NCBI RefSeq assembly: GCF_035581365.1
Contig: NZ_CP141590.1
Location: 744,001-808,000 of the forward strand
Reading direction: 5' to 3'
Source of the DNA: Tsuneonella sp. CC-YZS046
Lineage (GTDB): Bacteria; Pseudomonadota; Alphaproteobacteria; Sphingomonadales; Sphingomonadaceae
DNA: 64,000 bases
Both the position numbers and the translations under genes were made by a program. Within the stretch, counting starts at the first letter, position 1; each line of letters opens with the position of its first letter. The notes under the pieces were generated by a model. The model did no database searches, was not told the origin of the DNA, and saw only the letters and a list, made by a program, of their open reading frames with translations. Positions 1 to 64,000 of this stretch are shown here, piece by piece.

Positions 1-383
1 AACGGCAGCAGGCGGTCGATTTCGGTATAGTGTCCGCTCGGGAACATCGGCACCGGGAAGGCATAGAGCGCGAGCGCGCCCGCGCTGGAGAACAGCAGCG
101 CCAGCAGCATCCCGTCCGCCACGATGTTGGCGGGCTTGCGCACCTCGTCCTGCGAAAGCCACTGGGCGAGGCCGCGCTTCATGCCCAGTGCGCAGAGCTG
201 CCCGATCAGTTCGATGACCACCAGGGCCGAGGCGAAGCGGCCCAGCGATTCCGCGCCGAACATGCGGCCGGCAATGAACAGGAAAGGCAGCCGGGCCGCG
301 AGGCGAAGGAGGAAACCGAAGAAATTGGTCCGCCCGCCCTTCGCCAGGGCGGCAATATCGCTTTGCGATTTGTCGTCCGTCAC
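1..383 (-). CDS. Oligosaccharide flippase family membrane protein (5' part only)
   Basis: This is the N-terminal 127 or so residues of a membrane protein that runs off the left edge of the window. Translation from the GTG at 381-383 gives a basic, hydrophilic start and then alternating hydrophobic segments with arginine-rich loops. Segments include RTNFFGFLLRLAARLPFLFI and, later, DGMLLALLFSSAGALALYAF. That layout matches Wzx/MATE-like polysaccharide flippases, which move lipid-linked sugars across the inner membrane. The GTG overlaps the gpsA stop by four bases (GTGA), so the two genes are probably translationally coupled. Family assignment rests on the start of the protein only; the class is likely, the substrate unknown. 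Confidence 0.6.
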   Translation of the reverse strand, partial: MTDDKSQSDIAALAKGGRTNFFGFLLRLAARLPFLFIAGRMFGAESLGRFASALVVIELIGQLCALGMKRGLAQWLSQDEVRKPANIVADGMLLALLFSSAGALALYAFPVPMFPSGHYTEIDRLLP

Positions 384-1396
384 GCAGGCGCGCCTTGTTC
401 GGCCTTCAGCGGCCGGGCCAGCATGTCGCTGACCACCGCGGCGGCGGTCGCGCCTTCAAGCAGGCGGTTGACCGCCGCGACGATCGGCATGGCCACCCCA
501 TGATATTCGGCCAGTTCGACCAGCACCGGCGCGGTATGCGCCCCTTCCGCCACGGTCGAGCGGTTGGCCATCAGCTCCTGCGCCGAACGGCCCTCGCCCA
601 ATGCCTTGCCCAGCGAGAAATTGCGGCTGGAGGTGGAGGAGCAGGTCAGCACCAGATCGCCCAGGCCGCACAGCCCGGCCAGCGTATCGCGCCTTGCCCC
701 CAGCGCTTCGCCGAAGCGCAGCATCTCCGCATAGCCGCGGGCGATCAGCGCGGCCCGGGCGTTCTGTCCCAGCTGCAAGCCGTCGACCACGCCGCAGGCG
801 ATGGCCAGCACATTCTTGACCGCGCCGCCGATCTCCGCCCCGATCACGTCGTCCGAGTAATAGGGGCGAAAGCTGGATCTGGCGATCCTGTCGGCCAGGC
901 GCGCCCATTGCGCTTCGCCCCCGCCGCAGGCCAGCGTCACGGCGGTGGGCAAGCCGGCGGCGACCTCATGCGCGAATGTCGGGCCGGACAGCACGGCGAT
1001 CTCGCTCGCGGGCGCCGCGTCGCGCGCGACATCGCTCATGAGGCGGCGGCTGCCCGCCTCGATCCCCTTGGAGCAAAGCACGATGTCGCGCGGCACGGCG
1101 GGTATCCGCCCCAGGATGGAGGCCATGTGCTGCGCAGGCGTGACGACCAGCGCGATGTCGCATTGCGCCAGATCGCCAAGATCGCCGGTCGCGCGGATCG
1201 AGGGCGCAAGCTCCGCCGATGGCAGGTAAAGCCCGTTGCGGCGCTGGGTGTTGATTTCGTCCACCAGTTCAGGCTCGCGCGCCCAGAGCAGCACCGCGCT
1301 TCCGTCCGAGGCAAGCATCTGGGCAAGGGCTGTGCCCCATGCCCCGGCGCCGATTACCCCCAGTTTCGGGCCCAGCTTCGGATTATCGCCGCTCAT
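380..1396 (-). CDS. gpsA: Glycerol-3-phosphate dehydrogenase [NAD(P)+]
   Basis: GpsA reduces dihydroxyacetone phosphate to sn-glycerol 3-phosphate in the cytosol and so supplies the backbone of membrane phospholipids. The 338-residue protein has the usual family length. A Rossmann GxGxxG (GAGAWG) lies at residues 16-21, the catalytic-lysine region [11 protein letters not shown] is in the middle, and [12 protein letters not shown] follows in the C-terminal helical domain. The start codon overlaps the upstream tsaD stop by four bases (ATGA at 1393-1396) and its own stop overlaps the next gene's GTG, giving a tightly coupled tsaD-gpsA-flippase operon. The tsaD-gpsA pairing is common in alphaproteobacteria. 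Confidence 0.96.
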
Positions 1397-2427
1397 GCCT
1401 TCACTCCCGCGCCCCGCACCGGCTCCGCCTCGGGATCGAGCGGCCAGCGGGGCCTCGCCGCGAAATCCAGGGGATCGGATTGCCCCTTGCGAAAGCGTTC
1501 CAGCCCCGCCCAGGCGATCATGGCCGCATTATCCGTGCAAAGCGTCAGCGGCGGCGCGACGAAGCGCAGGCCGCGCTCGGCGGCGATCCCTTCCAGCAAT
1601 GTTCTCACTTCCCTGTTGGCGGCGACCCCGCCCGCAACCACGAGAGCGGTGACATCGCCCATTATCCCGAACGACACGGCAAGCCTGTCGGCAATGCAAT
1701 CCATCGCCGCCCGCTGGAAGCTGGCTGCGATGTCGGCATCCCGATATTGCCCGCTTTCCTTCGCGCGCGACACCGCGCTCTTCAATCCGGCGAAGGAGAA
1801 ATGCGGCTCCGCGCTGCCATGCAGGGGGCGGGGCAGCGGCACGGCCCGGGGGTCGCCCTGCGCCGCCAGCCGCTCCACCGCGGGTCCGCCGGGATAGCCC
1901 AGGCCCAGGATCTTGGCCGTCTTGTCGAAGGCTTCGCCCAGCGCATCGTCGATGGTCGTCGCGATCCTGCGATACCGGCCCACATCGTCCACCCGCAGGA
2001 TCTGGCAATGGCCGCCGGAAACCAGCAGCAGCGCATAAGGAAATTCGAGCGTTGCGTCGGCCAGGCGAGGGGACAGGGCATGGCCTTCGAGGTGGTTGAC
2101 CGCCACCAGCGGTTTCCCGCTGGCCATGGCCAGGGCCTTCGCGGTGACGAGGCCGACCATCACTCCGCCGATCAGGCCGGGGCCTGCGGTCGCCGCCACG
2201 GCATCCACCTCATCCAGAGCCACGCCTGCCTCGGCCAGCGTCGCCTCGATCAACGGGGCGAGCCGTTCCGCATGGGCGCGGGCGGCGATCTCCGGAACCA
2301 CGCCGCCATAGGGGCGATGGGCATCGTCCTGCGAGGCGATACGCTGCGCGAGTATGTGTCGGCCATCGTCGACCAATGCGGCCGCCGTTTCGTCACAGCT
2401 CGATTCAATGCCCAAGATCACGGCCAT
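1393..2427 (-). CDS. tsaD: tRNA N6-adenosine threonylcarbamoyltransferase
   Basis: TsaD (Kae1/YgjD) transfers the threonylcarbamoyl group to A37 of ANN-decoding tRNAs, working with TsaB and TsaE. I place the start at the ATG at 2425-2427, giving [18 protein letters not shown], the typical N-terminus; an upstream extension has no family similarity and would run into the hemC promoter region. The metal-binding histidines are visible in [13 protein letters not shown] and VNHLEGH, and the ASKHA glycine motifs ([22 protein letters not shown]) are present. Length of 344 residues is normal. The gene diverges from hemC with a gap of only 47 bases, so the two promoters must overlap. Confidence 0.95.
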
Positions 2428-2474
2428 CCCCGCTTCCCCTGAACCACAATGCCGATTAGGGCAAGCGCAGCCAG

Positions 2475-3428
2475 ATGACGACACAATACGACATATCCCC
2501 CCGGCTCAGGCTGGGAACTCGCGAATCCCCGCTTGCGATGGCGCAGGCCCGGGAAGCCCGCGCGCGATTATGCGCAGCGCATGGCTGGGAAGAAGCGGCG
2601 ATAGAGCTGGTTCCGGTCGTCGCCAGCGGGGACCGCATCCAGGATCGCCCTCTCGCCGAAATCGGCGGAAAGGCGCTGTGGACGAAGGAACTGGACGCCT
2701 GGCTGGCCGAAGGCCGGATAGACGCGGCGGTCCATTCGATGAAGGATGTGGAGACGATCCGCCCCGATAGCCTCGTCATCGCGTCAATCCTTCCGCGCGC
2801 CGATGTGCGCGATGTGCTGGTGGGCGCCGCCTCGATTTCGCAATTGCCTCCCGGTGCGCGGATCGGGACCAGCGCGCCGCGCCGCGCCGCGCAATTGCTG
2901 AATGCCCGGCCCGACTGCTCGGTGGTGATGTTCCGGGGCAATGTCGCCACGCGGCTGGCCCGGCTGGCTGCGGGCGAGGCCGACGCCACCCTGCTCGCGG
3001 CGGCGGGGCTTGAGCGGCTCGGCCAGCATGGCACCGGCACCCCGCTTGCCGCTGAAGAATGGCTGCCCGCACCGGCACAGGGCGCGATCGGCATCGAATG
3101 CAACGCCGCCGACCAATCCACCCGCGCCCTGCTGGCCGCCGTCGACCATGCGCCCAGCCGGGCGCGGGTCATGGCGGAAAGAGCGGTGCTCGAGGCGCTG
3201 GGCGGCAACTGCCACAGCCCGGTCGCGATCCTCACCGAAATGCAGGGCGGGGAGATTTCGGCTCGTGTCGTCCTGTTCAGCCCGGACGGAGCTGAACGCG
3301 CGGAAATGTCGGCACGGTTCTCCGCCGGAGATCTGGATGGTCCGCACCGGCTCGCCGCCGAACTGCTTCGGAGCGCGACCCCCGGCATCTCCGCGCATTT
3401 TTCCGGTTCGCCCGTCCAGCGGCAATGA
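2475..3428 (+). CDS. hemC: Hydroxymethylbilane synthase (porphobilinogen deaminase)
   Basis: HemC polymerises four porphobilinogen molecules into hydroxymethylbilane in tetrapyrrole synthesis. The N-terminal [11 protein letters not shown] (residues 14-24) and KDVETI (conserved Asp) motifs are present. The dipyrromethane-cofactor cysteine is in GGNCHSPVA, at about residue 246. The length of 317 residues is typical. The hemD start codon overlaps the hemC stop (ATGA), so the two consecutive pathway enzymes are coupled. The Shine-Dalgarno sequence before the ATG is weak. Confidence 0.96.
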
Positions 3429-4117
3429 GCGGGCGGCTTGCCTTGCCGATCTTCGCGATCCGGCCCGAGCCGGGGCTTTCGGCGACCTGCCGGGCTGCGC
3501 AGGCGCTGGGCATGGAGATTATCGGCGTGCCGCTTTTCGAGATCGGGCCGCTGGCATGGACGCCGCCCGATGCCGGCGAGGTGGACGCCATGCTGTTCGG
3601 CAGCGCGAATGCGCTACGCCATGGCGGGCCAGGGTTGGGGGCCTTCTCCGGCAAGCCCGCGCATGTGGTCGGGGAAGCGACGGCGCAAGCCGCGCGGGAT
3701 GCCGGGTTCGCGGTGGAAACCGTCGGTGCGGGCGGCCTGCAAACGGTGCTGGACCGGCTGGCCGGGCGCGAGCTGCGCCTGCTTCGCCTTGCGGGCGAGG
3801 ATCATGTGCCGCTCGATCCCCCTTCCAGGCTGACGATTATAACCCGCATCGTCTACGCCAGCAGCGCGCTTCCGATGCCGTCCGATCTGGAACGCGCCTT
3901 GAGGGGCGGGGGAGTGGTCATGCTGCATTCCGCCCAGGCCGCGCGCCACTTCCGTAGGGAATGCGAACGCTTGGGGATACCTCTCGGCAGGCTGCGCCTG
4001 GCGGCGCTCGGCCCGCGTATCCTGGATGCCGCCGGCAAGGGCTGGGCAGCCGCCGGATGCGCCGCGAATCCACGCGAGGGGGAGCTACTGGCGCTGGGCG
4101 ACCAGTTGTGCCATTGA
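3425..4117 (+). CDS. hemD: Uroporphyrinogen-III synthase
   Basis: HemD inverts ring D and closes hydroxymethylbilane to uroporphyrinogen III. The 230-residue protein has the low-conservation two-domain alpha/beta fold of the family. Recognisable pieces are the PEPGLSATC start, MLFGSANALRHGG (the usual FTSxxav segment) and the late VMLHSAQAARHF, which corresponds to the conserved ...fySprsa... helix start. Sequence identity in this family is always weak, so position directly behind hemC (four-base overlap) and before the mitofilin-like gene is the strongest evidence. Confidence 0.88.
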   Translation: MSGRLALPIFAIRPEPGLSATCRAAQALGMEIIGVPLFEIGPLAWTPPDAGEVDAMLFGSANALRHGGPGLGAFSGKPAHVVGEATAQAARDAGFAVETVGAGGLQTVLDRLAGRELRLLRLAGEDHVPLDPPSRLTIITRIVYASSALPMPSDLERALRGGGVVMLHSAQAARHFRRECERLGIPLGRLRLAALGPRILDAAGKGWAAAGCAANPREGELLALGDQLCH

Positions 4118-4172
4118 GGGGACGGGGTGTGGCCTCGGTGCAGACCGAGCCCATGGATAGCCGAAGGATTTG

Positions 4173-5096
4173 ATGGTCGACAATGTGTTGAGCGAGCCGC
4201 AGCAAAGTGGCTATGCGGAGCGAAGGGCCGGGTTCGGCACGATAGTGGCGGTAGCCATTATCACCTTTCTGCTCGGCGCGGGTCTGGCGGTCTGGGCCGG
4301 TTCGCGCGGGCTGGTGAAATTTCCCCTGCTGAATGACGCCACTTCGTCGGCCGCGCCGGAAGAAGCGGCGCAGACGGCGGTGGAGCCGGCGCCGGAAGTC
4401 AGCCCGGGAACCGCGGCCAAGGTGGAACAGGCCGCGCAGGTCGTGGAAAAGGCCGCGCAGCAGCAGGGCGGGTTCGATCAGCGGCTGGCCGCGCTGGAGC
4501 AGCGCCTGACCCGGCTCGATCTGCAGGCGCAGGCGGCATCGGGCAATGCGGCGCGCGCGGAAGGCCTGCTCATCGCCTTCGCCACGCGCCGCGCGCTGGA
4601 ACGCGGGGCGCCGCTTGGCTATCTCGGCGACCAGTTGCGCCTTCGTTTCGGCGATGCTCGGCCCAATGCGGTCCGCATCATCATCGAGGCATCGCGGGAT
4701 CCGATCACGCTGGACCAGCTCGTGGCGCGCCTCGAAGGGCTGTCGCAGGATCTCACGATGGCTCCGAAGGATGAAGGCGTCTGGCCGCGAATCCGGCGCG
4801 AACTGGATGGGCTGTTCGTGATCCGGCGTGAAGCTTCGCCATCGCCCGCACCGCGTCTGCGATTGGAACGGGCGCGGATGTTCCTGGAAACCGGACGGGT
4901 GGAAGCCGCCGTGGCCGAAATCCGCAATATGCCGGGGGCCGCCCGGGCAAGTAGCTGGATCATCGATGCGGAACGCTATGCCAAGGTTCAGTCCGCATTG
5001 GAGCTGATCGAGACGACAGCCGTGCTCGAACCGCGCAAGCTGCGGGACGGCGCGGGCGATCAGGTGGAGCAGATCAGCCCGATCGCGACCGAGTAA
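4173..5096 (+). CDS. Mitofilin (Mic60)-like single-span inner-membrane protein
   Basis: This protein has about 307 residues. It has a short cytoplasmic N-terminus, one transmembrane helix (TIVAVAIITFLLGAGLAVWA, about residues 24-43), an Ala/Glu/Pro-rich linker, and a probable coiled coil (QQGGFDQRLAALEQRLTRLD). A helical C-terminal domain with RLERARMFLETGRVEAAVAEI follows. In alphaproteobacteria the gene after hemD commonly encodes a Mic60/mitofilin homologue that shapes inner-membrane invaginations; order and topology both fit. I choose ATG 4173 because GAAGGA at 4163-4168 is a good ribosome site. Assignment is by layout and synteny; the C-terminal mitofilin signature is not unmistakable by eye. 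Confidence 0.68.
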   Translation: MVDNVLSEPQQSGYAERRAGFGTIVAVAIITFLLGAGLAVWAGSRGLVKFPLLNDATSSAAPEEAAQTAVEPAPEVSPGTAAKVEQAAQVVEKAAQQQGGFDQRLAALEQRLTRLDLQAQAASGNAARAEGLLIAFATRRALERGAPLGYLGDQLRLRFGDARPNAVRIIIEASRDPITLDQLVARLEGLSQDLTMAPKDEGVWPRIRRELDGLFVIRREASPSPAPRLRLERARMFLETGRVEAAVAEIRNMPGAARASSWIIDAERYAKVQSALELIETTAVLEPRKLRDGAGDQVEQISPIATE

Positions 5097-5108
5097 CGCT
5101 GTCTGCGG

Positions 5109-6323
5109 TTAGCCTTTCAGCAGGTCCGGCACGTTTCCGCTCACGCCGCGCGCTTCATCCATGAACCAGCGTTTGAGCGGTGAGATGCGCTGCACCGCCG
5201 ACATGCCCAGCCGCCTGATCGCGGAAGGGAGCTTGCCGGGCACGCCGAACAGCCAGGTCAGGCCATCGGTCGCCAGGGAGACGGAGAAGCTGTCGAGGCT
5301 GCGCCAGCGCTCGTAGCGGGCCAGAAGCTGCGCATCGCCGGGATCGAGGCCCAGCCGCATTCCATCCGCCAGCACTTCGACCAGCGCCGCGACGTCCCGC
5401 AGCCCGAGATTGAGGCCCTGCCCGGCGATCGGATGGATGCCGTGGGCGGCATCTCCCACCAGCGCCAGCCTCTGCGCGGTGATCCGGGCGGTGTGCTGGA
5501 AGCTCAGCGGATAGGATTCGCGCGGGCCGGCATGCCCGATCGCCCCCAATACGCCGTGCATGCGTTTTTCGACCTCGGCGATGAAGCCGCGGTCGGACAG
5601 GGCGAGCACGCCTGCCGCGTCCTTTTCGGCCACGGTCCAGACCAGCGCGGTCCGGTGGGTGCCGTCGGGCGCGTCGAGCATCGGCAGCAGGGCGAAGGGA
5701 CCGGCGGGATAGAAGATTTCCCACGCCACATTGCCATGCGGCTTTTCATGTTCCAGCCCGGTGATGATGGCGCGGTGGCGATAATCCCATCGCGCGAGGC
5801 CCAGGCCCGCATCCTCGCGGGTGGGGGAGCGGCGCCCTTCCGCGCCGACCATCAGCCGCGCCTGCAGCACATCGCCGTTGGCGAGCGTGGCGGAGACGCC
5901 ATGTTCGCCGCGCTGGCGTTCCGCCACTTCGCTGCTGGCATGCCACGCGATCAGCGGTTCCTTGCGCGCGGCCTCGAACAGGGCGAGGCGCAGCACCCGG
6001 TTGGCGAACATATAGCCGAGCGAGCCTTCGTGCGGTTCCGGGCGAAAATCGATCCGTCCCGGCTTCATGCCGTCCGTCACGGCGATGGAATCGATCGGGC
6101 AACCGAGCGGTGCCAGGCTTTCCGCCAGGCCGATATGGGTGAACAGGTTCCAGCTTGCGGTCGAGATAGCGGATGCGCGCCCGTCGAACCCTTCGGCGGT
6201 CAGCTCGGCGGGGTCGGCCCGGTCGACCACATGGCTGGACATGCCCTTCCGCGCGGCGGCGAGGGCAAGCGTCATGCCCACCAGGCCGCCGCCCAAGATC
6301 AGCAATTCGCGCGTTTCGGCCAT
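5109..6323 (-). CDS. UbiH/UbiF/COQ6-family FAD-dependent monooxygenase
   Basis: This flavoprotein hydroxylase of the UbiH/COQ6 family is expected to hydroxylate the aromatic ring during ubiquinone synthesis at the membrane. The Rossmann FAD motif GGGLVGM is at residues 10-16, DG-type contacts occur in the middle (MVGAEGRRSPTRE), and the second FAD motif GDAAHGIHPIAGQGLNLGLRD is complete. The 404-residue length is normal. Which ring position it hydroxylates cannot be told from sequence. It converges with the mitofilin-like gene with 12 bases between the stops. Confidence 0.9.
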   Translation of the reverse strand: MAETRELLILGGGLVGMTLALAAARKGMSSHVVDRADPAELTAEGFDGRASAISTASWNLFTHIGLAESLAPLGCPIDSIAVTDGMKPGRIDFRPEPHEGSLGYMFANRVLRLALFEAARKEPLIAWHASSEVAERQRGEHGVSATLANGDVLQARLMVGAEGRRSPTREDAGLGLARWDYRHRAIITGLEHEKPHGNVAWEIFYPAGPFALLPMLDAPDGTHRTALVWTVAEKDAAGVLALSDRGFIAEVEKRMHGVLGAIGHAGPRESYPLSFQHTARITAQRLALVGDAAHGIHPIAGQGLNLGLRDVAALVEVLADGMRLGLDPGDAQLLARYERWRSLDSFSVSLATDGLTWLFGVPGKLPSAIRRLGMSAVQRISPLKRWFMDEARGVSGNVPDLLKG

Positions 6324-6410
6324 TCCCGTTCCTGCCGTGGGTCAATTCGATGAAGGGGCCGTCCTAAGACGTTCCCACTCCGGCGCGAATGCTCTAGAGC
6401 CTGCCGCGCC

Positions 6411-8534
6411 ATGCGCGCAAGGATTAAGCCGTTTCCCTTCGTCTGGATATTCGCCTGCGCGCTGATCGCGGCATGGTTCGCGCATCCCGCCCCCGCCCAG
6501 ACCCCGATTCAGACCGACGCCCAGACCCGGCCCGGCGGGACGAACATCGCCGCGGAACTCGTTGCGGAAGGCCCCGCCGTTCCCGGCCGGACGGTCGATC
6601 TCGCGCTGCATTTCCGGCCATCGCCCGGCTGGCACGGCTACTGGATCAATCCGGGCGACGCCGGTTACGGCATGGCGCTGAAATGGGACTTGCCGGCCGG
6701 GTGGAAGGCCGGGGAGCCGCGCTACCCGGTGCCGCAGACGCTGGTGATCGGCGGGCTGATGAACCATGTCTACGAGGGCGATTATGCGGTGATCGTGCCG
6801 CTGACCGTTCCGGCGGGCGCTGCTGGCGGAGCGGCGCCCTTGAAGGTCGAGGCGGAATGGCTGGCCTGCACCGACAAGATCTGCGTGCCCGAGCAGGCCA
6901 CGCTGCCCCTGCCGATCCCGGTCGCGGAGCAGGGCGCGCGGGATGCCCGCTTCGATGGCTGGCGCGCGGCTTTGCCGCCGCTGCTCGACCGGCCCGTACA
7001 GTTCCAACTGACGAAGGAACGGCTGCGCATCGCCATACCGCTGCCGGCGTCGCTGGAGATCCGCGAACCCCATGTGTTCATCCGCAATGACGATCTCGTC
7101 GATTACGCGGCGGCGCAGGCTTTCTCGCGCCAGGGCGATATGCTGGTCGCGGAAATCGCGCGGAAGGGCACGACCGCTCCCGCCGAAATAAGCGGCATCC
7201 TCCGGCTTGGCGGGCAGGACGGGATCGGCTTCGTCGCCGCGCCGGGCGAGGTGCCCACGGATCTCCGTCCCCTCCGTCCCGCAGGGGAAGGGGCCGGGCC
7301 GCTCTGGCTGCTGGTCCTGGGCGCTCTTGCGGGCGGGCTGCTGCTCAACATCATGCCCTGCGTCTTTCCGATCCTCAGCCTCAAGGCGATCAGCCTGGCG
7401 CGGGCCGGGGAAAGCGAGGCGCAGGCGCGGCGGGAAGGGCTGGCCTACACCGCCGGGGCGATAGTGGCCTGCCTTGGCCTTGGCGCCCTGCTGCTGGCCT
7501 TGCGGGCAGCAGGAGAGCAGGTCGGCTGGGCGTTCCAGCTACAGGAGCCGGGCGTGGTCATCGCGCTGCTCGCGCTGGCGGCGGCGATCGCCGCCAATCT
7601 TGCCGGTGTGTTCGAATTGCCCGCGCTGCCGTTCACCCGCCCGGGCAATCCGTCGGGCGCTTTCGCGACCGGGCTGCTGGCCGCCTTCGTCGCCACGCCC
7701 TGCACGGGTCCGTTCATGGCGGCGGCGATGGGCGCGGCCCTGCTGCTGCCCGAGCCGGAAGCGCTGCTGCTGTTCGGCTGCCTCGGGCTGGGCCTCGCGC
7801 TGCCGTTCCTGCTGCTGGGCTTCATCCCGCCGCTGCGCCGCATGCTGCCTCGCCCGGGCGCGTGGATGGAGCGTTTTCGCCACTGGATGGCGCTGCCGAT
7901 GGCGCTGACGGCGCTGGCCCTGCTGTGGCTGGCCTACAGGCTGGGCGGAGCCGGTTTCGCGCTGGTGGCCGCAGTCGCGACCGGCGGCCTGGTTCTCGCC
8001 CTGTGGGCGGCGGGCCAGCGTCAGCGGCAAGGCAAGGCTGCTTTCCGGTCTTTCGCGCTGATCGCCGCGCCGTTCGCTCTGTTCGCTGGCTTTGCGCTGC
8101 CCGCTTCCTTCGATCCCGCACGGCACGAGGAAGCTGGCGTGATCGACGCACGGCCGTTCAGCGTTGTGGCACTGGCCGAAGCGCGGGCCAGCGGCCGTCC
8201 GATCTTCCTCTGGTTCACGGCGGACTGGTGCCTCACCTGCAAGGTGAATGAGCGGGTCGCGATCGAGCGGGATGCGACCCGTGAGGCGTTCCAACGCGCA
8301 GGCGTAGTTGCGATCCGGGGGGACTGGACCCGGCGCGATCCGGAGATCACCCGCTATCTCGCTTCCAAGGGGGCGGCTGGCGTGCCGCTCTATGTGTGGA
8401 TTGATGGCGTCGGGGCGGAAACCCTGTTGCCGCAGATCCTGACGCCCGACAGCCTGACTACGCTGGCCCGGAAGGCTGCAGCGACGGGCTCGCGCGGCGG
8501 CACCACGCCACCAGGCGGCCCGGCTGATCGCTAG
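6411..8534 (+). CDS. DsbD/ScsB-type protein-disulfide reductase
   Basis: This is a membrane thiol relay that carries electrons from cytoplasmic thioredoxin to the periplasm. Domain order over 707 residues is signal peptide (cleavage after HPAPAQ), N-terminal periplasmic domain (WHGYWINPGDAGYG, CTDKICVPE), a membrane core of about eight helices, and a C-terminal thioredoxin domain. The core carries its two redox-cysteine helices (IMPCVFP and TPCTGPF). The thioredoxin domain has WCLTC at about residues 606-610. The N-terminal domain resembles ScsB more than E. coli DsbD. The gene stands alone; its 3' end overlaps the convergent lipoprotein by 77 bases. Confidence 0.9.
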   Translation: MRARIKPFPFVWIFACALIAAWFAHPAPAQTPIQTDAQTRPGGTNIAAELVAEGPAVPGRTVDLALHFRPSPGWHGYWINPGDAGYGMALKWDLPAGWKAGEPRYPVPQTLVIGGLMNHVYEGDYAVIVPLTVPAGAAGGAAPLKVEAEWLACTDKICVPEQATLPLPIPVAEQGARDARFDGWRAALPPLLDRPVQFQLTKERLRIAIPLPASLEIREPHVFIRNDDLVDYAAAQAFSRQGDMLVAEIARKGTTAPAEISGILRLGGQDGIGFVAAPGEVPTDLRPLRPAGEGAGPLWLLVLGALAGGLLLNIMPCVFPILSLKAISLARAGESEAQARREGLAYTAGAIVACLGLGALLLALRAAGEQVGWAFQLQEPGVVIALLALAAAIAANLAGVFELPALPFTRPGNPSGAFATGLLAAFVATPCTGPFMAAAMGAALLLPEPEALLLFGCLGLGLALPFLLLGFIPPLRRMLPRPGAWMERFRHWMALPMALTALALLWLAYRLGGAGFALVAAVATGGLVLALWAAGQRQRQGKAAFRSFALIAAPFALFAGFALPASFDPARHEEAGVIDARPFSVVALAEARASGRPIFLWFTADWCLTCKVNERVAIERDATREAFQRAGVVAIRGDWTRRDPEITRYLASKGAAGVPLYVWIDGVGAETLLPQILTPDSLTTLARKAAATGSRGGTTPPGGPADR

Positions 8535-9015
8535 GCGAGAGTTTCAGCGTGCCGGCGCCGGGCAGCGTTGCTTCGATTTCCCCGCTTTCGGCGAATACGT
8601 CCAGCAAGGGGTTGTCGGCCAGAGTGGCGCCTTCCCACCGCCATCCCGTGCCATTGCGCCTTGCATCGACATTGAACCGGGCATTGTGCCTCGGGCCGAT
8701 CACCGCGAACAGGGCCTTCGCCTCCGGATCGGCCGGAGCGTGGCGGATCATGCGTATGCGGGGAGGGGCAGTGCCGCCCAGCTCGCAGGCGATGGTCAGC
8801 AAGGGCGGCTCGCCCGGCTTGCCGAAGCGGATCGACCGCGCGCCGTCCAGCGGCTGCCACTCCGCCCCCCGGGTGTCGGGCGAGGGCAGGGGCTGCGACG
8901 GGCCTGTGCTGATCGTGTCGAGCGCAATGCGCTCCACCGCATCGCCATGCTGCTGACCGCAGGCGGCAAGAAGGGTGAAGATGGGGAGTGCGAAGCCAAG
9001 ACAAAAACGCTGCAA
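8458..9015 (-). CDS. Hypothetical lipoprotein
   Basis: This 185-residue protein begins at a TTG (9013-9015) and has a classic lipoprotein signal, ending in LLAAC, so it should be anchored in the envelope. The mature part shows no motif I recognise. It contains several tryptophans and repeated RSIRFG/LTIACELGG strand-like segments, suggesting a small beta-rich domain. The start lies six bases after the hicB stop, so it may be co-transcribed with the toxin-antitoxin block. Its last 77 bases overlap the convergent reductase gene, an unusually long overlap. Function is unknown. Confidence 0.62.
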   Translation of the reverse strand: MQRFCLGFALPIFTLLAACGQQHGDAVERIALDTISTGPSQPLPSPDTRGAEWQPLDGARSIRFGKPGEPPLLTIACELGGTAPPRIRMIRHAPADPEAKALFAVIGPRHNARFNVDARRNGTGWRWEGATLADNPLLDVFAESGEIEATLPGAGTLKLSPSDQPGRLVAWCRRASPSLQPSGPA

Positions 9016-9021
9016 GGTTGT

Positions 9022-9246
9022 TCAACCTGCTGCGTAGATAGCGGGACGATAACGAGGTTCGGGAATGGGCAAGCCACGTTCCTTGGCAACTTCCAGCCAA
9101 CCTTCGATCGCATCGTCGATATTGGCGAGTGCGTCGGCGCGGGTATCGCCATGCGCAGAGCATGGTTTCAGGTCAGGGACATCCGCGATCCAGCACGAGT
9201 CCTCGGCAGACCAGAACAGGTTGATGTGATAATGGGGTTCGTTCAC
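9022..9246 (-). CDS. hicB: HicB-type antitoxin
   Basis: This 74-residue protein matches the partial RNase-H-like fold of HicB antitoxins. It has YHINLFWSAEDSCWIADVPDL (the strand pair with the W-x-A-x-x-P-D-L signature), CSAHGDTRADALANIDDAIEGWL (the helix after the G-D-T turn), and a short Pro-rich tail. It starts at a GTG that overlaps the hicA stop (GTGA), so it is translated by coupling to the toxin. It lacks a long C-terminal DNA-binding domain, so autoregulation may depend on the upstream SeqA-like/winged-helix gene. Antitoxin is the normal role; the pair has not been tested here. Confidence 0.88.
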   Translation of the reverse strand: MNEPHYHINLFWSAEDSCWIADVPDLKPCSAHGDTRADALANIDDAIEGWLEVAKERGLPIPEPRYRPAIYAAG

Positions 9247-9497
9247 TCGATGATATATAGTCCGTGTTCCTCGATCAGTTCAAGAAATTCGCGGACCTGA
9301 TAGGGTTTGGCGTCCTTGCTGCCGGGTTGCACGGGGAACGGCCTCGAAAGCGCCGGATGCGTGTAGATGCGATGGCTGCCTTTAGTGCGCACGTGTTCGA
9401 AGCCAAATGCGGTTAGCAATCGTTCAAAATCGCGAAAGGCGATGGATTTGCTCGTTGACTGCAGAAGCTGTGAATAGAGTCTTGCGGGTTTGGTCAT
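9243..9497 (-). CDS. hicA: HicA-type mRNA interferase toxin
   Basis: HicA toxins are small double-stranded-RNA-binding-fold ribonucleases that cleave mRNA when unbound by HicB. The protein has 84 residues from the ATG at 9495-9497 and shows the family pattern FERLLTAFGFEHVRTKGSHRIYTHP, with the catalytic histidine in GSHRIY. It ends in a leucine-rich helix. The start overlaps the upstream gene's stop (ATGA) and its stop overlaps hicB (GTGA), making a fully coupled three-gene operon. The stretch is AT-richer than its neighbours: 28 G/C in the 60 bases 9421-9480. Confidence 0.88.
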   Translation of the reverse strand: MTKPARLYSQLLQSTSKSIAFRDFERLLTAFGFEHVRTKGSHRIYTHPALSRPFPVQPGSKDAKPYQVREFLELIEEHGLYIIE

Positions 9498-9916
9498 TCG
9501 ACGTGGCTCTGCCTGATGGACCATACTCCACCGCCAATCCCGTCAACGGAATGAAACCAGTCGCGTTTCCCAATGAAAGCACGGGCATCGGAACTATTGT
9601 ATTCTAGCTCCCTGCGAATGATGGCTTCAATGTTGATCGGTACGGAGCGTCCGGCCCTACGGCGAATGCTCCGGACTTCCTCATAGATTTCGCTCAGATG
9701 CGCTGTTCCTCCGAGGGATTGGAGAGCGGCAAAGACATCGTCCCGCCAAAGCACCTTTCCAGGTCGTTGGCCTTTTTTCTCAACGATATAAGGCTGTTGC
9801 CTCTCACCGTTGAGTCCGAGCAGGCGCTTGAGAATGGTATTTTCATCCTCTTCACCCTCTGCTCTCAACGACCAGATTTTTGCGAATACATCGGTGCTGA
9901 TTTCAATGGTGCGCAT
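9494..9916 (-). CDS. SeqA N-domain-like plus winged-helix protein upstream of hicAB
   Basis: This protein has 140 residues. The first 35, MRTIEISTDVFAKIW...ENTILKRLLGL, closely resemble the SeqA N-terminal oligomerisation domain (MKTIEVDDELY...ILRRML). After a basic linker comes a domain like the HARE/restriction-endonuclease winged helix: DDVFAALQSLGGTAHLSEIY, then RRELEYNSSDAR and GIGGGVWSIR. The combination suggests a multimerising DNA-binding protein. It is the first gene of the hicA-hicB operon and overlaps hicA by ATGA. I choose ATG 9916 because it gives the SeqA-like start; a TTG at 9931 is the alternative. It may be the operon repressor or a third toxin-antitoxin component; this is inference. 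Confidence 0.7.
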   Translation of the reverse strand: MRTIEISTDVFAKIWSLRAEGEEDENTILKRLLGLNGERQQPYIVEKKGQRPGKVLWRDDVFAALQSLGGTAHLSEIYEEVRSIRRRAGRSVPINIEAIIRRELEYNSSDARAFIGKRDWFHSVDGIGGGVWSIRQSHVE

Positions 9917-9940
9917 GCTCGTCTCAGTCAACGAGCTATC

Positions 9941-9976
9941 AGATCATTTTGGAACTTTCCAGAACTATTTTGATCT
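9941..9976 (-). promoter_or_regulatory. Candidate operator of the SeqA-like/hicAB operon
   Basis: Arms AGATCA (9941-9946) and TGATCT (9971-9976) form an inverted repeat, with GGAAC and GAAC half-sites between them, just upstream of the first gene. The position (25-60 bases before the start) and symmetry suit an autoregulatory operator. The inner match is imperfect, and no clear -35/-10 pair was found. Confidence 0.35.
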
Positions 9977-9978
9977 AA

Positions 9979-12183
9979 TCATTTCCCCCATTTCCGCTGG
10001 GTCTTGCCGTAGCGCAGCTTGCGGGTGCCGGGCTTGCCCGAGTTCGAGCGGCCTACCGCTCCGCTGCTTGAGGCCGGGGGAGCGAGCCTCTCGCCTTCCG
10101 GCAGCCCGAGTTCGGTCGCTTCCAGCCGCCGGATCTCGTCGCGCAAGCGGCCCGCTTCCTCGAACTCCAGGTCGGCGGCGGCATCGCGCATCCGCTTTTC
10201 CAGATCCTCGATATAGGCGCGCAGATTATGGCCGACGAGGTTGTTGCGTTCGTCGTCGCCGGTATCCACGGTCACGCTGTCCTGCGCCGCCGTATGGGCC
10301 ACGATATCCGCGATCTGGCGCTTGATCGTCTGCGGAGTGATGCCGTGTTCCTCATTATAGGCGCGCTGCTTTTCGCGGCGGCGGTCGGTTTCGGCGATGG
10401 CGCGTTCCATGCTGCCGGTCATCCGGTCGGCATAGAGGATGACCCGCCCGTCGACATTGCGCGCGGCGCGGCCGATGGTCTGGATCAGCGAGGTTTCGCT
10501 GCGCAGGAAACCCTCCTTGTCCGCATCGAGGATGCAGACGAGGCCGCATTCCGGGATGTCCAGCCCCTCGCGCAGCAGGTTGATGCCCACCAGCACGTCA
10601 TAGACGCCAAGGCGCAGGTCGCGGATCAGCTCGATGCGTTCCAGCGTCTCCACGTCCGAATGCATGTAGCGGACCTTCAATCCTGCCTCGTGCATGAATT
10701 CGGTAAGGTCTTCCGCCATGCGCTTGGTCAGGGTGGTGACGAGCGTGCGATAGCCCTTCGCCGCGGTTTCGCGGCATTCGTTGATGCAATCCTGCACCTG
10801 GTCCTCCACCGGGCGGATCAGCACCGGCGGGTCGATCAGGCCGGTCGGGCGGATCACCTGCTCGGCGAACACGCCGCCGGACTGCTCCATCTCCCACGGG
10901 CCGGGGGTGGCGGAAACGGCCACGGTCTGCGGCCGCATCGCATCCCATTCGTTGAAGCGCAGCGGACGGTTGTCGATGCAGCTCGGCAGGCGGAAGCCAT
11001 ATTCGGCCAGCGTCAGCTTGCGGCGGTGGTCGCCCCGCGCCATCGCGCCTACCTGCGGGATGGTCTGGTGGCTTTCGTCCACGAACAGCAGGGCATCGTC
11101 CGGCAGATATTCGAACAGGGTCGGCGGCGGCTCCCCCGGCAGGCGGCCGGTAAGGAAGCGGGAGTAATTCTCGATCCCCGCGCAGCTTCCGGTGGCCGCG
11201 ATCATCTCCAGGTCGAAATTGGTGCGCTGCTCCAGCCGCTGCGCTTCCAGCAGGCGGCCTTCGGCGTGAAGCTCCTTCAGCCGTTCCTCCAGCTCGAACT
11301 TTATCGCTTCCGTCGCCTGCTTCATAGTCGGGCCGGGGGTGACATAGTGCGAATTGGCATAGACCCGCACCCGGTCCAGCTTCGTGCCGGGCTTGCCGGT
11401 CAGCGGATCGAACTCGACGATCTCCTCGATCTCGTCGCCGAAGAAGCTGACTCGCCAGGCCATATCCTCGTAGTGGCTGGGGAAGATTTCCAGATTGTCG
11501 CCCCGCACGCGGAAATTGCCCCGGGCGAAGGCGGCGTCGTTGCGCTTGTATTGCAGGGCGACGAGCTTGCGGATGATCTCCCGCTGATCGGCGGATTCCC
11601 CCTTCTTCAGGTCGAAGATCATGGCCGAATAGGTTTCGACCGAGCCGATGCCGTAGAGGCAGGAAACAGAGGCGACGATGATTACGTCGTCCCGTTCCAG
11701 CAGGGCGCGGGTGGCGGAATGGCGCATCCGGTCGATCGCCTCGTTCACCGAGCTTTCCTTCTCGATGTAGGTGTCGGAGCGGGGGACGTAGGCTTCCGGC
11801 TGGTAATAGTCGTAGTAGGAGACGAAATATTCCACCGCGTTTTCGGGGAAGAAGCTCTTGAACTCGCCATAGAGCTGCGCCGCGAGGATCTTGTTGGGAG
11901 CGAGCACCAGCGCCGGGCGCTGCAATTCCTCGATCACCTTGGCCATGGTGAAGGTCTTGCCGGAACCCGTCACGCCCAGCAGCACCTGGGTTTTCTCGCC
12001 TTCCCGCGCGGCGGCGACCAGCTCGGATATGGCGGTCGGCTGGTCCCCGCTCGGTTCGTAATCGGAAACGATCCGGAAGCGCTTGCCGCCCAGCGTCTTT
12101 TCCGGGCGCTGCGGCTTGTGGGGAACGAAAGTCCCCGAGGTATCGGGTTCTTCCAGTCCGCGACGAATGACGAGCTCGGCCAT
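9979..12183 (-). CDS. uvrB: Excinuclease ABC subunit B
   Basis: UvrB is the damage-verifying helicase-like subunit of nucleotide excision repair; it is loaded by UvrA and recruits UvrC. From the ATG at 12181-12183 the protein has 734 residues. Motifs are Walker A GVTGSGKT (residues 70-77), the beta-hairpin [15 protein letters not shown] (motif II), and helicase motif VI (QTIGRAARN). The C-terminal UVR domain has [25 protein letters not shown] longer reading with 12 extra residues exists but has no family support. An SOS box lies 40 bases upstream, so the gene should be LexA-repressed. Confidence 0.97.
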
Positions 12184-12500
12184 GCGCGCGAATATGGGGG
12201 AGCGGGCGGGGCGGTGCAATATGTTCCCGGCATGTTCGCCGCGCTGGAAAAATCTTTCCTACATGCGCCCGAATCCCTATCCAGCCATCGGAAGGAAAGT
12301 TCCACGTCTTTTCAGATCGTTTTGCCTGCCTTTTGAGAGAATATCTTTTTGCCTTGAACAGTGTCAACCCTGTCACCCCCCCCCCGCACCGGCAGGCAGG
12401 GAAAAGGGCGTTTCGCACAAGGCGTTGGCTTTGAGTGCGCCGGGTTGTTACCAGTGCGGATCCGTGCGGCCGCGGCCGCCTTTATCGAGGGAGAATTGGA
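12184..12500. other. Intergenic region between uvrB and the DUF3617 gene
   Basis: This 317-base divergent gap holds no gene that I can support. It contains the uvrB SOS box (12223-12237), a run of ten cytosines (12376-12385), and the ribosome site GAGGGAGAA just before 12501. No convincing -35/-10 pair stands out for the rightward gene. Confidence 0.6.
12223..12237. promoter_or_regulatory. LexA (SOS) box upstream of uvrB
   Basis: GTTC at 12223-12226 and GTTC at 12234-12237 are separated by exactly seven bases, the alphaproteobacterial LexA consensus GTTC-N7-GTTC. It lies 40 bases before the uvrB start, and uvrB is a classical SOS gene, so the match is unlikely to be chance. Confidence 0.82.
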
Positions 12501-13037
12501 ATGCGCCTGATTATTGCCTTGCCGCTGGCTGCCGCGGTTGCCCTTGCCGGATGCGGCAAGCAGGCGGACGATACGCCCAAGACGGTGGAACAGGCCGCCG
12601 AGCAGGCGAAGCAGATGGCCAAGCCTGAGCCGGGCAAATACCGCAGCAGCATCAAGATGCTGGAATTCAACATTCCCGGCCTGCCGGCGGACCAGGCCGA
12701 CCAGATGAAGAAGATGATGGGCGGCGCGGCCAGCCAGAGCCACGAATTCTGCCTGACGGCGCAGGATGTCGAGAAGGGCTATGAGGAGATGGTGAAGAAG
12801 TCGTCCGAAGGTAACTGCACCTTCGAGAAGTTCGACACCACCACCAATACGATCGACGCCAGGATGACTTGCGACATGGGTCAGGCCGGCAAGGCGCAGA
12901 TGGCCATGCAAGGCAATGTCACGCCCACCAAGTCGGTGATGGTCATGGATATCGAGAACAGCGTGTCGCAGGTGCCGGGCGGCAAGATCCACACCAAGAT
13001 GGAAGTCACTAACGAGCGGATCGGGGACTGCGGCTGA
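12501..13037 (+). CDS. DUF3617 family lipoprotein
   Basis: This is a 178-residue lipoprotein with signal LIIALPLAAAVALAGC, so it is membrane-anchored in the envelope. The mature part matches DUF3617: it has a PGKYRSSIKMLEF strand early, EFCLTAQDV with the first conserved cysteine, GNCTFEKFDTTTNTIDARMTC with two more cysteines, and NGxV-like strands to the end. Met/Lys-rich QMKKMMGG is notable. The function of this sphingomonad-abundant family is unknown. The start is fixed by GAGGGAGAA and by the signal peptide; an upstream extension is not supported. Confidence 0.85.
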   Translation: MRLIIALPLAAAVALAGCGKQADDTPKTVEQAAEQAKQMAKPEPGKYRSSIKMLEFNIPGLPADQADQMKKMMGGAASQSHEFCLTAQDVEKGYEEMVKKSSEGNCTFEKFDTTTNTIDARMTCDMGQAGKAQMAMQGNVTPTKSVMVMDIENSVSQVPGGKIHTKMEVTNERIGDCG

Positions 13038-13101
13038 CGCCAATTGCGGAACATTTATGACATTCAGGATTCATGCAGGGAGATAGCTTCATAAAAATGT
13101 A

Positions 13102-13923
13102 ATGCGCATATCCATGGCTACCGCAGCGACCAGAAATGATTCGGGCCAGAGCGCTTCTGCCCAGCAAGTTGGCGGATTTTCACGCATGGCCGCGCTGCGC
13201 GATGAAGTGGTGCGCCGTGCCGCGCTGGCGGGGGAACCGAGGCCCGAAGGGGTCAAGGGGCCGCCGCTGCGGCATCTGGTGGGGGAATTGTCCGCGCTGG
13301 CCGGCCCATTCTGGCGGCGGCAGGACGTGGAGGCGATTCCCCGGGCCGGGCGCCGCCGAACGGTGATGCTGCTGCCCGGGTTCGCGACCCATCCCATCCG
13401 GATGCGGCACATGGCGGAACAGCTCGAGGCGGCCGGTCACAGGGTCAAGCGCTGGGGGTTGGGCTTCAATTTCGGGCCGACCGAGGAAAATTTCGCGCGG
13501 CTCAATCAACGGCTGCTCGATCTCTACCGCCGCCATCGCGAGCCAGTGGTGCTGGTGGGCTGGAGCCTGGGCGGCATTTTCGCCCGCGAACTGGCCAAGG
13601 CCCATCCCGATGCGGTGGCCAAGGTGGTGACGATGGGTTCCCCGTTTTCGGGCAATCGCCGGGCCAACAATGCCTGGCGCCTGTATCATCTGGTGACGGG
13701 GCATCCGGTGGAGCGCCCCCCGATCACGCAGGACATCTCCGCCAAGCCGCCGGTCCCGACCGTGGCCTTGTGGAGCCCGCGCGACGGCATCGTTTCGCCG
13801 CGTTCGTCCTGCGGCCGCCGGGGCGAGCGGGACCGCGCGGTGGCCCTGCGCTGCACCCATCTCGGCTTCGCCTATTCGAATGAAGCGATCGCTGCGGTCC
13901 TGCGGGAACTGGAGCTGGATTGA
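13102..13923 (+). CDS. Alpha/beta hydrolase family protein
   Basis: This 273-residue hydrolase has the oxyanion/early strand segment RTVMLLPGFATHPIRM, the nucleophile elbow VLVGWSLGGIFAREL (GxSxG serine), an acid-region WSPRDGIV, and a late histidine in CTHLGFAYS, giving a complete Ser-Asp-His triad. It resembles esterase/lipase-like proteins with a PGF start. No substrate can be named. The start at 13102 is uncertain because no good ribosome site precedes it; 13114 and 13186 are alternatives. It sits just before the ATP-grasp operon, but the strong promoter-like sequence between them suggests separate transcription. Confidence 0.8.
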   Translation: MRISMATAATRNDSGQSASAQQVGGFSRMAALRDEVVRRAALAGEPRPEGVKGPPLRHLVGELSALAGPFWRRQDVEAIPRAGRRRTVMLLPGFATHPIRMRHMAEQLEAAGHRVKRWGLGFNFGPTEENFARLNQRLLDLYRRHREPVVLVGWSLGGIFARELAKAHPDAVAKVVTMGSPFSGNRRANNAWRLYHLVTGHPVERPPITQDISAKPPVPTVALWSPRDGIVSPRSSCGRRGERDRAVALRCTHLGFAYSNEAIAAVLRELELD

Positions 13924-13951
13924 AGCGCTGAAATTCGATTGCCGCGGAGCA

Positions 13952-13979
13952 TTGACAGGGCCACTCTTTATGGCATTGT
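13952..13979 (+). promoter_or_regulatory. Candidate promoter of the ATP-grasp/Anbu operon
   Basis: TTGACA (13952-13957) is a perfect -35 box, followed after 16 bases by CATTGT (13974-13979) as a possible -10. Transcription would start near 13986, leaving a very short leader before the ATG at 13998. Confidence 0.45.
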
Positions 13980-13997
13980 GCGCTGCAGCAAAAGAAT

Positions 13998-15425
13998 ATG
14001 AACGCAAGCGAGCCATCATTCGATGAAATGTATGCGGCCGACGGTTCGGTAAGGCCAGCCTATGGCAATTATTGCCGCTGGCTGGATGAGCAGGACGAGA
14101 TCTGGCTGAAGCGAAAGCATTCGGAAGCCGAGGCGTTCTTCCGCCGGACCGGCATCACTTTCAACGTATATGGCGCTGAGGAGGCGGAGGAGCGGCTCAT
14201 CCCCTTCGACATGGTCCCCAGGATCATAACCGGGGCGGAATGGCGCAAGCTGTCGCGGGGGATCGAGCAGCGGGTGAGGGCGCTCAATGCCTTCATCCAC
14301 GATCTCTATCACCGCCGGGAGATCATCCGCTCCGGCCGGCTGCCGGAACGCCTGTTGCGCGACAACGAGGCCTGGCTGCCGCAGATGGTCGGCTTTTCGC
14401 CGCCGGGCGGCGTCTATACCCATATCGTCGGCATCGACCTGGTGCGGACGGGATCGAACGATTTCATGGTGCTGGAAGACAATGCCCGCACTCCCAGCGG
14501 GGTCAGCTACATGCTGGAAAACCGGGAAACCATGATGGCGATGTTCCCGGAACTGTTCACCAAGGTCCGGGTGCGCCCGGTATCGGATTATCCGCGCCGT
14601 CTGGCCAAGAGCCTGGCCGCTTGCGCTCCGTCCTGCGCCGGGTCCAAGCCGGTCGTCGCGGTGCTGACTCCCGGGGTCTACAACAGCGCCTATTACGAGC
14701 ACGCTTTCCTGGCCGACCAGATGGGCGCGGAACTGGTCGAAGGCAGCGATCTGCGGGTTGAGGACGGGCGGGTCAAGATGCGCACGACCCGGGGCTATAC
14801 GCCGATCGACGTGCTGTATCGCCGGGTCGATGACGATTTCCTGGACCCGCTCACCTTCAACAAGGACAGCATATTGGGCGTTCCCGGCATCATGGACGTC
14901 TATCGTTCGGGCGGGATCACCATCGCCAATGCTCCGGGCACCGGCATTTCGGATGACAAGGCGATCTACAGCTTCATGCCGGATATCGTGGAATTCTACA
15001 CGGGCGAGAAGCCGCTGCTGCAGAACGTGCCGACCTGGCGTTGCACCGAAAAGGACAGCCTTGCCTATGTTCTCGACAATCTCGAGGATCTGGTGGTCAA
15101 GGAAGTCCACGGTTCGGGCGGCTACGGCATGTTGATCGGCCCGACCGCGTCGAAGCGGGAAATCCGCGATTTCAGGAAGAAACTGGAGGCGAAGCCGGAC
15201 AATTATATCGCCCAGCCGACGCTATCCCTTTCGACCGTCCCGATCTTCACCCGCAAGGGCCTTGCGCCGCGCCATGTCGATCTCCGGCCCTTCGTGCTGG
15301 TTTCCCCGGACGGGATAGACATCACGCCCGGCGGGCTGACCCGGGTCGCGATGAAGAAAGGCTCGCTGGTCGTCAATTCGAGCCAGGGGGGAGGCACCAA
15401 GGACAGCTGGGTGCTTGACGACTGA
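13998..15425 (+). CDS. Circularly permuted ATP-grasp type 2 protein (DUF404/407)
   Basis: This 475-residue protein belongs to the circularly permuted ATP-grasp family that is predicted to ligate amino acids or peptides at the cost of ATP. Recognisable segments are PRIITGAEWRKLSRGIEQRVRALNAF, the metal/substrate motif FMVLEDNARTPSGVSYMLENRE, VLTPGVYNSAYYEHAFLA, LYRRVDDDFLDPLTF, and the lysine strand DLVVKEVHGSGGYGMLIGP. It is the first gene of an operon with alpha-E, transglutaminase and Anbu genes, a conserved bacterial association. The target of ligation is unknown. Confidence 0.93.
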   Translation: MNASEPSFDEMYAADGSVRPAYGNYCRWLDEQDEIWLKRKHSEAEAFFRRTGITFNVYGAEEAEERLIPFDMVPRIITGAEWRKLSRGIEQRVRALNAFIHDLYHRREIIRSGRLPERLLRDNEAWLPQMVGFSPPGGVYTHIVGIDLVRTGSNDFMVLEDNARTPSGVSYMLENRETMMAMFPELFTKVRVRPVSDYPRRLAKSLAACAPSCAGSKPVVAVLTPGVYNSAYYEHAFLADQMGAELVEGSDLRVEDGRVKMRTTRGYTPIDVLYRRVDDDFLDPLTFNKDSILGVPGIMDVYRSGGITIANAPGTGISDDKAIYSFMPDIVEFYTGEKPLLQNVPTWRCTEKDSLAYVLDNLEDLVVKEVHGSGGYGMLIGPTASKREIRDFRKKLEAKPDNYIAQPTLSLSTVPIFTRKGLAPRHVDLRPFVLVSPDGIDITPGGLTRVAMKKGSLVVNSSQGGGTKDSWVLDD

Positions 15426-15441
15426 TGGGGCGGGGGCGGCG

Positions 15442-16386
15442 ATGCTAGGTCGGACGGCGAACGGGATCTACTGGATGTATCGCTATCTGGAGCGCGCCGA
15501 GAACACCGCCCGCCTGCTGGATGCCGGCTTTCGCATGGCCCTGATGCGGGGTGCCGATGCCGCCAGCGAGGAATGGCGGTCGGTGCTGGCGACGCTTGGC
15601 CTGCAGCAGCATTACGATGCCCTGCATGAAGGCTATGACGGGATGCAGGTCTGCAATTACGTGCTGCGCGAGAAAAGCCATCCCGAGACGATCCTGGCGA
15701 TGATCGAGGGCGCGCGCAGCAATGCCCGCATGGCCCGGTCCTCGATCACGCTCGAAGTGTGGGAAACGGTGAATGAAGGCTGGATGACGATCCGCGACAT
15801 GCTGTCCCGCCCGCTGCGGGAAGGCAATCTCGGGCCGGTCCTTTCCGCGATTCGCCGGGAATCCACTTTGGTCCGGGGCGCGACCTACGGCACCATGCTG
15901 CGCAACGAGATCTATCACTTCGCCCGCGCGGGCACCTTCATCGAGCGGGCCGACAACACTGCCCGCATCCTCGACGTGAAATACCATCTGCTGCTGCCGT
16001 CGCTGGCCTATGTCGGGTCCAGCCTGGACAGCACCCAATGGGACAATGTCCTGCGCTCGCTGGGTGGGGAACGGGCCTATCGCTGGCTGAACGCCGGGCG
16101 GATGGACCCGAAGGGGATCGCCGAATTCCTGATCCTGGACGAGCGTTTTCCGCGAAGCCTCACCTTCTGTTACGGGCAATTGCTGGAAAATCTGGGCGGC
16201 CTGGAGAAGGAATACAGCCACCGCGAGCCATCCCACGATCTTGCTCGCTGTGCCGCTGACAAATTGGGGAAACAGGACATCGAAGGGATTTTCGATGTCG
16301 GCCTGCACCAGTTCCTGCTCGGCTTCATTGGCGAAAACCAGGCCCTGGCCAGCGCCATCGCGGTCGATTACCGATTCAACGACTGA
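15442..16386 (+). CDS. Alpha-E domain protein (DUF403)
   Basis: The alpha-E domain is an all-helical domain, named for conserved glutamates, that is found next to permuted ATP-grasp proteins. The 314-residue protein starts MLGRTANGIYWMYRYLERAENTAR, the standard N-terminus, and later repeats the same pattern in FIERADNTARILDVKYH. That internal similarity suggests a duplicated half. I choose the ATG at 15442, preceded by a G-rich ribosome site; a TTG at 15415 would overlap the previous gene. It probably acts with the ATP-grasp protein, with no catalytic residues identifiable. Confidence 0.9.
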   Translation: MLGRTANGIYWMYRYLERAENTARLLDAGFRMALMRGADAASEEWRSVLATLGLQQHYDALHEGYDGMQVCNYVLREKSHPETILAMIEGARSNARMARSSITLEVWETVNEGWMTIRDMLSRPLREGNLGPVLSAIRRESTLVRGATYGTMLRNEIYHFARAGTFIERADNTARILDVKYHLLLPSLAYVGSSLDSTQWDNVLRSLGGERAYRWLNAGRMDPKGIAEFLILDERFPRSLTFCYGQLLENLGGLEKEYSHREPSHDLARCAADKLGKQDIEGIFDVGLHQFLLGFIGENQALASAIAVDYRFND

Positions 16387-16402
16387 GGGAAGGGCTTCTC
16401 GC

Positions 16403-17218
16403 GTGCGTCTCGCCGTCCGTCATACGACCCGCTACCGTTTTCGCAGTCCTGTCGCGCATGGCCTGCAACGCCTGCGGCTGACCCCGAAGGAAACGCAAGG
16501 GCAGCGGGTCGTGGATTGGCGCATGAGCTTCGAGGGCGCGAAGGAAGAGCTTTCCTACGACGACCAGAATTGCAACCATGTAACTCTCGTTTCGATCCTT
16601 CCCGGAACGTTGGATTTCGTGATCCATTGCGAAGGGACGGTCGAGACTTCCGATCAGGTCGGGGTGATCGGCCGCCATGCGGGGCACATGCCGTTATGGG
16701 CTTTCGTCAACCAGACCGCGCTCACGCGCCCTGGCCCGAGGATGCGGGCGATCCTTTCCTCGGTGACGGTCGATCGCGAGAATCCGATCGGAACACTGCA
16801 TGGCCTTTCGGCCGCGATTCTCAATTCGGTGGGTTATGAGACGGGCCATACCCATGTCGGCACCAGCGCGGAGGAAGCCGCGGCGCTGGGGCGCGGGGTG
16901 TGCCAGGATCATTCCCAGATATTCATCGGCCTTGTCCGGATGCTGGGCATCCCCGCCCGCTATGTGAGCGGCTATCTGATGATGGACGACCGTGTCGGCC
17001 AGGAAGCGACCCATGCCTGGGCGGAAGCCTGTATCGACGGGCTGGGCTGGGTCGGCTTCGACATCTCCAACGGGATCAGCCCGGATGCCCGCTATGTCCG
17101 GATCGCCACCGGCAGGGATTATGCGGAAGCCGCGCCGGTGAACGGCATAACCTTCGGGGGGGCGGAACAATCGCTCCACATAGAAATTGCGGTGGAACAG
17201 CAATCCGTGGAACAGTAG
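16403..17218 (+). CDS. Transglutaminase-like cysteine protease/transferase
   Basis: This 271-residue protein has the bacterial transglutaminase N-terminal beta domain (RLAVRHTTRYRFRSPV...LRLTPKETQGQ) and a catalytic core. The triad cysteine is in GRGVCQDHSQIF, the histidine in ATHAWAEACIDGLGWVGFD, and the aspartate just after (FDISNG). Such proteins either cleave or cross-link peptide bonds. Start is the GTG at 16403, preceded by GAGGGAAGGG. It lies 16 bases after the alpha-E gene, and its product could remove or transfer peptides made by the ATP-grasp enzyme; that is inference. Confidence 0.92.
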   Translation: MRLAVRHTTRYRFRSPVAHGLQRLRLTPKETQGQRVVDWRMSFEGAKEELSYDDQNCNHVTLVSILPGTLDFVIHCEGTVETSDQVGVIGRHAGHMPLWAFVNQTALTRPGPRMRAILSSVTVDRENPIGTLHGLSAAILNSVGYETGHTHVGTSAEEAAALGRGVCQDHSQIFIGLVRMLGIPARYVSGYLMMDDRVGQEATHAWAEACIDGLGWVGFDISNGISPDARYVRIATGRDYAEAAPVNGITFGGAEQSLHIEIAVEQQSVEQ

Positions 17219-17252
17219 AGCACGGACCCGGGCAGCACTTCAGGAGAATACA

Positions 17253-17994
17253 TTGACCTATTGCGTTGGCATGACGCTCGACAAGGGCCTCGTGCTCATG
17301 AGCGATACCCGGACCAATTCGGGCGTCGACAATATCTCCGTCTTCCGCAAGATGTTCCATTGGAACGAGCCGGGGGAGCGGATCATCGCGGTGATGACCG
17401 CGGGCAATCTGGCGACGACCCAGGCCGTTATCAGCCAGCTGGAGGAACGCAGCAAGGCCCCCGCCGAACGCCATAATTCGCTGCTGGAAGCGCCCACCAT
17501 GTTCAAGGTGGCGACCGAAATCGGGCGGCTGCTGCGGGAAACAATTCGCGAAGCGCAGATCGAAAACGATCAGGGGCAGGGCCGCTTCACCGCGTCCATC
17601 ATCCTGGCCGGACAGATCGCCGGGATGGAGCCGCGCCTGTTCATGATCTACCCGGAAGGCAATTTCATCGAGGCCAGCTTCGACACACCCTTCTTCCAGA
17701 TCGGTGAGACGAAATACGGGCGCCCGATCCTGATCCGGGGTTACGAGCGCGACATGACGTTCGAGGATGCGGTGAAGCTGATGATGGTGTCTTTCGATTC
17801 CACCTTGAAAGCCAATCTTTCTGTCGGTCTGCCGCTGGACCTGCTGGTTATCGAGCGGGATCGGTTCGAGCCGCTGCATGAAAGGCGGATCGAGGCGACC
17901 GACCCCTATTTCCAGGCGATTTCGTCAAGCTGGGGCAATGCGCTCAAGGCGGCGTTCGAACTCGCTTCCCGACTACACATTCGGCGAGGACTGA
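17253..17994 (+). CDS. Anbu-type proteasome-like protease, apparent 1-base frameshift at the 3' end
   Basis: Anbu is the ancestral-looking bacterial proteasome relative with an N-terminal threonine nucleophile. The start is TTG at 17253 with AGGAG at 17242-17246, so removal of Met exposes Thr in TYCVGMTLDKGLVLMSDTRTN. Later landmarks are SDTRTNSG, VMTAGNLATTQAVI and the ending ATDPYFQAISSSWGNALKAAF. In the opened frame the protein runs on far past the family length into the antisense of the extensin gene. In the +1 frame from 17962 the codons read SLPDYTFGED and stop at 17992-17994, two bases before the convergent stop. I infer a one-base indel near 17955-17962, genuine or a sequencing error. 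True length would be about 246 residues. Confidence 0.85.
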
Positions 17995-17996
17995 CT

Positions 17997-18653
17997 TCAA
18001 CGACAGAAGGATTGTCCGCTGGTTTCGAGATGGAAATGGTCCCGATGGGCCGAGTTGTAGTCCGGGCCGAGAACGGTTCCGAACCGCTTGCAGGCGCTTT
18101 GGTGAACCACGCGCAGGAACCGGCGTTCCTGGCTCGTGCCGTTGTTCCATCCGTTGATGAGGCTGATGCGGCGGCCGTCTTCCAGAATGAATGCCCCGAC
18201 ATCGATCGCATTCGCGGTGGCATGGGCTGACCGGCGGCCGGTTCCCGCCACGTTACGGCAGGAATAGCTGCCCATGGTCTCTATCCGGGCAAGGCCGCTG
18301 CCGAGTATCTGCCTTGCGGCGCGATCCACCCCATAGCGCGCCCATGCCGCGAATGTATTGGCCAGCGGGCAGGCGACCGGGCCGAGGTTGGCCACCGGGA
18401 GAGACTTTTCATCGCCGTAGATGGCGGAAAGGCGCACGGTGTTCAGGGTGGAACAACCGCCGCCGTAATATTGGTCGGGCAGCGGAGTGAAGCTGGCGTT
18501 GCTCTTCCCCAGTTCCGCCAGGCACTGGCGGGCGCTGGGAGACGGGTTGTAGGTCTGCGTCGCGGTCCGGCTGGGCTGCCGCTTGCGTTCGGGCACCATT
18601 CCGCATCCGGTCAGGGCCAATATCAGAACGATGGTGGCGGTTGCGCGATACAT
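17997..18653 (-). CDS. Extensin-like C-terminal domain lipoprotein
   Basis: This 218-residue lipoprotein (signal ending LALTGC) carries the extensin-like C-terminal domain. Visible motifs are the cysteine pattern ARQCLAEL, GGGCSTLNTV and PVACPLANTFAAWARYGVDRAAR, then SYSCRN, and the metal-peptidase-like RRSAHATANAIDVGAF...HRDHFHLE. The H-x6-D and HxH pattern resembles D-Ala-D-Ala carboxypeptidase/VanY zinc sites, so peptidoglycan hydrolysis is plausible. It converges on the Anbu gene with two bases between the predicted stops. Confidence 0.88.
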   Translation of the reverse strand: MYRATATIVLILALTGCGMVPERKRQPSRTATQTYNPSPSARQCLAELGKSNASFTPLPDQYYGGGCSTLNTVRLSAIYGDEKSLPVANLGPVACPLANTFAAWARYGVDRAARQILGSGLARIETMGSYSCRNVAGTGRRSAHATANAIDVGAFILEDGRRISLINGWNNGTSQERRFLRVVHQSACKRFGTVLGPDYNSAHRDHFHLETSGQSFCR

Positions 18654-18763
18654 AGCCGTAATACTGCGACGCTATGGTTAACCTTATACTAACAAATGGC
18701 ATATCCCGCCCGCCGTTCGTCGCATTCCTGTGAATTGCTTTGCCGGCTTGCCCGCGTTTCCGC

Positions 18764-18791
18764 TTGACTGGCATCGGCACATCTCTATGGC
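18764..18791 (+). promoter_or_regulatory. Candidate serC promoter
   Basis: TTGACT (18764-18769) and TATGGC (18786-18791) are 16 bases apart. Transcription from here would begin at or just inside the serC leader RNA. Confidence 0.4.
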
Positions 18792-18844
18792 CGCCGGCGG
18801 GCCACGCGGTCCCAACGCCGCGCGAGCTCTCTGTAAGGAGAGTC
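18790..18844 (+). ncRNA. serC leader RNA (alphaproteobacterial serC motif)
   Basis: The leader has two clear helices. CGCGG (18805-18809) pairs with CCGCG (18818-18822) around a loop containing CCCAACG. CTCTC (18827-18831) pairs with GAGAG (18838-18842) around TGTAAG, so that the ribosome site AAGGAG is half hidden in the stem. The position directly before serC and the CCAACGCCGCGCGAGCTCT core fit my memory of the serC motif described upstream of serC-serA operons in alphaproteobacteria. Its ligand, if any, is unknown. Confidence 0.62.
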
Positions 18845-18847
18845 TAT

Positions 18848-19972
18848 ATGACTGTACAAATACCGGCGCGCAAACCAGCGCGCCCGTTCTTTTCTTCCGG
18901 TCCCTGCGCCAAGCCGCCGGGATATTCCCTCGACAAGCTCGCCATTGAATCGCTGGGCCGCTCGCACCGCGCGAAGATCGGCAAATCCCGGCTTGCCTAT
19001 TGCATCGACCTGATGCGCGAGCTGCTGCAGCTCCCCGATACGCATCGCATCGGCATCGTGCCCGGCTCGGATACGGGCGCGTTCGAAATGGCGATGTGGA
19101 CCATGCTGGGCGCGCGCCCGGTCACGGCGCTGGCCTGGGAAAGTTTCGGTGAAGGTTGGGTCACCGATGCGGTCAAGCAGCTCCGGCTGGAACCGACCGT
19201 CCTGCGCGCCGATTACGGCCAGCTGCCCGATCTTTCGGCGGTCGACTGGTCGAATGACGTGCTGTTCACCTGGAACGGCACCACCAGCGGCGTGCGGGTG
19301 CCGAATGGCGACTGGATTCCGGCGGATCGCGAAGGGCTGTCCTTCGCCGACGCGACCAGCGCGGTGTTCGCCTACGATATTCCGTGGGACAGGATCGATG
19401 TCGCCACATTCAGTTGGCAGAAGGCGCTGGGCGGGGAAGGGGCGCATGGCGTGCTCATTCTCGGGCCGCGCGCTGTGGAACGGCTGGAAAGCTACACGCC
19501 TGCCTGGCCGCTGCCCAAGGTGTTCCGCCTGATTTCCAAGGGCAAGCTGGCGGAAGGCGTGTTCAAGGGCGAGACCATCAACACCCCGTCCATGCTGGCG
19601 GTGGAAGATGCGATCTTCACCCTGGAATGGGCGAAGTCCATCGGCGGGCTGGACGGCATGATCGCCCGCAGCAAGGCGAACGCCAAGGCGCTGAACGCAA
19701 TCGTGGAATCGCGCGATTGGCTGGGCCATCTGGCGCAGGACTATGCCTCGCGTTCCGGCACCAGCGTCTGCCTCACGGTCGAAGGCGCGGATGCGGATTT
19801 CATCAAGAAATTCGCCAGCCTGCTGGAAGCCGAGGGCGCCGCCTACGACATCGCGGGCTATCGCGACGCGCCGCCGGGCCTGCGCGTGTGGTGCGGCGCC
19901 ACGGTGGATGCAGCCGATATCGAAGCGCTCGGCCCGTGGCTCGATTGGGCTTACGCCTCGCTCAAGAAATGA
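18848..19972 (+). CDS. serC: Phosphoserine aminotransferase
   Basis: SerC transaminates 3-phosphohydroxypyruvate to phosphoserine with glutamate, using PLP, in the cytosolic serine pathway. The 374-residue product begins MTVQIPARKPARPFFSSGPCAKPPG, and the PLP lysine is in FSWQKALGGEGAHG at about residue 192. Substrate-site landmarks (SDTGAFEMAMWTMLG, FTWNGTTSGVRVP) are intact. The length and the alternative-type N-terminus are those of the alphaproteobacterial subfamily. ATG 18848 is chosen from the AAGGAG site in the leader RNA. serA follows after 110 bases containing a palindromic repeat. Confidence 0.95.
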   Translation: MTVQIPARKPARPFFSSGPCAKPPGYSLDKLAIESLGRSHRAKIGKSRLAYCIDLMRELLQLPDTHRIGIVPGSDTGAFEMAMWTMLGARPVTALAWESFGEGWVTDAVKQLRLEPTVLRADYGQLPDLSAVDWSNDVLFTWNGTTSGVRVPNGDWIPADREGLSFADATSAVFAYDIPWDRIDVATFSWQKALGGEGAHGVLILGPRAVERLESYTPAWPLPKVFRLISKGKLAEGVFKGETINTPSMLAVEDAIFTLEWAKSIGGLDGMIARSKANAKALNAIVESRDWLGHLAQDYASRSGTSVCLTVEGADADFIKKFASLLEAEGAAYDIAGYRDAPPGLRVWCGATVDAADIEALGPWLDWAYASLKK

Positions 19973-19974
19973 AC

Positions 19975-20066
19975 CGTCATCCCAGCGAAGGCTGGGATCT
20001 CGGGCCGGATTGTATGATCGACGTTCAACCCGGCCGCCCGAGATCCTGACCTTTGTCAGGATGACG
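19975..20066. repeat. Palindromic intergenic repeat between serC and serA
   Basis: This 92-base element has outer arms CGTCAT/ATGACG, a middle pairing (GATCTCGGGCC against GGCCGCCCGAGATC), and two small hairpins, CCCAGC-GAAG-GCTGGG (19981-19996) and CCTGAC-CTTT-GTCAGG (20045-20060). Such CGTCATCC...GGATGACG elements are dispersed repeats in many sphingomonad and related genomes. It lies inside the serC-serA operon and would fold into a large RNA structure. Confidence 0.7.
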
Positions 20067-20082
20067 AATTGAAGGATTCGTC

Positions 20083-21666
20083 ATGACCAAACCCAAAGTT
20101 CTCATTTCCGACAAGATGGACCCCAACGCCGCCGCGATCTTTCGCGAGCGCGGCTGCGAAGTCGATGAAATCACCGGCAAGACCCCGGAAGAGCTGATCG
20201 CGATCATCGGCCAGTATGACGGGCTGGCCATTCGTTCGTCGACCAAGGTAACGCAGGAAATCCTCGACGCGGCAACCAATCTGAAGGTCATCGGCCGCGC
20301 CGGCATCGGGGTGGACAATGTCGATATTCCCGCCGCCTCGGCCAAGGGCGTGGTGGTGATGAACACGCCGTTCGGCAATTCGATCACGACCGCCGAACAT
20401 GCTATCGCCCTGATGTTCGCGCTGGCCCGCCAGCTTCCGGAGGCGGATGCTTCCACCCAGGCCGGCAAATGGGAAAAGAACCGCTTCATGGGGGTCGAAG
20501 TGACCGGCAAGACGCTCGGCCTGATCGGCGCGGGCAATATCGGCTCGATCGTTGCCGACCGCGCGCTGGGCCTGCGGATGAAGGTCGTGGCTTTCGATCC
20601 GTTCCTCTCGCCGGAGCGGGCCATCGATCTCGGCATCGAGAAGGTGGAACTGGACGAACTGCTCGCCCGGGCCGATTTCATCACCCTGCACACGCCGCTG
20701 ACCGACCAGACGCGCAATATCCTCAGCCGCGAGAATCTCGCCAAGACCAAGAAGGGTGTGCGCGTCATCAATTGCGCGCGCGGCGGGCTGGTCGATGAGG
20801 CCGCGCTCAAGGAACTGCTCGATTCCGGCCATGTCGCTGGCGCGGCGCTCGACGTGTTCGTGACGGAACCGGCGAAGGAGCATGCGCTGTTCGGCACCCC
20901 GAACTTCGTGGCGACCCCGCATCTCGGGGCCTCGACCAATGAGGCGCAGGTCAATGTCGCGCTCCAGGTGGCGGAGCAGATGGCCGATTATCTCGTCAAT
21001 GGCGGCGTCACCAATGCGCTCAACATGCCGTCGCTTTCCGCCGAGGAAGCGCCGAAGCTGAAGCCCTATATGGCGCTGGCCGAAAAGCTCGGCTCGCTGA
21101 TGGGCCAGCTCACCACCGGGTCGATCCCGCGCATTTCGATCCATACCGAAGGCGCCGCGACCGAGCTTAACATCAAGCCGATCACCGCCGCCGTGCTCGC
21201 GGGCTTCCTGCGCGTGCATTCGGACACGGTGAACATGGTCAATGCCCCGTTCCTGGCCAAGGAACGCGGCATGGAAGTGCGCGAAGTGAAAACCGAGCGC
21301 GAGGGCGACTATCACACCCTGGTCCGCGTTTCGGTGAAGACGGAGGCCGGCGAGCGGTCCGTCGCCGGCACGCTGTTCAGCAATTCCGAGCCGCGCCTGG
21401 TGGAACTGTTCAACATCAAGGTCGAAGCCGAGCTGGCGGGCGACATGATGTATATCGTCAACGAGGACGCTCCCGGCTTCATCGGCCGGATCGGCACCTT
21501 GCTGGGCGAGAACGCCATCAATATCGGCACCTTCAACCTCGGCCGCCATTCGGCCGGGGGCGAGGCGGTGCTGCTGCTGTCCGTCGACAGCCCGGTTCCG
21601 CCTGCGGTGATCGAGCAGGCCCGGACCCTTCCGGGTGTGAAGCGGGTCATGGCACTGGCGTTTTGA
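20083..21666 (+). CDS. serA: D-3-phosphoglycerate dehydrogenase
   Basis: SerA oxidises 3-phosphoglycerate to 3-phosphohydroxypyruvate with NAD+, the first step of serine synthesis. The 527-residue protein is the long type: catalytic domain, NAD-binding domain (GLIGAGNIGSIVADRA, from residue 146), the catalytic Arg (NCARGGLVDE), Glu and His (PHLGASTNEAQ), an allosteric-substrate-binding domain, and a C-terminal ACT domain (LFNIKVEAELAGDMMYIVNEDAPGFIGRIGTLLGE). The ACT domain usually mediates serine feedback. GAAGGA at 20071-20076 supports the start. Confidence 0.97.
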   Translation: MTKPKVLISDKMDPNAAAIFRERGCEVDEITGKTPEELIAIIGQYDGLAIRSSTKVTQEILDAATNLKVIGRAGIGVDNVDIPAASAKGVVVMNTPFGNSITTAEHAIALMFALARQLPEADASTQAGKWEKNRFMGVEVTGKTLGLIGAGNIGSIVADRALGLRMKVVAFDPFLSPERAIDLGIEKVELDELLARADFITLHTPLTDQTRNILSRENLAKTKKGVRVINCARGGLVDEAALKELLDSGHVAGAALDVFVTEPAKEHALFGTPNFVATPHLGASTNEAQVNVALQVAEQMADYLVNGGVTNALNMPSLSAEEAPKLKPYMALAEKLGSLMGQLTTGSIPRISIHTEGAATELNIKPITAAVLAGFLRVHSDTVNMVNAPFLAKERGMEVREVKTEREGDYHTLVRVSVKTEAGERSVAGTLFSNSEPRLVELFNIKVEAELAGDMMYIVNEDAPGFIGRIGTLLGENAINIGTFNLGRHSAGGEAVLLLSVDSPVPPAVIEQARTLPGVKRVMALAF

Positions 21667-21674
21667 GGCAGTGC

Positions 21675-21697
21675 GGGCCGGGGCGATGCTCCGGCCC
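21675..21697 (+). terminator. Hairpin after serA
   Basis: GGGCCGG (21675-21681) pairs with CCGGCCC (21691-21697) over a nine-base loop just after the serA stop. There is no following T-run, so it may end transcription inefficiently or only stabilise the mRNA. Confidence 0.5.
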
Positions 21698-21704
21698 CGC
21701 GCAT

Positions 21705-21740
21705 TGTTCGCGCTGAGCCTGTCGAACCGCATGCGCCGGG
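21705..21740. repeat. Short dispersed repeat (TTCGCGCTGAGCCTGTCGAA type)
   Basis: GTTCGCGCTGAGCCTGTCGA followed by a second half GGGGTTCGACACGG matches a short palindromic motif that recurs between genes in many sphingomonad genomes. Only one copy was noticed in this window. Confidence 0.4.
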
Positions 21741-21779
21741 GTTCGACACGGGCGCAAGACCCGGCTAAAGGCCCGCACG

Positions 21780-22892
21780 ATGGACGATACCGACCGCGAT
21801 CTGCTGCCCGAAGGGCTTGAGGACCAGCTGCCGCCCGAAGCGGCGGCCGCCACCCGTGTCATGCGCGCCGCGCTCGATGTCATGGATTCCCATGGCTATG
21901 AACGTGTGCGCCCGCCGCTGATCGAGTTCGAGAAGTCGCTGGCCGGGCGAATGGCGGGTGTGCAGCCCCGGCGCATGTTCCGCTTCGTCGATCCGTCTTC
22001 GCTGCGCACCCTCGCGTTGCGCTCGGACATCACCATGCAGGTTGGCCGGATCGCCGCGACCGGGCTGGCTGCAGCGCCACGCCCGCTGCGTCTGTGCTAT
22101 GCCGGGCAGGTCGTCACCATCAAGGGCGATGGCCTCGATCCGACGCGGGAACGGTTGCAGCTTGGCGCGGAACTGATCGGCAGCGACAGCGTGGCCGCCG
22201 CCGGCGAAGTGGTGGCCGTTGCGATCGAAGCACTCAAGGCGGCGGGCGCAACCGGCATTTCCGTCGATTTCACGCTGCCCGATCTGGTCGATAATCTTGC
22301 TCGCTCCGCGCTGCCGCTCGATCCGTCCAGCGTCGAAGCCGTGCGGCGGGAACTCGATGCCAAGGATGCGGGCGGGCTGAAGGCAGCGGGTGGGGAAGCC
22401 TATCTTCCCCTGCTCTATGCCACCGGCGCGTTCGACAGCGCGATAGAACGGCTGGCCGCGGTCGGCGCGCAAGATGTGCTGGACAGCCGGATCGCGGGCC
22501 TGCGCGAAATCGCGGAGCGGATTGCCGGGACGGCGCGCATTACGCTCGATCCCACAGAACGGCATGGCTTCGAATATCAGAGCTGGTTCGGCTTCACGCT
22601 CTATGCGGAAGGGATACGCGGTGTGCTGGGCAGGGGCGGCACTTATCGTATTCTCGGCGTGGACGAGCCTGCCACCGGCTTTTCCCTCTACACCGATCCG
22701 CTGGTCGCCGCCGCGCATGAGGCGGCCGAGGTGCGGGACACCCTGTTTCTCCCGCTGGGGCACGATCCCGGCATCGCCGCCCGTCTGCGGGGCATAGGCT
22801 GGCGCACCATAGCTGCCCTCTCCGCCGCCGACGATGCCGCCGCGCTGGGCTGCACGCACCGGCTTGCCGGGGGAGATACCGTCCCGCTTTGA
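21780..22892 (+). CDS. hisZ: ATP phosphoribosyltransferase regulatory subunit
   Basis: HisZ is a catalytically inactive histidyl-tRNA-synthetase paralogue that activates the short form of HisG for histidine synthesis. The 370-residue protein shows the class II synthetase start LPEGLEDQLPPEA...MDSHGYERVRPPLIEFEKS, motif 2-like MFRFVDPSSLRTLALRSDITMQVGRIAA, and QLGAELIGSDS, but lacks a full histidyl motif 3 and the anticodon domain. It is followed by a glycosyltransferase-like gene and purA. A full-length HisS can be excluded by length. Confidence 0.85.
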   Translation: MDDTDRDLLPEGLEDQLPPEAAAATRVMRAALDVMDSHGYERVRPPLIEFEKSLAGRMAGVQPRRMFRFVDPSSLRTLALRSDITMQVGRIAATGLAAAPRPLRLCYAGQVVTIKGDGLDPTRERLQLGAELIGSDSVAAAGEVVAVAIEALKAAGATGISVDFTLPDLVDNLARSALPLDPSSVEAVRRELDAKDAGGLKAAGGEAYLPLLYATGAFDSAIERLAAVGAQDVLDSRIAGLREIAERIAGTARITLDPTERHGFEYQSWFGFTLYAEGIRGVLGRGGTYRILGVDEPATGFSLYTDPLVAAAHEAAEVRDTLFLPLGHDPGIAARLRGIGWRTIAALSAADDAAALGCTHRLAGGDTVPL

Positions 22893-22994
22893 GCCGGTTC
22901 GCGGCGCCCGGCGCCGGCAACATATGCTTACGAACCGGAAACGCACATTCTACATAAGGTCGCTAGGTCCATCTTGGCTAGGAGGCCAACCGCC

Positions 22995-23912
22995 GTGCAA
23001 CTCACCCGTTATCTTCCCTACCGCTTGCGTCGCAGGATAGAAACGGCACGGCACGACCGCGCGATTTCCTCGGTTCTCGCCACCCCGCCTCTCATTCCCA
23101 GGGATGACGGGGTGGTGCTGTTCTCCATGATCGGAACCGCGGTGCTGCTGCCATACCTTGTGGCCGTGAAATCGCTGTGGCGCCATTTGCAGCGCGGGCG
23201 CGTCGTCCTGCTGGACGATGGTTCGCTGACATCGCGCGACAAGGAATTGTTGAATCTGCATTGCGGCAATCCCGAGATCATCTCGCTCGATTCTGTCGTC
23301 ACCGATCCTTTCCCGCGCGGGAGCTGCTGGGAACGGTTCCTGACCATCCTCGACAGGCGCAAGGATGAATATTGGATTCAGCTGGATAGCGACACCGTCA
23401 CCCTTGCCGATGTGCCGGAAGTCAGGGCGGCGGTCGAGGGGAACCGCAGCTTCACCATGCTGAGTGGCGACGATGGGGAGATCGGGGCGCTTCCCCTGCG
23501 GGAGATCGCTTCGGCGCTCTATCCGGATGGGCCGGCGGATGGCCATATCCAGGTGCGCATAGAATCGCGCATGGGTCAGATTAGCCGGGACGACTGGCGT
23601 TATATTCGCGGCTGCGCGGGTTTCGCAGGCTTTTCGGCGCAAGGCGCGGGACGGCCGTTGGCGGCGGAATTTCTCGAGGCCATGAAAAGGCTTGTCGGAC
23701 CCGACGTGGTGACTTGGGGTACCGAACAAGTCGCGTCGAATTTCCAGGTGGCCAACGATGCGGAGCCGGTGCTGCTGCCTGCGCGGCGTTACCTGAACTT
23801 CTGGAACGAAGGCTGGCATGACAACACGGCCTTTCTCCACTTCGTCGGCTCGCATCGCTATGACAGCGGGGCATATGCCCGGGTAAGCCGCGAGGTCATT
23901 GCCAGCCTCTGA
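22995..23912 (+). CDS. Glycosyltransferase-like hypothetical protein
   Basis: This protein has 305 residues from the GTG at 22995, which follows a strong TAGGAGG site (22979-22985). The N-terminus is basic with no signal peptide. The middle contains [20 protein letters not shown], a DSD-type acidic motif preceded by a hydrophobic strand, as in GT-A-fold glycosyltransferases that bind metal-nucleotide sugar. Other segments are [15 protein letters not shown] and [18 protein letters not shown]. That pattern suggests a sugar transferase, but I cannot name a family or acceptor. The neighbours hisZ and purA give no functional hint. Confidence 0.6.
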
Positions 23913-24016
23913 CGCAGACCGATGGGGGCAAAACCGCTTGCAGGGCGGAAGCCTGTTGCCCTGGTCGTCCCCATATCCTAGGGCCCGGCGGGTTTTCTGC
24001 CGGAAGGGATTTCATC

Positions 24017-25306
24017 TTGGCCAATGTCACCGTGATCGGCGCCCAGTGGGGCGATGAGGGTAAGGGCAAGATCGTAGACTGGCTGGCGAGCCGGGCCGAC
24101 GCCGTGGTGCGTTTCCAGGGTGGCCACAATGCGGGCCACACGCTGGTCGTGGGCAATCAGGTCTACAAGCTCAGCCTGCTGCCCTCCGGTATCGTGCGGG
24201 GCACCCTTTCGATCATCGGCAATGGCGTGGTGCTCGATCTCTGGGCGCTGCGCGACGAGATCGCCAAGCTCGAAGGGCAGGGCGTGGCTATCAATGCCGG
24301 CAATTTCGCGATTGCCGACAATTGCCCGCTGATCCTGCCGATCCATCGCGATCTCGACGTGCTGCGCGAGGCCGCCGCCGGCAAGGGCAAGATCGGCACC
24401 ACCGGCCGCGGCATCGGCCCGGCTTATGAGGACAAGGTGGGCCGGCGCGCGATCCGCGTGTGCGACCTCGCTCATCTGGATGCGCTACAGCCGCAGCTGG
24501 ATCGCCTCTGCGCCCATCACGATGCCTTGCGGGCGGGCTTCAACGAACCCCCGATCGACCGGGAAAGGCTGCTGCGCGACCTGCGCGAGATCGCCCCCTT
24601 CGTGCAGCAATATGCGCAGCCGGTGTGGAAGCGCCTGAATCAGGTGCGCAAGGAAGGCGCGCGCATCCTGTTTGAAGGGGCGCAGGGCGTGCTGCTGGAT
24701 GTCGATCACGGGACCTATCCCTTCGTCACCAGCTCGAACACGGTCAGCGGCACGGCTGCGTCCGGTTCCGGTCTTGGTCCGTCCTCCACGGGTTTCGTTC
24801 TGGGCATTGTGAAGGCCTATACGACCCGCGTCGGTTCCGGCCCGTTCCCGACCGAGCTGGAGGATGAAACCGGCCAGCGCCTGGGTGAGCGGGGCCATGA
24901 ATTCGGCACGGTGACAGGGCGCAAGCGCCGCTGCGGCTGGTTCGACGCCGTGCTGGTGCGCCAGAGCTGCGCCATCAGCGGCGTGACCGGCATCGCCCTG
25001 ACCAAGCTGGACGTGCTGGACGGATTCGAGACCGTGAGGATCTGCACCGGCTACCGGCTTGGCGACGAGGTGCTGGATTATTTCCCCGCCCACGCCGCCG
25101 ATCAGGCCGCGGTGGAGCCGATCTACGAGGAAATGGCAGGGTGGGAAGGCACGACGGCGGGCGCACGCAGCTGGGCCGATCTTCCGGCGCAAGCCATCAA
25201 ATATATCCGCCGGGTGGAGGAATTGATCGAAACGCCGGTGGCGCTGGTTTCCACCAGCCCGGAGCGTGAGGACACGATCCTGGTGCGCGATCCGTTCATG
25301 GATTGA
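24017..25306 (+). CDS. purA: Adenylosuccinate synthetase
   Basis: PurA joins IMP and aspartate using GTP in the AMP branch of purine synthesis. The 429-residue protein starts with TTG at 24017 after GAAGGG. The N-terminal [17 protein letters not shown] loop, the catalytic Asp and the His in GGHNAGHT are present. So are [35 protein letters not shown] and the GTP-specificity end TKLDVLDG. All active-site motifs are intact. Confidence 0.97.
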
Positions 25307-25337
25307 GCCAGGGCTTCGCACGTCCTATCCTTCCGGC

Positions 25338-25892
25338 ATGACCGGGAAGATCCCTGTGATAATGGCGCTGAGCCTGGCGCTGGCGGCTTGTGCCTCGGGT
25401 CCGCCGGTTCCGCTGCCGCCCCGCGCGCCTTCGATCGCCACGGTTCCGGCGCCACCCGCGCCGAGGCCGGTGCGGGTGGATTTCGTGCTGGTCGACAAGT
25501 CTGACCGGACGCTGACGCTATATGGCGAAGGGCTGGCCCTGCGCACCTATGGCGGCCTGCAATTCGGCGATGCACCCATGGGGCACAAGCGGTTTGAAGG
25601 GGACGAGCGCACGCCAGAGGGGCGCTATGTGCTGGATTATCGCAACCCGCAAAGCTCCTATCATCTCTCGCTCCATATCTCCTACCCGAATGAGGCGGAC
25701 CGGGCCTTCGCCGCGCGATCCGGGCGCTCGCCCGGCGGGCTGATCTTCATCCATGGCCAGCCCAACGGATGGCCGGACGGCGAGCGCGTGCCGGGAGACT
25801 GGACCGACGGTTGCATCGCCCTCTCCAATGCCCAGATCGAGGAACTCTGGACGCTTGTTGCCGATGGCACGCCGATCGAGATTCGGCCCTAG
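25338..25892 (+). CDS. L,D-transpeptidase (YkuD) family lipoprotein
   Basis: This 184-residue exported protein has a lipoprotein signal ending ALAAC, a Pro-rich linker (PPVPLPPRAPSIATVPAPPAP), and a YkuD domain. That catalytic domain contains the histidine in LIFIHGQPNGWP and the nucleophile cysteine in DWTDGCIALSN. These enzymes cross-link or attach proteins to peptidoglycan. The TDGC motif replaces the common SHGC, so activity is expected but specificity is open. ATG 25338 is chosen because it precedes the signal; an upstream reading overlaps purA. Confidence 0.87.
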   Translation: MTGKIPVIMALSLALAACASGPPVPLPPRAPSIATVPAPPAPRPVRVDFVLVDKSDRTLTLYGEGLALRTYGGLQFGDAPMGHKRFEGDERTPEGRYVLDYRNPQSSYHLSLHISYPNEADRAFAARSGRSPGGLIFIHGQPNGWPDGERVPGDWTDGCIALSNAQIEELWTLVADGTPIEIRP

Positions 25893-25906
25893 AACATGAA
25901 CGGAAC
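25892..25906. promoter_or_regulatory. SOS-like box 1 (reverse orientation)
   Basis: GAAC (25892-25895) and GAAC (25903-25906) are seven bases apart, the reverse complement of GTTC-N7-GTTC. It lies 59 bases before the gene at 25965 and overlaps the last base of the transpeptidase stop. Confidence 0.6.
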
Positions 25907-25910
25907 ATTC

Positions 25911-25916
25911 TTGACA
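25911..25916 (+). promoter_or_regulatory. Candidate -35 element for the regulator gene
   Basis: A perfect TTGACA sits between the two SOS-like boxes. The -10 position is weak, so only the -35 is claimed. A LexA dimer on box 2 would cover the expected -10. Confidence 0.4.
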
Positions 25917-25928
25917 TAATCCCGTTAT

Positions 25929-25943
25929 GTTCTCATCATGTTC
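25929..25943. promoter_or_regulatory. SOS-like box 2
   Basis: GTTC (25929-25932) and GTTC (25940-25943) are separated by exactly seven bases. The box is 22 bases before the chosen start and downstream of a TTGACA, the position where a repressor blocks transcription. Confidence 0.68.
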
Positions 25944-25964
25944 AAGACTTTCGGGGAGGTGAAC

Positions 25965-26936
25965 ATGATCCGGGCCGATTTTGCCTATGATATTCCCAGC
26001 AATCAGGCGGACGTTCCGCTTACTCTCTCCATTCATGCCGACCGGCCGCATGTGCGCGAACAAATGCGTGAGGATGCGGAGAGTGCCCGGTTTCGCGTGA
26101 TCGAATGCGGCTCGTTGGGTGCGCTGCTGGAGGGTGAGGCGCGGGCGCTCGGCGAAATCGTCATGCTCGATTGCCCGCAACTGGATGCGGCGGGCATGGC
26201 CGCGCTTTGCCGGCTGGATATTCGCGCATCGCGTTCCGGCGCGCGGTTGATCGTATCCACCAGCCTCGATGTGCTGGATGAGGTATTTGCCTGTCTGGAC
26301 AGTTCGGAGCCGGATATTCTTGTCGATCCCGGCCGCGCGGATCGCGTGATCGCGCTGGGGCAGGCATTGGCCAGGCGTTCCGATGGCCGTGTGCGTGAAT
26401 TGTCGGAGGAAGACCGGATGACCCTGCTGCGCCTGACGGAGCAGGTCAGCCGGATTGCCGAACGGCTGGGGCGGCTGGACGGGCCTTCCGAATCTGCCGC
26501 TGGTTCGGCCTTGCGGCTGGTATCCCCCTCTGTAAGCGGGGGCAGCGATTCCAGCGACCCCTCGCGCCTTGTGCAGCTTTTCACCCCTTCCTTGCCGGAC
26601 CCGCGGCTGGTGCGCCAGATTATCCGCCAGCGGCAATTGCGCTCGCGTTTCTTCGATGGCGATCTGTTCGCCGACCCCGCCTGGGACATCCTGCTCGATC
26701 TCACGGCTGCGCGGGTGGAGAATGTGCGTGTATCTGTCACCAGCCTTTGCATCGCTTCCGGCGTTCCGCCGACCACGGCCTTGCGCTGGATCGGTCAGAT
26801 GACCGATGCAGGGCTTCTGGTGCGGGTGGAAGACAAGACGGACCGGCGCCGTGCCTTTATCGACCTTACGCAGCAGGCGGCGGATGGAATGGCGCGTTAT
26901 TTCGGGGAACTGGGTGAAGCGCCGCTGCCGATCTGA
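25965..26936 (+). CDS. Pseudo-receiver plus winged-helix (MarR-like) regulator, predicted SOS-controlled
   Basis: This 323-residue protein starts at the ATG at 25965, which follows GGGGAGGT at 25953-25960; an ATG at 25938 lies within the SOS-like box. The first 120 residues look like a CheY-type receiver fold lacking the phospho-aspartate set: SIHADRPHVREQM, GEIVMLDCPQLDAAGMAAL, SGARLIVSTSLDVLDEV and PDILVDPGRADRVIALGQAL. The C-terminus is a MarR/LysR-like winged helix with TSLCIASGVPPTTALRWIGQMTDAGLLVRVEDKTDRRRAFIDLT. A helical linker (LTEQVSRIAERLGRL) joins the two parts. It may repress or activate damage-response genes; that follows only from the promoter. Confidence 0.75.
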   Translation: MIRADFAYDIPSNQADVPLTLSIHADRPHVREQMREDAESARFRVIECGSLGALLEGEARALGEIVMLDCPQLDAAGMAALCRLDIRASRSGARLIVSTSLDVLDEVFACLDSSEPDILVDPGRADRVIALGQALARRSDGRVRELSEEDRMTLLRLTEQVSRIAERLGRLDGPSESAAGSALRLVSPSVSGGSDSSDPSRLVQLFTPSLPDPRLVRQIIRQRQLRSRFFDGDLFADPAWDILLDLTAARVENVRVSVTSLCIASGVPPTTALRWIGQMTDAGLLVRVEDKTDRRRAFIDLTQQAADGMARYFGELGEAPLPI

Positions 26937-26970
26937 CAGGATTTAATGGTTGGGGGCTATTCGACCCTCC

Positions 26971-27030
26971 AAAGTGCCATTGGGTGTCTTTAGGTGCCGT
27001 TGGGTTCCGCTCGGTGCCATTCTGTTCCGC
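26971..27030. repeat. Degenerate 20-bp tandem repeat, three copies
   Basis: Three consecutive 20-base units share the pattern xxRGTGCCRTTxxGTxYCxx: 26971-26990, 26991-27010 and 27011-27030. For example the middle unit is TAGGTGCCGTTGGGTTCCGC. They lie just before the tRNA-Val promoter, in phase with two helical turns. Confidence 0.65.
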
Positions 27031-27041
27031 GAAGAGGGTGG

Positions 27042-27069
27042 TTGACGGGTCGAGGAAACCCGCTAAACG
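27042..27069 (+). promoter_or_regulatory. Candidate tRNA-Val promoter
   Basis: TTGACG (27042-27047) and TAAACG (27064-27069) are 16 bases apart and lie 19 bases before the 5' end of the tRNA, which is the right distance for its transcription. Confidence 0.6.
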
Positions 27070-27087
27070 CGCCCACATTCGCGATCC

Positions 27088-27163
27088 GGGCGGTTAGCTC
27101 AGTTGGTAGAGCATCTCGTTTACACCGAGAGGGTCGGCGGTTCGAGCCCGTCACCGCCCACCA
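27088..27163 (+). tRNA. tRNA-Val (anticodon TAC)
   Basis: This is a complete 76-base cloverleaf. The acceptor stem GGGCGGT pairs with ACCGCCC, the anticodon stem TCTCG/CGAGA encloses the loop TTTACAC with anticodon TAC (27121-27123), the T-arm GGCGG-TTCGAGC-CCGTC-type is present, and CCA is encoded at 27161-27163. Anticodon TAC reads GTA and, by wobble, other valine codons. Confidence 0.97.
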
Positions 27164-27356
27164 TCTTCCCGTCTATTTGCTCCGATTTGGACTAAGATTC
27201 TCGTTGATGAGGTGCATGCGCGCTTGGAGCACCCCCAAAGTCTTTGAAGCTGAGCGCGTCTCCATCGGCAAGTTTTCTCGGTCCGCGTCTCATTGACTCC
27301 TCCTGTCATGTCGGCAATCTTTGTTCACCGTCGAGGGGGACGGTCGGAGGGGCATT

Positions 27357-27788
27357 ATGAAAAGAACGCTGGTTGTCGTGGCAACCTTGGTATTTGCCGC
27401 AACTACTGCGAGTGCCAAGTCTCCAAAGAATGAGGATCCCAATACGTTAACGCATGGCATGGTTCAAATGACCCTGCATGTGGGAAGCACGACCCAGATG
27501 GAAGTGCTGGAAGCATTTGGCGGTCCAAATGTAACAACGCTGGATGCGCAGGGCCAGGAAGTCTGGGTGTACGATCGTCAGGCCACTGTTACAAGCTCAG
27601 GCAGCAGCGGCTTTTCTATTGGTATGCTCCTAGGAGCTGGGGGTGGGGATGCTGCGGGAGCAGGAGGCTTGGGCTTTAGCTCTTCCAAATCAAAATCGAC
27701 GCAGACTCAACGAACCATGACTCTAATCATTAAATTTGGTTCAGACAAGAAGGTAACAGACTTCAAGAGTCGTAGCAGTTCATTTTAA
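27357..27788 (+). CDS. Exported SmpA/OmlA (BamE)-like small protein
   Basis: This 143-residue protein has a signal peptide (MKRTLVVVATLVFAATTASA) and a mature part that resembles the SmpA/OmlA domain, as in THGMVQMTLHVGSTTQMEVLEAFGGPNVTTLDAQGQEVWVYD. A Gly/Ser-rich segment (GAGGGDAAGAGG) and KSKSTQTQRTMTLIIKF follow. GGAGGGG before ATG 27357 is a good ribosome site. The codon and base composition is AT-rich compared with the chromosome. It is followed after 14 bases by another exported protein. Function is unknown; envelope location is likely. Confidence 0.7.
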   Translation: MKRTLVVVATLVFAATTASAKSPKNEDPNTLTHGMVQMTLHVGSTTQMEVLEAFGGPNVTTLDAQGQEVWVYDRQATVTSSGSSGFSIGMLLGAGGGDAAGAGGLGFSSSKSKSTQTQRTMTLIIKFGSDKKVTDFKSRSSSF

Positions 27789-27802
27789 TATGGTGGGGGT
27801 CT

Positions 27803-28366
27803 ATGAAAAAATTTTGGCATGTTGGTTTGTCTACGGTGGCGCTTGCTACAAGCGTACCGGCAGTCGCAAAAGATCAATCGGCATTAACTGGCCTTGCGCT
27901 CCAACAGATTCAGGCCAAGGACTTTGAGACAAATGTTGATATCCTATTTCCTTCGATCGTAACCGTTTTTCAAGATGCCGGTTATCGAATTACAGAGGCC
28001 GACAAGTCTTCAGGATTCGTTTCAGGCATCGGGTCTGCAGAACAAAAAATGACATTCAATCTTTGGTTTGGCCTTGGGAAAAAGAAGACGGTTCCAATAG
28101 TTTCGGCATTTGTAGAGCAGCGTGGCCCCAGTATCGCGCGAGTTCGTTTGAACTTCGTGCTATCGAAAGCAAAGAGTCGGAATGTCTACACAGACGAAAC
28201 ACCGGTAACGGATCCAGCGATTTATAAGGACGCCTTTGAGAGAATCGAAAAAGAGGTTTTCATAAGACAGGCGATGAATGCTCCTGCCACTTCTCCTTCT
28301 CCTGTTGCGTCGGATCAAGTACCGGATGCTTCTCCAGATGGTGCCCAAAATACCTCAGTAAATTGA
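27803..28366 (+). CDS. Hypothetical exported protein
   Basis: This 187-residue protein has a signal peptide (MKKFWHVGLSTVALATSVPAVA) and a mature domain beginning KDQSALTGLALQQIQ. Its middle, VTVFQDAGYRITEADKSSGFVSG, resembles an alpha-beta surface-lipoprotein fold but I cannot name the family. The end is a Ser/Pro-rich tail. A 60-base sample (27961-28020) has 27 G/C (45%), well below the neighbourhood. It forms a pair with the upstream SmpA-like gene behind tRNA-Val and was probably acquired. Confidence 0.7.
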   Translation: MKKFWHVGLSTVALATSVPAVAKDQSALTGLALQQIQAKDFETNVDILFPSIVTVFQDAGYRITEADKSSGFVSGIGSAEQKMTFNLWFGLGKKKTVPIVSAFVEQRGPSIARVRLNFVLSKAKSRNVYTDETPVTDPAIYKDAFERIEKEVFIRQAMNAPATSPSPVASDQVPDASPDGAQNTSVN

Positions 28367-28459
28367 CTGATATGGTCGTCAGCCTCACAGCGCCGTGAGC
28401 GCCAATCCCTCTCTTCCTGCGTTGTTCCTGGCGTCCGGCGATGTCCAGGGCATCGCGGA

Positions 28460-29827
28460 TCATTGCTGCATCAGCGCCGTGGTGAAGCGCTTGCGCCACC
28501 AGATCACATCTTCGCTGACGATGTTCTCATGCATTGGCCGCCATCGTGCGATGCGCTCCTCGCGCGGCATGGCAAGCGCTTTCGCAATCGAATCGGCGAT
28601 GTCGTCCGCGCTGTAGGGATTGACGATCAGGGCGCTATCCAATTGCGCCGCCGCGCCGGCAAAACGCGACAATATCAGAACGCCCGGATCATCGGGGTTC
28701 TGAGCTGCGACATATTCCTTCGCGACAAGGTTCATGCCGTCGCGAAGTGGCGTGACGAGGCCGACGCGCGCGGCGCGATAAACGCCAGCCAGGACATTAC
28801 GCGGAAATCCCTGGTTCACATAGCGGAGCGGCACCCAGTCGATGTCCGCAAAGGCGCCATTTATCCGTCCCGACAGCGCATCGAGGTGCGCGCGGATATC
28901 GCGATAGCTTTGCACGGCGTCGCGAGAAGGCGGCGCGATCTGGAGCATATAGACATTGGCATGCGCATCGGGCCGCGTTTCCAGGTAACGCTGATAGCCG
29001 TTGAACCGCTCCTCGAGCCCTTTCGAATAGTCGAGTCGATCGACCCCGACGATCAGGCTACGACCGATCGAGCTTTCTATCATGCGGCGATGGGTGGCGG
29101 CCGCTTCCTTGCTGCTCGCATTTGCGATGAATTCCTGCGCGTCGATTCCGATCGGACACGCAATCGCCCTGATCGTCCGGGCGCCGACGGTGATGGCTCC
29201 GTCCGGGCCCAGCGACCCGCCCATTTCGTGGGTGACATAGTCGTGGAACGTCTCAAGCCATTCCTCGGTTTGGAAGCCGACAACGTCATAGGCGAACAGC
29301 GCGTCGACCAGGCGGCGATGTTCGGGCAATGCGGTCAGAAGGCGGGTTGGCGGCCAGGGAATATGGAGGAAAAAGCCGATGCGGTTGGTCAACCCGTGTT
29401 GCCGCAGCACCCAGCCGAGCGGGATCATGTGATAATCGTGAATCCAGATCAGATCGTCAGGCTCGATGTGGGGGGCGATCACTTCGCCGAACACGCGATT
29501 GACGCGTTCGTAGCCGCCCTGAAACTCGCGCTCGAATTCGGTCAGTTCCAGCCGGTAATGAAACAGCGGCCACAATGTGCGGTTGGCGTAACCATCATAA
29601 TATTCGTCGACGTCCTGTTCCGGCAGGTCGATCGTTGCCGAAGTGACGCCGTCGAATGTCTCGAATTTCAGATCGCCGGTCTCGCCGGTCTCGCCCGACC
29701 ATCCGAACCAGATACCTTCCGCCTCGCGCAATGCCGCCGTGAGTGCGACCGCGAGTCCGCCCTGGGCGGCAGGCTGCGCCGTCGTCGGCGCCGATACGCG
29801 ATTGGAGATGACGATCAGCCGGCTCAA
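28460..29827 (-). CDS. otsA: Alpha,alpha-trehalose-phosphate synthase
   Basis: OtsA makes trehalose 6-phosphate from UDP-glucose and glucose 6-phosphate. I set the start at the TTG 29827, giving LSRLIVISNRVSAP. This overlaps the upstream GH15 stop (TTGA), so it is coupled; a longer reading lacks support. GT20 motifs are QGGLAVAL (sugar-nucleotide loop), WIHDYHMIPLGWVLRQHG, GVDRLDYSKGLEERF and LVAKEYVAAQ. The 455-residue length is normal. It is the last gene of otsB-GH15-otsA. Confidence 0.95.
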   Translation of the reverse strand: MSRLIVISNRVSAPTTAQPAAQGGLAVALTAALREAEGIWFGWSGETGETGDLKFETFDGVTSATIDLPEQDVDEYYDGYANRTLWPLFHYRLELTEFEREFQGGYERVNRVFGEVIAPHIEPDDLIWIHDYHMIPLGWVLRQHGLTNRIGFFLHIPWPPTRLLTALPEHRRLVDALFAYDVVGFQTEEWLETFHDYVTHEMGGSLGPDGAITVGARTIRAIACPIGIDAQEFIANASSKEAAATHRRMIESSIGRSLIVGVDRLDYSKGLEERFNGYQRYLETRPDAHANVYMLQIAPPSRDAVQSYRDIRAHLDALSGRINGAFADIDWVPLRYVNQGFPRNVLAGVYRAARVGLVTPLRDGMNLVAKEYVAAQNPDDPGVLILSRFAGAAAQLDSALIVNPYSADDIADSIAKALAMPREERIARWRPMHENIVSEDVIWWRKRFTTALMQQ

Positions 29828-31620
29828 CGGATCGTGCTCCAGGGCTTGCTCAGCAGGACGGCGCAGTTGATCATGCCGACCAGCGAATAGGTCTGCGGGT
29901 AATTGCCCCACAGCTCCCCGGAAACGGGGTCGATATCCTCCGAAAGCAGGCCGGCCGGCGTGCGCCGCGAAAGCATCTCCTCGAGCAACACGCGCGCATC
30001 GTCGTCGCGGCCGGTGTAGTGGAGCGCCTCGATCAGCCAGAAGGTGCAGACGTTGAACGCGGTATGCGGCACGCCGAAATCGTCCTCGCTGTCATAGCGC
30101 AGCATGTTCGATCCCCGCCGCAGCCCCGTCTCGACAGCTTCGAGGGTGCCAAGGAAGCGCGGATCGTCGGGCGCGAGGAAGCGCAGTTCGAGCAACTGGA
30201 TCAGGCTGGCGTCGAGATTGTCTCCGGCAAAGGTCGCCGACAACCGGTTGGTTTCGGGCCGCCACGCCGCCTGCTCGATCCGCGCGCGCATCGTGTCGGC
30301 GCGATCCTGCCAGAAAGCGGCGCGATCGCGAAGGCCAAGCGCGGCGGCCGCATTCGCGAGCCGGTCGCAGGCGGCCCAGCACATGGCGGCCGAATAGGTG
30401 TGGACATAGGATCTGGTGCGCAATTCCCAAAGCCCGGCGTCGGGCTGGTCGTATCGCTCCCATGCGCGCTCGCCGATTGGCTCCAGCGCCTCGAAATCCG
30501 AGATTCCGGCCATGCGGAACAGGCGATGGTCGAAAAACGCCTGGGCGTTGGACAGAACGATCTGGCCATAGGCGTCGTGCTGGATCTGGTCATAGGCCTG
30601 GTTGCCCACGCGAACCGGCCCCATCCCGCGATAGCCATTGAGGCCGGGCGCCTCCCACTCGGTCAGTGTCTGCTCGCCGCCGACACCGTAGAGCGGCTGG
30701 ATATGCCCGCCTGCCGCATTGTCCACGATATTGCGAAGATATTCGAGATAGCCCTCGAGCACGTCCAGCGCGCCTAGCCGGTTGAGCGCCTGAATCGTGT
30801 AGTAGGCATCCCTGATCCAGCAATAGCGATAGTCCCAGTTGCGGCCCGAATCCGCATGTTCCGGGATCGAAGTGGTCATCGCCGCGACGATCGCGCCGGT
30901 TTCCTCATGCTGGCACAGCTTCAGTGTAATCGCCGCGCGGATCACCGCTTCCTGCCATTCATAGGGCGTGGCCAGACCGCGCACCCAGTGCCGCCATTCG
31001 GCGGTCGTCCGATCGAGCATCATCTCAAGCGAGGCGGCTATATCATCGTCGAAACTCTCGTCGGGGCCGAGGAAGAAATGCAGGGGCCGCTCCACGCGGA
31101 ACAGCCGCTCGTCCTCGATCCAGCCGATCGGAGCCGTCGTCGACAGGCGCATCACGCCATTTTCCAGCAGATAGCGGATGTGGTTGGAGCCACGCGTATG
31201 GTCTGCGCGCGCGCTCCCCCACGCCGTGGAGGGGCGGAGCCGGACGCGAATGCGGGGGGAGCCGGCGACGGGGCGAACGATCCGCACGAACGCGGTCGGC
31301 CGGTATGTCCGGCCGTTGCGATGGAAACGCGGCGCGAAATCGATGATTTCGATCGCGTTGCCATGCGCATCGACGTGATGCGTCGCAAGAATGGGTGTGT
31401 TGCGCAGATAGGCCTGGGTTGTTTTGACCACGCCATCGAGGTCGATCTCCCAGAACCCGTAGGCGCCCTCGCCAGCCGGCGGCGCGTCGTCAAGCAGCGA
31501 GGAGAAGGCGGGATCGCCGTCGATACGTGGAAGGCATCCCCAGACGAACCGCCCCGACCGATCGATCAGCGCGGAGACCTGGCAATTGCCGATCGGCCAG
31601 AGATCAAGGGTTGCGGTCAC
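29824..31620 (-). CDS. Glycoside hydrolase family 15 protein (glucoamylase/trehalase-like)
   Basis: This 598-residue protein has the GH15 (alpha/alpha)6 barrel preceded by a beta domain. Landmarks are DLWPIGNCQVSALIDRSGRFVWGCLPR at the start, YRYCWIRDAYY, the general-acid region ERYDQPDAGLWELRTRSYVHTYSAAMCWAACDR, and the base region SEDIDPVSGELWGNYPQTYSL. Start is the GTG at 31620, overlapping the otsB stop (GTGA). Placement between otsB and otsA suggests action on trehalose or on a glucan connected with its metabolism. It could be a cytoplasmic trehalase or a glucoamylase; no signal peptide is seen. Confidence 0.9.
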   Translation of the reverse strand: MTATLDLWPIGNCQVSALIDRSGRFVWGCLPRIDGDPAFSSLLDDAPPAGEGAYGFWEIDLDGVVKTTQAYLRNTPILATHHVDAHGNAIEIIDFAPRFHRNGRTYRPTAFVRIVRPVAGSPRIRVRLRPSTAWGSARADHTRGSNHIRYLLENGVMRLSTTAPIGWIEDERLFRVERPLHFFLGPDESFDDDIAASLEMMLDRTTAEWRHWVRGLATPYEWQEAVIRAAITLKLCQHEETGAIVAAMTTSIPEHADSGRNWDYRYCWIRDAYYTIQALNRLGALDVLEGYLEYLRNIVDNAAGGHIQPLYGVGGEQTLTEWEAPGLNGYRGMGPVRVGNQAYDQIQHDAYGQIVLSNAQAFFDHRLFRMAGISDFEALEPIGERAWERYDQPDAGLWELRTRSYVHTYSAAMCWAACDRLANAAAALGLRDRAAFWQDRADTMRARIEQAAWRPETNRLSATFAGDNLDASLIQLLELRFLAPDDPRFLGTLEAVETGLRRGSNMLRYDSEDDFGVPHTAFNVCTFWLIEALHYTGRDDDARVLLEEMLSRRTPAGLLSEDIDPVSGELWGNYPQTYSLVGMINCAVLLSKPWSTIR

Positions 31621-32348
31621 AGGCCGCGCAACCAATGATGCACGTCCGCTACGCTCGTCAGCCGGTATTGCGCGGCCGTTTCACGGTCCGGCCCCACCAG
31701 GATGCCGGCGCCCCCCAATGCGGCGCAGAGTTCGAAGCCCGGTTCGTCCGTCACATCGTCCCCCAGAAAGACTGGAATATGCCCTGCAAAGGGGGGCGAC
31801 TGCATCAGCGCGGCTATGCCGCTACCCTTGTCGTGACCCGCAGAGCGCAATTCGACCATCATCTTTCCCTTTTGCACCATTAACCCGCTTTCCGCGCCGA
31901 ACCGTTCCGCCAGCGCATTGGCCTCGGCGGCGAATGAGGGGTTTTGCCGGTAGTGGATGGCTACTCCCAATGATTTTACCTCGATGATGACTCCCTCGCG
32001 GTCGAGAAAGGCCTGGTTGAATGCCCTTTCGGCATTCCCCAGCATAGGCGGCCGTTCCGGCCGCAGCACGATTGCCCCCGCAGCCCGAACCTCCCCGCCA
32101 TGGCTGCCCACCACGGCAAGGCTATGGGCAACAGGCCCGACAAGCCTGTCGATCTGGTCGATCGAGCGGCCGCTGACCAGTGCCACTCGCCCACCTAGCC
32201 GCCCCGCCAGCTCCGTCAGCAACGCCCTGAGGGCATCTCCGACGATAACTGCTTCGGGGTGTTCAGCCAAATCGACCAGGGTGCCGTCGAAATCCAGAAA
32301 CAAGCTGATGGCATGCGAGCCGAACGTGGGCGGTGGCGCTTGCTGCAT
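31617..32348 (-). CDS. otsB: Trehalose-6-phosphate phosphatase
   Basis: OtsB is a HAD-superfamily phosphatase that releases trehalose. The nucleophile motif SLFLDFDGTLVDL, motif II in VALVSGRSID, the later lysine KGKMMVELRS...DKGSGIAAL, and FLGDDVTDEPGFE are all present. I give 32348 (MQQAPPPTF, 243 residues) as the start; 32384 is possible because neither has a clear ribosome site. Its stop overlaps the GH15 start, so the three-gene operon otsB-GH15-otsA is coupled throughout. Confidence 0.92.
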   Translation of the reverse strand: MQQAPPPTFGSHAISLFLDFDGTLVDLAEHPEAVIVGDALRALLTELAGRLGGRVALVSGRSIDQIDRLVGPVAHSLAVVGSHGGEVRAAGAIVLRPERPPMLGNAERAFNQAFLDREGVIIEVKSLGVAIHYRQNPSFAAEANALAERFGAESGLMVQKGKMMVELRSAGHDKGSGIAALMQSPPFAGHIPVFLGDDVTDEPGFELCAALGGAGILVGPDRETAAQYRLTSVADVHHWLRGL

Positions 32349-32459
32349 TGCAGAAGCATTACATGCAAACCCGCGCAAAAGCATCCCCTAAGGCTTCAAT
32401 GGTATATGGGTCAGAGTGGGAAGCCGGGCGATGATGCCCAGGCCATGCGTTTTGCCGCG

Positions 32460-32479
32460 TCACGACAAATTGCGACAAT
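32460..32479 (+). promoter_or_regulatory. Direct-repeat box 1 upstream of rcnB-like gene 1
   Basis: TCACGACAAA (32460-32469) and TTGCGACAAT (32470-32479) are adjacent 10-base repeats, the layout of OmpR-family response-regulator sites. The same box occurs upstream of the second RcnB-like gene (37593-37612) at almost the same distance from its start (92 versus 94 bases). Confidence 0.6.
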
Positions 32480-32520
32480 ATATGCGCTTCCCAAGGAAAT
32501 TCTAGCGACAGGCGTGATCC

Positions 32521-32568
32521 ACTTTCTCCTCAACGCCAACCCGGCGTCACCGATTTTCACAAGGAGAA
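32521..32568 (+). promoter_or_regulatory. RNA leader fold of rcnB-like gene 1 that can mask the ribosome site
   Basis: ACTTTCTCCT (32521-32530) can pair through TTCTCCT with the ribosome site AGGAGAA (32562-32568). An inner hairpin ACGCC-AACCC-GGCGT (32533-32547) supports folding. The paralogue at 37135 has a longer perfect version of the same structure, with compensating changes in the inner stem. Confidence 0.55.
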
Positions 32569-32573
32569 GCATC

Positions 32574-32954
32574 ATGAAAAAGTTCATCCTCGCCATCGCC
32601 GCATCCTCGCTGATCGCGACCCCCGTTCTGGCGGCGCCGGGTCAGGCCCAGCACAACGCGGCGTATCAGGAGCGGTCCACCCACAGCCAGTCCATTCAGG
32701 GCAAGCCCAGCCAGAACCAGTCCGCACGGAAAGCCGAAGCGCCGCGCAAGGTCGCCAAGGCTCATCAGTGGAAGCGTGGCGAGCGTTTCGACAGGAGCAA
32801 GGCGACCAATTACCGGGTGATCACCAATCCGCGTGCCTACAAGCTGAAAAGTGCGCCCAAGGGCTATCGCTGGGTGCAGTCGGGCCGGGATGCCCTGCTG
32901 GTCCGCCTTAGCAACAACATCATTTCATCGGTCGTGACCAACGCAATCCGGTAA
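32574..32954 (+). CDS. RcnB-like periplasmic protein, paralogue 1
   Basis: This 126-residue protein starts MKKFILAIAASSLIATPVLAAPG, a clear signal peptide, and ends in the RcnB-type domain: WKRGERFDRSKATNYRVITNPRAYKLKSAPKGYRWVQSGRDALLVRLSNNIISSVVTNAIR. RcnB in Escherichia coli is a periplasmic nickel/cobalt-homeostasis protein, but many members lack a proven role. It is very similar to the second copy at 37135-37500. AAGGAGA precedes ATG 32574. Expression is probably controlled by the shared box and leader fold. Confidence 0.83.
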   Translation: MKKFILAIAASSLIATPVLAAPGQAQHNAAYQERSTHSQSIQGKPSQNQSARKAEAPRKVAKAHQWKRGERFDRSKATNYRVITNPRAYKLKSAPKGYRWVQSGRDALLVRLSNNIISSVVTNAIR

Positions 32955-32967
32955 AAAGGAACGGTCG

Positions 32968-32998
32968 CCGGCCGGGGCGCCCAGCTTGCCCCGGCCGG
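32968..32998 (+). terminator. Strong hairpin after rcnB-like gene 1
   Basis: CCGGCCGGGGC (32968-32978) pairs perfectly with GCCCCGGCCGG (32988-32998) over a nine-base loop, 13 bases after the stop codon. No T-run follows, but the 11-bp G/C stem should stop or protect the transcript. Confidence 0.68.
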
Positions 32999-33043
32999 TG
33001 GCAATCAGCATAATCCCTCATGAGAGCGAAAAGGGACGAGACA

Positions 33044-33985
33044 ATGGACACCGCCACTTCGGATGAAGAAACGAGCGGCGACCGCCGCAATCTGCTCAAG
33101 GCATTGCTCGCCGCTCCGGTCGCCTTGCCGGTCCTGACCGGCTGTGCGCAGGCGGCCGAGGCAGAACTCCAAGGTGCAGGCGCGTCATCGCTCGCGCTTG
33201 TCGCGGCGACGATGGGGCTGATCTCCAGCAATGTCTGCGCCGTGATGCCGGAGACGACCGAAGGGCCTTATTACATAGATCCAAAGCTCGTCCGGCAGAA
33301 TATCACGGAAGGCAGATCCGGCATCCCGCTGCGGATGCAGCTTCAGGTTGTGACGGCCGATTGCCGCCCGCTGGCCGGCGCCCGGATCGATATCTGGCAG
33401 TGCGACGCCCAGGGCGATTACTCAGGCTATGCGAACATGGGGTCCAACCGTGACAATGACACGACCGGGCAGACCTTCCTGCGCGGTACGCAGATGACGG
33501 ACAGAAATGGTATCGTGACTTTCGACACCATCTATCCGGGTTGGTATAGCGGGCGGACGACGCATATTCACTACAAGGTCTTTTTGGATCAGAAGACGGT
33601 GCTGACCAGCCAGATATTCTTTCCCGATGCGCTGAGCGAATATGTCTACCTCAAGAATGCGGCCTATGCCCGCGGCGAAGCGCGCGACACGGTGAACAGG
33701 ATCGACGGCATCGCCGAACAGGCAGGACCGGGCGCTTATTGCGCGATCCGGGAACAGAAGGATCGCTATGTCGCCGCCCTTGTGGTCGGGGTCGATCCGA
33801 ACGCCCAGTGGCGGGAAGGCGGACAGGGCATGGCGGGCGGTCCGCCTCCCGACGGTCCCCCTCCGGGCGACAGGCCCGGCGGCTGGGGGACCCGCCCACC
33901 CGGCCCGCCTCCGGGCGGCGGTGGCGGCGGCCCGATAGGCCGGCGCGACGAGGCAACCCCGCTGTTCCCGGGCGGCACAATCTGA
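33044..33985 (+). CDS. Exported intradiol ring-cleavage dioxygenase-like lipoprotein
   Basis: This 313-residue protein has a twin-arginine-like lipoprotein signal (RRNLLKALLAAPVALPVLTGC) and an intradiol dioxygenase domain. Iron ligands are visible: tyrosine in TTEGPYYID, tyrosine in YPGWYSGRT and two histidines in THIHYKV. The core includes RIDIWQCDAQGDYSGYAN and ends near VGVDPNAQW. A Gly/Pro-rich tail of about 60 residues follows. Cytosolic relatives cleave catechols; an exported one may act on aromatic compounds outside the membrane. I take ATG 33044 from AAGGGACGAG; ATG 33020 is the alternative. Confidence 0.85.
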   Translation: MDTATSDEETSGDRRNLLKALLAAPVALPVLTGCAQAAEAELQGAGASSLALVAATMGLISSNVCAVMPETTEGPYYIDPKLVRQNITEGRSGIPLRMQLQVVTADCRPLAGARIDIWQCDAQGDYSGYANMGSNRDNDTTGQTFLRGTQMTDRNGIVTFDTIYPGWYSGRTTHIHYKVFLDQKTVLTSQIFFPDALSEYVYLKNAAYARGEARDTVNRIDGIAEQAGPGAYCAIREQKDRYVAALVVGVDPNAQWREGGQGMAGGPPPDGPPPGDRPGGWGTRPPGPPPGGGGGGPIGRRDEATPLFPGGTI

Positions 33986-33994
33986 CCCTGGTAT

Positions 33995-34027
33995 CCGGCG
34001 GGACGCATCCCCATGCAGGCCCGCCGG
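33995..34027. terminator. Hairpin between convergent dioxygenase and lipoprotein genes
   Basis: CCGGCGGG (33995-34002) pairs with CCCGCCGG (34020-34027) across a 17-base loop, between two convergent genes. It can serve both strands. Confidence 0.5.
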
Positions 34028-34083
34028 TCAGGTTCCGAAATTATAAGGCCTGCCGTGGCGAGGAGTTGCCTCGGGCGGTTGGA

Positions 34084-34818
34084 TCAGTTGCACAAGCTGC
34101 GATCGCTTGCCGCCTGCGCTTCCGTCTGATCGCCAAATGGCTTCCGAAGGGAAAATTCATATTCATCCGTGCTCGGCACGGCACTGCCGTAATTGACGGA
34201 TTTATGCAGAACGGCGGAGCCTCGATCGCTTGTCAGCCGGACATATCCGAAACCCGTTGGGCTGTGGCAGCCGATATTCCGCGACTTGACGCCAAGGGTG
34301 CGCAGCGAGGGTTCTATGGTGCTCCATTCAATCGTATCGTCTCCTGGAGAAGAAAGATGGAAGCGGTTGACACGGCCTGCGACCCCACTGATGTCGATGC
34401 CATAAATTGCGCCTGAGAGGTCGATCGACCCTGTTTGGGTGAGAGTGGAATTGTCTCCCCAAAGAGGGGCATGAGTCTCACGCTTGCCCCAACGCGCACC
34501 GGGAAAGGCCGCGAGCGCGGTTTCCCAGTCCGGAGCCTCGCCTGCCGCAACGATGTTTCTGAATATTCCGGCTATCCTGTCCGTGCGCGAACCGCTGAGG
34601 GAGACTGACGGAGCGGGCTGGTCCCCGGCGGCCGAAGCGGCACTCGGCGACGCAGCCTTGGGTTCACCGTCAGCCGGCGCCGATGATTGAGTAGGGTGAT
34701 CGGCAGGTTTCGCGGCGGCCGCGACATTCACGTTCTCACCTTTCGCAGCGCTTCGGTCGCAGGCCGTCGTCAGGCCCATTGTGAGGATCAAGGGTATAAG
34801 CAATGCGGTTCTAATCAT
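34084..34818 (-). CDS. Hypothetical lipoprotein
   Basis: This 244-residue lipoprotein has the signal MIRTALLIPLILTMGLTTAC and then an Ala/Pro/Ser-rich linker (about 50 residues) typical of periplasmic spacers. A globular part follows (WETALAAFPGARWGKRETHAPLWGDNS and FHLSSPGDDTIEWSTIEPSLRTLG) with cysteines in NIGCHS and RSLCN. I do not recognise the family. It sits between the dioxygenase and the two-component genes, but its promoter has its own dyad element. Confidence 0.6.
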   Translation of the reverse strand: MIRTALLIPLILTMGLTTACDRSAAKGENVNVAAAAKPADHPTQSSAPADGEPKAASPSAASAAGDQPAPSVSLSGSRTDRIAGIFRNIVAAGEAPDWETALAAFPGARWGKRETHAPLWGDNSTLTQTGSIDLSGAIYGIDISGVAGRVNRFHLSSPGDDTIEWSTIEPSLRTLGVKSRNIGCHSPTGFGYVRLTSDRGSAVLHKSVNYGSAVPSTDEYEFSLRKPFGDQTEAQAASDRSLCN

Positions 34819-34846
34819 GAGAGGCGCCCCTGTGTGTAAATCTCCG

Positions 34847-34880
34847 GCTGTCAGGAATGTTATATAGTTAACATGACAGC
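34847..34880. promoter_or_regulatory. Dyad element in the lipoprotein promoter
   Basis: ATGTTA (34857-34862) and TAACAT (34869-34874) form an AT-rich dyad, embedded between GCTGTCA (34847-34853) and TGACAGC (34874-34880). On the minus strand it overlaps a possible -10 (TATATAAC-like) 40 bases before the lipoprotein start. It looks like a repressor site; the regulator is unknown. Confidence 0.45.
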
Positions 34881-34987
34881 TGTCCGTGGCAAATCATGGA
34901 TCCTCACGAACGCCGCGTTTGCGGCTGATCCCCTTGCTTGCCTGCCATCATCCGCCCATCCGGGCGGTCCGATATTTGTCGGGACGA

Positions 34988-36337
34988 TCAGGCGGGCAGG
35001 AACAGGATAGCCACCAGCCCACTGCTTTCCGGCCCGGCGCGTTCGAGCCGCAGGGTGCCGCCGTGACTCTCGGCTATGGCGCGGGCAATGGCCAGACCAA
35101 GCCCGGTCCCGCCCGTGTCGCGATTGCGCGAGCCTTCGAGCCGGTGGAACGGCTCAAGCACCCGCTCCAGCTCCTCATCGGGAATGCCCGGCCCTTCGTC
35201 GGCGATACGGATCTCGACGCCGCCGGGAATATATTGGACGGTTGCCATCGCGCCGCCGCCATATTTGACGGCATTGTCGATGAGATTGGTAACGGCGCGG
35301 CGTAGCAGGCCCGGCTGAATCTCGGCGACGACGCGCTCTTGCGCGGCCATTTGGGCTGGACGCCCCAGTTCCTGCTGCTCGTATACCAGCGTTTCCACCA
35401 GTGCCGCGACATCCATGCGCTTGGCCGGCTCTCGGGCACGACCCGCGCGCGCCAGCACCAGTATCTCCTCCAGCATGTCCGACATCTCGCCGATCTTGGC
35501 GATGGCGGCCTCGCGCTCCTCCGGCGGCTCCATCGTTTCCACCCTGATGCGAAGCGAGGCAAGGGGGGTGCGCAGGTCGTGACCGAGAGCGCCGAGCATA
35601 CGGTCCTTCTCATCGAGCAATGCCACCACGCGATGATTCATGGCGTTGAACGCTTCGATCGCGTGCCGCAAGTCATCCGGGCCTGCGGGGGTAACGGTCA
35701 CGGGCTCGGCGCGGCCGCCGAAGGCGTTGGCCGCACGGGTGAGGTCGCGCAATGGGCGGGCGAGGCGCAGCGCCGCCCAGCCGCTGGCGCCCAGCACGAT
35801 CAGATAAACCAGCGCCGTTGCGGCGCCGAGCCGCAGCGCCAGCCATTCATCGCGTGGAGGCACGGGCATGCGACCGACGAGCCATGCGCCATCGGCCTGC
35901 TCGACCGAGAGGATCAGCCATCTTCGCGGCGGCATCGGCGGCGCATCATCGGGCCTGTCCTTTTCCGTCTCCTGCAGGAAGCCCGCGCGAACGGCATCGG
36001 CCGCCAGCCCCTGTGCGGCAAGCGCCGTGGCCAGCTGGCTCTCGATCTCCGATTTCCGCATCCTGTCGGAAATGCCGCTTGTCGCTTGCAGCGTGAAACG
36101 GGCGCCGCGTCTCGACGCGTCGGTGAGCAGCGCTTCGCGCAGGATCGGCACCGCGGTGGTCAGGTCCGACGCGACCTGCACGAAGCGCGTGATTGCCGGC
36201 CCTTCGTTCTGGGCAAGGCTCAACTTCTGGCGTTCATTCAGAATGAGCGCGAAATTGACGAGTTGCGCCACCAGCAGGGCCGCGCTCAGCAGCAGCAGCA
36301 TTTGCGCGGCCAGGCTGCGGGGCAGGAAACGCGTCAT
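34988..36337 (-). CDS. Sensor histidine kinase of an OmpR-type two-component system
   Basis: This 449-residue membrane kinase has an N-terminal helix (MLLLLSAALLVAQLVNFALIL), a periplasmic sensor region, a second membrane helix and HAMP segment, and HisKA with the phospho-histidine in ALGHDLRTPLASL (about residue 253). ATP-binding boxes are N (TNLIDNAVKYGG), G1 (ADEGPGIP) and G2 (GGTGLGLAI). Its ATG overlaps the regulator stop by four bases, so the pair is co-translated. The sensor signal is unknown; the shared box upstream of the RcnB-like genes suggests an envelope or metal stress. Confidence 0.93.
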   Translation of the reverse strand: MTRFLPRSLAAQMLLLLSAALLVAQLVNFALILNERQKLSLAQNEGPAITRFVQVASDLTTAVPILREALLTDASRRGARFTLQATSGISDRMRKSEIESQLATALAAQGLAADAVRAGFLQETEKDRPDDAPPMPPRRWLILSVEQADGAWLVGRMPVPPRDEWLALRLGAATALVYLIVLGASGWAALRLARPLRDLTRAANAFGGRAEPVTVTPAGPDDLRHAIEAFNAMNHRVVALLDEKDRMLGALGHDLRTPLASLRIRVETMEPPEEREAAIAKIGEMSDMLEEILVLARAGRAREPAKRMDVAALVETLVYEQQELGRPAQMAAQERVVAEIQPGLLRRAVTNLIDNAVKYGGGAMATVQYIPGGVEIRIADEGPGIPDEELERVLEPFHRLEGSRNRDTGGTGLGLAIARAIAESHGGTLRLERAGPESSGLVAILFLPA

Positions 36338-37050
36338 ATCTTCCGCACATCGGCCGCCAGCATGTAGCCGCCGCCCCATACCGTCTTGATGAATTTCGGA
36401 TCGGAGGAATCCTCTTCGATCTTGCGGCGCAAACGGCTGACGTGATTGTCGATGCTGCGGTCGAAAGCGGCAAGTTCACGGCCCTGGCTGAGATCCAGCA
36501 ACTGGTCGCGAGTGAGCACGCGGCGCGGGTGCGTGACGAAGGCAAACAGCAAATTATACTCGCCGGTCGAGAGCGGCACCGACACGCCTTCGGCATCGAC
36601 GAGTTCCCGGTCTTGCGTGCGCAGCACCCACGGCCCGAAAGCATAGCCTTCTGCCTGGGGGGAATGGATCGCGGTGGAAGCCGAAGACCGCCGCAGCACC
36701 GCCTTGATGCGGGCCAGCAGCTCACGCGGGCTGAAGGGTTTCGTCACATAGTCGTCCGCGCCGACTTCCAGGCCGATGATCCGGTCCATCTCCTCCGCTT
36801 TGGCCGTCAGGAGGATGACCGGGATCGCGGATGTTGCACGAATGAAGCCCGCAAGCGTCAGGCCATCCTCGCCCGGCATCATGATGTCGAGCAGGACCAG
36901 ATCGATACCATGCACGGCCAGGATCGCCCTGGCTTCGGCTGCGTCCTGCGCCCTGGAAACCCTCAAGCCGTTCTTGCCCAGGAATTGGGCCAGCGGATCA
37001 CGGACGTCGCGTTCGTCATCGACGACGAGGATATGGGGTTCCTGGCTCAT
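36334..37050 (-). CDS. OmpR/PhoB-family response regulator
   Basis: This 238-residue regulator has a receiver domain with DDE at residues 11-13, the phospho-aspartate D55 in LVLLDIMMPGEDG, the conserved Thr and Lys (LLTAKAEEMD, VTKPFSPREL), and a C-terminal OmpR winged helix (SLPLSTGEYNLL-like, VSRLRRKIEEDSSDPKFIKTVWGGGYML). It lies 84 bases after the second RcnB-like gene in the same direction and directly before its kinase. It is the best candidate to bind the direct-repeat boxes at 32460-32479 and 37593-37612. Confidence 0.95.
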   Translation of the reverse strand: MSQEPHILVVDDERDVRDPLAQFLGKNGLRVSRAQDAAEARAILAVHGIDLVLLDIMMPGEDGLTLAGFIRATSAIPVILLTAKAEEMDRIIGLEVGADDYVTKPFSPRELLARIKAVLRRSSASTAIHSPQAEGYAFGPWVLRTQDRELVDAEGVSVPLSTGEYNLLFAFVTHPRRVLTRDQLLDLSQGRELAAFDRSIDNHVSRLRRKIEEDSSDPKFIKTVWGGGYMLAADVRKI

Positions 37051-37091
37051 GCTGTTCCGGATTAGCTCTTATGGGGCAGTGTGGCAAAGGC

Positions 37092-37111
37092 CCCGGAAGC
37101 GAGCTTCCGGG
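37092..37111 (-). terminator. Attenuator-like hairpin between rcnB-like gene 2 and the response regulator
   Basis: CCCGGAAG and CTTCCGGG form an 8-bp stem around CGAG (37092-37111), in the 84-base gap between the RcnB-like gene and the regulator. It may let the first gene be expressed more strongly than the regulators. Confidence 0.5.
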
Positions 37112-37134
37112 ACCTGTTCTGCCTGGACGTTGCT

Positions 37135-37500
37135 TCAGTAAGCGCCATTGGCAATGACAGAAGCGATGATTCCGGTCGCGAGGGCGACCAGCACCGCATC
37201 ATTGCCCGACTGCACCCAGCGGTAGCCGCGCGGCGCGTCATGCAGGCGATAGGTGCGGGGATTGCTGATCACCCGATAGTTGGTGGCCTTGCGGCTGTCG
37301 AAGCGATCGCCGCGCTTCCAGTTCTGGCGATACTGCATCTGCTTGCCATCCTTGCGGAAAGTTTCGCGACGGACTTCCGGGCGGCGGTCGTTCTGTTCGA
37401 TCCGGCTCCGGTCGTTTTGTCCCTGAGCGTGATATGGCGCTGCCAGAACGGGGGTCGCGATCAGCGAGGCGGCCACAGCGGCAATGATGAACTTCTTCAT
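37135..37500 (-). CDS. RcnB-like periplasmic protein, paralogue 2
   Basis: This 121-residue protein starts MKKFIIAAVAASLIATPVLAAP and shares the RcnB-type end NWKRGDRFDSRKATNYRVISNPRTYRLHDAPRGYRWVQSGNDAVLVALATGIIASVIANGAY with the copy at 32574-32954. It is upstream of and co-oriented with the response-regulator/kinase pair, so it is probably both a regulated target and the first gene of their operon. Signal peptide and AAGGAGA site fix the start. Confidence 0.83.
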   Translation of the reverse strand: MKKFIIAAVAASLIATPVLAAPYHAQGQNDRSRIEQNDRRPEVRRETFRKDGKQMQYRQNWKRGDRFDSRKATNYRVISNPRTYRLHDAPRGYRWVQSGNDAVLVALATGIIASVIANGAY

Positions 37501-37502
37501 CG

Positions 37503-37551
37503 ACTTTCTCCTTGGCAATCTCAAACGCTCCATCGGCGTTGAGGAGAAAGT
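37503..37551 (-). promoter_or_regulatory. RNA leader fold of rcnB-like gene 2 that can mask the ribosome site
   Basis: On the minus strand, ACTTTCTCCT (37551 to 37542) is a perfect 10-base complement of the ribosome-site region AGGAGAAAGT (37512 to 37503). The 29-base interval contains an inner hairpin AACGC-CGATGGA-GCGTT. The pairing closes over the ribosome site, so translation could depend on melting or on a binding factor. Confidence 0.6.
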
Positions 37552-37592
37552 GCGCCGCGCCTGTCGCTCAAGTTTCTCCGGGCGCAAGGGAA

Positions 37593-37612
37593 ATTGTCGC
37601 AATTTGTAGCAA
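37593..37612 (-). promoter_or_regulatory. Direct-repeat box 2 upstream of rcnB-like gene 2
   Basis: On the minus strand TTGCTACAAA (37612 to 37603) is followed directly by TTGCGACAAT (37602 to 37593). The second unit is identical to that in box 1 upstream of the other paralogue, and the distance to the start codon is nearly equal. Confidence 0.6.
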
Positions 37613-37686
37613 TAGGCCGACGCTCTGCCGAACTCGGGCGGCAGCTCAATTTTTCGCGCCTCATTCGAAGCGCAAGAAATCACCCG

Positions 37687-38058
37687 CTACCGATGCAGAA
37701 GATGCCGGTGCCGGGAATGAAAACCGCTGTCGTAGAAAGAGCCTTTCTCGATCATGGCGCGCACGTCGAAGCCGCTCGAAAGCTCCGTCTCCTTCCAGCG
37801 CACCGGATTGTCGACCTCGCACATCGCCAGAGCGGCATTGGCGATGCCCCGCGCCTCGTCAGGAATCTCCTCCAGCGGATACTGATTGAGATAGACCAGT
37901 ATCTCCTCCATCCAGGGCAGCATGGAGTCATAGAAGGCGTTGATCTCTTCCATCGAACTGGATGTGCGCTTGGCCACCCGTTCAGCGGGAGTGGCGCCCG
38001 CCCAATCGTCGAGGAATGCTTCGATCGCCTCGATTGCCGGGTTGGAGATTTCCTTCAT
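37687..38058 (-). CDS. Hypothetical 123-residue protein downstream of the Rieske oxygenase
   Basis: This small, acidic, mostly helical protein (MKEISNPAIEAIEAFLDDWAGATPAERVAKRTSSSMEEINAFYDSML...) has no motif I recognise. It follows the Rieske oxygenase gene with start and stop codons overlapping slightly, so it is co-translated. It occupies the place where a beta subunit or electron-transfer partner would be expected but resembles neither. A helical assistant or stabilising subunit is possible; this is a guess. Start is ATG 38058, with GGAGGG 10 bases upstream. Confidence 0.7.
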   Translation of the reverse strand: MKEISNPAIEAIEAFLDDWAGATPAERVAKRTSSSMEEINAFYDSMLPWMEEILVYLNQYPLEEIPDEARGIANAALAMCEVDNPVRWKETELSSGFDVRAMIEKGSFYDSGFHSRHRHLLHR

Positions 38059-38062
38059 TGCC

Positions 38063-39280
38063 TCACTGCCCTCCAACAAAGCGTTTCACCATGTGATAAT
38101 AGGAGCGGATGATTACTTCCTGCTTCGACAGATGCATGGAGGAGATCGCGCCGGAGCGGAGATTTTCCTGGATTCCCTCCACGATCTTCAGGTCTTCGCT
38201 GAGCACGTCGCGGATCTGGATGCGGCCCTGCTCGCGATTGAAGCGGTCCCCGAAGCTCTTCATCTTCTCGGAATGATAGAAATCCACTTCCCATATGCAT
38301 TCATGCGGTGAAACCGGCAGCGTGCGCTGGATGAAGATCTGTCCCTGCTGCACGAACAGCACCGTATTGGGGAACAGCAGGTAGCCATCGAGTATCCAGC
38401 GCGGATGGTTGCTGAATTTCAGCACATTCAGATGGTTCGCCTCGAACTCTCTTTCCGGCTCGGCATAGAGCGAGGTGGCGCCGAACTTCGCGGAAAGCAG
38501 GCCGATGGGGGTCTGCACCCCCAGCTTCTCCGGCCTGAACAGGTGATGGCCGCCGGGCACGCCGATGGAGTTCTCGAAGATATAGGGACGGGTGGTTTCC
38601 GCCGTGACGTTGCGGGCAATGGTGCGCCGGTGGCCATAGGTGATGTGATAGCCTTCCACCTGCGCATCGACCGGGCTTTTCCAGTTGGATTTCACTTCGG
38701 ACTTCCACCCGAAGCTCCACGACCATTGATCGTCGCCCACATATTGCGCGAGCCCTTCGCTCAGCGGCGCGAGATATTCGCGCAGCGACCATTGCGGCCG
38801 GGGATCGAGATTGATGAAGACGAAGCCGCCCCAGACATCCGCCGCCACCGCGCGCAAGCCTTCCGTGCTCTTGTCGAGGCAGCCGAAGGTTTCCTCGTCC
38901 GGCACATTGAGCAGATCGCCGTGCAGGCCGAAGGCCCAGCCGTGATAGGGGCAGATCATGCCGCCACGCAGCCTGCCGCTCTGCTCCGTCACGATCTTCG
39001 TGCCGCGATGGGTGCAGGCGTTGTAGAAGGCCCTTATCGCGCCGTCCTTGCCCTTTACCACCACCACCGAGGTCGACAGCGCATCGACCTGGAAGGTGAA
39101 GAAATCCCCCGGCTTGGCCAGGTCGGAGGCGCGGCCCGCCAGCAGCCAGCATCTGGCGAAGACATGCTTCAGCTCCCGTTCGTAATGATCGGCGCTGGTG
39201 TAGAAGTCGGTCGGTATCTTCTCCATGCCCAGCGCATGGGTGCCCTGTTCGGGTAGCGGTGCATCGAGAATGGCGTCCAT
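38063..39280 (-). CDS. Rieske-type aromatic ring-hydroxylating oxygenase alpha subunit
   Basis: This 405-residue protein has a Rieske [2Fe-2S] site with Cys89 and His91 in NACTHRG, and Cys110 and His113 in CPYHGW. The catalytic domain contains the mononuclear-iron motif VDAQVEGYHITYGHRR (Asp/Glu, His, His). The size, the N-terminus and the motif spacing match the aromatic ring-hydroxylating dioxygenase or O-demethylase families. No ferredoxin or reductase gene is nearby, so its electron donor must be encoded elsewhere. It diverges from an AraC-type regulator, likely its control gene. Confidence 0.92.
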   Translation of the reverse strand: MDAILDAPLPEQGTHALGMEKIPTDFYTSADHYERELKHVFARCWLLAGRASDLAKPGDFFTFQVDALSTSVVVVKGKDGAIRAFYNACTHRGTKIVTEQSGRLRGGMICPYHGWAFGLHGDLLNVPDEETFGCLDKSTEGLRAVAADVWGGFVFINLDPRPQWSLREYLAPLSEGLAQYVGDDQWSWSFGWKSEVKSNWKSPVDAQVEGYHITYGHRRTIARNVTAETTRPYIFENSIGVPGGHHLFRPEKLGVQTPIGLLSAKFGATSLYAEPEREFEANHLNVLKFSNHPRWILDGYLLFPNTVLFVQQGQIFIQRTLPVSPHECIWEVDFYHSEKMKSFGDRFNREQGRIQIRDVLSEDLKIVEGIQENLRSGAISSMHLSKQEVIIRSYYHMVKRFVGGQ

Positions 39281-39428
39281 GATCGACCCTCGGGCAGTTG
39301 TTGCTGGACCGCATGTTACCGTTTCCGTCCGGAAGAGGCTTGGACCCCGGCGCACTCCCCGCCAGAACCGGGATGCACTGGCGCGGCCCTTGCCAAGCAG
39401 GGCCGTCGCGATCTAGCATTCGCGCCAA

Positions 39429-39445
39429 CGTTCAATCATCGAACG
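39429..39445. promoter_or_regulatory. Weak dyad in the Rieske/AraC divergent region
   Basis: CGTTC (39429-39433) and GAACG (39441-39445) form a short dyad just before the AraC-family start. It could be an operator, but the arms are short and no strong promoter was recognised. Confidence 0.25.
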
Positions 39446-39458
39446 GTGAGAGAGAGAG

Positions 39459-40439
39459 ATGCTGGATGGGAAAGCCAACCCGGCGGGGGAACTGAACTCG
39501 CAATTCCTCGACGCCGACGAATTTTCCGACACGATCGGCAAGCTCGATGTTCCGTGGAGGATCGGGGTCAAATCGAGAAGATTCAACGCCCAGGTCCGGC
39601 GGCGGAGCGTCGCGGACTGCACCGTGGGCGAGATGAGCTTCGGCTCCTGCACCGGGATACGGGATTATTCCGAGATATCCGGCCGGGACAGCGGCTATAT
39701 CTGCCTCAGCTATCTCAAGCAGGGCTATCTCACCTTCTCGCAAGGGAACAGGGACTTGGTGGTGGAACGCGGCGACCTGTTGCTGTGGGATGGCGCCACG
39801 CCCAGCATGTTCACCAGTTCGGGCGCCAGCCAGTTCGAGTTGATCTGGCTGCCGCTGGATCTGGTAGAGCGGCGCGTCGGGCCGATCGGGCAATCCCTGG
39901 GGCAAAGCGCCAAATGCAACGACGGGATCGGCAGGATGCTGTCCCAGCATATGCGCAATCTTCACAGGCTGATCGACGACATGCCGCCCATGGCGCAGCG
40001 GCGCGTGCTGGAAGCATCGATCGATCTCATATTCGCCTGCTTTGCGCTCGATCCCGGACAGGACGAGGGCCTGAACCGAAATCAGCGCGAACTGCTGGAA
40101 GCGGCCAAGGCCGAGATTTCAAAAAATATAGGGTTCGTCCGGCTCAGCCCGCGATCGATCGCGCAATCGCTGGGAATCAGCGTTCGCTACCTGCAGCGGA
40201 TCTTCGCCGCATCGGGAACGACCTTCTCCGCCCATGTCGCGAGGGAGCGGCTGGAATGGGCGCGAAGGCTGCTGGCGGCCCAGGGCAATCCTCGCCTGAA
40301 TCTGACAGAGATCGCTCATAAGGCAGGCTTTTGCGATTTGCCGCACATGGATCGTTCATTCAAACGCCACTTCGGCCTCAGCCCCTCGGCATATCGCCGG
40401 GATTGCGCCGCTCGCCTGTTTCCCGCGGAGACAGGCTAG
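39459..40439 (+). CDS. AraC-family transcriptional regulator
   Basis: This 326-residue regulator has an N-terminal AraC-binding-2-like ligand domain (FGSCTGIRDYSEISGRDSGYICL, LTFSQGNRDLVVERGDLLLWDG) and two C-terminal helix-turn-helix motifs (LSPRSIAQSLGISVRYLQRIFAASG and NLTEIAHKAGFCDLPHMDRSFKRHFGLSPSAYR). It diverges from the Rieske oxygenase gene and so probably controls it. Its stop overlaps the convergent ABC ATPase stop by three bases. Confidence 0.92.
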   Translation: MLDGKANPAGELNSQFLDADEFSDTIGKLDVPWRIGVKSRRFNAQVRRRSVADCTVGEMSFGSCTGIRDYSEISGRDSGYICLSYLKQGYLTFSQGNRDLVVERGDLLLWDGATPSMFTSSGASQFELIWLPLDLVERRVGPIGQSLGQSAKCNDGIGRMLSQHMRNLHRLIDDMPPMAQRRVLEASIDLIFACFALDPGQDEGLNRNQRELLEAAKAEISKNIGFVRLSPRSIAQSLGISVRYLQRIFAASGTTFSAHVARERLEWARRLLAAQGNPRLNLTEIAHKAGFCDLPHMDRSFKRHFGLSPSAYRRDCAARLFPAETG

Positions 40440-41224
40440 GCCGATTGAGGCACGCCCAATTCACCGAGCAGCCGGTCGCGCAAGCTGTCGAACTCCTCCC
40501 CGCCCGCTCGTCTGGGGTGAGGCAGATGCACGCGGGTATCGAAGCCGATCGCGCCTTCCTTCAGGACCAGGATACGATCCGCCAGCAGGATGGCTTCCTC
40601 CACATCATGCGTGACGAGCAGGGTGGCCGGGCCATGGGCGCGGCACAGGTCGCCGATCAAGCGCTGCATCTTCAGCCGCGTAAGCGCATCCAATGCCGCG
40701 AATGGCTCGTCCAGCAGAAGCAGGCGCGGCTCCCGCACGAGTGCGCGGGCGAGGGCGGCGCGCTGCGCTTCTCCGCCGGAAAGGGTCGCCGGCCATGCAT
40801 CGGTGCGATGCGACAAGCCCACTTCGTCCAGCGCTTCCAGGGCGCGCTCGCGAGAGGCTTCCTCGCCCGACAGGCCGATCACCACATTGCGCCAGACCTT
40901 CTTCGACTGGACCAGCCGAGGCTCCTGAAACACCACTGTCCTCGCATCGGGCACCCAGGCTTCGCCGCCATCTGGTGCGTCCAGGCCGGCCAATATCCGC
41001 AACAGGGTGGTCTTGCCGCTGCCCGACGCGCCGAGCAGTGCGACGAATTCACCGCTGCGGATCGTCAGGTCGAGCCCGTCGAGTACATTGACGCCCGAAA
41101 AAGTGCGGGACACATTGGCGATCCGGACAGCCACCGGATGGGCGGAGAAATCCGGCGCAGGGGTGTAAACCTGCTTTTCGAAAACCTGCTTTTCGAGCGC
41201 CTTGTAGAACAGCACGTTAGACAT
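40436..41224 (-). CDS. SsuB-like sulfonate/taurine-type ABC transporter ATPase
   Basis: This 262-residue ATPase has Walker A GASGSGKTT, signature LSGGEAQRAALARA and Walker B LLLLDEPFAALD followed by VTHDVEEAILLADRI. It pairs with the downstream-encoded permease and binding protein as a nitrate/sulfonate/taurine-type importer. I choose ATG 41224; longer readings add a Cys/Arg-rich stretch without similarity. Placement with sulfatase and TauD-type genes supports a sulfur-substrate importer. Confidence 0.9.
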   Translation of the reverse strand: MSNVLFYKALEKQVFEKQVYTPAPDFSAHPVAVRIANVSRTFSGVNVLDGLDLTIRSGEFVALLGASGSGKTTLLRILAGLDAPDGGEAWVPDARTVVFQEPRLVQSKKVWRNVVIGLSGEEASRERALEALDEVGLSHRTDAWPATLSGGEAQRAALARALVREPRLLLLDEPFAALDALTRLKMQRLIGDLCRAHGPATLLVTHDVEEAILLADRILVLKEGAIGFDTRVHLPHPRRAGGEEFDSLRDRLLGELGVPQSA

Positions 41225-41243
41225 CGGTTTCGTTCCTTCTGAC

Positions 41244-42092
41244 CTAGCGGACGGCAATGCTCGCGCGCCACGGCATGAACAGCCGTTCGAGCGTGCGAAC
41301 GAACAGATCCGCGCCCAGTCCGAGCACGGCATAGATGGCGATGCAGATCAGGATGACGTCGACCTGCTGATAAAGCTGCGCGCTGTTCAGGAGATAGCCC
41401 AGGCCCGCCGATGCATTGATCTGCTCCGCGGCCACCAGCACCAGCACCGCCACGCCCAGCGAAAAGCGCAGCCCGGTGAAAATCTGCGGCAAGGCAAGCG
41501 GCAGCACCACTTCCAGGATCAGCCTGCGCCCGTTCAGCCCGAAGCTGCGCATCGCCTCGATCACTTTGCGGTCGACATTGCGCACCCCGGCATAGGTGTT
41601 CAGATACATCGGGAACATCGTGGCGAGCGAAATCAGCAGGAGCTTAGGCAATTCGCCGATTCCGAACCATACGATGAACAGCGGCACGAGGGCCAGGAAC
41701 GGCACGGTGCGCAGCATCTGCAGCAGGGCATCGAACAATTCCTCGCCGAGCCGTGAAAGGCCCGCCGCGGTCCCCAGCGCCAGGCCCAGCAGGATTCCGG
41801 CAATTCCCCCCGCCAGAGCCCGGCTGAGAGAAACGCCCACCTGATGGGCCAGCGCCTGCTCGGCCCATAGCTGCTTGAAGCCCTCCACCAATGCGGAGGG
41901 TGAGGGGAGGATGGACGGGTCCACCCAGCCGGCCGTGGTCGACAACGCCCAGGCAGCCACGATCAGCAGTGGGCCGAGGGCGCGGCGGGCAAAGGAAAAG
42001 CGGCCGGACGAACCGCCGCGCTGCCGGACGACGGGGCGAACGAGATGGCCTGGGTCAGGCACTGGAACCGAGATTGTCGCGGGAGCGTTCAT
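41244..42092 (-). CDS. SsuC-like ABC transporter permease
   Basis: This 282-residue permease has six membrane helices and the conserved cytoplasmic loop EAMRSFGLNGRRLILEVVLPLALPQIFTGLRF (the EAA motif with its glycine). A hydrophilic N-terminal extension precedes the first helix. ATG 42092 overlaps the stop of the binding-protein gene by four bases (ATGA), so both are co-translated. Confidence 0.9.
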   Translation of the reverse strand: MNAPATISVPVPDPGHLVRPVVRQRGGSSGRFSFARRALGPLLIVAAWALSTTAGWVDPSILPSPSALVEGFKQLWAEQALAHQVGVSLSRALAGGIAGILLGLALGTAAGLSRLGEELFDALLQMLRTVPFLALVPLFIVWFGIGELPKLLLISLATMFPMYLNTYAGVRNVDRKVIEAMRSFGLNGRRLILEVVLPLALPQIFTGLRFSLGVAVLVLVAAEQINASAGLGYLLNSAQLYQQVDVILICIAIYAVLGLGADLFVRTLERLFMPWRASIAVR

Positions 42093-43084
42093 TGGTCGTT
42101 TTCCACCTGTGCAATTAGCGCGTCGTAACGGGGATCGAATATCTTGCTCGCATCCAGGCGAGTGCGGATCAGCCCCAGCTTGTGGAACAGATCGGCTTCG
42201 GCCTGGTGCGCGGCGATGATCGATGGGCCGATGGGAGCATAGCGTGAGGGGGAACGCTCGATCATCTTCTCGGCAATGCGGGGCTCGATCCTGTAAACCT
42301 TGGCCAAGTCCGGGGCTGCCTGGGCCACATTTTCGCGCTGCCACCTGGTTGCGCGCGCGGCGCGCGCCACCAGGTCGCCAATCGCCTTCGCCTTGTCCGG
42401 ATCGGCCAATGCCGCGTCCGAAGCCACCAGATAGTTGAACCCTGGCGTCGCCGGCGGCGCGCCTGTGGCCAGAACCCTGATCTTGCCTGCTTCCAGCAAT
42501 TGCGTGAGATAGGGTTCGGTCAGAGTGAGCGCATCGGCCACATTCTGGTCCAGCAGCGACGAGCCGAACCCCGTCACCTGCACGGAACGGACATCGTGGA
42601 GCGACAGGCCGGCATCCTCCAGCAGGCGGGCGACCATGTAGTGCAGCACCGTTCCGCGCATATAGGCGACGGACTTGCCCTTGAGATCGGCGATGGAGCG
42701 GATCGGAGAATTCGTCTTCACCACCAGCGCATAGGCGGACCCGTCGGGTTTGGCGGACGTGCTGACTGCAACCACCTTGACCGGGCTGCCGGCCGCCTGC
42801 GCGAAGATCAGCGGCGTTTCGGCCATCCAGCCGACATCGATGGAACCGCCCGTCTGGGCCGCGATGATCGGCGGTCCGCCTACGAAGTTTGCCCATTTGA
42901 TCGTGTAATCGCGGGGTTCGCCTTCTCCGGCGCTGTCGATCAGTGATTTCAGTCCCTTGAGCTGGTCGCCGACGCGCAAGACAACGCCGCTGTCATCGTT
43001 GCTCGATTGGGAGGAGTTGCATCCGGCGAGAGACAGCGCGAGGCCAAGAAACAGGAATCTCAACGGATTGATGAAAAATCTCAT
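42089..43084 (-). CDS. SsuA-like sulfonate ABC transporter substrate-binding lipoprotein
   Basis: This 331-residue lipoprotein (signal ending LSLAGC) belongs to the aliphatic-sulfonate/nitrate/taurine binding family: VLRVGDQ, DYTIKWANFVGGPPIIAAQTGGSIDVGWMAETPLIFAQAAG, LKGKSVAYMRGTVLHYMVARLLE and the YPP-like segment are typical. The protein would deliver sulfonates or alkyl sulfates to SsuC/SsuB. ATG 43084 is set by AAGAAGG upstream. The neighbours are FGE and sulfatase genes. Confidence 0.9.
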   Translation of the reverse strand: MRFFINPLRFLFLGLALSLAGCNSSQSSNDDSGVVLRVGDQLKGLKSLIDSAGEGEPRDYTIKWANFVGGPPIIAAQTGGSIDVGWMAETPLIFAQAAGSPVKVVAVSTSAKPDGSAYALVVKTNSPIRSIADLKGKSVAYMRGTVLHYMVARLLEDAGLSLHDVRSVQVTGFGSSLLDQNVADALTLTEPYLTQLLEAGKIRVLATGAPPATPGFNYLVASDAALADPDKAKAIGDLVARAARATRWQRENVAQAAPDLAKVYRIEPRIAEKMIERSPSRYAPIGPSIIAAHQAEADLFHKLGLIRTRLDASKIFDPRYDALIAQVENDQ

Positions 43085-43137
43085 CAGCTTGCCTTCTTGA
43101 TGGGGCGATGCGGCGGGGCGGCGGCAATGCACGCTCA

Positions 43138-44061
43138 TTAGGCCGACACCGTTCTGAATCCGATATGGGATGCGCCCGCGCTCTCATCCTGCGCATGGCG
43201 CGCCTCAGGGCGGTATCGCGCGCAGTAATTGGGAGCGCACAGGAACGATCCGCCCTTGATTACCCGGGCCCGGACATCGGGTTGGCCCGGATAGTAGCTG
43301 GGGTTGCCGTTGGGGTTTTCCGGAAAGGCGCCGTGGCCCGGCAGATACCAGCTGCGGGTCCATTCCCAGGCGTTGCCGATCATGTCGTCCAGCCCGAAGC
43401 CGTTGGCTTCATAGCATCCGACCGGCGCCAGGCGCGGATGGCCGTCGTCGTTGGTGTTCTCGACCGGGAAGCTGCCTTGCCAGGTGTTGGCCTTGCGCGG
43501 ACCAGGCTGATCGAGGCTTTGTTCCGCCCCGGCGCGAGCGGCATATTCGAACTGCTCCTCGCTGGGCAGGGCGCGTCCCTTCCACGCCGCATAGGCCAGG
43601 GCGTCGGAATAGGCGACGTGAACCACGGGCAGATTGTCGCGTCCGGCCAGCGAACTTTTCGGACCGTCGGGATGGCGCCAGTCCGCGCCCTCGACCCACG
43701 ACCACCATTGGCTCGGCTCTACCGGCACTTCGCCGGGGCCGGGCGGATCGAAAACGATCGACCCGCCTTCTCGCTCCGCCTGGGTGATGTGTCCGGTGGC
43801 GGAGGTGAATTCCGCGAATTGACGGTTCGTCACTTCATGGCGGTCGATCCAGAAGCTGTTTACCCGCGCTTCATAGGCCGGCCCCTCATCGGGATAGGCC
43901 GCGTCGCTGCCGAACCGCGCCAGCCCGCCGGGCACCCAGACCTGATCGTCCAGAATGCCCGCGCAGGCAGGCGCCGCCGAGGGCCGCGCCACGCCATCGC
44001 TCCCGCCGATGAAGGCGAACGCCACCAGCGGGAGCAGGGCAAGGGCGGTCCTGGCGATCAC
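43138..44061 (-). CDS. Formylglycine-generating enzyme, apparently exported
   Basis: FGE oxidises the active-site cysteine of sulfatases to formylglycine. The 307-residue protein has the FGE-sulfatase fold (WVPGGLARFGSDAAYPDEGPAYEARVNSFWIDRHEVTNRQF, PVVHVAYSDALAYAAWKG, NAWEWT) and the redox-cysteine signature GGSFLCAPNYCARYRPEAR. A signal peptide precedes it, so it should act in the periplasm. It overlaps the adjacent sulfatase stop by four bases (ATGA), so the two are partners. Confidence 0.93.
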   Translation of the reverse strand: MIARTALALLPLVAFAFIGGSDGVARPSAAPACAGILDDQVWVPGGLARFGSDAAYPDEGPAYEARVNSFWIDRHEVTNRQFAEFTSATGHITQAEREGGSIVFDPPGPGEVPVEPSQWWSWVEGADWRHPDGPKSSLAGRDNLPVVHVAYSDALAYAAWKGRALPSEEQFEYAARAGAEQSLDQPGPRKANTWQGSFPVENTNDDGHPRLAPVGCYEANGFGLDDMIGNAWEWTRSWYLPGHGAFPENPNGNPSYYPGQPDVRARVIKGGSFLCAPNYCARYRPEARHAQDESAGASHIGFRTVSA

Positions 44062-45716
44062 GGCCGGTAAAGCCTCTGGTCGGGCAGGACGACGCCTACA
44101 TCCTTGGCGTAAACCTCCCAGGCGGCCTTGAGCTGGTTCAGCCGCTCCGGCTCCTGCGCGCTCAGATCGGTCGTTTCACCCGGATCACTGGCGATATTGA
44201 AGAGCTTCCACTCGCCATTGCCGAGATCCACGATCTTCCAGTCGCCTTGCCGGATCGCGCGCGATCCGAACAGTTCGACGCCATAGGCTTCATCCTTGCC
44301 ATAGACCCGGTCGCTCCCGCCCTTGAGATAGGAGACCCAGCTCTTGCCGCGGATCGGCTCGACCTGCCGCCCCTGAAAGCGGCCCTTGTGATCGGGGATG
44401 CCCGCCAGTTCGAGGAAGGTCGGAGCCACATCGGCAACGGAAAGGAAAGCGGTGCCGATTCCCTTCGGCTGGCTCAGCCCCTTGCCGGTGATGAAGGAAA
44501 CGGTGCGCGTGCCTCCTTCGGTGGCATAGGCCTTGTAAAGCCAGGAAGGAGCGGTGGCCGCTTGCGCCCAGCCAGGGCCGTAGGTGATGAACGATGTCGC
44601 GCTGCCCCGATTGTCGAAGCTGTTGTCGGCCGACGCCGCAAGCGCCTGGAATTGCGGGATTTCCGAATGCGTCAGATCCAGCCCTTCGGCGCCATTGTCG
44701 GCGAGGAACACGATCACGGTGTTATCGTATTCGCCCGTTTCCTTCAGCGTCTGGATCACCCGGCCGACATTCTGGTCGAGCCGGTCCACCATTGCGGCGT
44801 AGATTTCCATATCGCGCGCGGCGACGCGCTGTTCCTCGGCGGATAGCGTGTCCCATTCTCCGTGGCGCAACTGGGGTTGATGGGCGGCGACCTTGGGATC
44901 GAGCAGGCCCAGCTCGACCTGGCGCTTCAGCCGCTGCTGGCGCAGCGCCTCGAAGCCCGCGTCATACTTGCCGCGATATTTGGCGATCTCCTGGGGCCGC
45001 GCCTGAAGCGGCCAGTGCGGCGCGGTGAAGGCGAGATAGGCGAAGAACGGCTTCCTGCCGTCCGGCCCGGCCCTGGTTGCCTTCAACTGGTCTATCAGCT
45101 TGCTGGCGAAAGTGTCGGAAGAATAGAAATCATCCGGCAATTTCGAGAGCGTCTTGCCGTTTTCCCGATAGGTTGCGCCGAACCGCAGCCCGCTGGGCTG
45201 GGGATTTTCCGCGAGCCCTATGCCGAAGTGATTGTGCCCGCCTTGCAGCAGGGCGAATGTGTGCTGGAAGCCGCGCGCGTGCGGGTCCTGCTCCGGCGTC
45301 AGCCCGAGATGCCACTTTCCCGAAAGCAGCGTGCGATAGCCGCCAGCTTGCAGCAGTTCCGCCAGCGAAGCCACCTGCGGGCGCAGATAGCCTTCATGCC
45401 CTTCCTTGCCGCGCTGGTTGGGCGCGACCAGCTCCGCCATCGTGCCGAGACCGGCGCGATGATTGTCGGTGCCCGAGAGCAGCATGGAGCGCGTGGGCGA
45501 GCAGGTGGGAGCGGTGTGGAAGCCGGTGAGGCGAACGCCGCTGTTGGCAAGCGCATCCAGATTGGGAGTGTCGATCTCGCCGCCGAAGGCGCCGAGGTCC
45601 GAATAGCCGAGATCGTCCGCCACGATGATGAGGAAATTGGGCTTCTCGGGTGTTTCGGCATGGGCTGTGCCGGACAGGGCAGCGACGGCTGCCAGAGCGA
45701 GGATAAAGCGGCGCAT
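44058..45716 (-). CDS. Arylsulfatase-type sulfatase (Cys-type, exported)
   Basis: This 552-residue sulfatase has a signal peptide (MRRFILALAAVAALSGTAHA), the metal-binding DD at residues 34-35 (IIVADDLGYSDLGAFGG) and the formylglycine motif CSPTRSMLLSG with Cys72. Further conserved pieces are FLADNGAEG and GKWHLG. It should hydrolyse sulfate esters in the periplasm after maturation by the adjacent FGE. The alkyl or aryl preference is unknown. ATG 45716 follows ACGGAGAG. Confidence 0.94.
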   Translation of the reverse strand: MRRFILALAAVAALSGTAHAETPEKPNFLIIVADDLGYSDLGAFGGEIDTPNLDALANSGVRLTGFHTAPTCSPTRSMLLSGTDNHRAGLGTMAELVAPNQRGKEGHEGYLRPQVASLAELLQAGGYRTLLSGKWHLGLTPEQDPHARGFQHTFALLQGGHNHFGIGLAENPQPSGLRFGATYRENGKTLSKLPDDFYSSDTFASKLIDQLKATRAGPDGRKPFFAYLAFTAPHWPLQARPQEIAKYRGKYDAGFEALRQQRLKRQVELGLLDPKVAAHQPQLRHGEWDTLSAEEQRVAARDMEIYAAMVDRLDQNVGRVIQTLKETGEYDNTVIVFLADNGAEGLDLTHSEIPQFQALAASADNSFDNRGSATSFITYGPGWAQAATAPSWLYKAYATEGGTRTVSFITGKGLSQPKGIGTAFLSVADVAPTFLELAGIPDHKGRFQGRQVEPIRGKSWVSYLKGGSDRVYGKDEAYGVELFGSRAIRQGDWKIVDLGNGEWKLFNIASDPGETTDLSAQEPERLNQLKAAWEVYAKDVGVVLPDQRLYRP

Positions 45717-45801
45717 CAAGCGTCTCTCCGTAAGTTCGGTGGGATGCGGCCACGATCCAGGGAACGAAGATCGCGGCCGCAGTCCCGGGCTGGAGGCTGC
45801 C

Positions 45802-46743
45802 TTATTCGGCGGCTTCCAGGGTCTGCTGCTGGTCCGGAACGATCGCCCGGCTGCGGCTGCCGTCGATCGCGATCGGCACATCTCCGGCGATCGTCGCGCG
45901 GCGCAGAGTTCGGCGCTGAAGCCCGAAGTCGGCGATGGCGCGATGCTGGGTGGAACGATTGTCCCAGATCGCCACGTCATTCGCCCGCCAGCGCCAGCGC
46001 ACGGTGTTTTCCGGCTTGGTCACATGCTCCTGCAGGATCGCGAGCAGGCGTTGCGAATCCGGCCCGCTCAGCCCGACGAACTTCTTCACGAAGTGGCCGA
46101 CAAGCAGCGCCCTTTCGCCGGATTCGGGATGAACCCGAACGACCGGATGCTCTGTCTCGTAAACCGTCGAGGCGAAGATTTCCTTGTGGTAATTGATGCG
46201 GTCGGTAGGCGCATTCGCGAAAGCCGATGCATAGTCATAATCGTTGGTGTGGACTGCCCAGAGGTTGTCCACCAGCGTCTTCAGCGCATCGGGCAGTTCC
46301 TCATAGGCGGTCACGCCATTGGCCCACAGCGTGTCGCCCCCTGCTTCAGGAATATTGATCGCGCGCAGGATCGAAGCTTCCGGATAAGCGGGCACGAAGG
46401 TTACGTCGGTATGCCAGCTCGAAGCGGCGTAGCCTTCCTTGGAATCCAGATCGAGCAGGAATCTGGAGCCTTCCGCGACCGGCACCGTCGGATGAGCCAC
46501 CGGCTCGCCCAGGCGCGCCGCAAAAGCTTCCTGGCCGGCATCGTCCAGATGGATCTGGTCGCGGAAGAAGATCACCTTGTGCCGGATAAGCGCGGCGCGG
46601 ATGGCCGCGACCGTCGCGTCATCGAGATCCCCGGATAGGCGGATACCGCGAATTTCCGCGCCGATCCGGCCTGCGACTGGCACGATGTCCAGCGGGCTGT
46701 CGGCTTCTCGGGCGTTCACGAAGTCATGCGTGATTACAGTCAT
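45802..46743 (-). CDS. TauD/TfdA-family 2-oxoglutarate dioxygenase, copy 1
   Basis: This 313-residue protein has the Fe(II) facial triad: His111 and Asp113 in SSWHTDVTF and a distal histidine in STQHRAIADF, with the 2-oxoglutarate arginine downstream (RRTLRRATI). The family includes AtsK-type alkylsulfatases and taurine dioxygenase, which release sulfate or sulfite. It sits between the sulfatase and a second family member. Start ATG 46743 is supported by a nearby AAGGAG. Substrate is likely an alkyl sulfate or sulfonate. Confidence 0.9.
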   Translation of the reverse strand: MTVITHDFVNAREADSPLDIVPVAGRIGAEIRGIRLSGDLDDATVAAIRAALIRHKVIFFRDQIHLDDAGQEAFAARLGEPVAHPTVPVAEGSRFLLDLDSKEGYAASSWHTDVTFVPAYPEASILRAINIPEAGGDTLWANGVTAYEELPDALKTLVDNLWAVHTNDYDYASAFANAPTDRINYHKEIFASTVYETEHPVVRVHPESGERALLVGHFVKKFVGLSGPDSQRLLAILQEHVTKPENTVRWRWRANDVAIWDNRSTQHRAIADFGLQRRTLRRATIAGDVPIAIDGSRSRAIVPDQQQTLEAAE

Positions 46744-46764
46744 GGGTATTCTCCTTTCAGGAAT

Positions 46765-47640
46765 TCAGGATTTGAGGCTGGGGCCGACCGGGCGGTCGCC
46801 AATGATCGTCACCCGTTCCATGTGGCGGGCGTCGGTGTAGTCCGGCACGGCGTAGTGCTGCGTGGCGCGGTTGTCCCAGAAGGCGATGGAGCCGGGCTTC
46901 CAGCTCCAGCGGACCTGGAACTCGGGGCGCTTCACCTGGTCGAAGAGGCGCGTCAGCAGCGCTCGGCTTTCACTCTCCTCCAGGCCGACGATGCGGCGGG
47001 TGAAGACCGAGTTGACGTAAAGGACCTTTTCCCCCGTTTCCGGATGTATCCGGACGACGGGATGCTCAACCGGAGGATATTGAGATCTCAGCGCTTCACG
47101 CTTTTCCTCGGTGTCGAGGAATTGCAGGAAGATTTGCGGATCGTGGATTGCGGTCAAGCCGTCGATCCGCTCCTTGGTTTCATCGTCGAGCGTTTCGTAA
47201 GCTGCCACCGCATTGGCGAAGACCGTGTCTCCACCCAGCGAAGGGGAGACGCGCTGGATCAGGATCGAGGCGGCGGAAGGCTCCGCGCGGAACGTGGTGT
47301 CCGCATGCCAGTTGCCATCGCTCGTCTGGCGGTATTTGCCGGCCAGTTCCTGCGAAATGAGCGGCAGGATCTCCGGATAGTCCGGCAGCGAGAATACCGG
47401 ATGCACCTCCAGTTCACCAAACGCCGCGCCAAGCGCGATATGCTGTTCGCGGGTCAGGTTCTGGTCGCGGAAGAACAGCACCCGGTAGTGAAGCAATGCC
47501 GCGCGCAAGGCATCCCGCGTCAGGCCGTCCAGAGGACGGGAGAGGTCTATACCCGAAACGAGTGCGCCAAGGCTTGGCTGGAGAGGGGTTACATCGAACA
47601 GCTCGGTTCCGGCGTCGCGTTCCAGCAATTGGACTGTCAT
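46765..47640 (-). CDS. TauD/TfdA-family 2-oxoglutarate dioxygenase, copy 2
   Basis: This 291-residue protein has His112 and Asp114 in GNWHADTTF, the distal histidine in ATQHYAVPDY and the arginine region HMERVTIIGDR. It is clearly homologous to copy 1 but not nearly identical, so the two probably have different substrates. ATG 47640 is chosen from AAGGAG; a longer reading continues far upstream without similarity. The TonB receptor gene is directly upstream, giving receptor-TauD-TauD order. Confidence 0.9.
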   Translation of the reverse strand: MTVQLLERDAGTELFDVTPLQPSLGALVSGIDLSRPLDGLTRDALRAALLHYRVLFFRDQNLTREQHIALGAAFGELEVHPVFSLPDYPEILPLISQELAGKYRQTSDGNWHADTTFRAEPSAASILIQRVSPSLGGDTVFANAVAAYETLDDETKERIDGLTAIHDPQIFLQFLDTEEKREALRSQYPPVEHPVVRIHPETGEKVLYVNSVFTRRIVGLEESESRALLTRLFDQVKRPEFQVRWSWKPGSIAFWDNRATQHYAVPDYTDARHMERVTIIGDRPVGPSLKS

Positions 47641-47657
47641 TGGAGTTCTCCTTTCCC

Positions 47658-50117
47658 TTACAGTTTGGTGCGCACGGTCACGCCATAGGTCCGGGGATCG
47701 CCCACCTGGCCGGTGACAATGCCGGTGTTGACTGGCGAAAGGCTGAGGAAATAATCCTTGTCGAACAGGTTCTTGCCCCAGATCGAAACATCCCACAGCC
47801 CGTCGGACGAGCGGAAGCCGATGTGGGCATTGGCCAGGCCGTAAGCGGGGATTTTCGCCCAGGCCGAGTTGCTGGACGAAGTGTTGAAGGAAGACCGGTG
47901 CGACCAGTCGGCATGGGCGTAGAGTTCAAGCTCGCGCCCGCCGAGCGAGCCCGCCGGCAAATTGCCGTCGACACCCAGGGAGTAGGTGAATTTAGGCACG
48001 CCCGGCAGCCGATCGCCGGACAGATCCTGTATCGCCGAGATATTGAGACGTTCGACCGCCTGCGGGGCGTTGGTATATTCGCGATAGGTCGCATCGGCAT
48101 AGGCGATGGAGGCGTTGAAGCTGAAACGCTGGCTGGGAGCGAAAGTCAGATCGGCCTCGAAGCCGCGCGAGCGAACCTTCGGAATGTTGGCGATATACTG
48201 CCTGTAGTTGACCGTGTTCTGGACCTGCTCGGTGATCGCGGTCTGATAATCCGAGATCTCGGTCCAGTAGAGCGCGCCATTCAGGGTCAGGCGGCGATCG
48301 AGGAACTGGGACTTGAAGCCCACTTCGTAGGCATCGACCTTTTCCGGCCGGACCTCCGCCTCGATCCCGGCCGGCAAATTCGTAAGGTTGAGGCCGCCAG
48401 ACTTGTTGCCGCGCGAATAGCTTGCATAGAGCAGGGCATCGGGCGCGATCTTCCAGCTCAGCGAGACCAGGCCCGACAGGCTGTTGTCGGTGAAGCTGGT
48501 GGAATAGCTGGTGATCGGATTGAACTGGTTGCGGATGGCGGTGGCCGTCGCCTGCAAATCCGGCAGGGTGGAAAGATCGATGCCGGCGACCCAGAACTGG
48601 CTGAACGCGCCTTCCTTCTTCTCATGGGTGTAGCGCAGGCCGCCCGTCAGCGTCAGCGTATCGCTGACCTTCCAGTCGAGCTGGCCGAAGGCAGCGACCG
48701 TCTTGGTCTCCGGCGTCGAGGTGGAATTGGCTTCGAAACCGTCGAGCGCGGCTTCCCATGCGGCAAGGGAAGTCGGTGCGGTCGGCGGCCTGTTCCAGAG
48801 CGCCGCCGCCGGCCCATAGGCAGACTTGCCGTAGCCGCGAATGATCTGCCAGAAATAATAGCCGCCCACGACATAGCTGACCGGCCCGTCGCCTTTCGAG
48901 GCCACGCGGATTTCCTGGCTGAACTGGCGCTGGCGGTTTGCCTGCTGCGCCTTGGTGATGATCGGCAGCGAGGTGCTGTCGCCATCGTTTGCCGGATTCC
49001 AGTCCCACCAGCGATAGGCGCTGATGGCGGTCAGGGCCGCGCCGCCGAGATCCCAGTCCAATTGGCCGGAAACGCCATAACCCGCCATGTTCGACTGGTA
49101 ATGGCTGTTGGCTTCGCCGCGACGGGCGAACGGGTCGATTGTCGGCAGGACGTAGTCCGGGAAGCGGGCGGCCCGCGTGGTGAAATTGTTGGGGATCGCG
49201 GCCCCGTTTTCATAGGTGGTGTTGTTCGCGACGAAGAGATTCATCACGAAGTTCTGCTTCTGGCGCGAATAGTCGCCGATGATCTTGAGTTCGACGTCCT
49301 CGCTGGGCGTGAACAGCAGCTGCCCGCGGATGCTGGCGTTGTAATAGTCCTGCGCCCGTTCGTCCTGCGTCACATTGTAGAGGTAGCCCCGCCGTTCGGT
49401 CAGCGCTCCGCTGACGCGCACCGCCAGCAGGTCGGGGACGAGCGCCCCGGACGCGGAAGCGCGCAACTGGTAGTAACCGTAATTGCCGACCGACGCCTCG
49501 CCGGAGAACTCCGGATCGAAGCTGGGCTTACGGCTGGTGATGTTGATAACGCCCGAGGTGGTGTTCTTGCCGAACAGGGTGCCTTGCGGGCCGCGCAGCA
49601 CCTCTATGCTTTGCAGGTCGACGAGATCGAACTGGGAAAGCCCGACACGGCCGTAATAGACATTGTCGATATAGAAGCCGACGCCGTTCTCCAGGCCGTC
49701 GTTGGTCAGCGCGACATTGCTGCCCAGGCCCCGGATATTGATGTTGGTGTTGCGCGGATTGAAGCTGAACACCTGCAGGCTGGGCACCTGCTGCTGGATC
49801 TGGGTCAGCGTGTAGTCGCCGCGCCGCTCGAGCGATTCCGCGCTGACGACGCTGAGCGCGATCGGCACGTCCTGCGCGTTCTCGTCGCGACGGCGCGATG
49901 CAGTCACCACGATGGCGTCCGACAAGTCGCTTTCGGCAGCTGTCGAGAGCGAGGCCGAAGCATCCGCCACGGTATTGATGTCGCTTTCGGCATGTGCGGT
50001 GCCGGGAAGGGCGAGGAAAGCGCTTCCCGCGAAAAAGGCAGCCTTGTGCCTGGATGAAAGGCGCGGGGCGGTTTCCCTCTTTTTTGCCCGCGCGCCGGAA
50101 TAAACGAATGAATCCAT
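47658..50117 (-). CDS. TonB-dependent outer-membrane receptor
   Basis: This 819-residue receptor has a TonB box (DAIVVTA at about residues 66-72), plug (QDVPIALSVVSAESLERRGDYTLTQIQQQVP, VEVLRGPQGTLFGKNTTSGVINI) and a long beta-barrel. The barrel ends in GDPRTYGVTVRTKL; the C-terminal residue is leucine rather than the common phenylalanine. The exported N-terminus has a long basic region before AAFFAGSAFLALPGTAHAE. It is the first gene of the minus-strand sulfur cluster and probably imports sulfate-ester compounds. A clear ribosome site before the ATG was not found. Confidence 0.93.
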   Translation of the reverse strand: MDSFVYSGARAKKRETAPRLSSRHKAAFFAGSAFLALPGTAHAESDINTVADASASLSTAAESDLSDAIVVTASRRRDENAQDVPIALSVVSAESLERRGDYTLTQIQQQVPSLQVFSFNPRNTNINIRGLGSNVALTNDGLENGVGFYIDNVYYGRVGLSQFDLVDLQSIEVLRGPQGTLFGKNTTSGVINITSRKPSFDPEFSGEASVGNYGYYQLRASASGALVPDLLAVRVSGALTERRGYLYNVTQDERAQDYYNASIRGQLLFTPSEDVELKIIGDYSRQKQNFVMNLFVANNTTYENGAAIPNNFTTRAARFPDYVLPTIDPFARRGEANSHYQSNMAGYGVSGQLDWDLGGAALTAISAYRWWDWNPANDGDSTSLPIITKAQQANRQRQFSQEIRVASKGDGPVSYVVGGYYFWQIIRGYGKSAYGPAAALWNRPPTAPTSLAAWEAALDGFEANSTSTPETKTVAAFGQLDWKVSDTLTLTGGLRYTHEKKEGAFSQFWVAGIDLSTLPDLQATATAIRNQFNPITSYSTSFTDNSLSGLVSLSWKIAPDALLYASYSRGNKSGGLNLTNLPAGIEAEVRPEKVDAYEVGFKSQFLDRRLTLNGALYWTEISDYQTAITEQVQNTVNYRQYIANIPKVRSRGFEADLTFAPSQRFSFNASIAYADATYREYTNAPQAVERLNISAIQDLSGDRLPGVPKFTYSLGVDGNLPAGSLGGRELELYAHADWSHRSSFNTSSSNSAWAKIPAYGLANAHIGFRSSDGLWDVSIWGKNLFDKDYFLSLSPVNTGIVTGQVGDPRTYGVTVRTKL

Positions 50118-50777
50118 GTTATATAATGCCCTGAAACCTTGAGAAAAAAGTCATCTGTCAACCTGCGTTGGCCGCAGGCCATGGCCGACCAGAAGCCAGC
50201 AGCGCAGGCGAAAACCTGGTCCGTAAGCCGGGCCGCATCGGGGCCGGCGGACAGCCGGATGCATCTGGCAAGCCCAGACAAGCCAGCGTCGACTGCGCTG
50301 AAATCACGAAGAGGGATGACGGACGCCTACACCCGGCTCCAGCGTGTCGCTGGAAGCATCGAAGGCGTTCAGGCCAGGCCTGACAGCTGCCCGATCATAT
50401 CTTCATTGGCTATGGATTGCTGATTGAATGCATGCGCATCGTATCACCTCATCGAAGTTGAGGGGAACACGGTGCTTGGCGTTGTCGCCTGAGCATCGCG
50501 CGCTTTAGCGGTTGGTAACGCGGAGCAAGCTGCTTCCCGATCAAAAGCCGCGGACCCCGAAGAAGCGAAAGAGGCAGGCGGGATCAGACTTGCCTCTTGA
50601 AAGTCAAGCTAGTGAGTAGACATATTGCCGTCAATGATAGTTTGTCTTTGCGACCCTCAAGCCAAGCCATAGTGAGCCGGTTTTACGGCAAATTACGCTT
50701 CCGGAAACTTGCCTGAATTTTGTCCGCAGGAAAGCTGAGTTGCTCCCCTGTTTCGGAAGGAAATCCAGTATTTTCAT
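50118..50777. other. Long gap without gene between the TonB receptor and tlpA
   Basis: I see no supportable gene in these 660 bases. TATATAAC lies directly before the receptor start, too close to be its promoter. An inverted repeat AGAGGCA/TGCCTCT occupies 50570-50597, and the stretch after it is AT-richer (TTGCCGTCAATGATAG and similar). It may contain the promoter of the sulfur cluster and regulator sites. Confidence 0.5.
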
Positions 50778-51380
50778 TTATTTGACCAGTGCTTCCCCCA
50801 CCAGATTCTGCGCTTCGGCGCCGCTCCAGTCGAAATCGCCGGCGATCCGCCAGACCTCGCGCCCTTGCGCGTCGTACAGGAGAGTCATCGGCAAATTGGC
50901 TCCGCCATAATGGAACGCCAGTTCGTTTTCCGGGTCCAGCCACGGTTCCAGTTTTCGGTAGCCGTTTTGCTTGAAGAACGGCGCGACCTTCGCCGCCCCC
51001 TGCATGTCCTGACTGATGGTGACGACCCGCAGCTTGCCCTGCATCCGGCTGGCCAGATCGTCCAGCAGCGGCATTTCCTTCACGCAGGGCGCACACCACG
51101 TTGCCCAGAGATTGATCAGCGCCGGGGTGCCTTGCAATTCCGGCAGGTGAAGTTTTTGCCCATTGGGATCGGCAAAGGTGAAATCGGGCAGGCGGCTGCC
51201 CGCATGGCTGCGGTCGGGCGATCCTGCCGCTGTCGCCGGGCTTCCGGCATTGGCTTGCTCCTTCGCCGCCGGTTGCGCTGGCGGCTGGCTTTGCCTATCG
51301 CAGCCGCCATTGATGACGGCGAGGCCCAGGACGGCAAGTGTGAGCGACAGCGAAGGCAATCGGGATAGGGATCTGTCCAA
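50778..51380 (-). CDS. TlpA-type thioredoxin-like disulfide reductase lipoprotein
   Basis: This 200-residue envelope protein starts at TTG 51380. A signal sequence ends VINGGC, making it a probable lipoprotein, followed by a Gln/Pro/Ala-rich linker. The thioredoxin domain starts at [20 protein letters not shown] and has the redox pair in [13 protein letters not shown], with the cis-proline in NLPMTLLYD. Such proteins reduce periplasmic disulfides, for example for cytochrome c assembly. It diverges from argH with only 16 bases between starts. Confidence 0.85.
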
Positions 51381-51396
51381 GGGAGGCTCCAACCAG

Positions 51397-52779
51397 ATGT
51401 GGGGCGGGCGCTTCGCGGAAGGGCCCAGCGCGATCATGCGCGAGATAAACGCCTCGATTCCCTTCGACAAGGCGCTGTGGCGGCAGGACATCGCCGCATC
51501 GAAGGCGCATGTCGCGATGCTCGGCAAGCAGGGCATCGTCTCGCAGGATGATGTGCAGGCGATCAGCGTGGGTCTGGATCGCATCGCGGGCGAATATGCG
51601 GCGAACGGGGTTCCGGAGGACTGGAATCTCGAGGACATCCATATGACCACTGAAAGCCGGCTGGCCGAGCTGATCGGCCCGGCGGCGGGGCGGCTGCACA
51701 CGGCGCGCAGCCGGAACGACCAGGTGGCGACCGATTTCCGGCTGTGGGTGCGCGACGCCATCGATCAGGTGGATGCGGGGCTGGCCGAGCTGCAGAAGGC
51801 GCTGGTCGCGCGCGCCGGCGAACATGCCGATTCGATCATGCCGGGGTTCACCCATTTGCAGACCGCGCAGCCGGTCACGCTCGGCCATCACCTGATGGCC
51901 TATTACGAGATGATCCGGCGGGACAGGTCGCGCTTTGCCGATGCTCGGGCGCGCCTCAATGAAAGCCCGCTGGGTTCGGCCGCCCTGGCAGGCACCGGCT
52001 TTCCGATCGACCGCGATGCGACCGCGCAGGCGCTGGGTTTCGAACGGCCCACCAATAACAGCCTCGATGCCGTGTCGGATCGCGATTTCGCGCTGGATTA
52101 CCTGATGGCTGCGGCGCAATGCTCGCTGCATCTTTCGCGTCTGGCGGAAGAGTTCATCATCTGGGCAAGCCAGCCCTTCGGCTTTGCCGCCCTGCCGGAT
52201 GCGCTCAGCACCGGCAGCTCGATCATGCCGCAGAAGAAGAATCCGGATGCGGCGGAACTGGTGCGGGGCCACGCGGGGCGGATCGTGGGTTGCGCGACGG
52301 CACTTATGGTCACGATGAAGGGCCTGCCGCTCGCCTATTCTAAGGATATGCAAGACGACAAGCCGCCGGTATTCGAGGCGGCCGGGCTGCTGGGCCTTTC
52401 CATCGCCGCAATGACGGGAATGGTGGCCGAAACAGCTTTCCGGACGGAACGCATGCGTCAGGCCGCGCAGCTGGGCTATGCGACCGCCACCGACCTGGCC
52501 GACTGGCTGGTGCGGCAGGCGGATATTCCGTTCCGCGAGGCGCATCACATCACCGGGGCGGCGGTGAAGCTGGCCGAAAGCAAGGGGATCGCGCTCGAGG
52601 CGCTGAACCTGGAGGAATTGCAACAGATCGATTCGCGGATTGGCGAGGCGGTCTATTCTGCGCTATCCGTCGAGGCTTCCGTTGCCGCTCGTTGCAGCCA
52701 TGGCGGCACCGCGCCGGCGGAAGTCCGCAAGCGCGTGGCCGAAGCGCGGCGCGCGCTGGGCATGGATGGCGCGGCATGA
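51397..52779 (+). CDS. argH: Argininosuccinate lyase
   Basis: ArgH cleaves argininosuccinate to arginine and fumarate. The 460-residue product starts [14 protein letters not shown] and has [34 protein letters not shown]. The fumarase-superfamily signature [16 protein letters not shown] (with catalytic Ser) and the late [11 protein letters not shown] are also present. GGAGG at 51382-51386 supports the start. Its stop overlaps a possible start of the small lipoprotein (ATGA). Confidence 0.97.
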
Positions 52780-52793
52780 AGGGAAATACAGCG

Positions 52794-53033
52794 ATGCGCG
52801 TATTTGCGCTTTTGCCTTTTGCCGCTGCGCTTGCGGCCTGCGGCGCCCGCACGGAACTGCAGCCGGCGCCAGGCGCTCAATTGCCGGTCGCGCCATACGG
52901 TGCGACGGAACAGCCGACCGCCGACAAATTGCTGCTGCCAGAGGTGCAGGCCGAGCCGGAGCGCAGTGTGGAATTGCGCAAGCGGTCGGAACAACGGGAG
53001 GACGACCCCTTCGACCTTCCGCCGCAGAACTGA
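52794..53033 (+). CDS. Small lipoprotein between argH and lysA (LptM/YifL-like position)
   Basis: This 79-residue lipoprotein (MRVFALLPFAAALAAC) has a short Pro/Glu-rich mature part ending DPFDLPPQN. In many proteobacteria a tiny lipoprotein lies next to lysA; one such protein, LptM (YifL), helps mature the lipopolysaccharide translocon. Position and size suit this, but the mature sequence is too short to confirm. ATG 52794 is preferred for its signal and AAGGGA site; 52776 is the alternative that overlaps argH. Confidence 0.72.
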   Translation: MRVFALLPFAAALAACGARTELQPAPGAQLPVAPYGATEQPTADKLLLPEVQAEPERSVELRKRSEQREDDPFDLPPQN

Positions 53034-53051
53034 AGCGCACGAAAGCGGATA

Positions 53052-54314
53052 ATGGATTATTTTGCTTACAGGGATGGCGTTCTCCATGCGGAGGATGTGC
53101 CGCTCGATCAGATTGCCGAAGAGGTGGGAACGCCCGCCTATGTCTATTCGCGCGCCACGCTGGTGCGCCATGCCCGCGTCTTTCGGGAAGCGCTCGATGT
53201 GCTGCCGCGCAGGCAGATCGCCTTTGCCGTGAAGTCCAACCCCAATCTCGCGGTGCTCAAGCTGCTTTCAAGCGAGGGGTTCGGGGCCGATGTGGTTTCC
53301 GGAGGGGAGCTGGAGCGCGCCCTTGCCGCGGGGATGTCCGCCGAGGGCATCGTCTTTTCCGGGGTGGGCAAGACCCGGGCCGAAATGCTGCGCGGGCTTG
53401 AGGCGGGCATCGGCCAATTCAATCTCGAATCCGAGGAAGAAGGTGTGGAGCTTGCGGCGCTTGCCGCCGGGCACGGCTTTACCGCGCGCGCCGCGCTGCG
53501 CGTCAATCCGGATGTGGATGCCGGCACCCATGGCAAGATTTCGACCGGCAAGGCCGAAAACAAGTTCGGCGTTCCTTATGACCTTGCAGCGGGCATCTAT
53601 GCGCGACTCGCCGCCTTGCCGGGCATGGATATGCGCGGGCTTGCCGTCCATATCGGCAGCCAGCTCGCCAGCCTGGACCCGCTGGAGCGGGCCTTCCTGA
53701 AAATGGGCGAACTGATGCGCGCCATCCGCGCTCAGGGCGACAGCGTCACCCATATGGATCTCGGCGGCGGGATCGGGGTGCCCTACAAGGCCGGCGAGGT
53801 TTTCCCCAGCCCGGCCGAATATGGCGCGATGGTCGCGCGCGTCACCGCCGATTGGGACGTGACCCTGATGTTCGAACCGGGGCGCGTCATTACCGGCAAT
53901 TCCGGCGTCCTGATAACCCGCGTGATCCGCGTGAAGCCGGGTGTGACCAGCCCGTTCGTGATCGTGGATGCGGCGATGAACGATCTGGCCCGCCCGGCGC
54001 TATACGATGCATGGCACGATTTTATCGCCATCCGCCCGTCTGGAGAGACGATCACCGCCAATATCGTCGGCCCGATCTGCGAAAGCTCCGACACTTTCGC
54101 GATGGGGCGGGCCATCGATGCCGTGAAGCCGGGCGATCTGGCCGCGTTCCGCACTGCCGGGGCCTATGGCGCGACCATGGCGAACACATACAACAGCCGC
54201 CCGCTCGTCCCTGAGGTCATGGTCGATGGCGATCGGTGGGCCATCGTCGCCAATCGCATAGATCCGGCTGCGATTCTCGCGGCGGAGCGGGTTCCGGACT
54301 GGCTGGCCGAATGA
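53052..54314 (+). CDS. lysA: Diaminopimelate decarboxylase
   Basis: LysA decarboxylates meso-diaminopimelate to lysine with PLP. The 420-residue protein has the PLP lysine in AFAVKSNPNLAVL, the glycine-rich DLGGGIGVPYK, the FEPGRVITGNSG segment, and the cysteine/aspartate active-site region GPICESSDTFA. Its ATGA overlap with the following gene links lysine and siroheme genes only by placement. Confidence 0.96.
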   Translation: MDYFAYRDGVLHAEDVPLDQIAEEVGTPAYVYSRATLVRHARVFREALDVLPRRQIAFAVKSNPNLAVLKLLSSEGFGADVVSGGELERALAAGMSAEGIVFSGVGKTRAEMLRGLEAGIGQFNLESEEEGVELAALAAGHGFTARAALRVNPDVDAGTHGKISTGKAENKFGVPYDLAAGIYARLAALPGMDMRGLAVHIGSQLASLDPLERAFLKMGELMRAIRAQGDSVTHMDLGGGIGVPYKAGEVFPSPAEYGAMVARVTADWDVTLMFEPGRVITGNSGVLITRVIRVKPGVTSPFVIVDAAMNDLARPALYDAWHDFIAIRPSGETITANIVGPICESSDTFAMGRAIDAVKPGDLAAFRTAGAYGATMANTYNSRPLVPEVMVDGDRWAIVANRIDPAAILAAERVPDWLAE

Positions 54315-55099
54315 GAAGCCTGCCGCTTTTCCACCGCATCTCCGGGCAGCCGGTGATCGTGCTGGGGGAAGGAGAAGCGGCTGAGGCCAAGCGGCGGCTG
54401 GTGGAACGGGCGGGAGGCGTCGTCGTCGCCGACCCCGAAGAAGGCATCCGACGGAATGCGCGGCTCGCATTCGTCGCCCATGACGAGTCCGTCAGGGTCG
54501 AAGCCGCTTCGGAGCGGCTGCGCGAGGCGGGTGTGCTCGTGAATGCTGCCGACCGTCCGGATCTATGTGATTTCACTGTGCCGAGCGTGCTCGATCGTGA
54601 TCCGGTTCTGATCGCAATCGGTACGTCGGGCGCTTCTGCCGGTCTGGCCAAGGCCATTCGCCTGCGGCTGGAAACCCTGCTGCCGCAACGATTGGGAGTA
54701 CTGGCCAAAGCGCTCAACTCTGCCCGTTCAGCCTTGCGTGCCAGGTGGCCTGATGCCGGGGAACGGCGGCGTGCGCTGGATGCGGCGCTGGCGGAAGGGG
54801 GAGCGCTGGACCCGTTGCGTGAGCAATCCGCCGATGCCGTGCCCGAATGGCTTGAGAATGCTCCGCCCGGAACGGAGGCCGGGCTGATCGAGATCGAACT
54901 CACCAGCGACGATCCGGAGGATCTGACGCTGCGCCAGGCCCGGCTGCTCGGCTCGGCGGATGCGATCCTGTATACGGCAGGGGTTGCGTCCGCCATTCTT
55001 GCCCGCGCCCGGGCGGATGCCGTGCGGCACTGCGTATCGAACGATCCGCCCGGGGCAAGCGGCAGGGAAGGACTGGTGATCCTGTTGCGGCGGCAGTGA
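54311..55099 (+). CDS. Precorrin-2 dehydrogenase with a truncated siroheme methyltransferase tail
   Basis: This 262-residue protein corresponds to the N-terminal part of CysG: an NAD-binding dehydrogenase/ferrochelatase half (ISGQPVIVLGEGEAAEAKRRLVERAGG, TDxxDLCDFTVPSVLDRDPVLIAIGTSGASAGLAKAIRLRLETLLP) and a helical dimer domain. The end resembles only the beginning of the methyltransferase (EIELTSDDPEDLTLRQARLLGSADAIL) and then stops, so the SAM-binding core is missing. The rest of siroheme synthesis must come from another gene. Its ATG overlaps the lysA stop. The gene is a likely functional dehydrogenase. Confidence 0.85.
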   Translation: MRSLPLFHRISGQPVIVLGEGEAAEAKRRLVERAGGVVVADPEEGIRRNARLAFVAHDESVRVEAASERLREAGVLVNAADRPDLCDFTVPSVLDRDPVLIAIGTSGASAGLAKAIRLRLETLLPQRLGVLAKALNSARSALRARWPDAGERRRALDAALAEGGALDPLREQSADAVPEWLENAPPGTEAGLIEIELTSDDPEDLTLRQARLLGSADAILYTAGVASAILARARADAVRHCVSNDPPGASGREGLVILLRRQ

Positions 55100-55101
55100 G
55101 G

Positions 55102-55590
55102 TCAATCCTGGAACGCGCTGCCCGACAAGGCGTCGATCGCGGCTTGAAGGATGACCGCGGCAGCCGCTGAATCGATGCGGCCAGCGCGCTTTGCCCGGCT
55201 CATGTCCTGATCGATCAGGCTGCGTTCCGCACTGGCGGTGGACCAGCGCTCGTCCCAGAGCAGTATCGGCAGCCCGAGAACCCCGAGATTGCGCGCGAAG
55301 GCCCGGTTCGCCTGTGCGCGGGGACTTTCGCTGCCATCCATGTTGAGAGGCAGGCCGATCACCAGCCCGGCGACCCCTCGTTCCACCGCCAGGGCCTCCA
55401 GCGCCGCCTTGTCGCGCGCGAACTTGCCGCGCGGGAAAGTCTTGCCCGGCGAGGCGAACCGCCAGCCGGCATCGCAGAAGGCGGTGCCGATGGTCTTGGT
55501 GCCGGGGTCCAGCCCCATCAGCACGCCGCCATCGGGCAGGGCTGCGCGCAATTCCGCGGCCTGGGCCGTAATCAGTGGCTGGCTGCCCAC
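55102..55590 (-). CDS. ruvX: Putative pre-16S rRNA nuclease / Holliday junction resolvase homologue
   Basis: RuvX (YqgF) is an RNase-H-fold nuclease that finishes 16S rRNA maturation. The 162-residue protein has [15 protein letters not shown] (first catalytic Asp), [27 protein letters not shown] (Glu) and [12 protein letters not shown] (last Asp). It is the last gene of the long pyrE-led operon and overlaps the DUF3089 stop by 19 bases. Confidence 0.93.
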
Positions 55591-56771
55591 GCCTGCACCC
55601 GCTTGCCGACATCGGCTTCCAGATTTCGCCAGAACAAGGGAATATCATAGACGTGATAATTGTTCCCCGGCAGGACATATTGGCCAAGCTTGGGCGGTTC
55701 GCCGATCAGCAGCAGGCCGGATGGATCGCAGCGGGCGGGAACCATGCCCGGCTTGATCTTGGCGTCCTTGAGATCGCGGTCGGGCACCAATGTTCCCAGA
55801 TTATCCTTCGCCGGCGCTTCGCCGCCGATAACTCCGGTCAGCGGATTGGTGCACAGAATCGCGCTGTTCCCGCGCAATTGCCCATCGAAACCGACGGACT
55901 GGGCATAACGGTCCATGACCATGGCGGGATCGGCCGGTTCCGCGAAGCTGGACCAGGCGATGATGCAGCCGGTCTGATCCGGCTTCTCGCAGGGCGGCAT
56001 GCCCAGGGAAGGAAGGTCGTGCTCTACTGAAATGGGCCAGCCGATCGGATAGGCGGCGACGATCCGCCGGGCAAGCGGCGTGCCCGCCACATGCTCCTTG
56101 AGCAGCCGGGTCAGATGGAGCGCCCCCTGGCTGTGCCCGGCCAGAACAATCGGCATCTTCTCGTCGACGCTGGAAAGAAAGAACTCGAAGGCCTGCTCCA
56201 CGTCCTTGTAGGCGGCATCGAGCGCCATCTGCGCCTCCGGCGCATCGGTCAGGAAGGCGCCGAACGTTGCCTGACGATAGCGCGGCGCCCAGATCTCGCT
56301 CGCCGCGTCGAAGGGACTGGCCATCCCGCGCAGGAAGATACGGGCGCGCTCCTGCGATTCCTCGTCGTCCAGCGGGGCGTTCCAGTACGAACGCTGAAGA
56401 TAGCTGGTGGGGTGGATGAAAAACACCGCGAACGAAGGGCCGACCTCGGTGGGATCGGTCGAATCCACGGGAGCGGGGGAAGGGAGCGGCGCTGCGTTTG
56501 CAGTATTCGCAGGCGGTGTGGAAGCGTCTTCGTCCAATGCTTCCGGCGAGGGCTGCCAGCGCGAAGGATCGTCCTGCCCGATGCCGGGCCGGGAAAACCA
56601 CATGGCCGGGTCTTCATAAGCGTTTGGAGCCAGCGATGCCTGCTGCACGAACTCGCTGCGGGGGACGAAGGCGAATTCGGTCAGCTCGCGCGACCATATC
56701 CGGAGAGCGAACAGCGCGGCAATGACCAGCACGGTCAGCAGCGCGATGAGGTAGAGGAACTTGCGGGCCAT
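55572..56771 (-). CDS. DUF3089-containing alpha/beta hydrolase-like membrane-anchored protein
   Basis: This 399-residue protein starts with a membrane anchor ([19 protein letters not shown]) and then a DUF3089 alpha/beta hydrolase domain: [38 protein letters not shown], the nucleophile elbow [16 protein letters not shown] (GHSQG), and a C-terminal histidine (NNYHVYD). The catalytic domain faces the periplasm. It is unlikely to be part of the core lepB pathway. Role is unknown. Confidence 0.85.
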
Positions 56772-56772
56772 A

Positions 56773-57852
56773 TCAGTTGGTAGAAACGCTTTCCTGTTGT
56801 TGATCGATCCTGCGCGATCGCCGTTGAAGCGCGACCTTGGCCATCGCCACCAGCGGATCGGCCAGCGTCAGCCCGATAATCCCGAACAACACGCCGAGAA
56901 TCAGCTGCGCGGCCAGCACCAGGGCGGGCGCGAGATCCACGGTCTTGCGGGCGATCATCGGCACCAGGATATATCCGTCGATGGTCTGCACCGCGAAATA
57001 GACGCCCAGCGTATAGAGGCCCATTTCCGTCCCGCCCGAAAATCCGACGAGCACCATCAATAGGCCCGATACGATCGCCCCGATATTCGGAATGAACGCG
57101 AGCAGGCCGGTCAGCAGCCCCAGCAAGGCGGCCATCGGAACCCCGTAGAGCGCAAGCAAGGCCCAGGTGAACACGCCTTCGACAACCATTCCCAGCAGCC
57201 GTCCGCTCAACAGCCGACGCAGGGTATAGGCCATCTCATCGGCCATTTCCGCGAAATCCTCGCGCTGGTCTTCCGCGATCATCCAGGCAATGCCACGCTG
57301 GTAGATATGCGGCTCCAGCGCGATGTAAATGCCCAGCACGACGATCAGGACGAGGTTTGCGAAGCCCCCGATCAGCCCGCCGAGCGCCCGGGTCACGCTG
57401 CCGACCCCGCTGAAAAGCTGCTGGGCCAAACCCTTGATGTCGTCGATCCGGATATGGACGCCCATGCCTTGCAGCCAGGCATTCGCAAGGGAGAGCTGGC
57501 TGTCGACGAGGGCGGGAAGCTGGGCCGCCTGTTCCGCGATCTGATAGCCGGCGAACTGGATCAGCCAGGCGAGAAACGCCGCCGCCCCGATCAGCACGAT
57601 CGCGATTCGCCAGCCGCGCCCGATCGGAAGCACCCGCCCTAGCAGGCGAGCGCCTCCGTCGATCATGCAGGCGAAGACCATCGCGCCGAAGATGACGAGC
57701 AGGGGCTGCACGAGATAGACGGCGAGCGCCACGAGGCCGACCATCGCGGTCCACACCAGCGCCCGCCTTGCCTCGAACCTGAGCCGGGGATCGCTTAGCT
57801 GGGCCGGGCTGGAACCGATCAATTCGGCGGATGCTTCGTCATTGTCGCTCAT
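56773..57852 (-). CDS. AI-2E family transporter
   Basis: This 359-residue integral membrane protein has about eight helices and the family C-terminal pattern GLLTGLLAFIPNIGAIVSGL...VQTIDGYILVPMIARKTVDLAPALVLAAQLILGVLFGIIGLTLADPL. The N-terminal pair of helices is VGLVALAVYLVQPLLVIFGAMVFACMI. Family members are exporters or ion/proton antiporters; the AI-2 substrate of the name should not be assumed. Its start overlaps the lepB stop by 14 bases. Confidence 0.92.
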   Translation of the reverse strand: MSDNDEASAELIGSSPAQLSDPRLRFEARRALVWTAMVGLVALAVYLVQPLLVIFGAMVFACMIDGGARLLGRVLPIGRGWRIAIVLIGAAAFLAWLIQFAGYQIAEQAAQLPALVDSQLSLANAWLQGMGVHIRIDDIKGLAQQLFSGVGSVTRALGGLIGGFANLVLIVVLGIYIALEPHIYQRGIAWMIAEDQREDFAEMADEMAYTLRRLLSGRLLGMVVEGVFTWALLALYGVPMAALLGLLTGLLAFIPNIGAIVSGLLMVLVGFSGGTEMGLYTLGVYFAVQTIDGYILVPMIARKTVDLAPALVLAAQLILGVLFGIIGLTLADPLVAMAKVALQRRSRRIDQQQESVSTN

Positions 57853-58714
57853 CGGCGTTCCCTTGTGGCATTATGGCGGGCCGCAGGGATCGCCATGCTC
57901 TCCCGCCGCGAAGGGCATCCCACCAGCTCAAGGGATTCAGCGTTTCGCTGCCATTGAGGGAGAAGGTGATGAACTCGGCCCGTCCGCCGATATTCTCCAG
58001 AGGGACCGGCCCGCCCAATCCGCGCTCGAAAGTCTCGGCCCGGCTGTCAGCGGAATGATCGCGATTGTCGCCCATCAGGAAGACATGGCCCGCAGGCACC
58101 GTGATCTCGGCCATATCGTCCAGACGCTGGTGCAGATGGTCTATCACCACATATGTCGCGCCGTTGGGAAGAGTCTCGCGCAATGCGGGCAATTCGCAGA
58201 CATCCAGCCCGGAAGGTTTGCGAATCCTGAGGCCGGGATAGGATTCGGGATCGCAAGGAGCGTTCGCATCTATCGGCAGTTCGATCGGGGCTTCGATCGT
58301 TTGCGGCACCGGCTTTCCATTCAGGATGATCTGCCCGTTCACCAGCGCGATCCGGTCGCCCGGCAAGGCGACCACCCGCTTGATGTAATCTTCATCGAGT
58401 TCCGGCGGGACCGCGATCACGATGTCGCCATATTCGGGAGTGGCGGGGAACAGGCGCCCCTTGAAGCGCGGAAGAACGTGGAAAGAGGCGGAGACCCACG
58501 ACCAGCCGTAGGGATATTTGCTCACCACCAGCCGGTCGCCCACCAGCAGGTTGGGCATCATCGATTGGGAAGGGATATAGAAGGGCTTCGCGATGAAACT
58601 GTGGAAGGCGAGGACCGCCAGCAGCATCAGCCCGAGTCCGCGAATCTCCGCCACCCAATTCACCCGCTCGGATTTCGGATCGCCATCTTCGACAGACTGT
58701 ATGTTCCCGTTCAT
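57839..58714 (-). CDS. lepB: Signal peptidase I
   Basis: LepB removes signal peptides from exported proteins. The 291-residue protein has an N-terminal membrane helix ([17 protein letters not shown]), the catalytic Ser in [16 protein letters not shown], the Lys in [13 protein letters not shown] and the box [20 protein letters not shown] 58714 overlaps the acpS stop (ATGA). It is positioned in the common acpS-lepB order. Confidence 0.95.
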
Positions 58715-59112
58715 AAGGGCCGCGCCTCGATAACGATGAAGGCCTGCGCCCAGGGATGATCGTCGGTAAGCGTGAGATGCACGATCGCTTCGTATCCTGC
58801 GGGAGTGATGGAGGCCAGCCGCACCGCCGCACCGCCGCTCAGCGCAAGGGTGGGCGCGCCCGACCGGGCATTGATTACTCCGATGTCCTTCATGAAAACT
58901 CCCTGGCGGAAGCCTGTGCCGACCGCCTTCGAAAACGCTTCCTTGGCGGCGAAGCGCTTGGCGTATGTGCCTGCGCGGGTGAACGGGCGGCGCGCCGCCC
59001 TGGCGCGCTCGATCTCGGTAAACACCCGTCTCTCGAAACGTTCCCCGAAACGATCCAGCGACGCCTGAATGCGTTCGATGCTGCACAGGTCGGAGCCAAT
59101 GGCGATAATCAT
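58711..59112 (-). CDS. acpS: Holo-[acyl-carrier-protein] synthase
   Basis: AcpS transfers phosphopantetheine from CoA to acyl carrier protein. The 133-residue protein has [11 protein letters not shown] (metal-binding Asp) and [18 protein letters not shown] (Glu and Lys), the core of the enzyme. Its ATG overlaps the pdxJ stop and its stop overlaps lepB, so the genes are coupled. The pdxJ-acpS-lepB order is widespread in alphaproteobacteria. Confidence 0.95.
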
Positions 59113-59852
59113 CGGGCGGCGTCCATCAAGTCACGCATTCTGCGCACCGCTTCTTCAAGCCCGACGAAAACCGCCTCGCCCACGAGATAGTGGCCGATGT
59201 TCAGTTCCGTCAGCTGGGGGATGGCGGCAATCGGCTGGACATTCTCATAGGTCAGGCCGTGCCCGGCGTGAGGCTCGATCCCGTTCCTAGCCGCGAGCGC
59301 GGCCATATCGCCGAGGCGCTTCAATTCCACTGCCCGGGCATCCCCTTCCGCATGGGCATATTCCCCGGTGTGAAACTCGACCACCGGCGCATTGAGTCGC
59401 ATCGCGGCTTCGATCTGTCTCGGGTCCGGGGCGATGAACAGGCTGACGCGGATGCCGGCGTCGAGCAGGCGGGATACCACCGGCTGCAGCATATTGTGCT
59501 GCCCGGCTGCGTCGAGTCCCCCCTCGGTCGTGCGTTCCTCGCGCCGCTCCGGCACGATGCAGGCCGCGTGCGGGCCGTGGCGCAGGGCGATCTCCAGCAT
59601 TTCGCCGGTAGCCGCCATTTCGAGATTGAGCGGCAGTTCGGATATTTCACGGATGCGGGCAAGGTCATCGTCGCGAATGTGGCGGCGATCTTCCCGCAGA
59701 TGGATGGTGATCCCATCTCCGCCCGCCTGCGCCACGATCCGGGCCGCCCGCGCGGGATCGGGATGATCTCCGCCGCGCGCGTTGCGGATCGTCGCGACGT
59801 GATCGATATTCACGCCAAGCCTCAGCTTGCCGGGAAACGGCTGGCTGCCCAT
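59109..59852 (-). CDS. pdxJ: Pyridoxine 5'-phosphate synthase
   Basis: PdxJ condenses 1-deoxyxylulose 5-phosphate with 3-amino-1-hydroxyacetone 1-phosphate to pyridoxine phosphate. The TIM-barrel protein begins [24 protein letters not shown], contains [12 protein letters not shown] and [17 protein letters not shown], and ends with the helix [22 protein letters not shown] use the ATG at 59852 because GAGGG lies seven bases before it; 59858 is the alternative. It is four bases downstream of pyrE in effect, in one operon. Confidence 0.95.
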
Positions 59853-59862
59853 CACCATGCCC

Positions 59863-60447
59863 TCAGGCCTTTGCCCGGCTGCCGGGCTTTTCCACGGGAA
59901 TCGCGGCCAGCCCGGATGGCAGTTCGTCCGCGGCGTAGGTGGGGAACGACAGGCTCACCAGCGGATGGAAGGGGACGCCCAGATCCACGGCGCCGCCGGA
60001 ACGGTCGACCAGTGCGGCGGCCGCGATCACTTCGCCGCCTGCTTCCGTGACCGCGGCCATGGCCTCGCGCGAGGACAGGCCGGTGGTGACGACGTCCTCC
60101 ACCAGCAGCACTTTCTCCCCTTGGGCGATGGTGAAGCCGCGGCGCAATTCGAACGTGCCGGTGGGGCGCTCCACGAAGATCGCGTCCTTGCCCAGGGCGC
60201 GGCCCATCTCATGGCCGAAAATGATGCCGCCCATGGCGGGCGAGACTACCTTGTCGATAGCCTGGCGCAGATCGCGAGACATTTCGGCGGCAAGGGCGAC
60301 AGCCAGCCGTCCGGCGCGATCCGGATTCATGAGCACGCGCGCGCATTGCAGGTAATGGGCGCTGTGGCGGCCCGAGGATAGGAGGAAATGGCCTTCGAGC
60401 AGCGCGCCGCTTGCGCGGAACTCGGCTAGTACCTCTTCGTCTGTCAT
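59863..60447 (-). CDS. pyrE: Orotate phosphoribosyltransferase
   Basis: PyrE makes OMP from orotate and PRPP in pyrimidine synthesis. The 194-residue protein has the PRPP loop [33 protein letters not shown] (flexible-loop region), and a typical start [20 protein letters not shown]. It is the promoter-proximal gene of a long minus-strand operon: pyrE, pdxJ, acpS, lepB, AI-2E, DUF3089, ruvX. Confidence 0.95.
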
Positions 60448-60642
60448 GCTGGTTTTCCAAGTCCTTCGATTGCAGGACGGTCCCTTGCGCGCGGGGGATG
60501 CTCAGGCGACTGTCAAAAATATCCCTAGAAGCGCTTGAGGCACGGGGCAAGCGCGCGTATAGGGCGCGCAAATCGCGCCTCTTCCGGGTGTGGAATGGCC
60601 ATTGAGGCCGCATTGTTCAGAGAGCGGAAAGCGTCAGTGACG

Positions 60643-61734
60643 ATGAACTTCGGCAAAACTGCCCGCAGGGGGGCGAACACCTTGCTAACCGGCCTTGTGG
60701 CCCTTGCCGCAGCGGTTCTTCCGCAGGTGGCTGCAGCGCAGGAGGCCGTGGCCGAAGCCGCCAACGCCGCCCCGGTTGCGGCCCCCGCCACCAGCGAGGC
60801 TGCGGCTCCCGCGGCGGTGCCGGCCGCCGAGGGAATCGCCCGCATGATGCCGGAAGCCGGCAAGGGCATGCCGGTCGAGGGCGGGCTGGGCTTTCAGGAT
60901 CAGTATTCCCCGATCGGGGAATATGCGCTCTGGATGCATGATGGCGTGCTGCTGCCGATCATCACCGTGATTACTCTGTTCGTGCTGGGCCTGATGCTGT
61001 GGGTGATCGCCCGCTACAACCGGCGCGCGAACAAGGTTCCTTCGCGGACCAGCCACAACACGCTGATCGAGGTGGTCTGGACGCTGGTTCCGGTGCTGAT
61101 TCTGGTCGGGATCGCGATCCCGTCGATCGACCTGCTGGCCAAGCAGTTCAAGTCGCCGCCGGCCAATGCGCTGACCGTGAAACTTACCGGCAGCCAATGG
61201 TTCTGGACCTACAGCTTCCCCGACAATGGCGAAGTCGAGTTCGACTCGAAGATGCTCAATATTCCGGGCGCCCCCGTGATCAACGCGGGCGTGCGGGAAG
61301 TCGGTTCCGATCCGAGCGACGGCCCCTCCCACCTCGAAGTGGACAATCGCCTGGTGCTTCCGGTCGGTGAGCCGATCCGCCTCCAGGTCACCGCATCTGA
61401 CGTGATTCACTCCTTTGCCGTCCCCGCGCTCTGGTTCAAGCTGGACGCGGTTCCGGGCCGCCTCAACGAGAAGATGATCTTCATCAAGGAGCCTGGCGTC
61501 TATTACGGCCAGTGTTCGGAGCTTTGCGGCGTGAAGCATGGCTATATGCCGATCGCCATCGAGGCTCGTCCGCGCGCCGAATTCGAGGCCTGGCTGCTTG
61601 CCAAGGGCGGCAGCTTCGCCAGCAAGGAAAAGCCCGCCGTCGCTCCAGCCGCTGCTCCGGCGCCTGCCGATGCCGCATCGCCGGCTCCGGCCGCCGGAAC
61701 CGCGAAACAAGAAGCCCCGGCCCCTGCGGCCTGA
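60643..61734 (+). CDS. coxB: Cytochrome c oxidase subunit II
   Basis: Subunit II carries the CuA centre that receives electrons from cytochrome c at the inner membrane. The 363-residue precursor has a signal sequence, an Ala/Pro-rich stretch and two membrane helices. The cupredoxin domain has the CuA ligands in CSELCGVKHGYM, WFWTYSFPD, and an Ala-rich C-terminal tail. I use ATG 60643; GTG 60637 is an alternative. coxA follows 34 bases later. Confidence 0.96.
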   Translation: MNFGKTARRGANTLLTGLVALAAAVLPQVAAAQEAVAEAANAAPVAAPATSEAAAPAAVPAAEGIARMMPEAGKGMPVEGGLGFQDQYSPIGEYALWMHDGVLLPIITVITLFVLGLMLWVIARYNRRANKVPSRTSHNTLIEVVWTLVPVLILVGIAIPSIDLLAKQFKSPPANALTVKLTGSQWFWTYSFPDNGEVEFDSKMLNIPGAPVINAGVREVGSDPSDGPSHLEVDNRLVLPVGEPIRLQVTASDVIHSFAVPALWFKLDAVPGRLNEKMIFIKEPGVYYGQCSELCGVKHGYMPIAIEARPRAEFEAWLLAKGGSFASKEKPAVAPAAAPAPADAASPAPAAGTAKQEAPAPAA

Positions 61735-61768
61735 CGAACGCTATCAAAGCATAAGGTTACGCTGAACT

Positions 61769-63457
61769 ATGGCTACCACCGCTGAAACCTTCCAGGGTCA
61801 CGCCGAAGCGCACGATCATGATCATGACCATGATCACAAGCCTGGCTTCTTCGCTCGCTGGTTCATGTCCACCAACCACAAGGACATCGGAACGCTCTAT
61901 CTGATCTTCGCGATCTTTGCGGGCGTTATCGGTGGCGGTATTTCCGGCATCATGCGGGCCGAGCTTGCCGAGCCGGGCATCCAGTATCTGCAGTGGTGGA
62001 CCGGCTTCCTCGGCGGCAATGCGCAGAGCTTCGACGAGGCGCTGCACCTCTGGAACGTGCTGATTACGGCCCATGGCCTGATCATGGTGTTCTTCATGGT
62101 CATGCCGGCGGTTATCGGCGGTTTCGGTAACTGGTTCGTGCCGCTGATGATCGGCGCGCCGGACATGGCGTTTCCGCGCATGAACAACGTTTCCTTCTGG
62201 CTCACCGTGGCCGGGTTCTGCTCGCTGATGTTCTCGGCCTTCGTGCCGGGCGGGACCGGTAATGGTGCCGGCGTGGGCTGGACGGTCTATGCGCCGCTTT
62301 CGACCTATGGCTCTCAGGGGCCCGCGGTCGACTTCGCGATCTTCTCGTTGCACCTTGCCGGCGCCGGCTCGATCCTCGGCGCGACCAACTTCATCACCAC
62401 CATCTTCAACATGCGCGCTCCGGGCATGACGCTCCACAAGATGCCGCTGTTCGTGTGGTCGGTGCTCGTCACCGCCTTCCTGCTGTTGCTGTCCCTGCCG
62501 GTGCTCGCCGCTGCGATCACCATGCTGATTACCGACCGCAACTTCGGCACGACCTTCTTCGATCCGGCGGGCGGCGGCGATCCCGTGCTGTACCAGCACC
62601 TGTTCTGGTTCTTCGGCCACCCCGAAGTCTACATCATGATCCTGCCGGCCTTCGGCATCATCAGCCAGATCGTGGCGACCTTCTCCAAGAAGCCGGTGTT
62701 CGGCTATCTCGGCATGGCCTACGCCATGGTCGCGATCGGGGTCGTCGGCTTCATCGTGTGGGCGCACCACATGTATACGACCGGCCTCGACGTTAACACG
62801 AAGATGTATTTCACCGCGGCGACCATGGTGATCGCGGTGCCGACCGGGGTGAAGATCTTCAGCTGGATCGCCACGATGTGGGGCGGCAGCCTGGAGTTCA
62901 GGTCGCCGATGGTCTGGGCGCTTGGCTTTATCTTCCTGTTCACCGTTGGCGGCGTCACCGGCGTCGTTCTCGCCAATGGCGGCGTCGACGACAATTTGCA
63001 CGACACCTATTACGTGGTTGGCCACTTCCACTACGTGCTGTCGCTGGGCGCCGTGACCGGCCTGTTCGCAGGGTTCTACTACTGGTTCCCGAAGATGAGC
63101 GGGCGGATGTATTCCGAGATTCTCGCTCACGTCCATTTCTGGATCTTCTTCATCGGCGTGAACATGATCTTCTTCCCGATGCACTTCCTGGGCATGCAGG
63201 GTATGCCGCGCCGCTATCCGGACTATGCGGAAGCCTACGCCCATTGGAATCACATCGCGTCGATCGGTTATGAGATCATGGCGGTTTCGATCGGCGTGTT
63301 CTTCGTGAACATCGTTTACGCCTTCGTTGCCGGCAAGAAGGCCGAAGACAATTACTGGGGCGAAGGCGCAACGACGCTGGAATGGACCTTGTCCAGCCCG
63401 CCGCCGTTCCACCAGTTCGAGACTCTGCCGGTGATCGAGGACAAGGGTCACCACTGA
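61769..63457 (+). CDS. coxA: Cytochrome c oxidase subunit I (aa3-type)
   Basis: Subunit I holds heme a and the heme a3-CuB site. The 562-residue protein has 12 membrane helices with the ligand motifs [17 protein letters not shown] (crosslinked His-Tyr), WAHHMY, and [14 protein letters not shown]. The N-terminus carries [16 protein letters not shown], a His/Asp-rich patch just before the first helix, possibly metal-binding. It is the second gene of coxB-coxA-ctaB. Confidence 0.97.
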
Positions 63458-63506
63458 GATGTGCCGCGTCCCCTTCTTCAGGGGGCCGGTCAAGTGTTCC
63501 AATGAC

Positions 63507-63530
63507 GGGGGCTGGCGTTAGCCGGCCCCC
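63507..63530 (+). terminator. Hairpin between coxA and ctaB
   Basis: GGGGGCTGGC (63507-63516) pairs with GCCGGCCCCC (63521-63530) around GTTA, with one U-G pair. It should halt or attenuate transcription between coxA and ctaB, giving less heme-O synthase than oxidase subunit. Confidence 0.6.
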
Positions 63531-63566
63531 GCATTCCTTTCCCGGAAGGGAAACGCCAAAAGGCTT

Positions 63567-64000
63567 ATGTCGAAAACCGTGCCTCAAACGCTTCCAGCCG
63601 ATTGGCGCGATTTCTTCGCGCTGACCAAGCCGCGTGTGATGAGCCTGGTGATCTTCACCGGCCTGTGCGGCTTGCTGGCGGCGCCCGGTTCGATCCATCC
63701 CGTGCTCGGGTTCACCGCCATTCTCTGCATTGCGGTGGGCGCCGGAGGGGCGGCCGCGCTGAACCAGTGGTGGGAAGCGGATATCGACGCGGGCATGAAG
63801 CGGACGGCGCAACGGCCCTTGCCCGCGGGCCGGATGGACCCGGTCAGCGCCCGCGATTTCGGGGTTGGCCTCTCGGTCGCGTCCGTGCTTGTGATGGGGC
63901 TTGGTGTAAGCTGGCTGGCTGCCTCGATCCTTGCCATATCGATCGTCTATTACGCCGTTGTCTATACGATCTGGCTCAAGCCACGCACGCCGCAGAATAT
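63567..64000 (+). CDS. ctaB: Protoheme IX farnesyltransferase (heme O synthase), 5' part
   Basis: This is the first 144 or so residues of CtaB, which adds the farnesyl chain to heme in heme A synthesis for the adjacent oxidase; it runs off the right edge of the window. The visible segment has [20 protein letters not shown] and the aspartate-rich prenyltransferase motif [22 protein letters not shown]. Typical location directly after coxA supports the call. Confidence 0.93.

Follow-up and report, generated by a model that had tools for sequence, protein, structure and literature searches.

The well-known targets of LexA are mostly repair genes, and to our knowledge few transcription factors are kept in the LexA regulon over a broad clade. 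One described LexA-controlled transcription factor is the membrane LytTR protein HigX of Caulobacter crescentus, which owes its LexA control to an inserted higBA promoter; in the authors' view, this control is confined to strains with higBA (PMC13384398). In Myxococcus xanthus, the DNA-damage response is adjusted by DdiA, an XRE-family transcription factor that damage induces independently of LexA (PMC12288472).

The gene described here is located in a window of 64,000 nucleotides (the whole stretch of DNA that was analysed) from the genome of Tsuneonella sp. CC-YZS046. Its product would resemble HigX, as described there, in being a transcription factor under LexA control in an alphaproteobacterium; it differs in that HigX is a LytTR protein with higBA-derived control, while in the present case it is the gene's own promoter that has kept the LexA box over a large clade. 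A role as a damage-response transcription factor, predicted in the present case, would be shared with DdiA, which by its description belongs to the XRE family and is induced without LexA. The winged-helix DNA-binding domain is similar in profile and fold to that of the MarR family (HosA and PefR in the PDB), but here it is preceded, from the N-terminus on, by a receiver fold, a helix and a linker, and the Pfam cut-off for MarR is missed. Its receiver fold comes first and its winged helix last, as in response regulators of the OmpR/PhoB type (KdpE, PmrA); unlike in these, the winged helix is of a MarR-like type, and the receiver lacks the lysine and one pocket acid. The gene product is a previously unstudied regulator that, judging from these features, probably binds DNA. 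No publication recognisable as being on this gene was found in a literature search confined largely to open-access papers. LexA regulons of Sphingomonadales may be listed in RegPrecise. A transcriptome of Sphingopyxis granuli records the induction of SOS genes in anoxia, and no such regulator is among the genes listed in the part of that report considered here (PMC6472365).

The promoter of the gene carries two GTTC-N7-GTTC boxes on opposite strands, with a TTGACA between them (Table 1). These elements are exact where the initial annotation had seen them, as is the box it had noted before uvrB in the same window, and the identity of uvrB is backed by a profile match. The gene start had to be revised: it is likely the ATG behind the GGGGAGG, which is also residue 1 at which many orthologue matches begin; in an alternative longer frame, the start codon (ATG 25938) would fall within the proximal box. 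The distal box overlaps by one base the stop codon of an L,D-transpeptidase gene that lies upstream. At its place 18 bases past TTGAC, the proximal box is expected to overlie the -10 region, and a -10 element would fall at 25934-25939, 17 bases past TTGACA; a -10 region inside the LexA box would be a classic layout of a repressed promoter. No operon with a neighbour is proposed; the next gene in the 3' direction is a tRNA-Val gene (27088-27163). Between the two genes (26960-27040), short and degenerate GGTGCC(A/G)TT-type repeats were seen by eye.

Table 1. Features of the regulator locus and the internal reference site (positions in the window)
Feature	Position	Strand	Basis or remark
LexA-type box before uvrB	12223..12237	+	exact match; third site in the window and its internal reference
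Distal LexA-type box GTTCCGTTCATGTTC	25892..25906	-	exact pattern match; rank 8 of 88 genome sites
-35 element TTGACA	25911..25916	+	read from the sequence; position-wise conservation among orthologues
Proximal LexA-type box GTTCTCATCATGTTC	25929..25943	+	exact pattern match; rank 10 of 88 genome sites
Probable Shine-Dalgarno sequence GGGGAGG	25953..25959	+	read from the sequence
Predicted regulator gene P0001, 323 aa	25965..26936	+	likely start ATG 25965
Receiver-fold domain, residues 20-141	26022..26387	+	AlphaFold2 model, VIA, NtrC receiver profile match
Codon of Asp69, phospho-acceptor position	26169..26171	+	NtrC register
Long helix, residues 148-171	26406..26477	+	AlphaFold2 model; followed by a low-confidence linker, 175-204
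MarR-like winged helix with flanking helices, residues 213-317	26601..26915	+	HTH_27, Foldseek, profile

The genome supports the view, put forward in the initial annotation, that GTTC-N7-GTTC is the form recognised by LexA in this organism. A LexA scoring above the NCBIfam lexA cut-off is encoded, and its own gene has the box as well, 55 bp ahead of the start. Among the identified genes, the box also precedes recA, uvrA, uvrB, rmuC and the genes of a PcrA/UvrD helicase, a DNA polymerase IV-like (DinB-like) protein, an ImuA-like protein, an MmcB-like protein and a radical SAM protein of the PA0069 type. These names are from NCBIfam or Pfam: a curated cut-off is passed by LexA, RecA, UvrA and PA0069 (NCBIfam) and by RmuC and the MmcB-like protein (Pfam), whereas the polymerase IV-like and ImuA-like proteins score below it, as do UvrB and PcrA/UvrD, both of which are cut by the ends of their loci (UvrA is also cut but is above the cut-off for one model). 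A scan of the genome (3.35 Mb) returned 88 exact sites, those before lexA, recA and the repair genes included. Many of the exact sites are background, because the reversed pattern occurs 55 times; the same is probably true of many of the 31 sites that a simple gene caller places in promoter-like positions. When the sites were scored with a matrix built from the sites of these ten identified genes, from which the two boxes of the regulator gene had been left out, the distal and proximal boxes ranked 8th and 10th of the 88; the ranks are a guide only, since the matrix is small and the recA and rmuC sites score below 0 when left out of it in turn.

GTTC-N7-GTTC is said, with reference to work by Erill in 2004, to be the LexA form of Alphaproteobacteria. 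MarR regulators often bind their own promoter, which would speak for a binding of the boxes by the regulator itself or by another factor in place of LexA, but since lexA, recA and further repair genes of the strain are preceded by a box of the same form, which is also the one ascribed to alphaproteobacterial LexA, such a binding is very improbable. Consensus motifs for LexA containing GTTC and GAAC, building on the 2004 work, appear in part of a later article (PMC6473078).

Several other sites of this kind are located near genes of different functions. The best-scoring site of the genome by the matrix (GTTCTTTATATGTTC) lies 109 bp upstream of a gene for a PAS-GGDEF protein (L009:1500-3015; G000:C1 near 355493), so that a diguanylate cyclase may be part of the SOS regulon. 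The gene of the PA0069-family radical SAM protein (L127:1993-3103; G000:C1 near 1404961) has its box 12 bp upstream and is a candidate SOS gene. A site ranked 6th of the 88 is found about 160-225 bp upstream of the gene for ribosomal protein S2 (L028:1500-2507; G000:C1 near 907920), and another box precedes by 19 bp the gene of a 119-aa protein that has no Pfam match (L134:1993-2384; G000:C1 near 1684427); on the other strand of the latter locus, 185 bp away, a frame of 238 aa resembles a phage-type repressor by eye. The genome also holds a second match to the LexA DNA-binding domain (L170 / L116; G000:C1:58747-58926), which scores above the cut-off with 31.8 bits; its open frame of 135 aa is too short for a whole LexA.

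LexA control is also supported by the orthologues of the regulator gene. A first set comprised 80 loci from named genomes, the best 80 of 244 relatives, with labels including Novosphingobium, Erythrobacter, Qipengyuania, Pontixanthobacter and Croceicoccus; a second set comprised the 29 best other matches (L171-L199). The two sets overlap, with 102 distinct gene starts among the 109 loci. The exact proximal box is present near the start in 68 of the 80 and 26 of the 29 loci (94/109 together), whereas the reversed pattern is found in 3/80 and 2/29, and eight equally sized windows elsewhere around these genes contain 0-2 matches per set. Patterns with spacers of 4, 5, 6, 8, 9, 10 and 11 bases in place of seven match in only 2, 2, 0, 0, 0, 0 and 1 of the 109 loci. 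In 81 of the 94 orthologue promoters with the exact box, the distance from TTGAC to the box is exactly 18 bases.

Nine of the 15 loci lacking an exact box have a box with one mismatch exactly 18 bases past TTGAC (L043 and L181 are identical there). Sites with one mismatch are common anywhere (52 of 237 control windows), and only those at the fixed place were counted. In this count, the proximal site is kept in 103 of the 109 loci; in six loci (L073, L078, L088, L109, L110 and L193), no box, exact or with one mismatch, is present at that place. A base-by-base footprint over 93 promoters picks out the -35 element, the LexA box and a few bases of the spacer, with no strong conserved element beyond them; a conserved second operator, through which the regulator might control its own gene, was not seen in this footprint, so that autoregulation is without support. 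The flank examined contains a purA-like sequence in 71/80 and 22/29 of the orthologue loci.

Since genomes labelled Novosphingobium, Erythrobacter, Qipengyuania and relatives have kept the box, the -35 element and the distance between them, the link to LexA is probably under selection. The prediction of SOS control made in the initial annotation is supported by the joint conservation of the proximal box and the -35 element, and the regulator gene is very probably controlled by LexA. A chance origin of the boxes is ruled out by their position and conservation rather than by their number in the window, where GTTC-N7-GTTC occurs three times against 1.35 expected and at least three occurrences are reached in 12 of 100 shuffles.

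The distal box has a much narrower distribution than the proximal one. Of 103 orthologue loci, six have a second site 25-45 bases before the proximal one, compared with 1, 3 and 2 in three further windows of the same size; in a narrower sample, from which loci with a short upstream region or no exact proximal box are excluded, 6/93 promoters have a second site within 75 bp that differs in one base at most. Paired boxes are thus ruled out by their rarity (6/103) as a general design of the family. Nevertheless, two loci of Altericroceibacterium (L039 and L058) have an inverted second site at the distance of 37 bases found in the window, with one mismatch per box, and in L044 an inverted second site that matches exactly lies at 41 bases; the pair is perhaps functional in some lineages.

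At E <= 1e-6, matches to the protein are present in 308 of the 396 genomes of the order, a count that also takes in short winged-helix paralogues, and all matching genomes belong to one family. Among 20 listed genomes of the 88 without a match, 5 are members of this family and 15 of others. In the class, 17/289 genomes match, and the 13 of them outside the family do so in the C-terminal part only. In a sample of 30 genomes with distant homologues, chosen by hand, an exact box occurs near the gene in 5/30 or 6/30, depending on the window used, compared with 1/30 for the reversed pattern and 0-1 in neighbouring windows, which indicates that SOS control is not needed for the basic function of the family. 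Some of these distant homologues may not be strict orthologues, because purA is present in the examined flank of only 4/30, compared with 71/80 and 22/29 above (the flank lengths differ). In a tree of 70 rows, which combines a half sample of the orthologue alignment (A1) with all 30 distant rows, 35 of the 40 box-bearing rows fall into a supported clade of 41 rows. A single gain of the box is not borne out: the tree needs 11 label changes among its 70 rows, at least four of which are forced by the starred branches.

Two adjacent short winged-helix paralogues that have no receiver are encoded elsewhere in the genome (L168:5650-7075; G000:C1:231649-233074), with no exact LexA-type site nearby. 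By eye, the region upstream of the first is AT-rich and contains a TTACA-N4-TGTAA inverted repeat.

The architecture read in the initial annotation, in which a MarR-like winged helix follows a receiver-like domain, is agreed on by the AlphaFold2 model, VIA, Foldseek and the profiles. In the AlphaFold2 model (mean pLDDT 81.6), residues 20-141 form a five-fold beta-alpha domain; with a pTM of 0.46, the arrangement of the domains is not readable from the model. The fold of the N-terminal domain is that of a receiver: residues about 17-142 align with receivers in VIA (best 3crn_B, Z 13.7, 119 residues, rmsd 2.6), whose list is filled by receiver matches and hardly tests the rest of the protein. 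Foldseek ranks proteins of the MarR type (PefR, HosA) first, with receiver proteins mixed in from rank 11 (E about 1e-4). In a profile of 79 rows, residues 240-306 match MarR chains (E 0.0011) and residues 21-132 the receiver of NtrC (E 0.0044), and a profile of the N-terminal domain alone matches the receivers of NtrC, CheY and LuxO (E 0.011-0.076, with 0.011 for NtrC); these E-values are weak singly, but they agree in place and register.

Both domains are remote from the standard models. HTH_27 is barely above its Pfam gathering score (22.7 versus 22.2 bits), and the gathering scores of MarR (14.8 versus 24.6 bits) and MarR_2 (17.5 versus 27) are not reached by the protein of the window, which is therefore named MarR-like and not a member of the MarR family. 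The MarR model matches 77/79 members at E <= 1, whereas Pfam Response_reg matches only 2/79 at the same threshold, which sets the receiver well apart from ordinary ones. Conservation is highest in the winged helix: in alignment A1 (L063 and L081 left out; start set by hand for L077, L092 and L104), 32 of the 37 invariant columns are located at residues 210-296, which suggests a conserved DNA site.

This architecture also bears on what a LexA-controlled product might do. It might work on the DNA in repair or as a nucleoid protein, or be a checkpoint factor that, by binding a few chromosomal sites, stops division or the initiation of replication, given that LexA control is silent on function, that the identified genes with a box in this genome are mainly repair genes, and that no target sites or target genes of the regulator were found and no motif was derived. 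Such a role appears unlikely, because a receiver-like domain followed by a MarR-like winged helix is the layout of a regulator, and because family members without a LexA box and the short winged-helix paralogues fit transcription factors better.

The receiver had been annotated as devoid of phosphorylation residues, which turned out to be only partly correct. In the register given by the NtrC profile alignment, and counted over 79 rows that include the protein of the window, position 69 is Asp in 78 rows and Glu in one, Thr99 (the position of the switch Thr) is present in 78/79, and Asp26, one of the pocket acids, in 75/79. A receiver wholly without phosphorylation residues is thus ruled out by Asp69 and Thr99. 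What does hold is the loss of the other two residues: the second pocket position (25) is Ala in 75/79 rows, and position 121, that of the lysine, is never Lys (0/79) but Asp in 40, Thr in 17, Glu in 10, Ala in 5, Asn in 3, Ser in 2, and Gly and Met in one each. Because the lysine and the second pocket acid are missing, the domain is filed not as a response regulator but as a degenerate receiver that keeps part of the phosphorylation site. Two cysteines were also observed in it, namely Cys70 beside the Asp at the acceptor position (75/79 rows) and Cys110 (90% or more in alignment A1).

The residues retained are those on which a variant of the LexA-controlled regulator, compatible with the main reading, would depend. 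The protein could be a true response regulator that is phosphorylated by a histidine kinase at Asp69 while LexA sets its amount, forming an AND gate of DNA damage and a second signal; Asp69 and Thr99, as conserved as they are, align with the acceptor Asp and the switch Thr of NtrC, and Asp26 is nearly as frequent. We nonetheless consider this variant improbable, in view of the lysine position that never holds a Lys and the Ala in place of one pocket acid, and also of the distant homologues, in which position 69 is Asp in 8/30 and Glu in 9/30 and position 99 is Thr in 11/30. Without the lysine, the receiver is unlikely to switch like that of a normal response regulator.

From the computed box, promoter layout, conservation and domain folds, we infer a mechanism in which LexA would bind the proximal box over the -10 region of a sigma-70-type promoter, with TTGACA as its -35 element, and keep the regulator gene repressed. 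In the genome of this strain, the second box upstream of the -35 element probably tightens the repression. Upon DNA damage, active RecA would promote the self-cleavage of LexA, and the regulator would be made; using the MarR-like winged helix to bind DNA sites of its own, it would alter the expression of further genes and thereby add a second tier to the SOS response. Dimerisation or the sensing of a signal is the probable role of the receiver-fold domain. That the loss of LexA releases a second-tier transcription factor, made when DNA is damaged, is in our judgement likely. A more specific version is tentative and rather doubtful: throughout a clade of Sphingomonadaceae, LexA might free a regulator whose lysine-less Asp/Thr receiver acts as a non-canonical switch and which drives a separate group of damage genes that have no LexA box.

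With the link to LexA kept in many sphingomonads, the DNA-damage response of these bacteria probably switches on a second regulator, and a second SOS tier would be open to direct test in them. In addition, the regulator offers an example of a receiver that has no lysine yet retains the Asp and the Thr.
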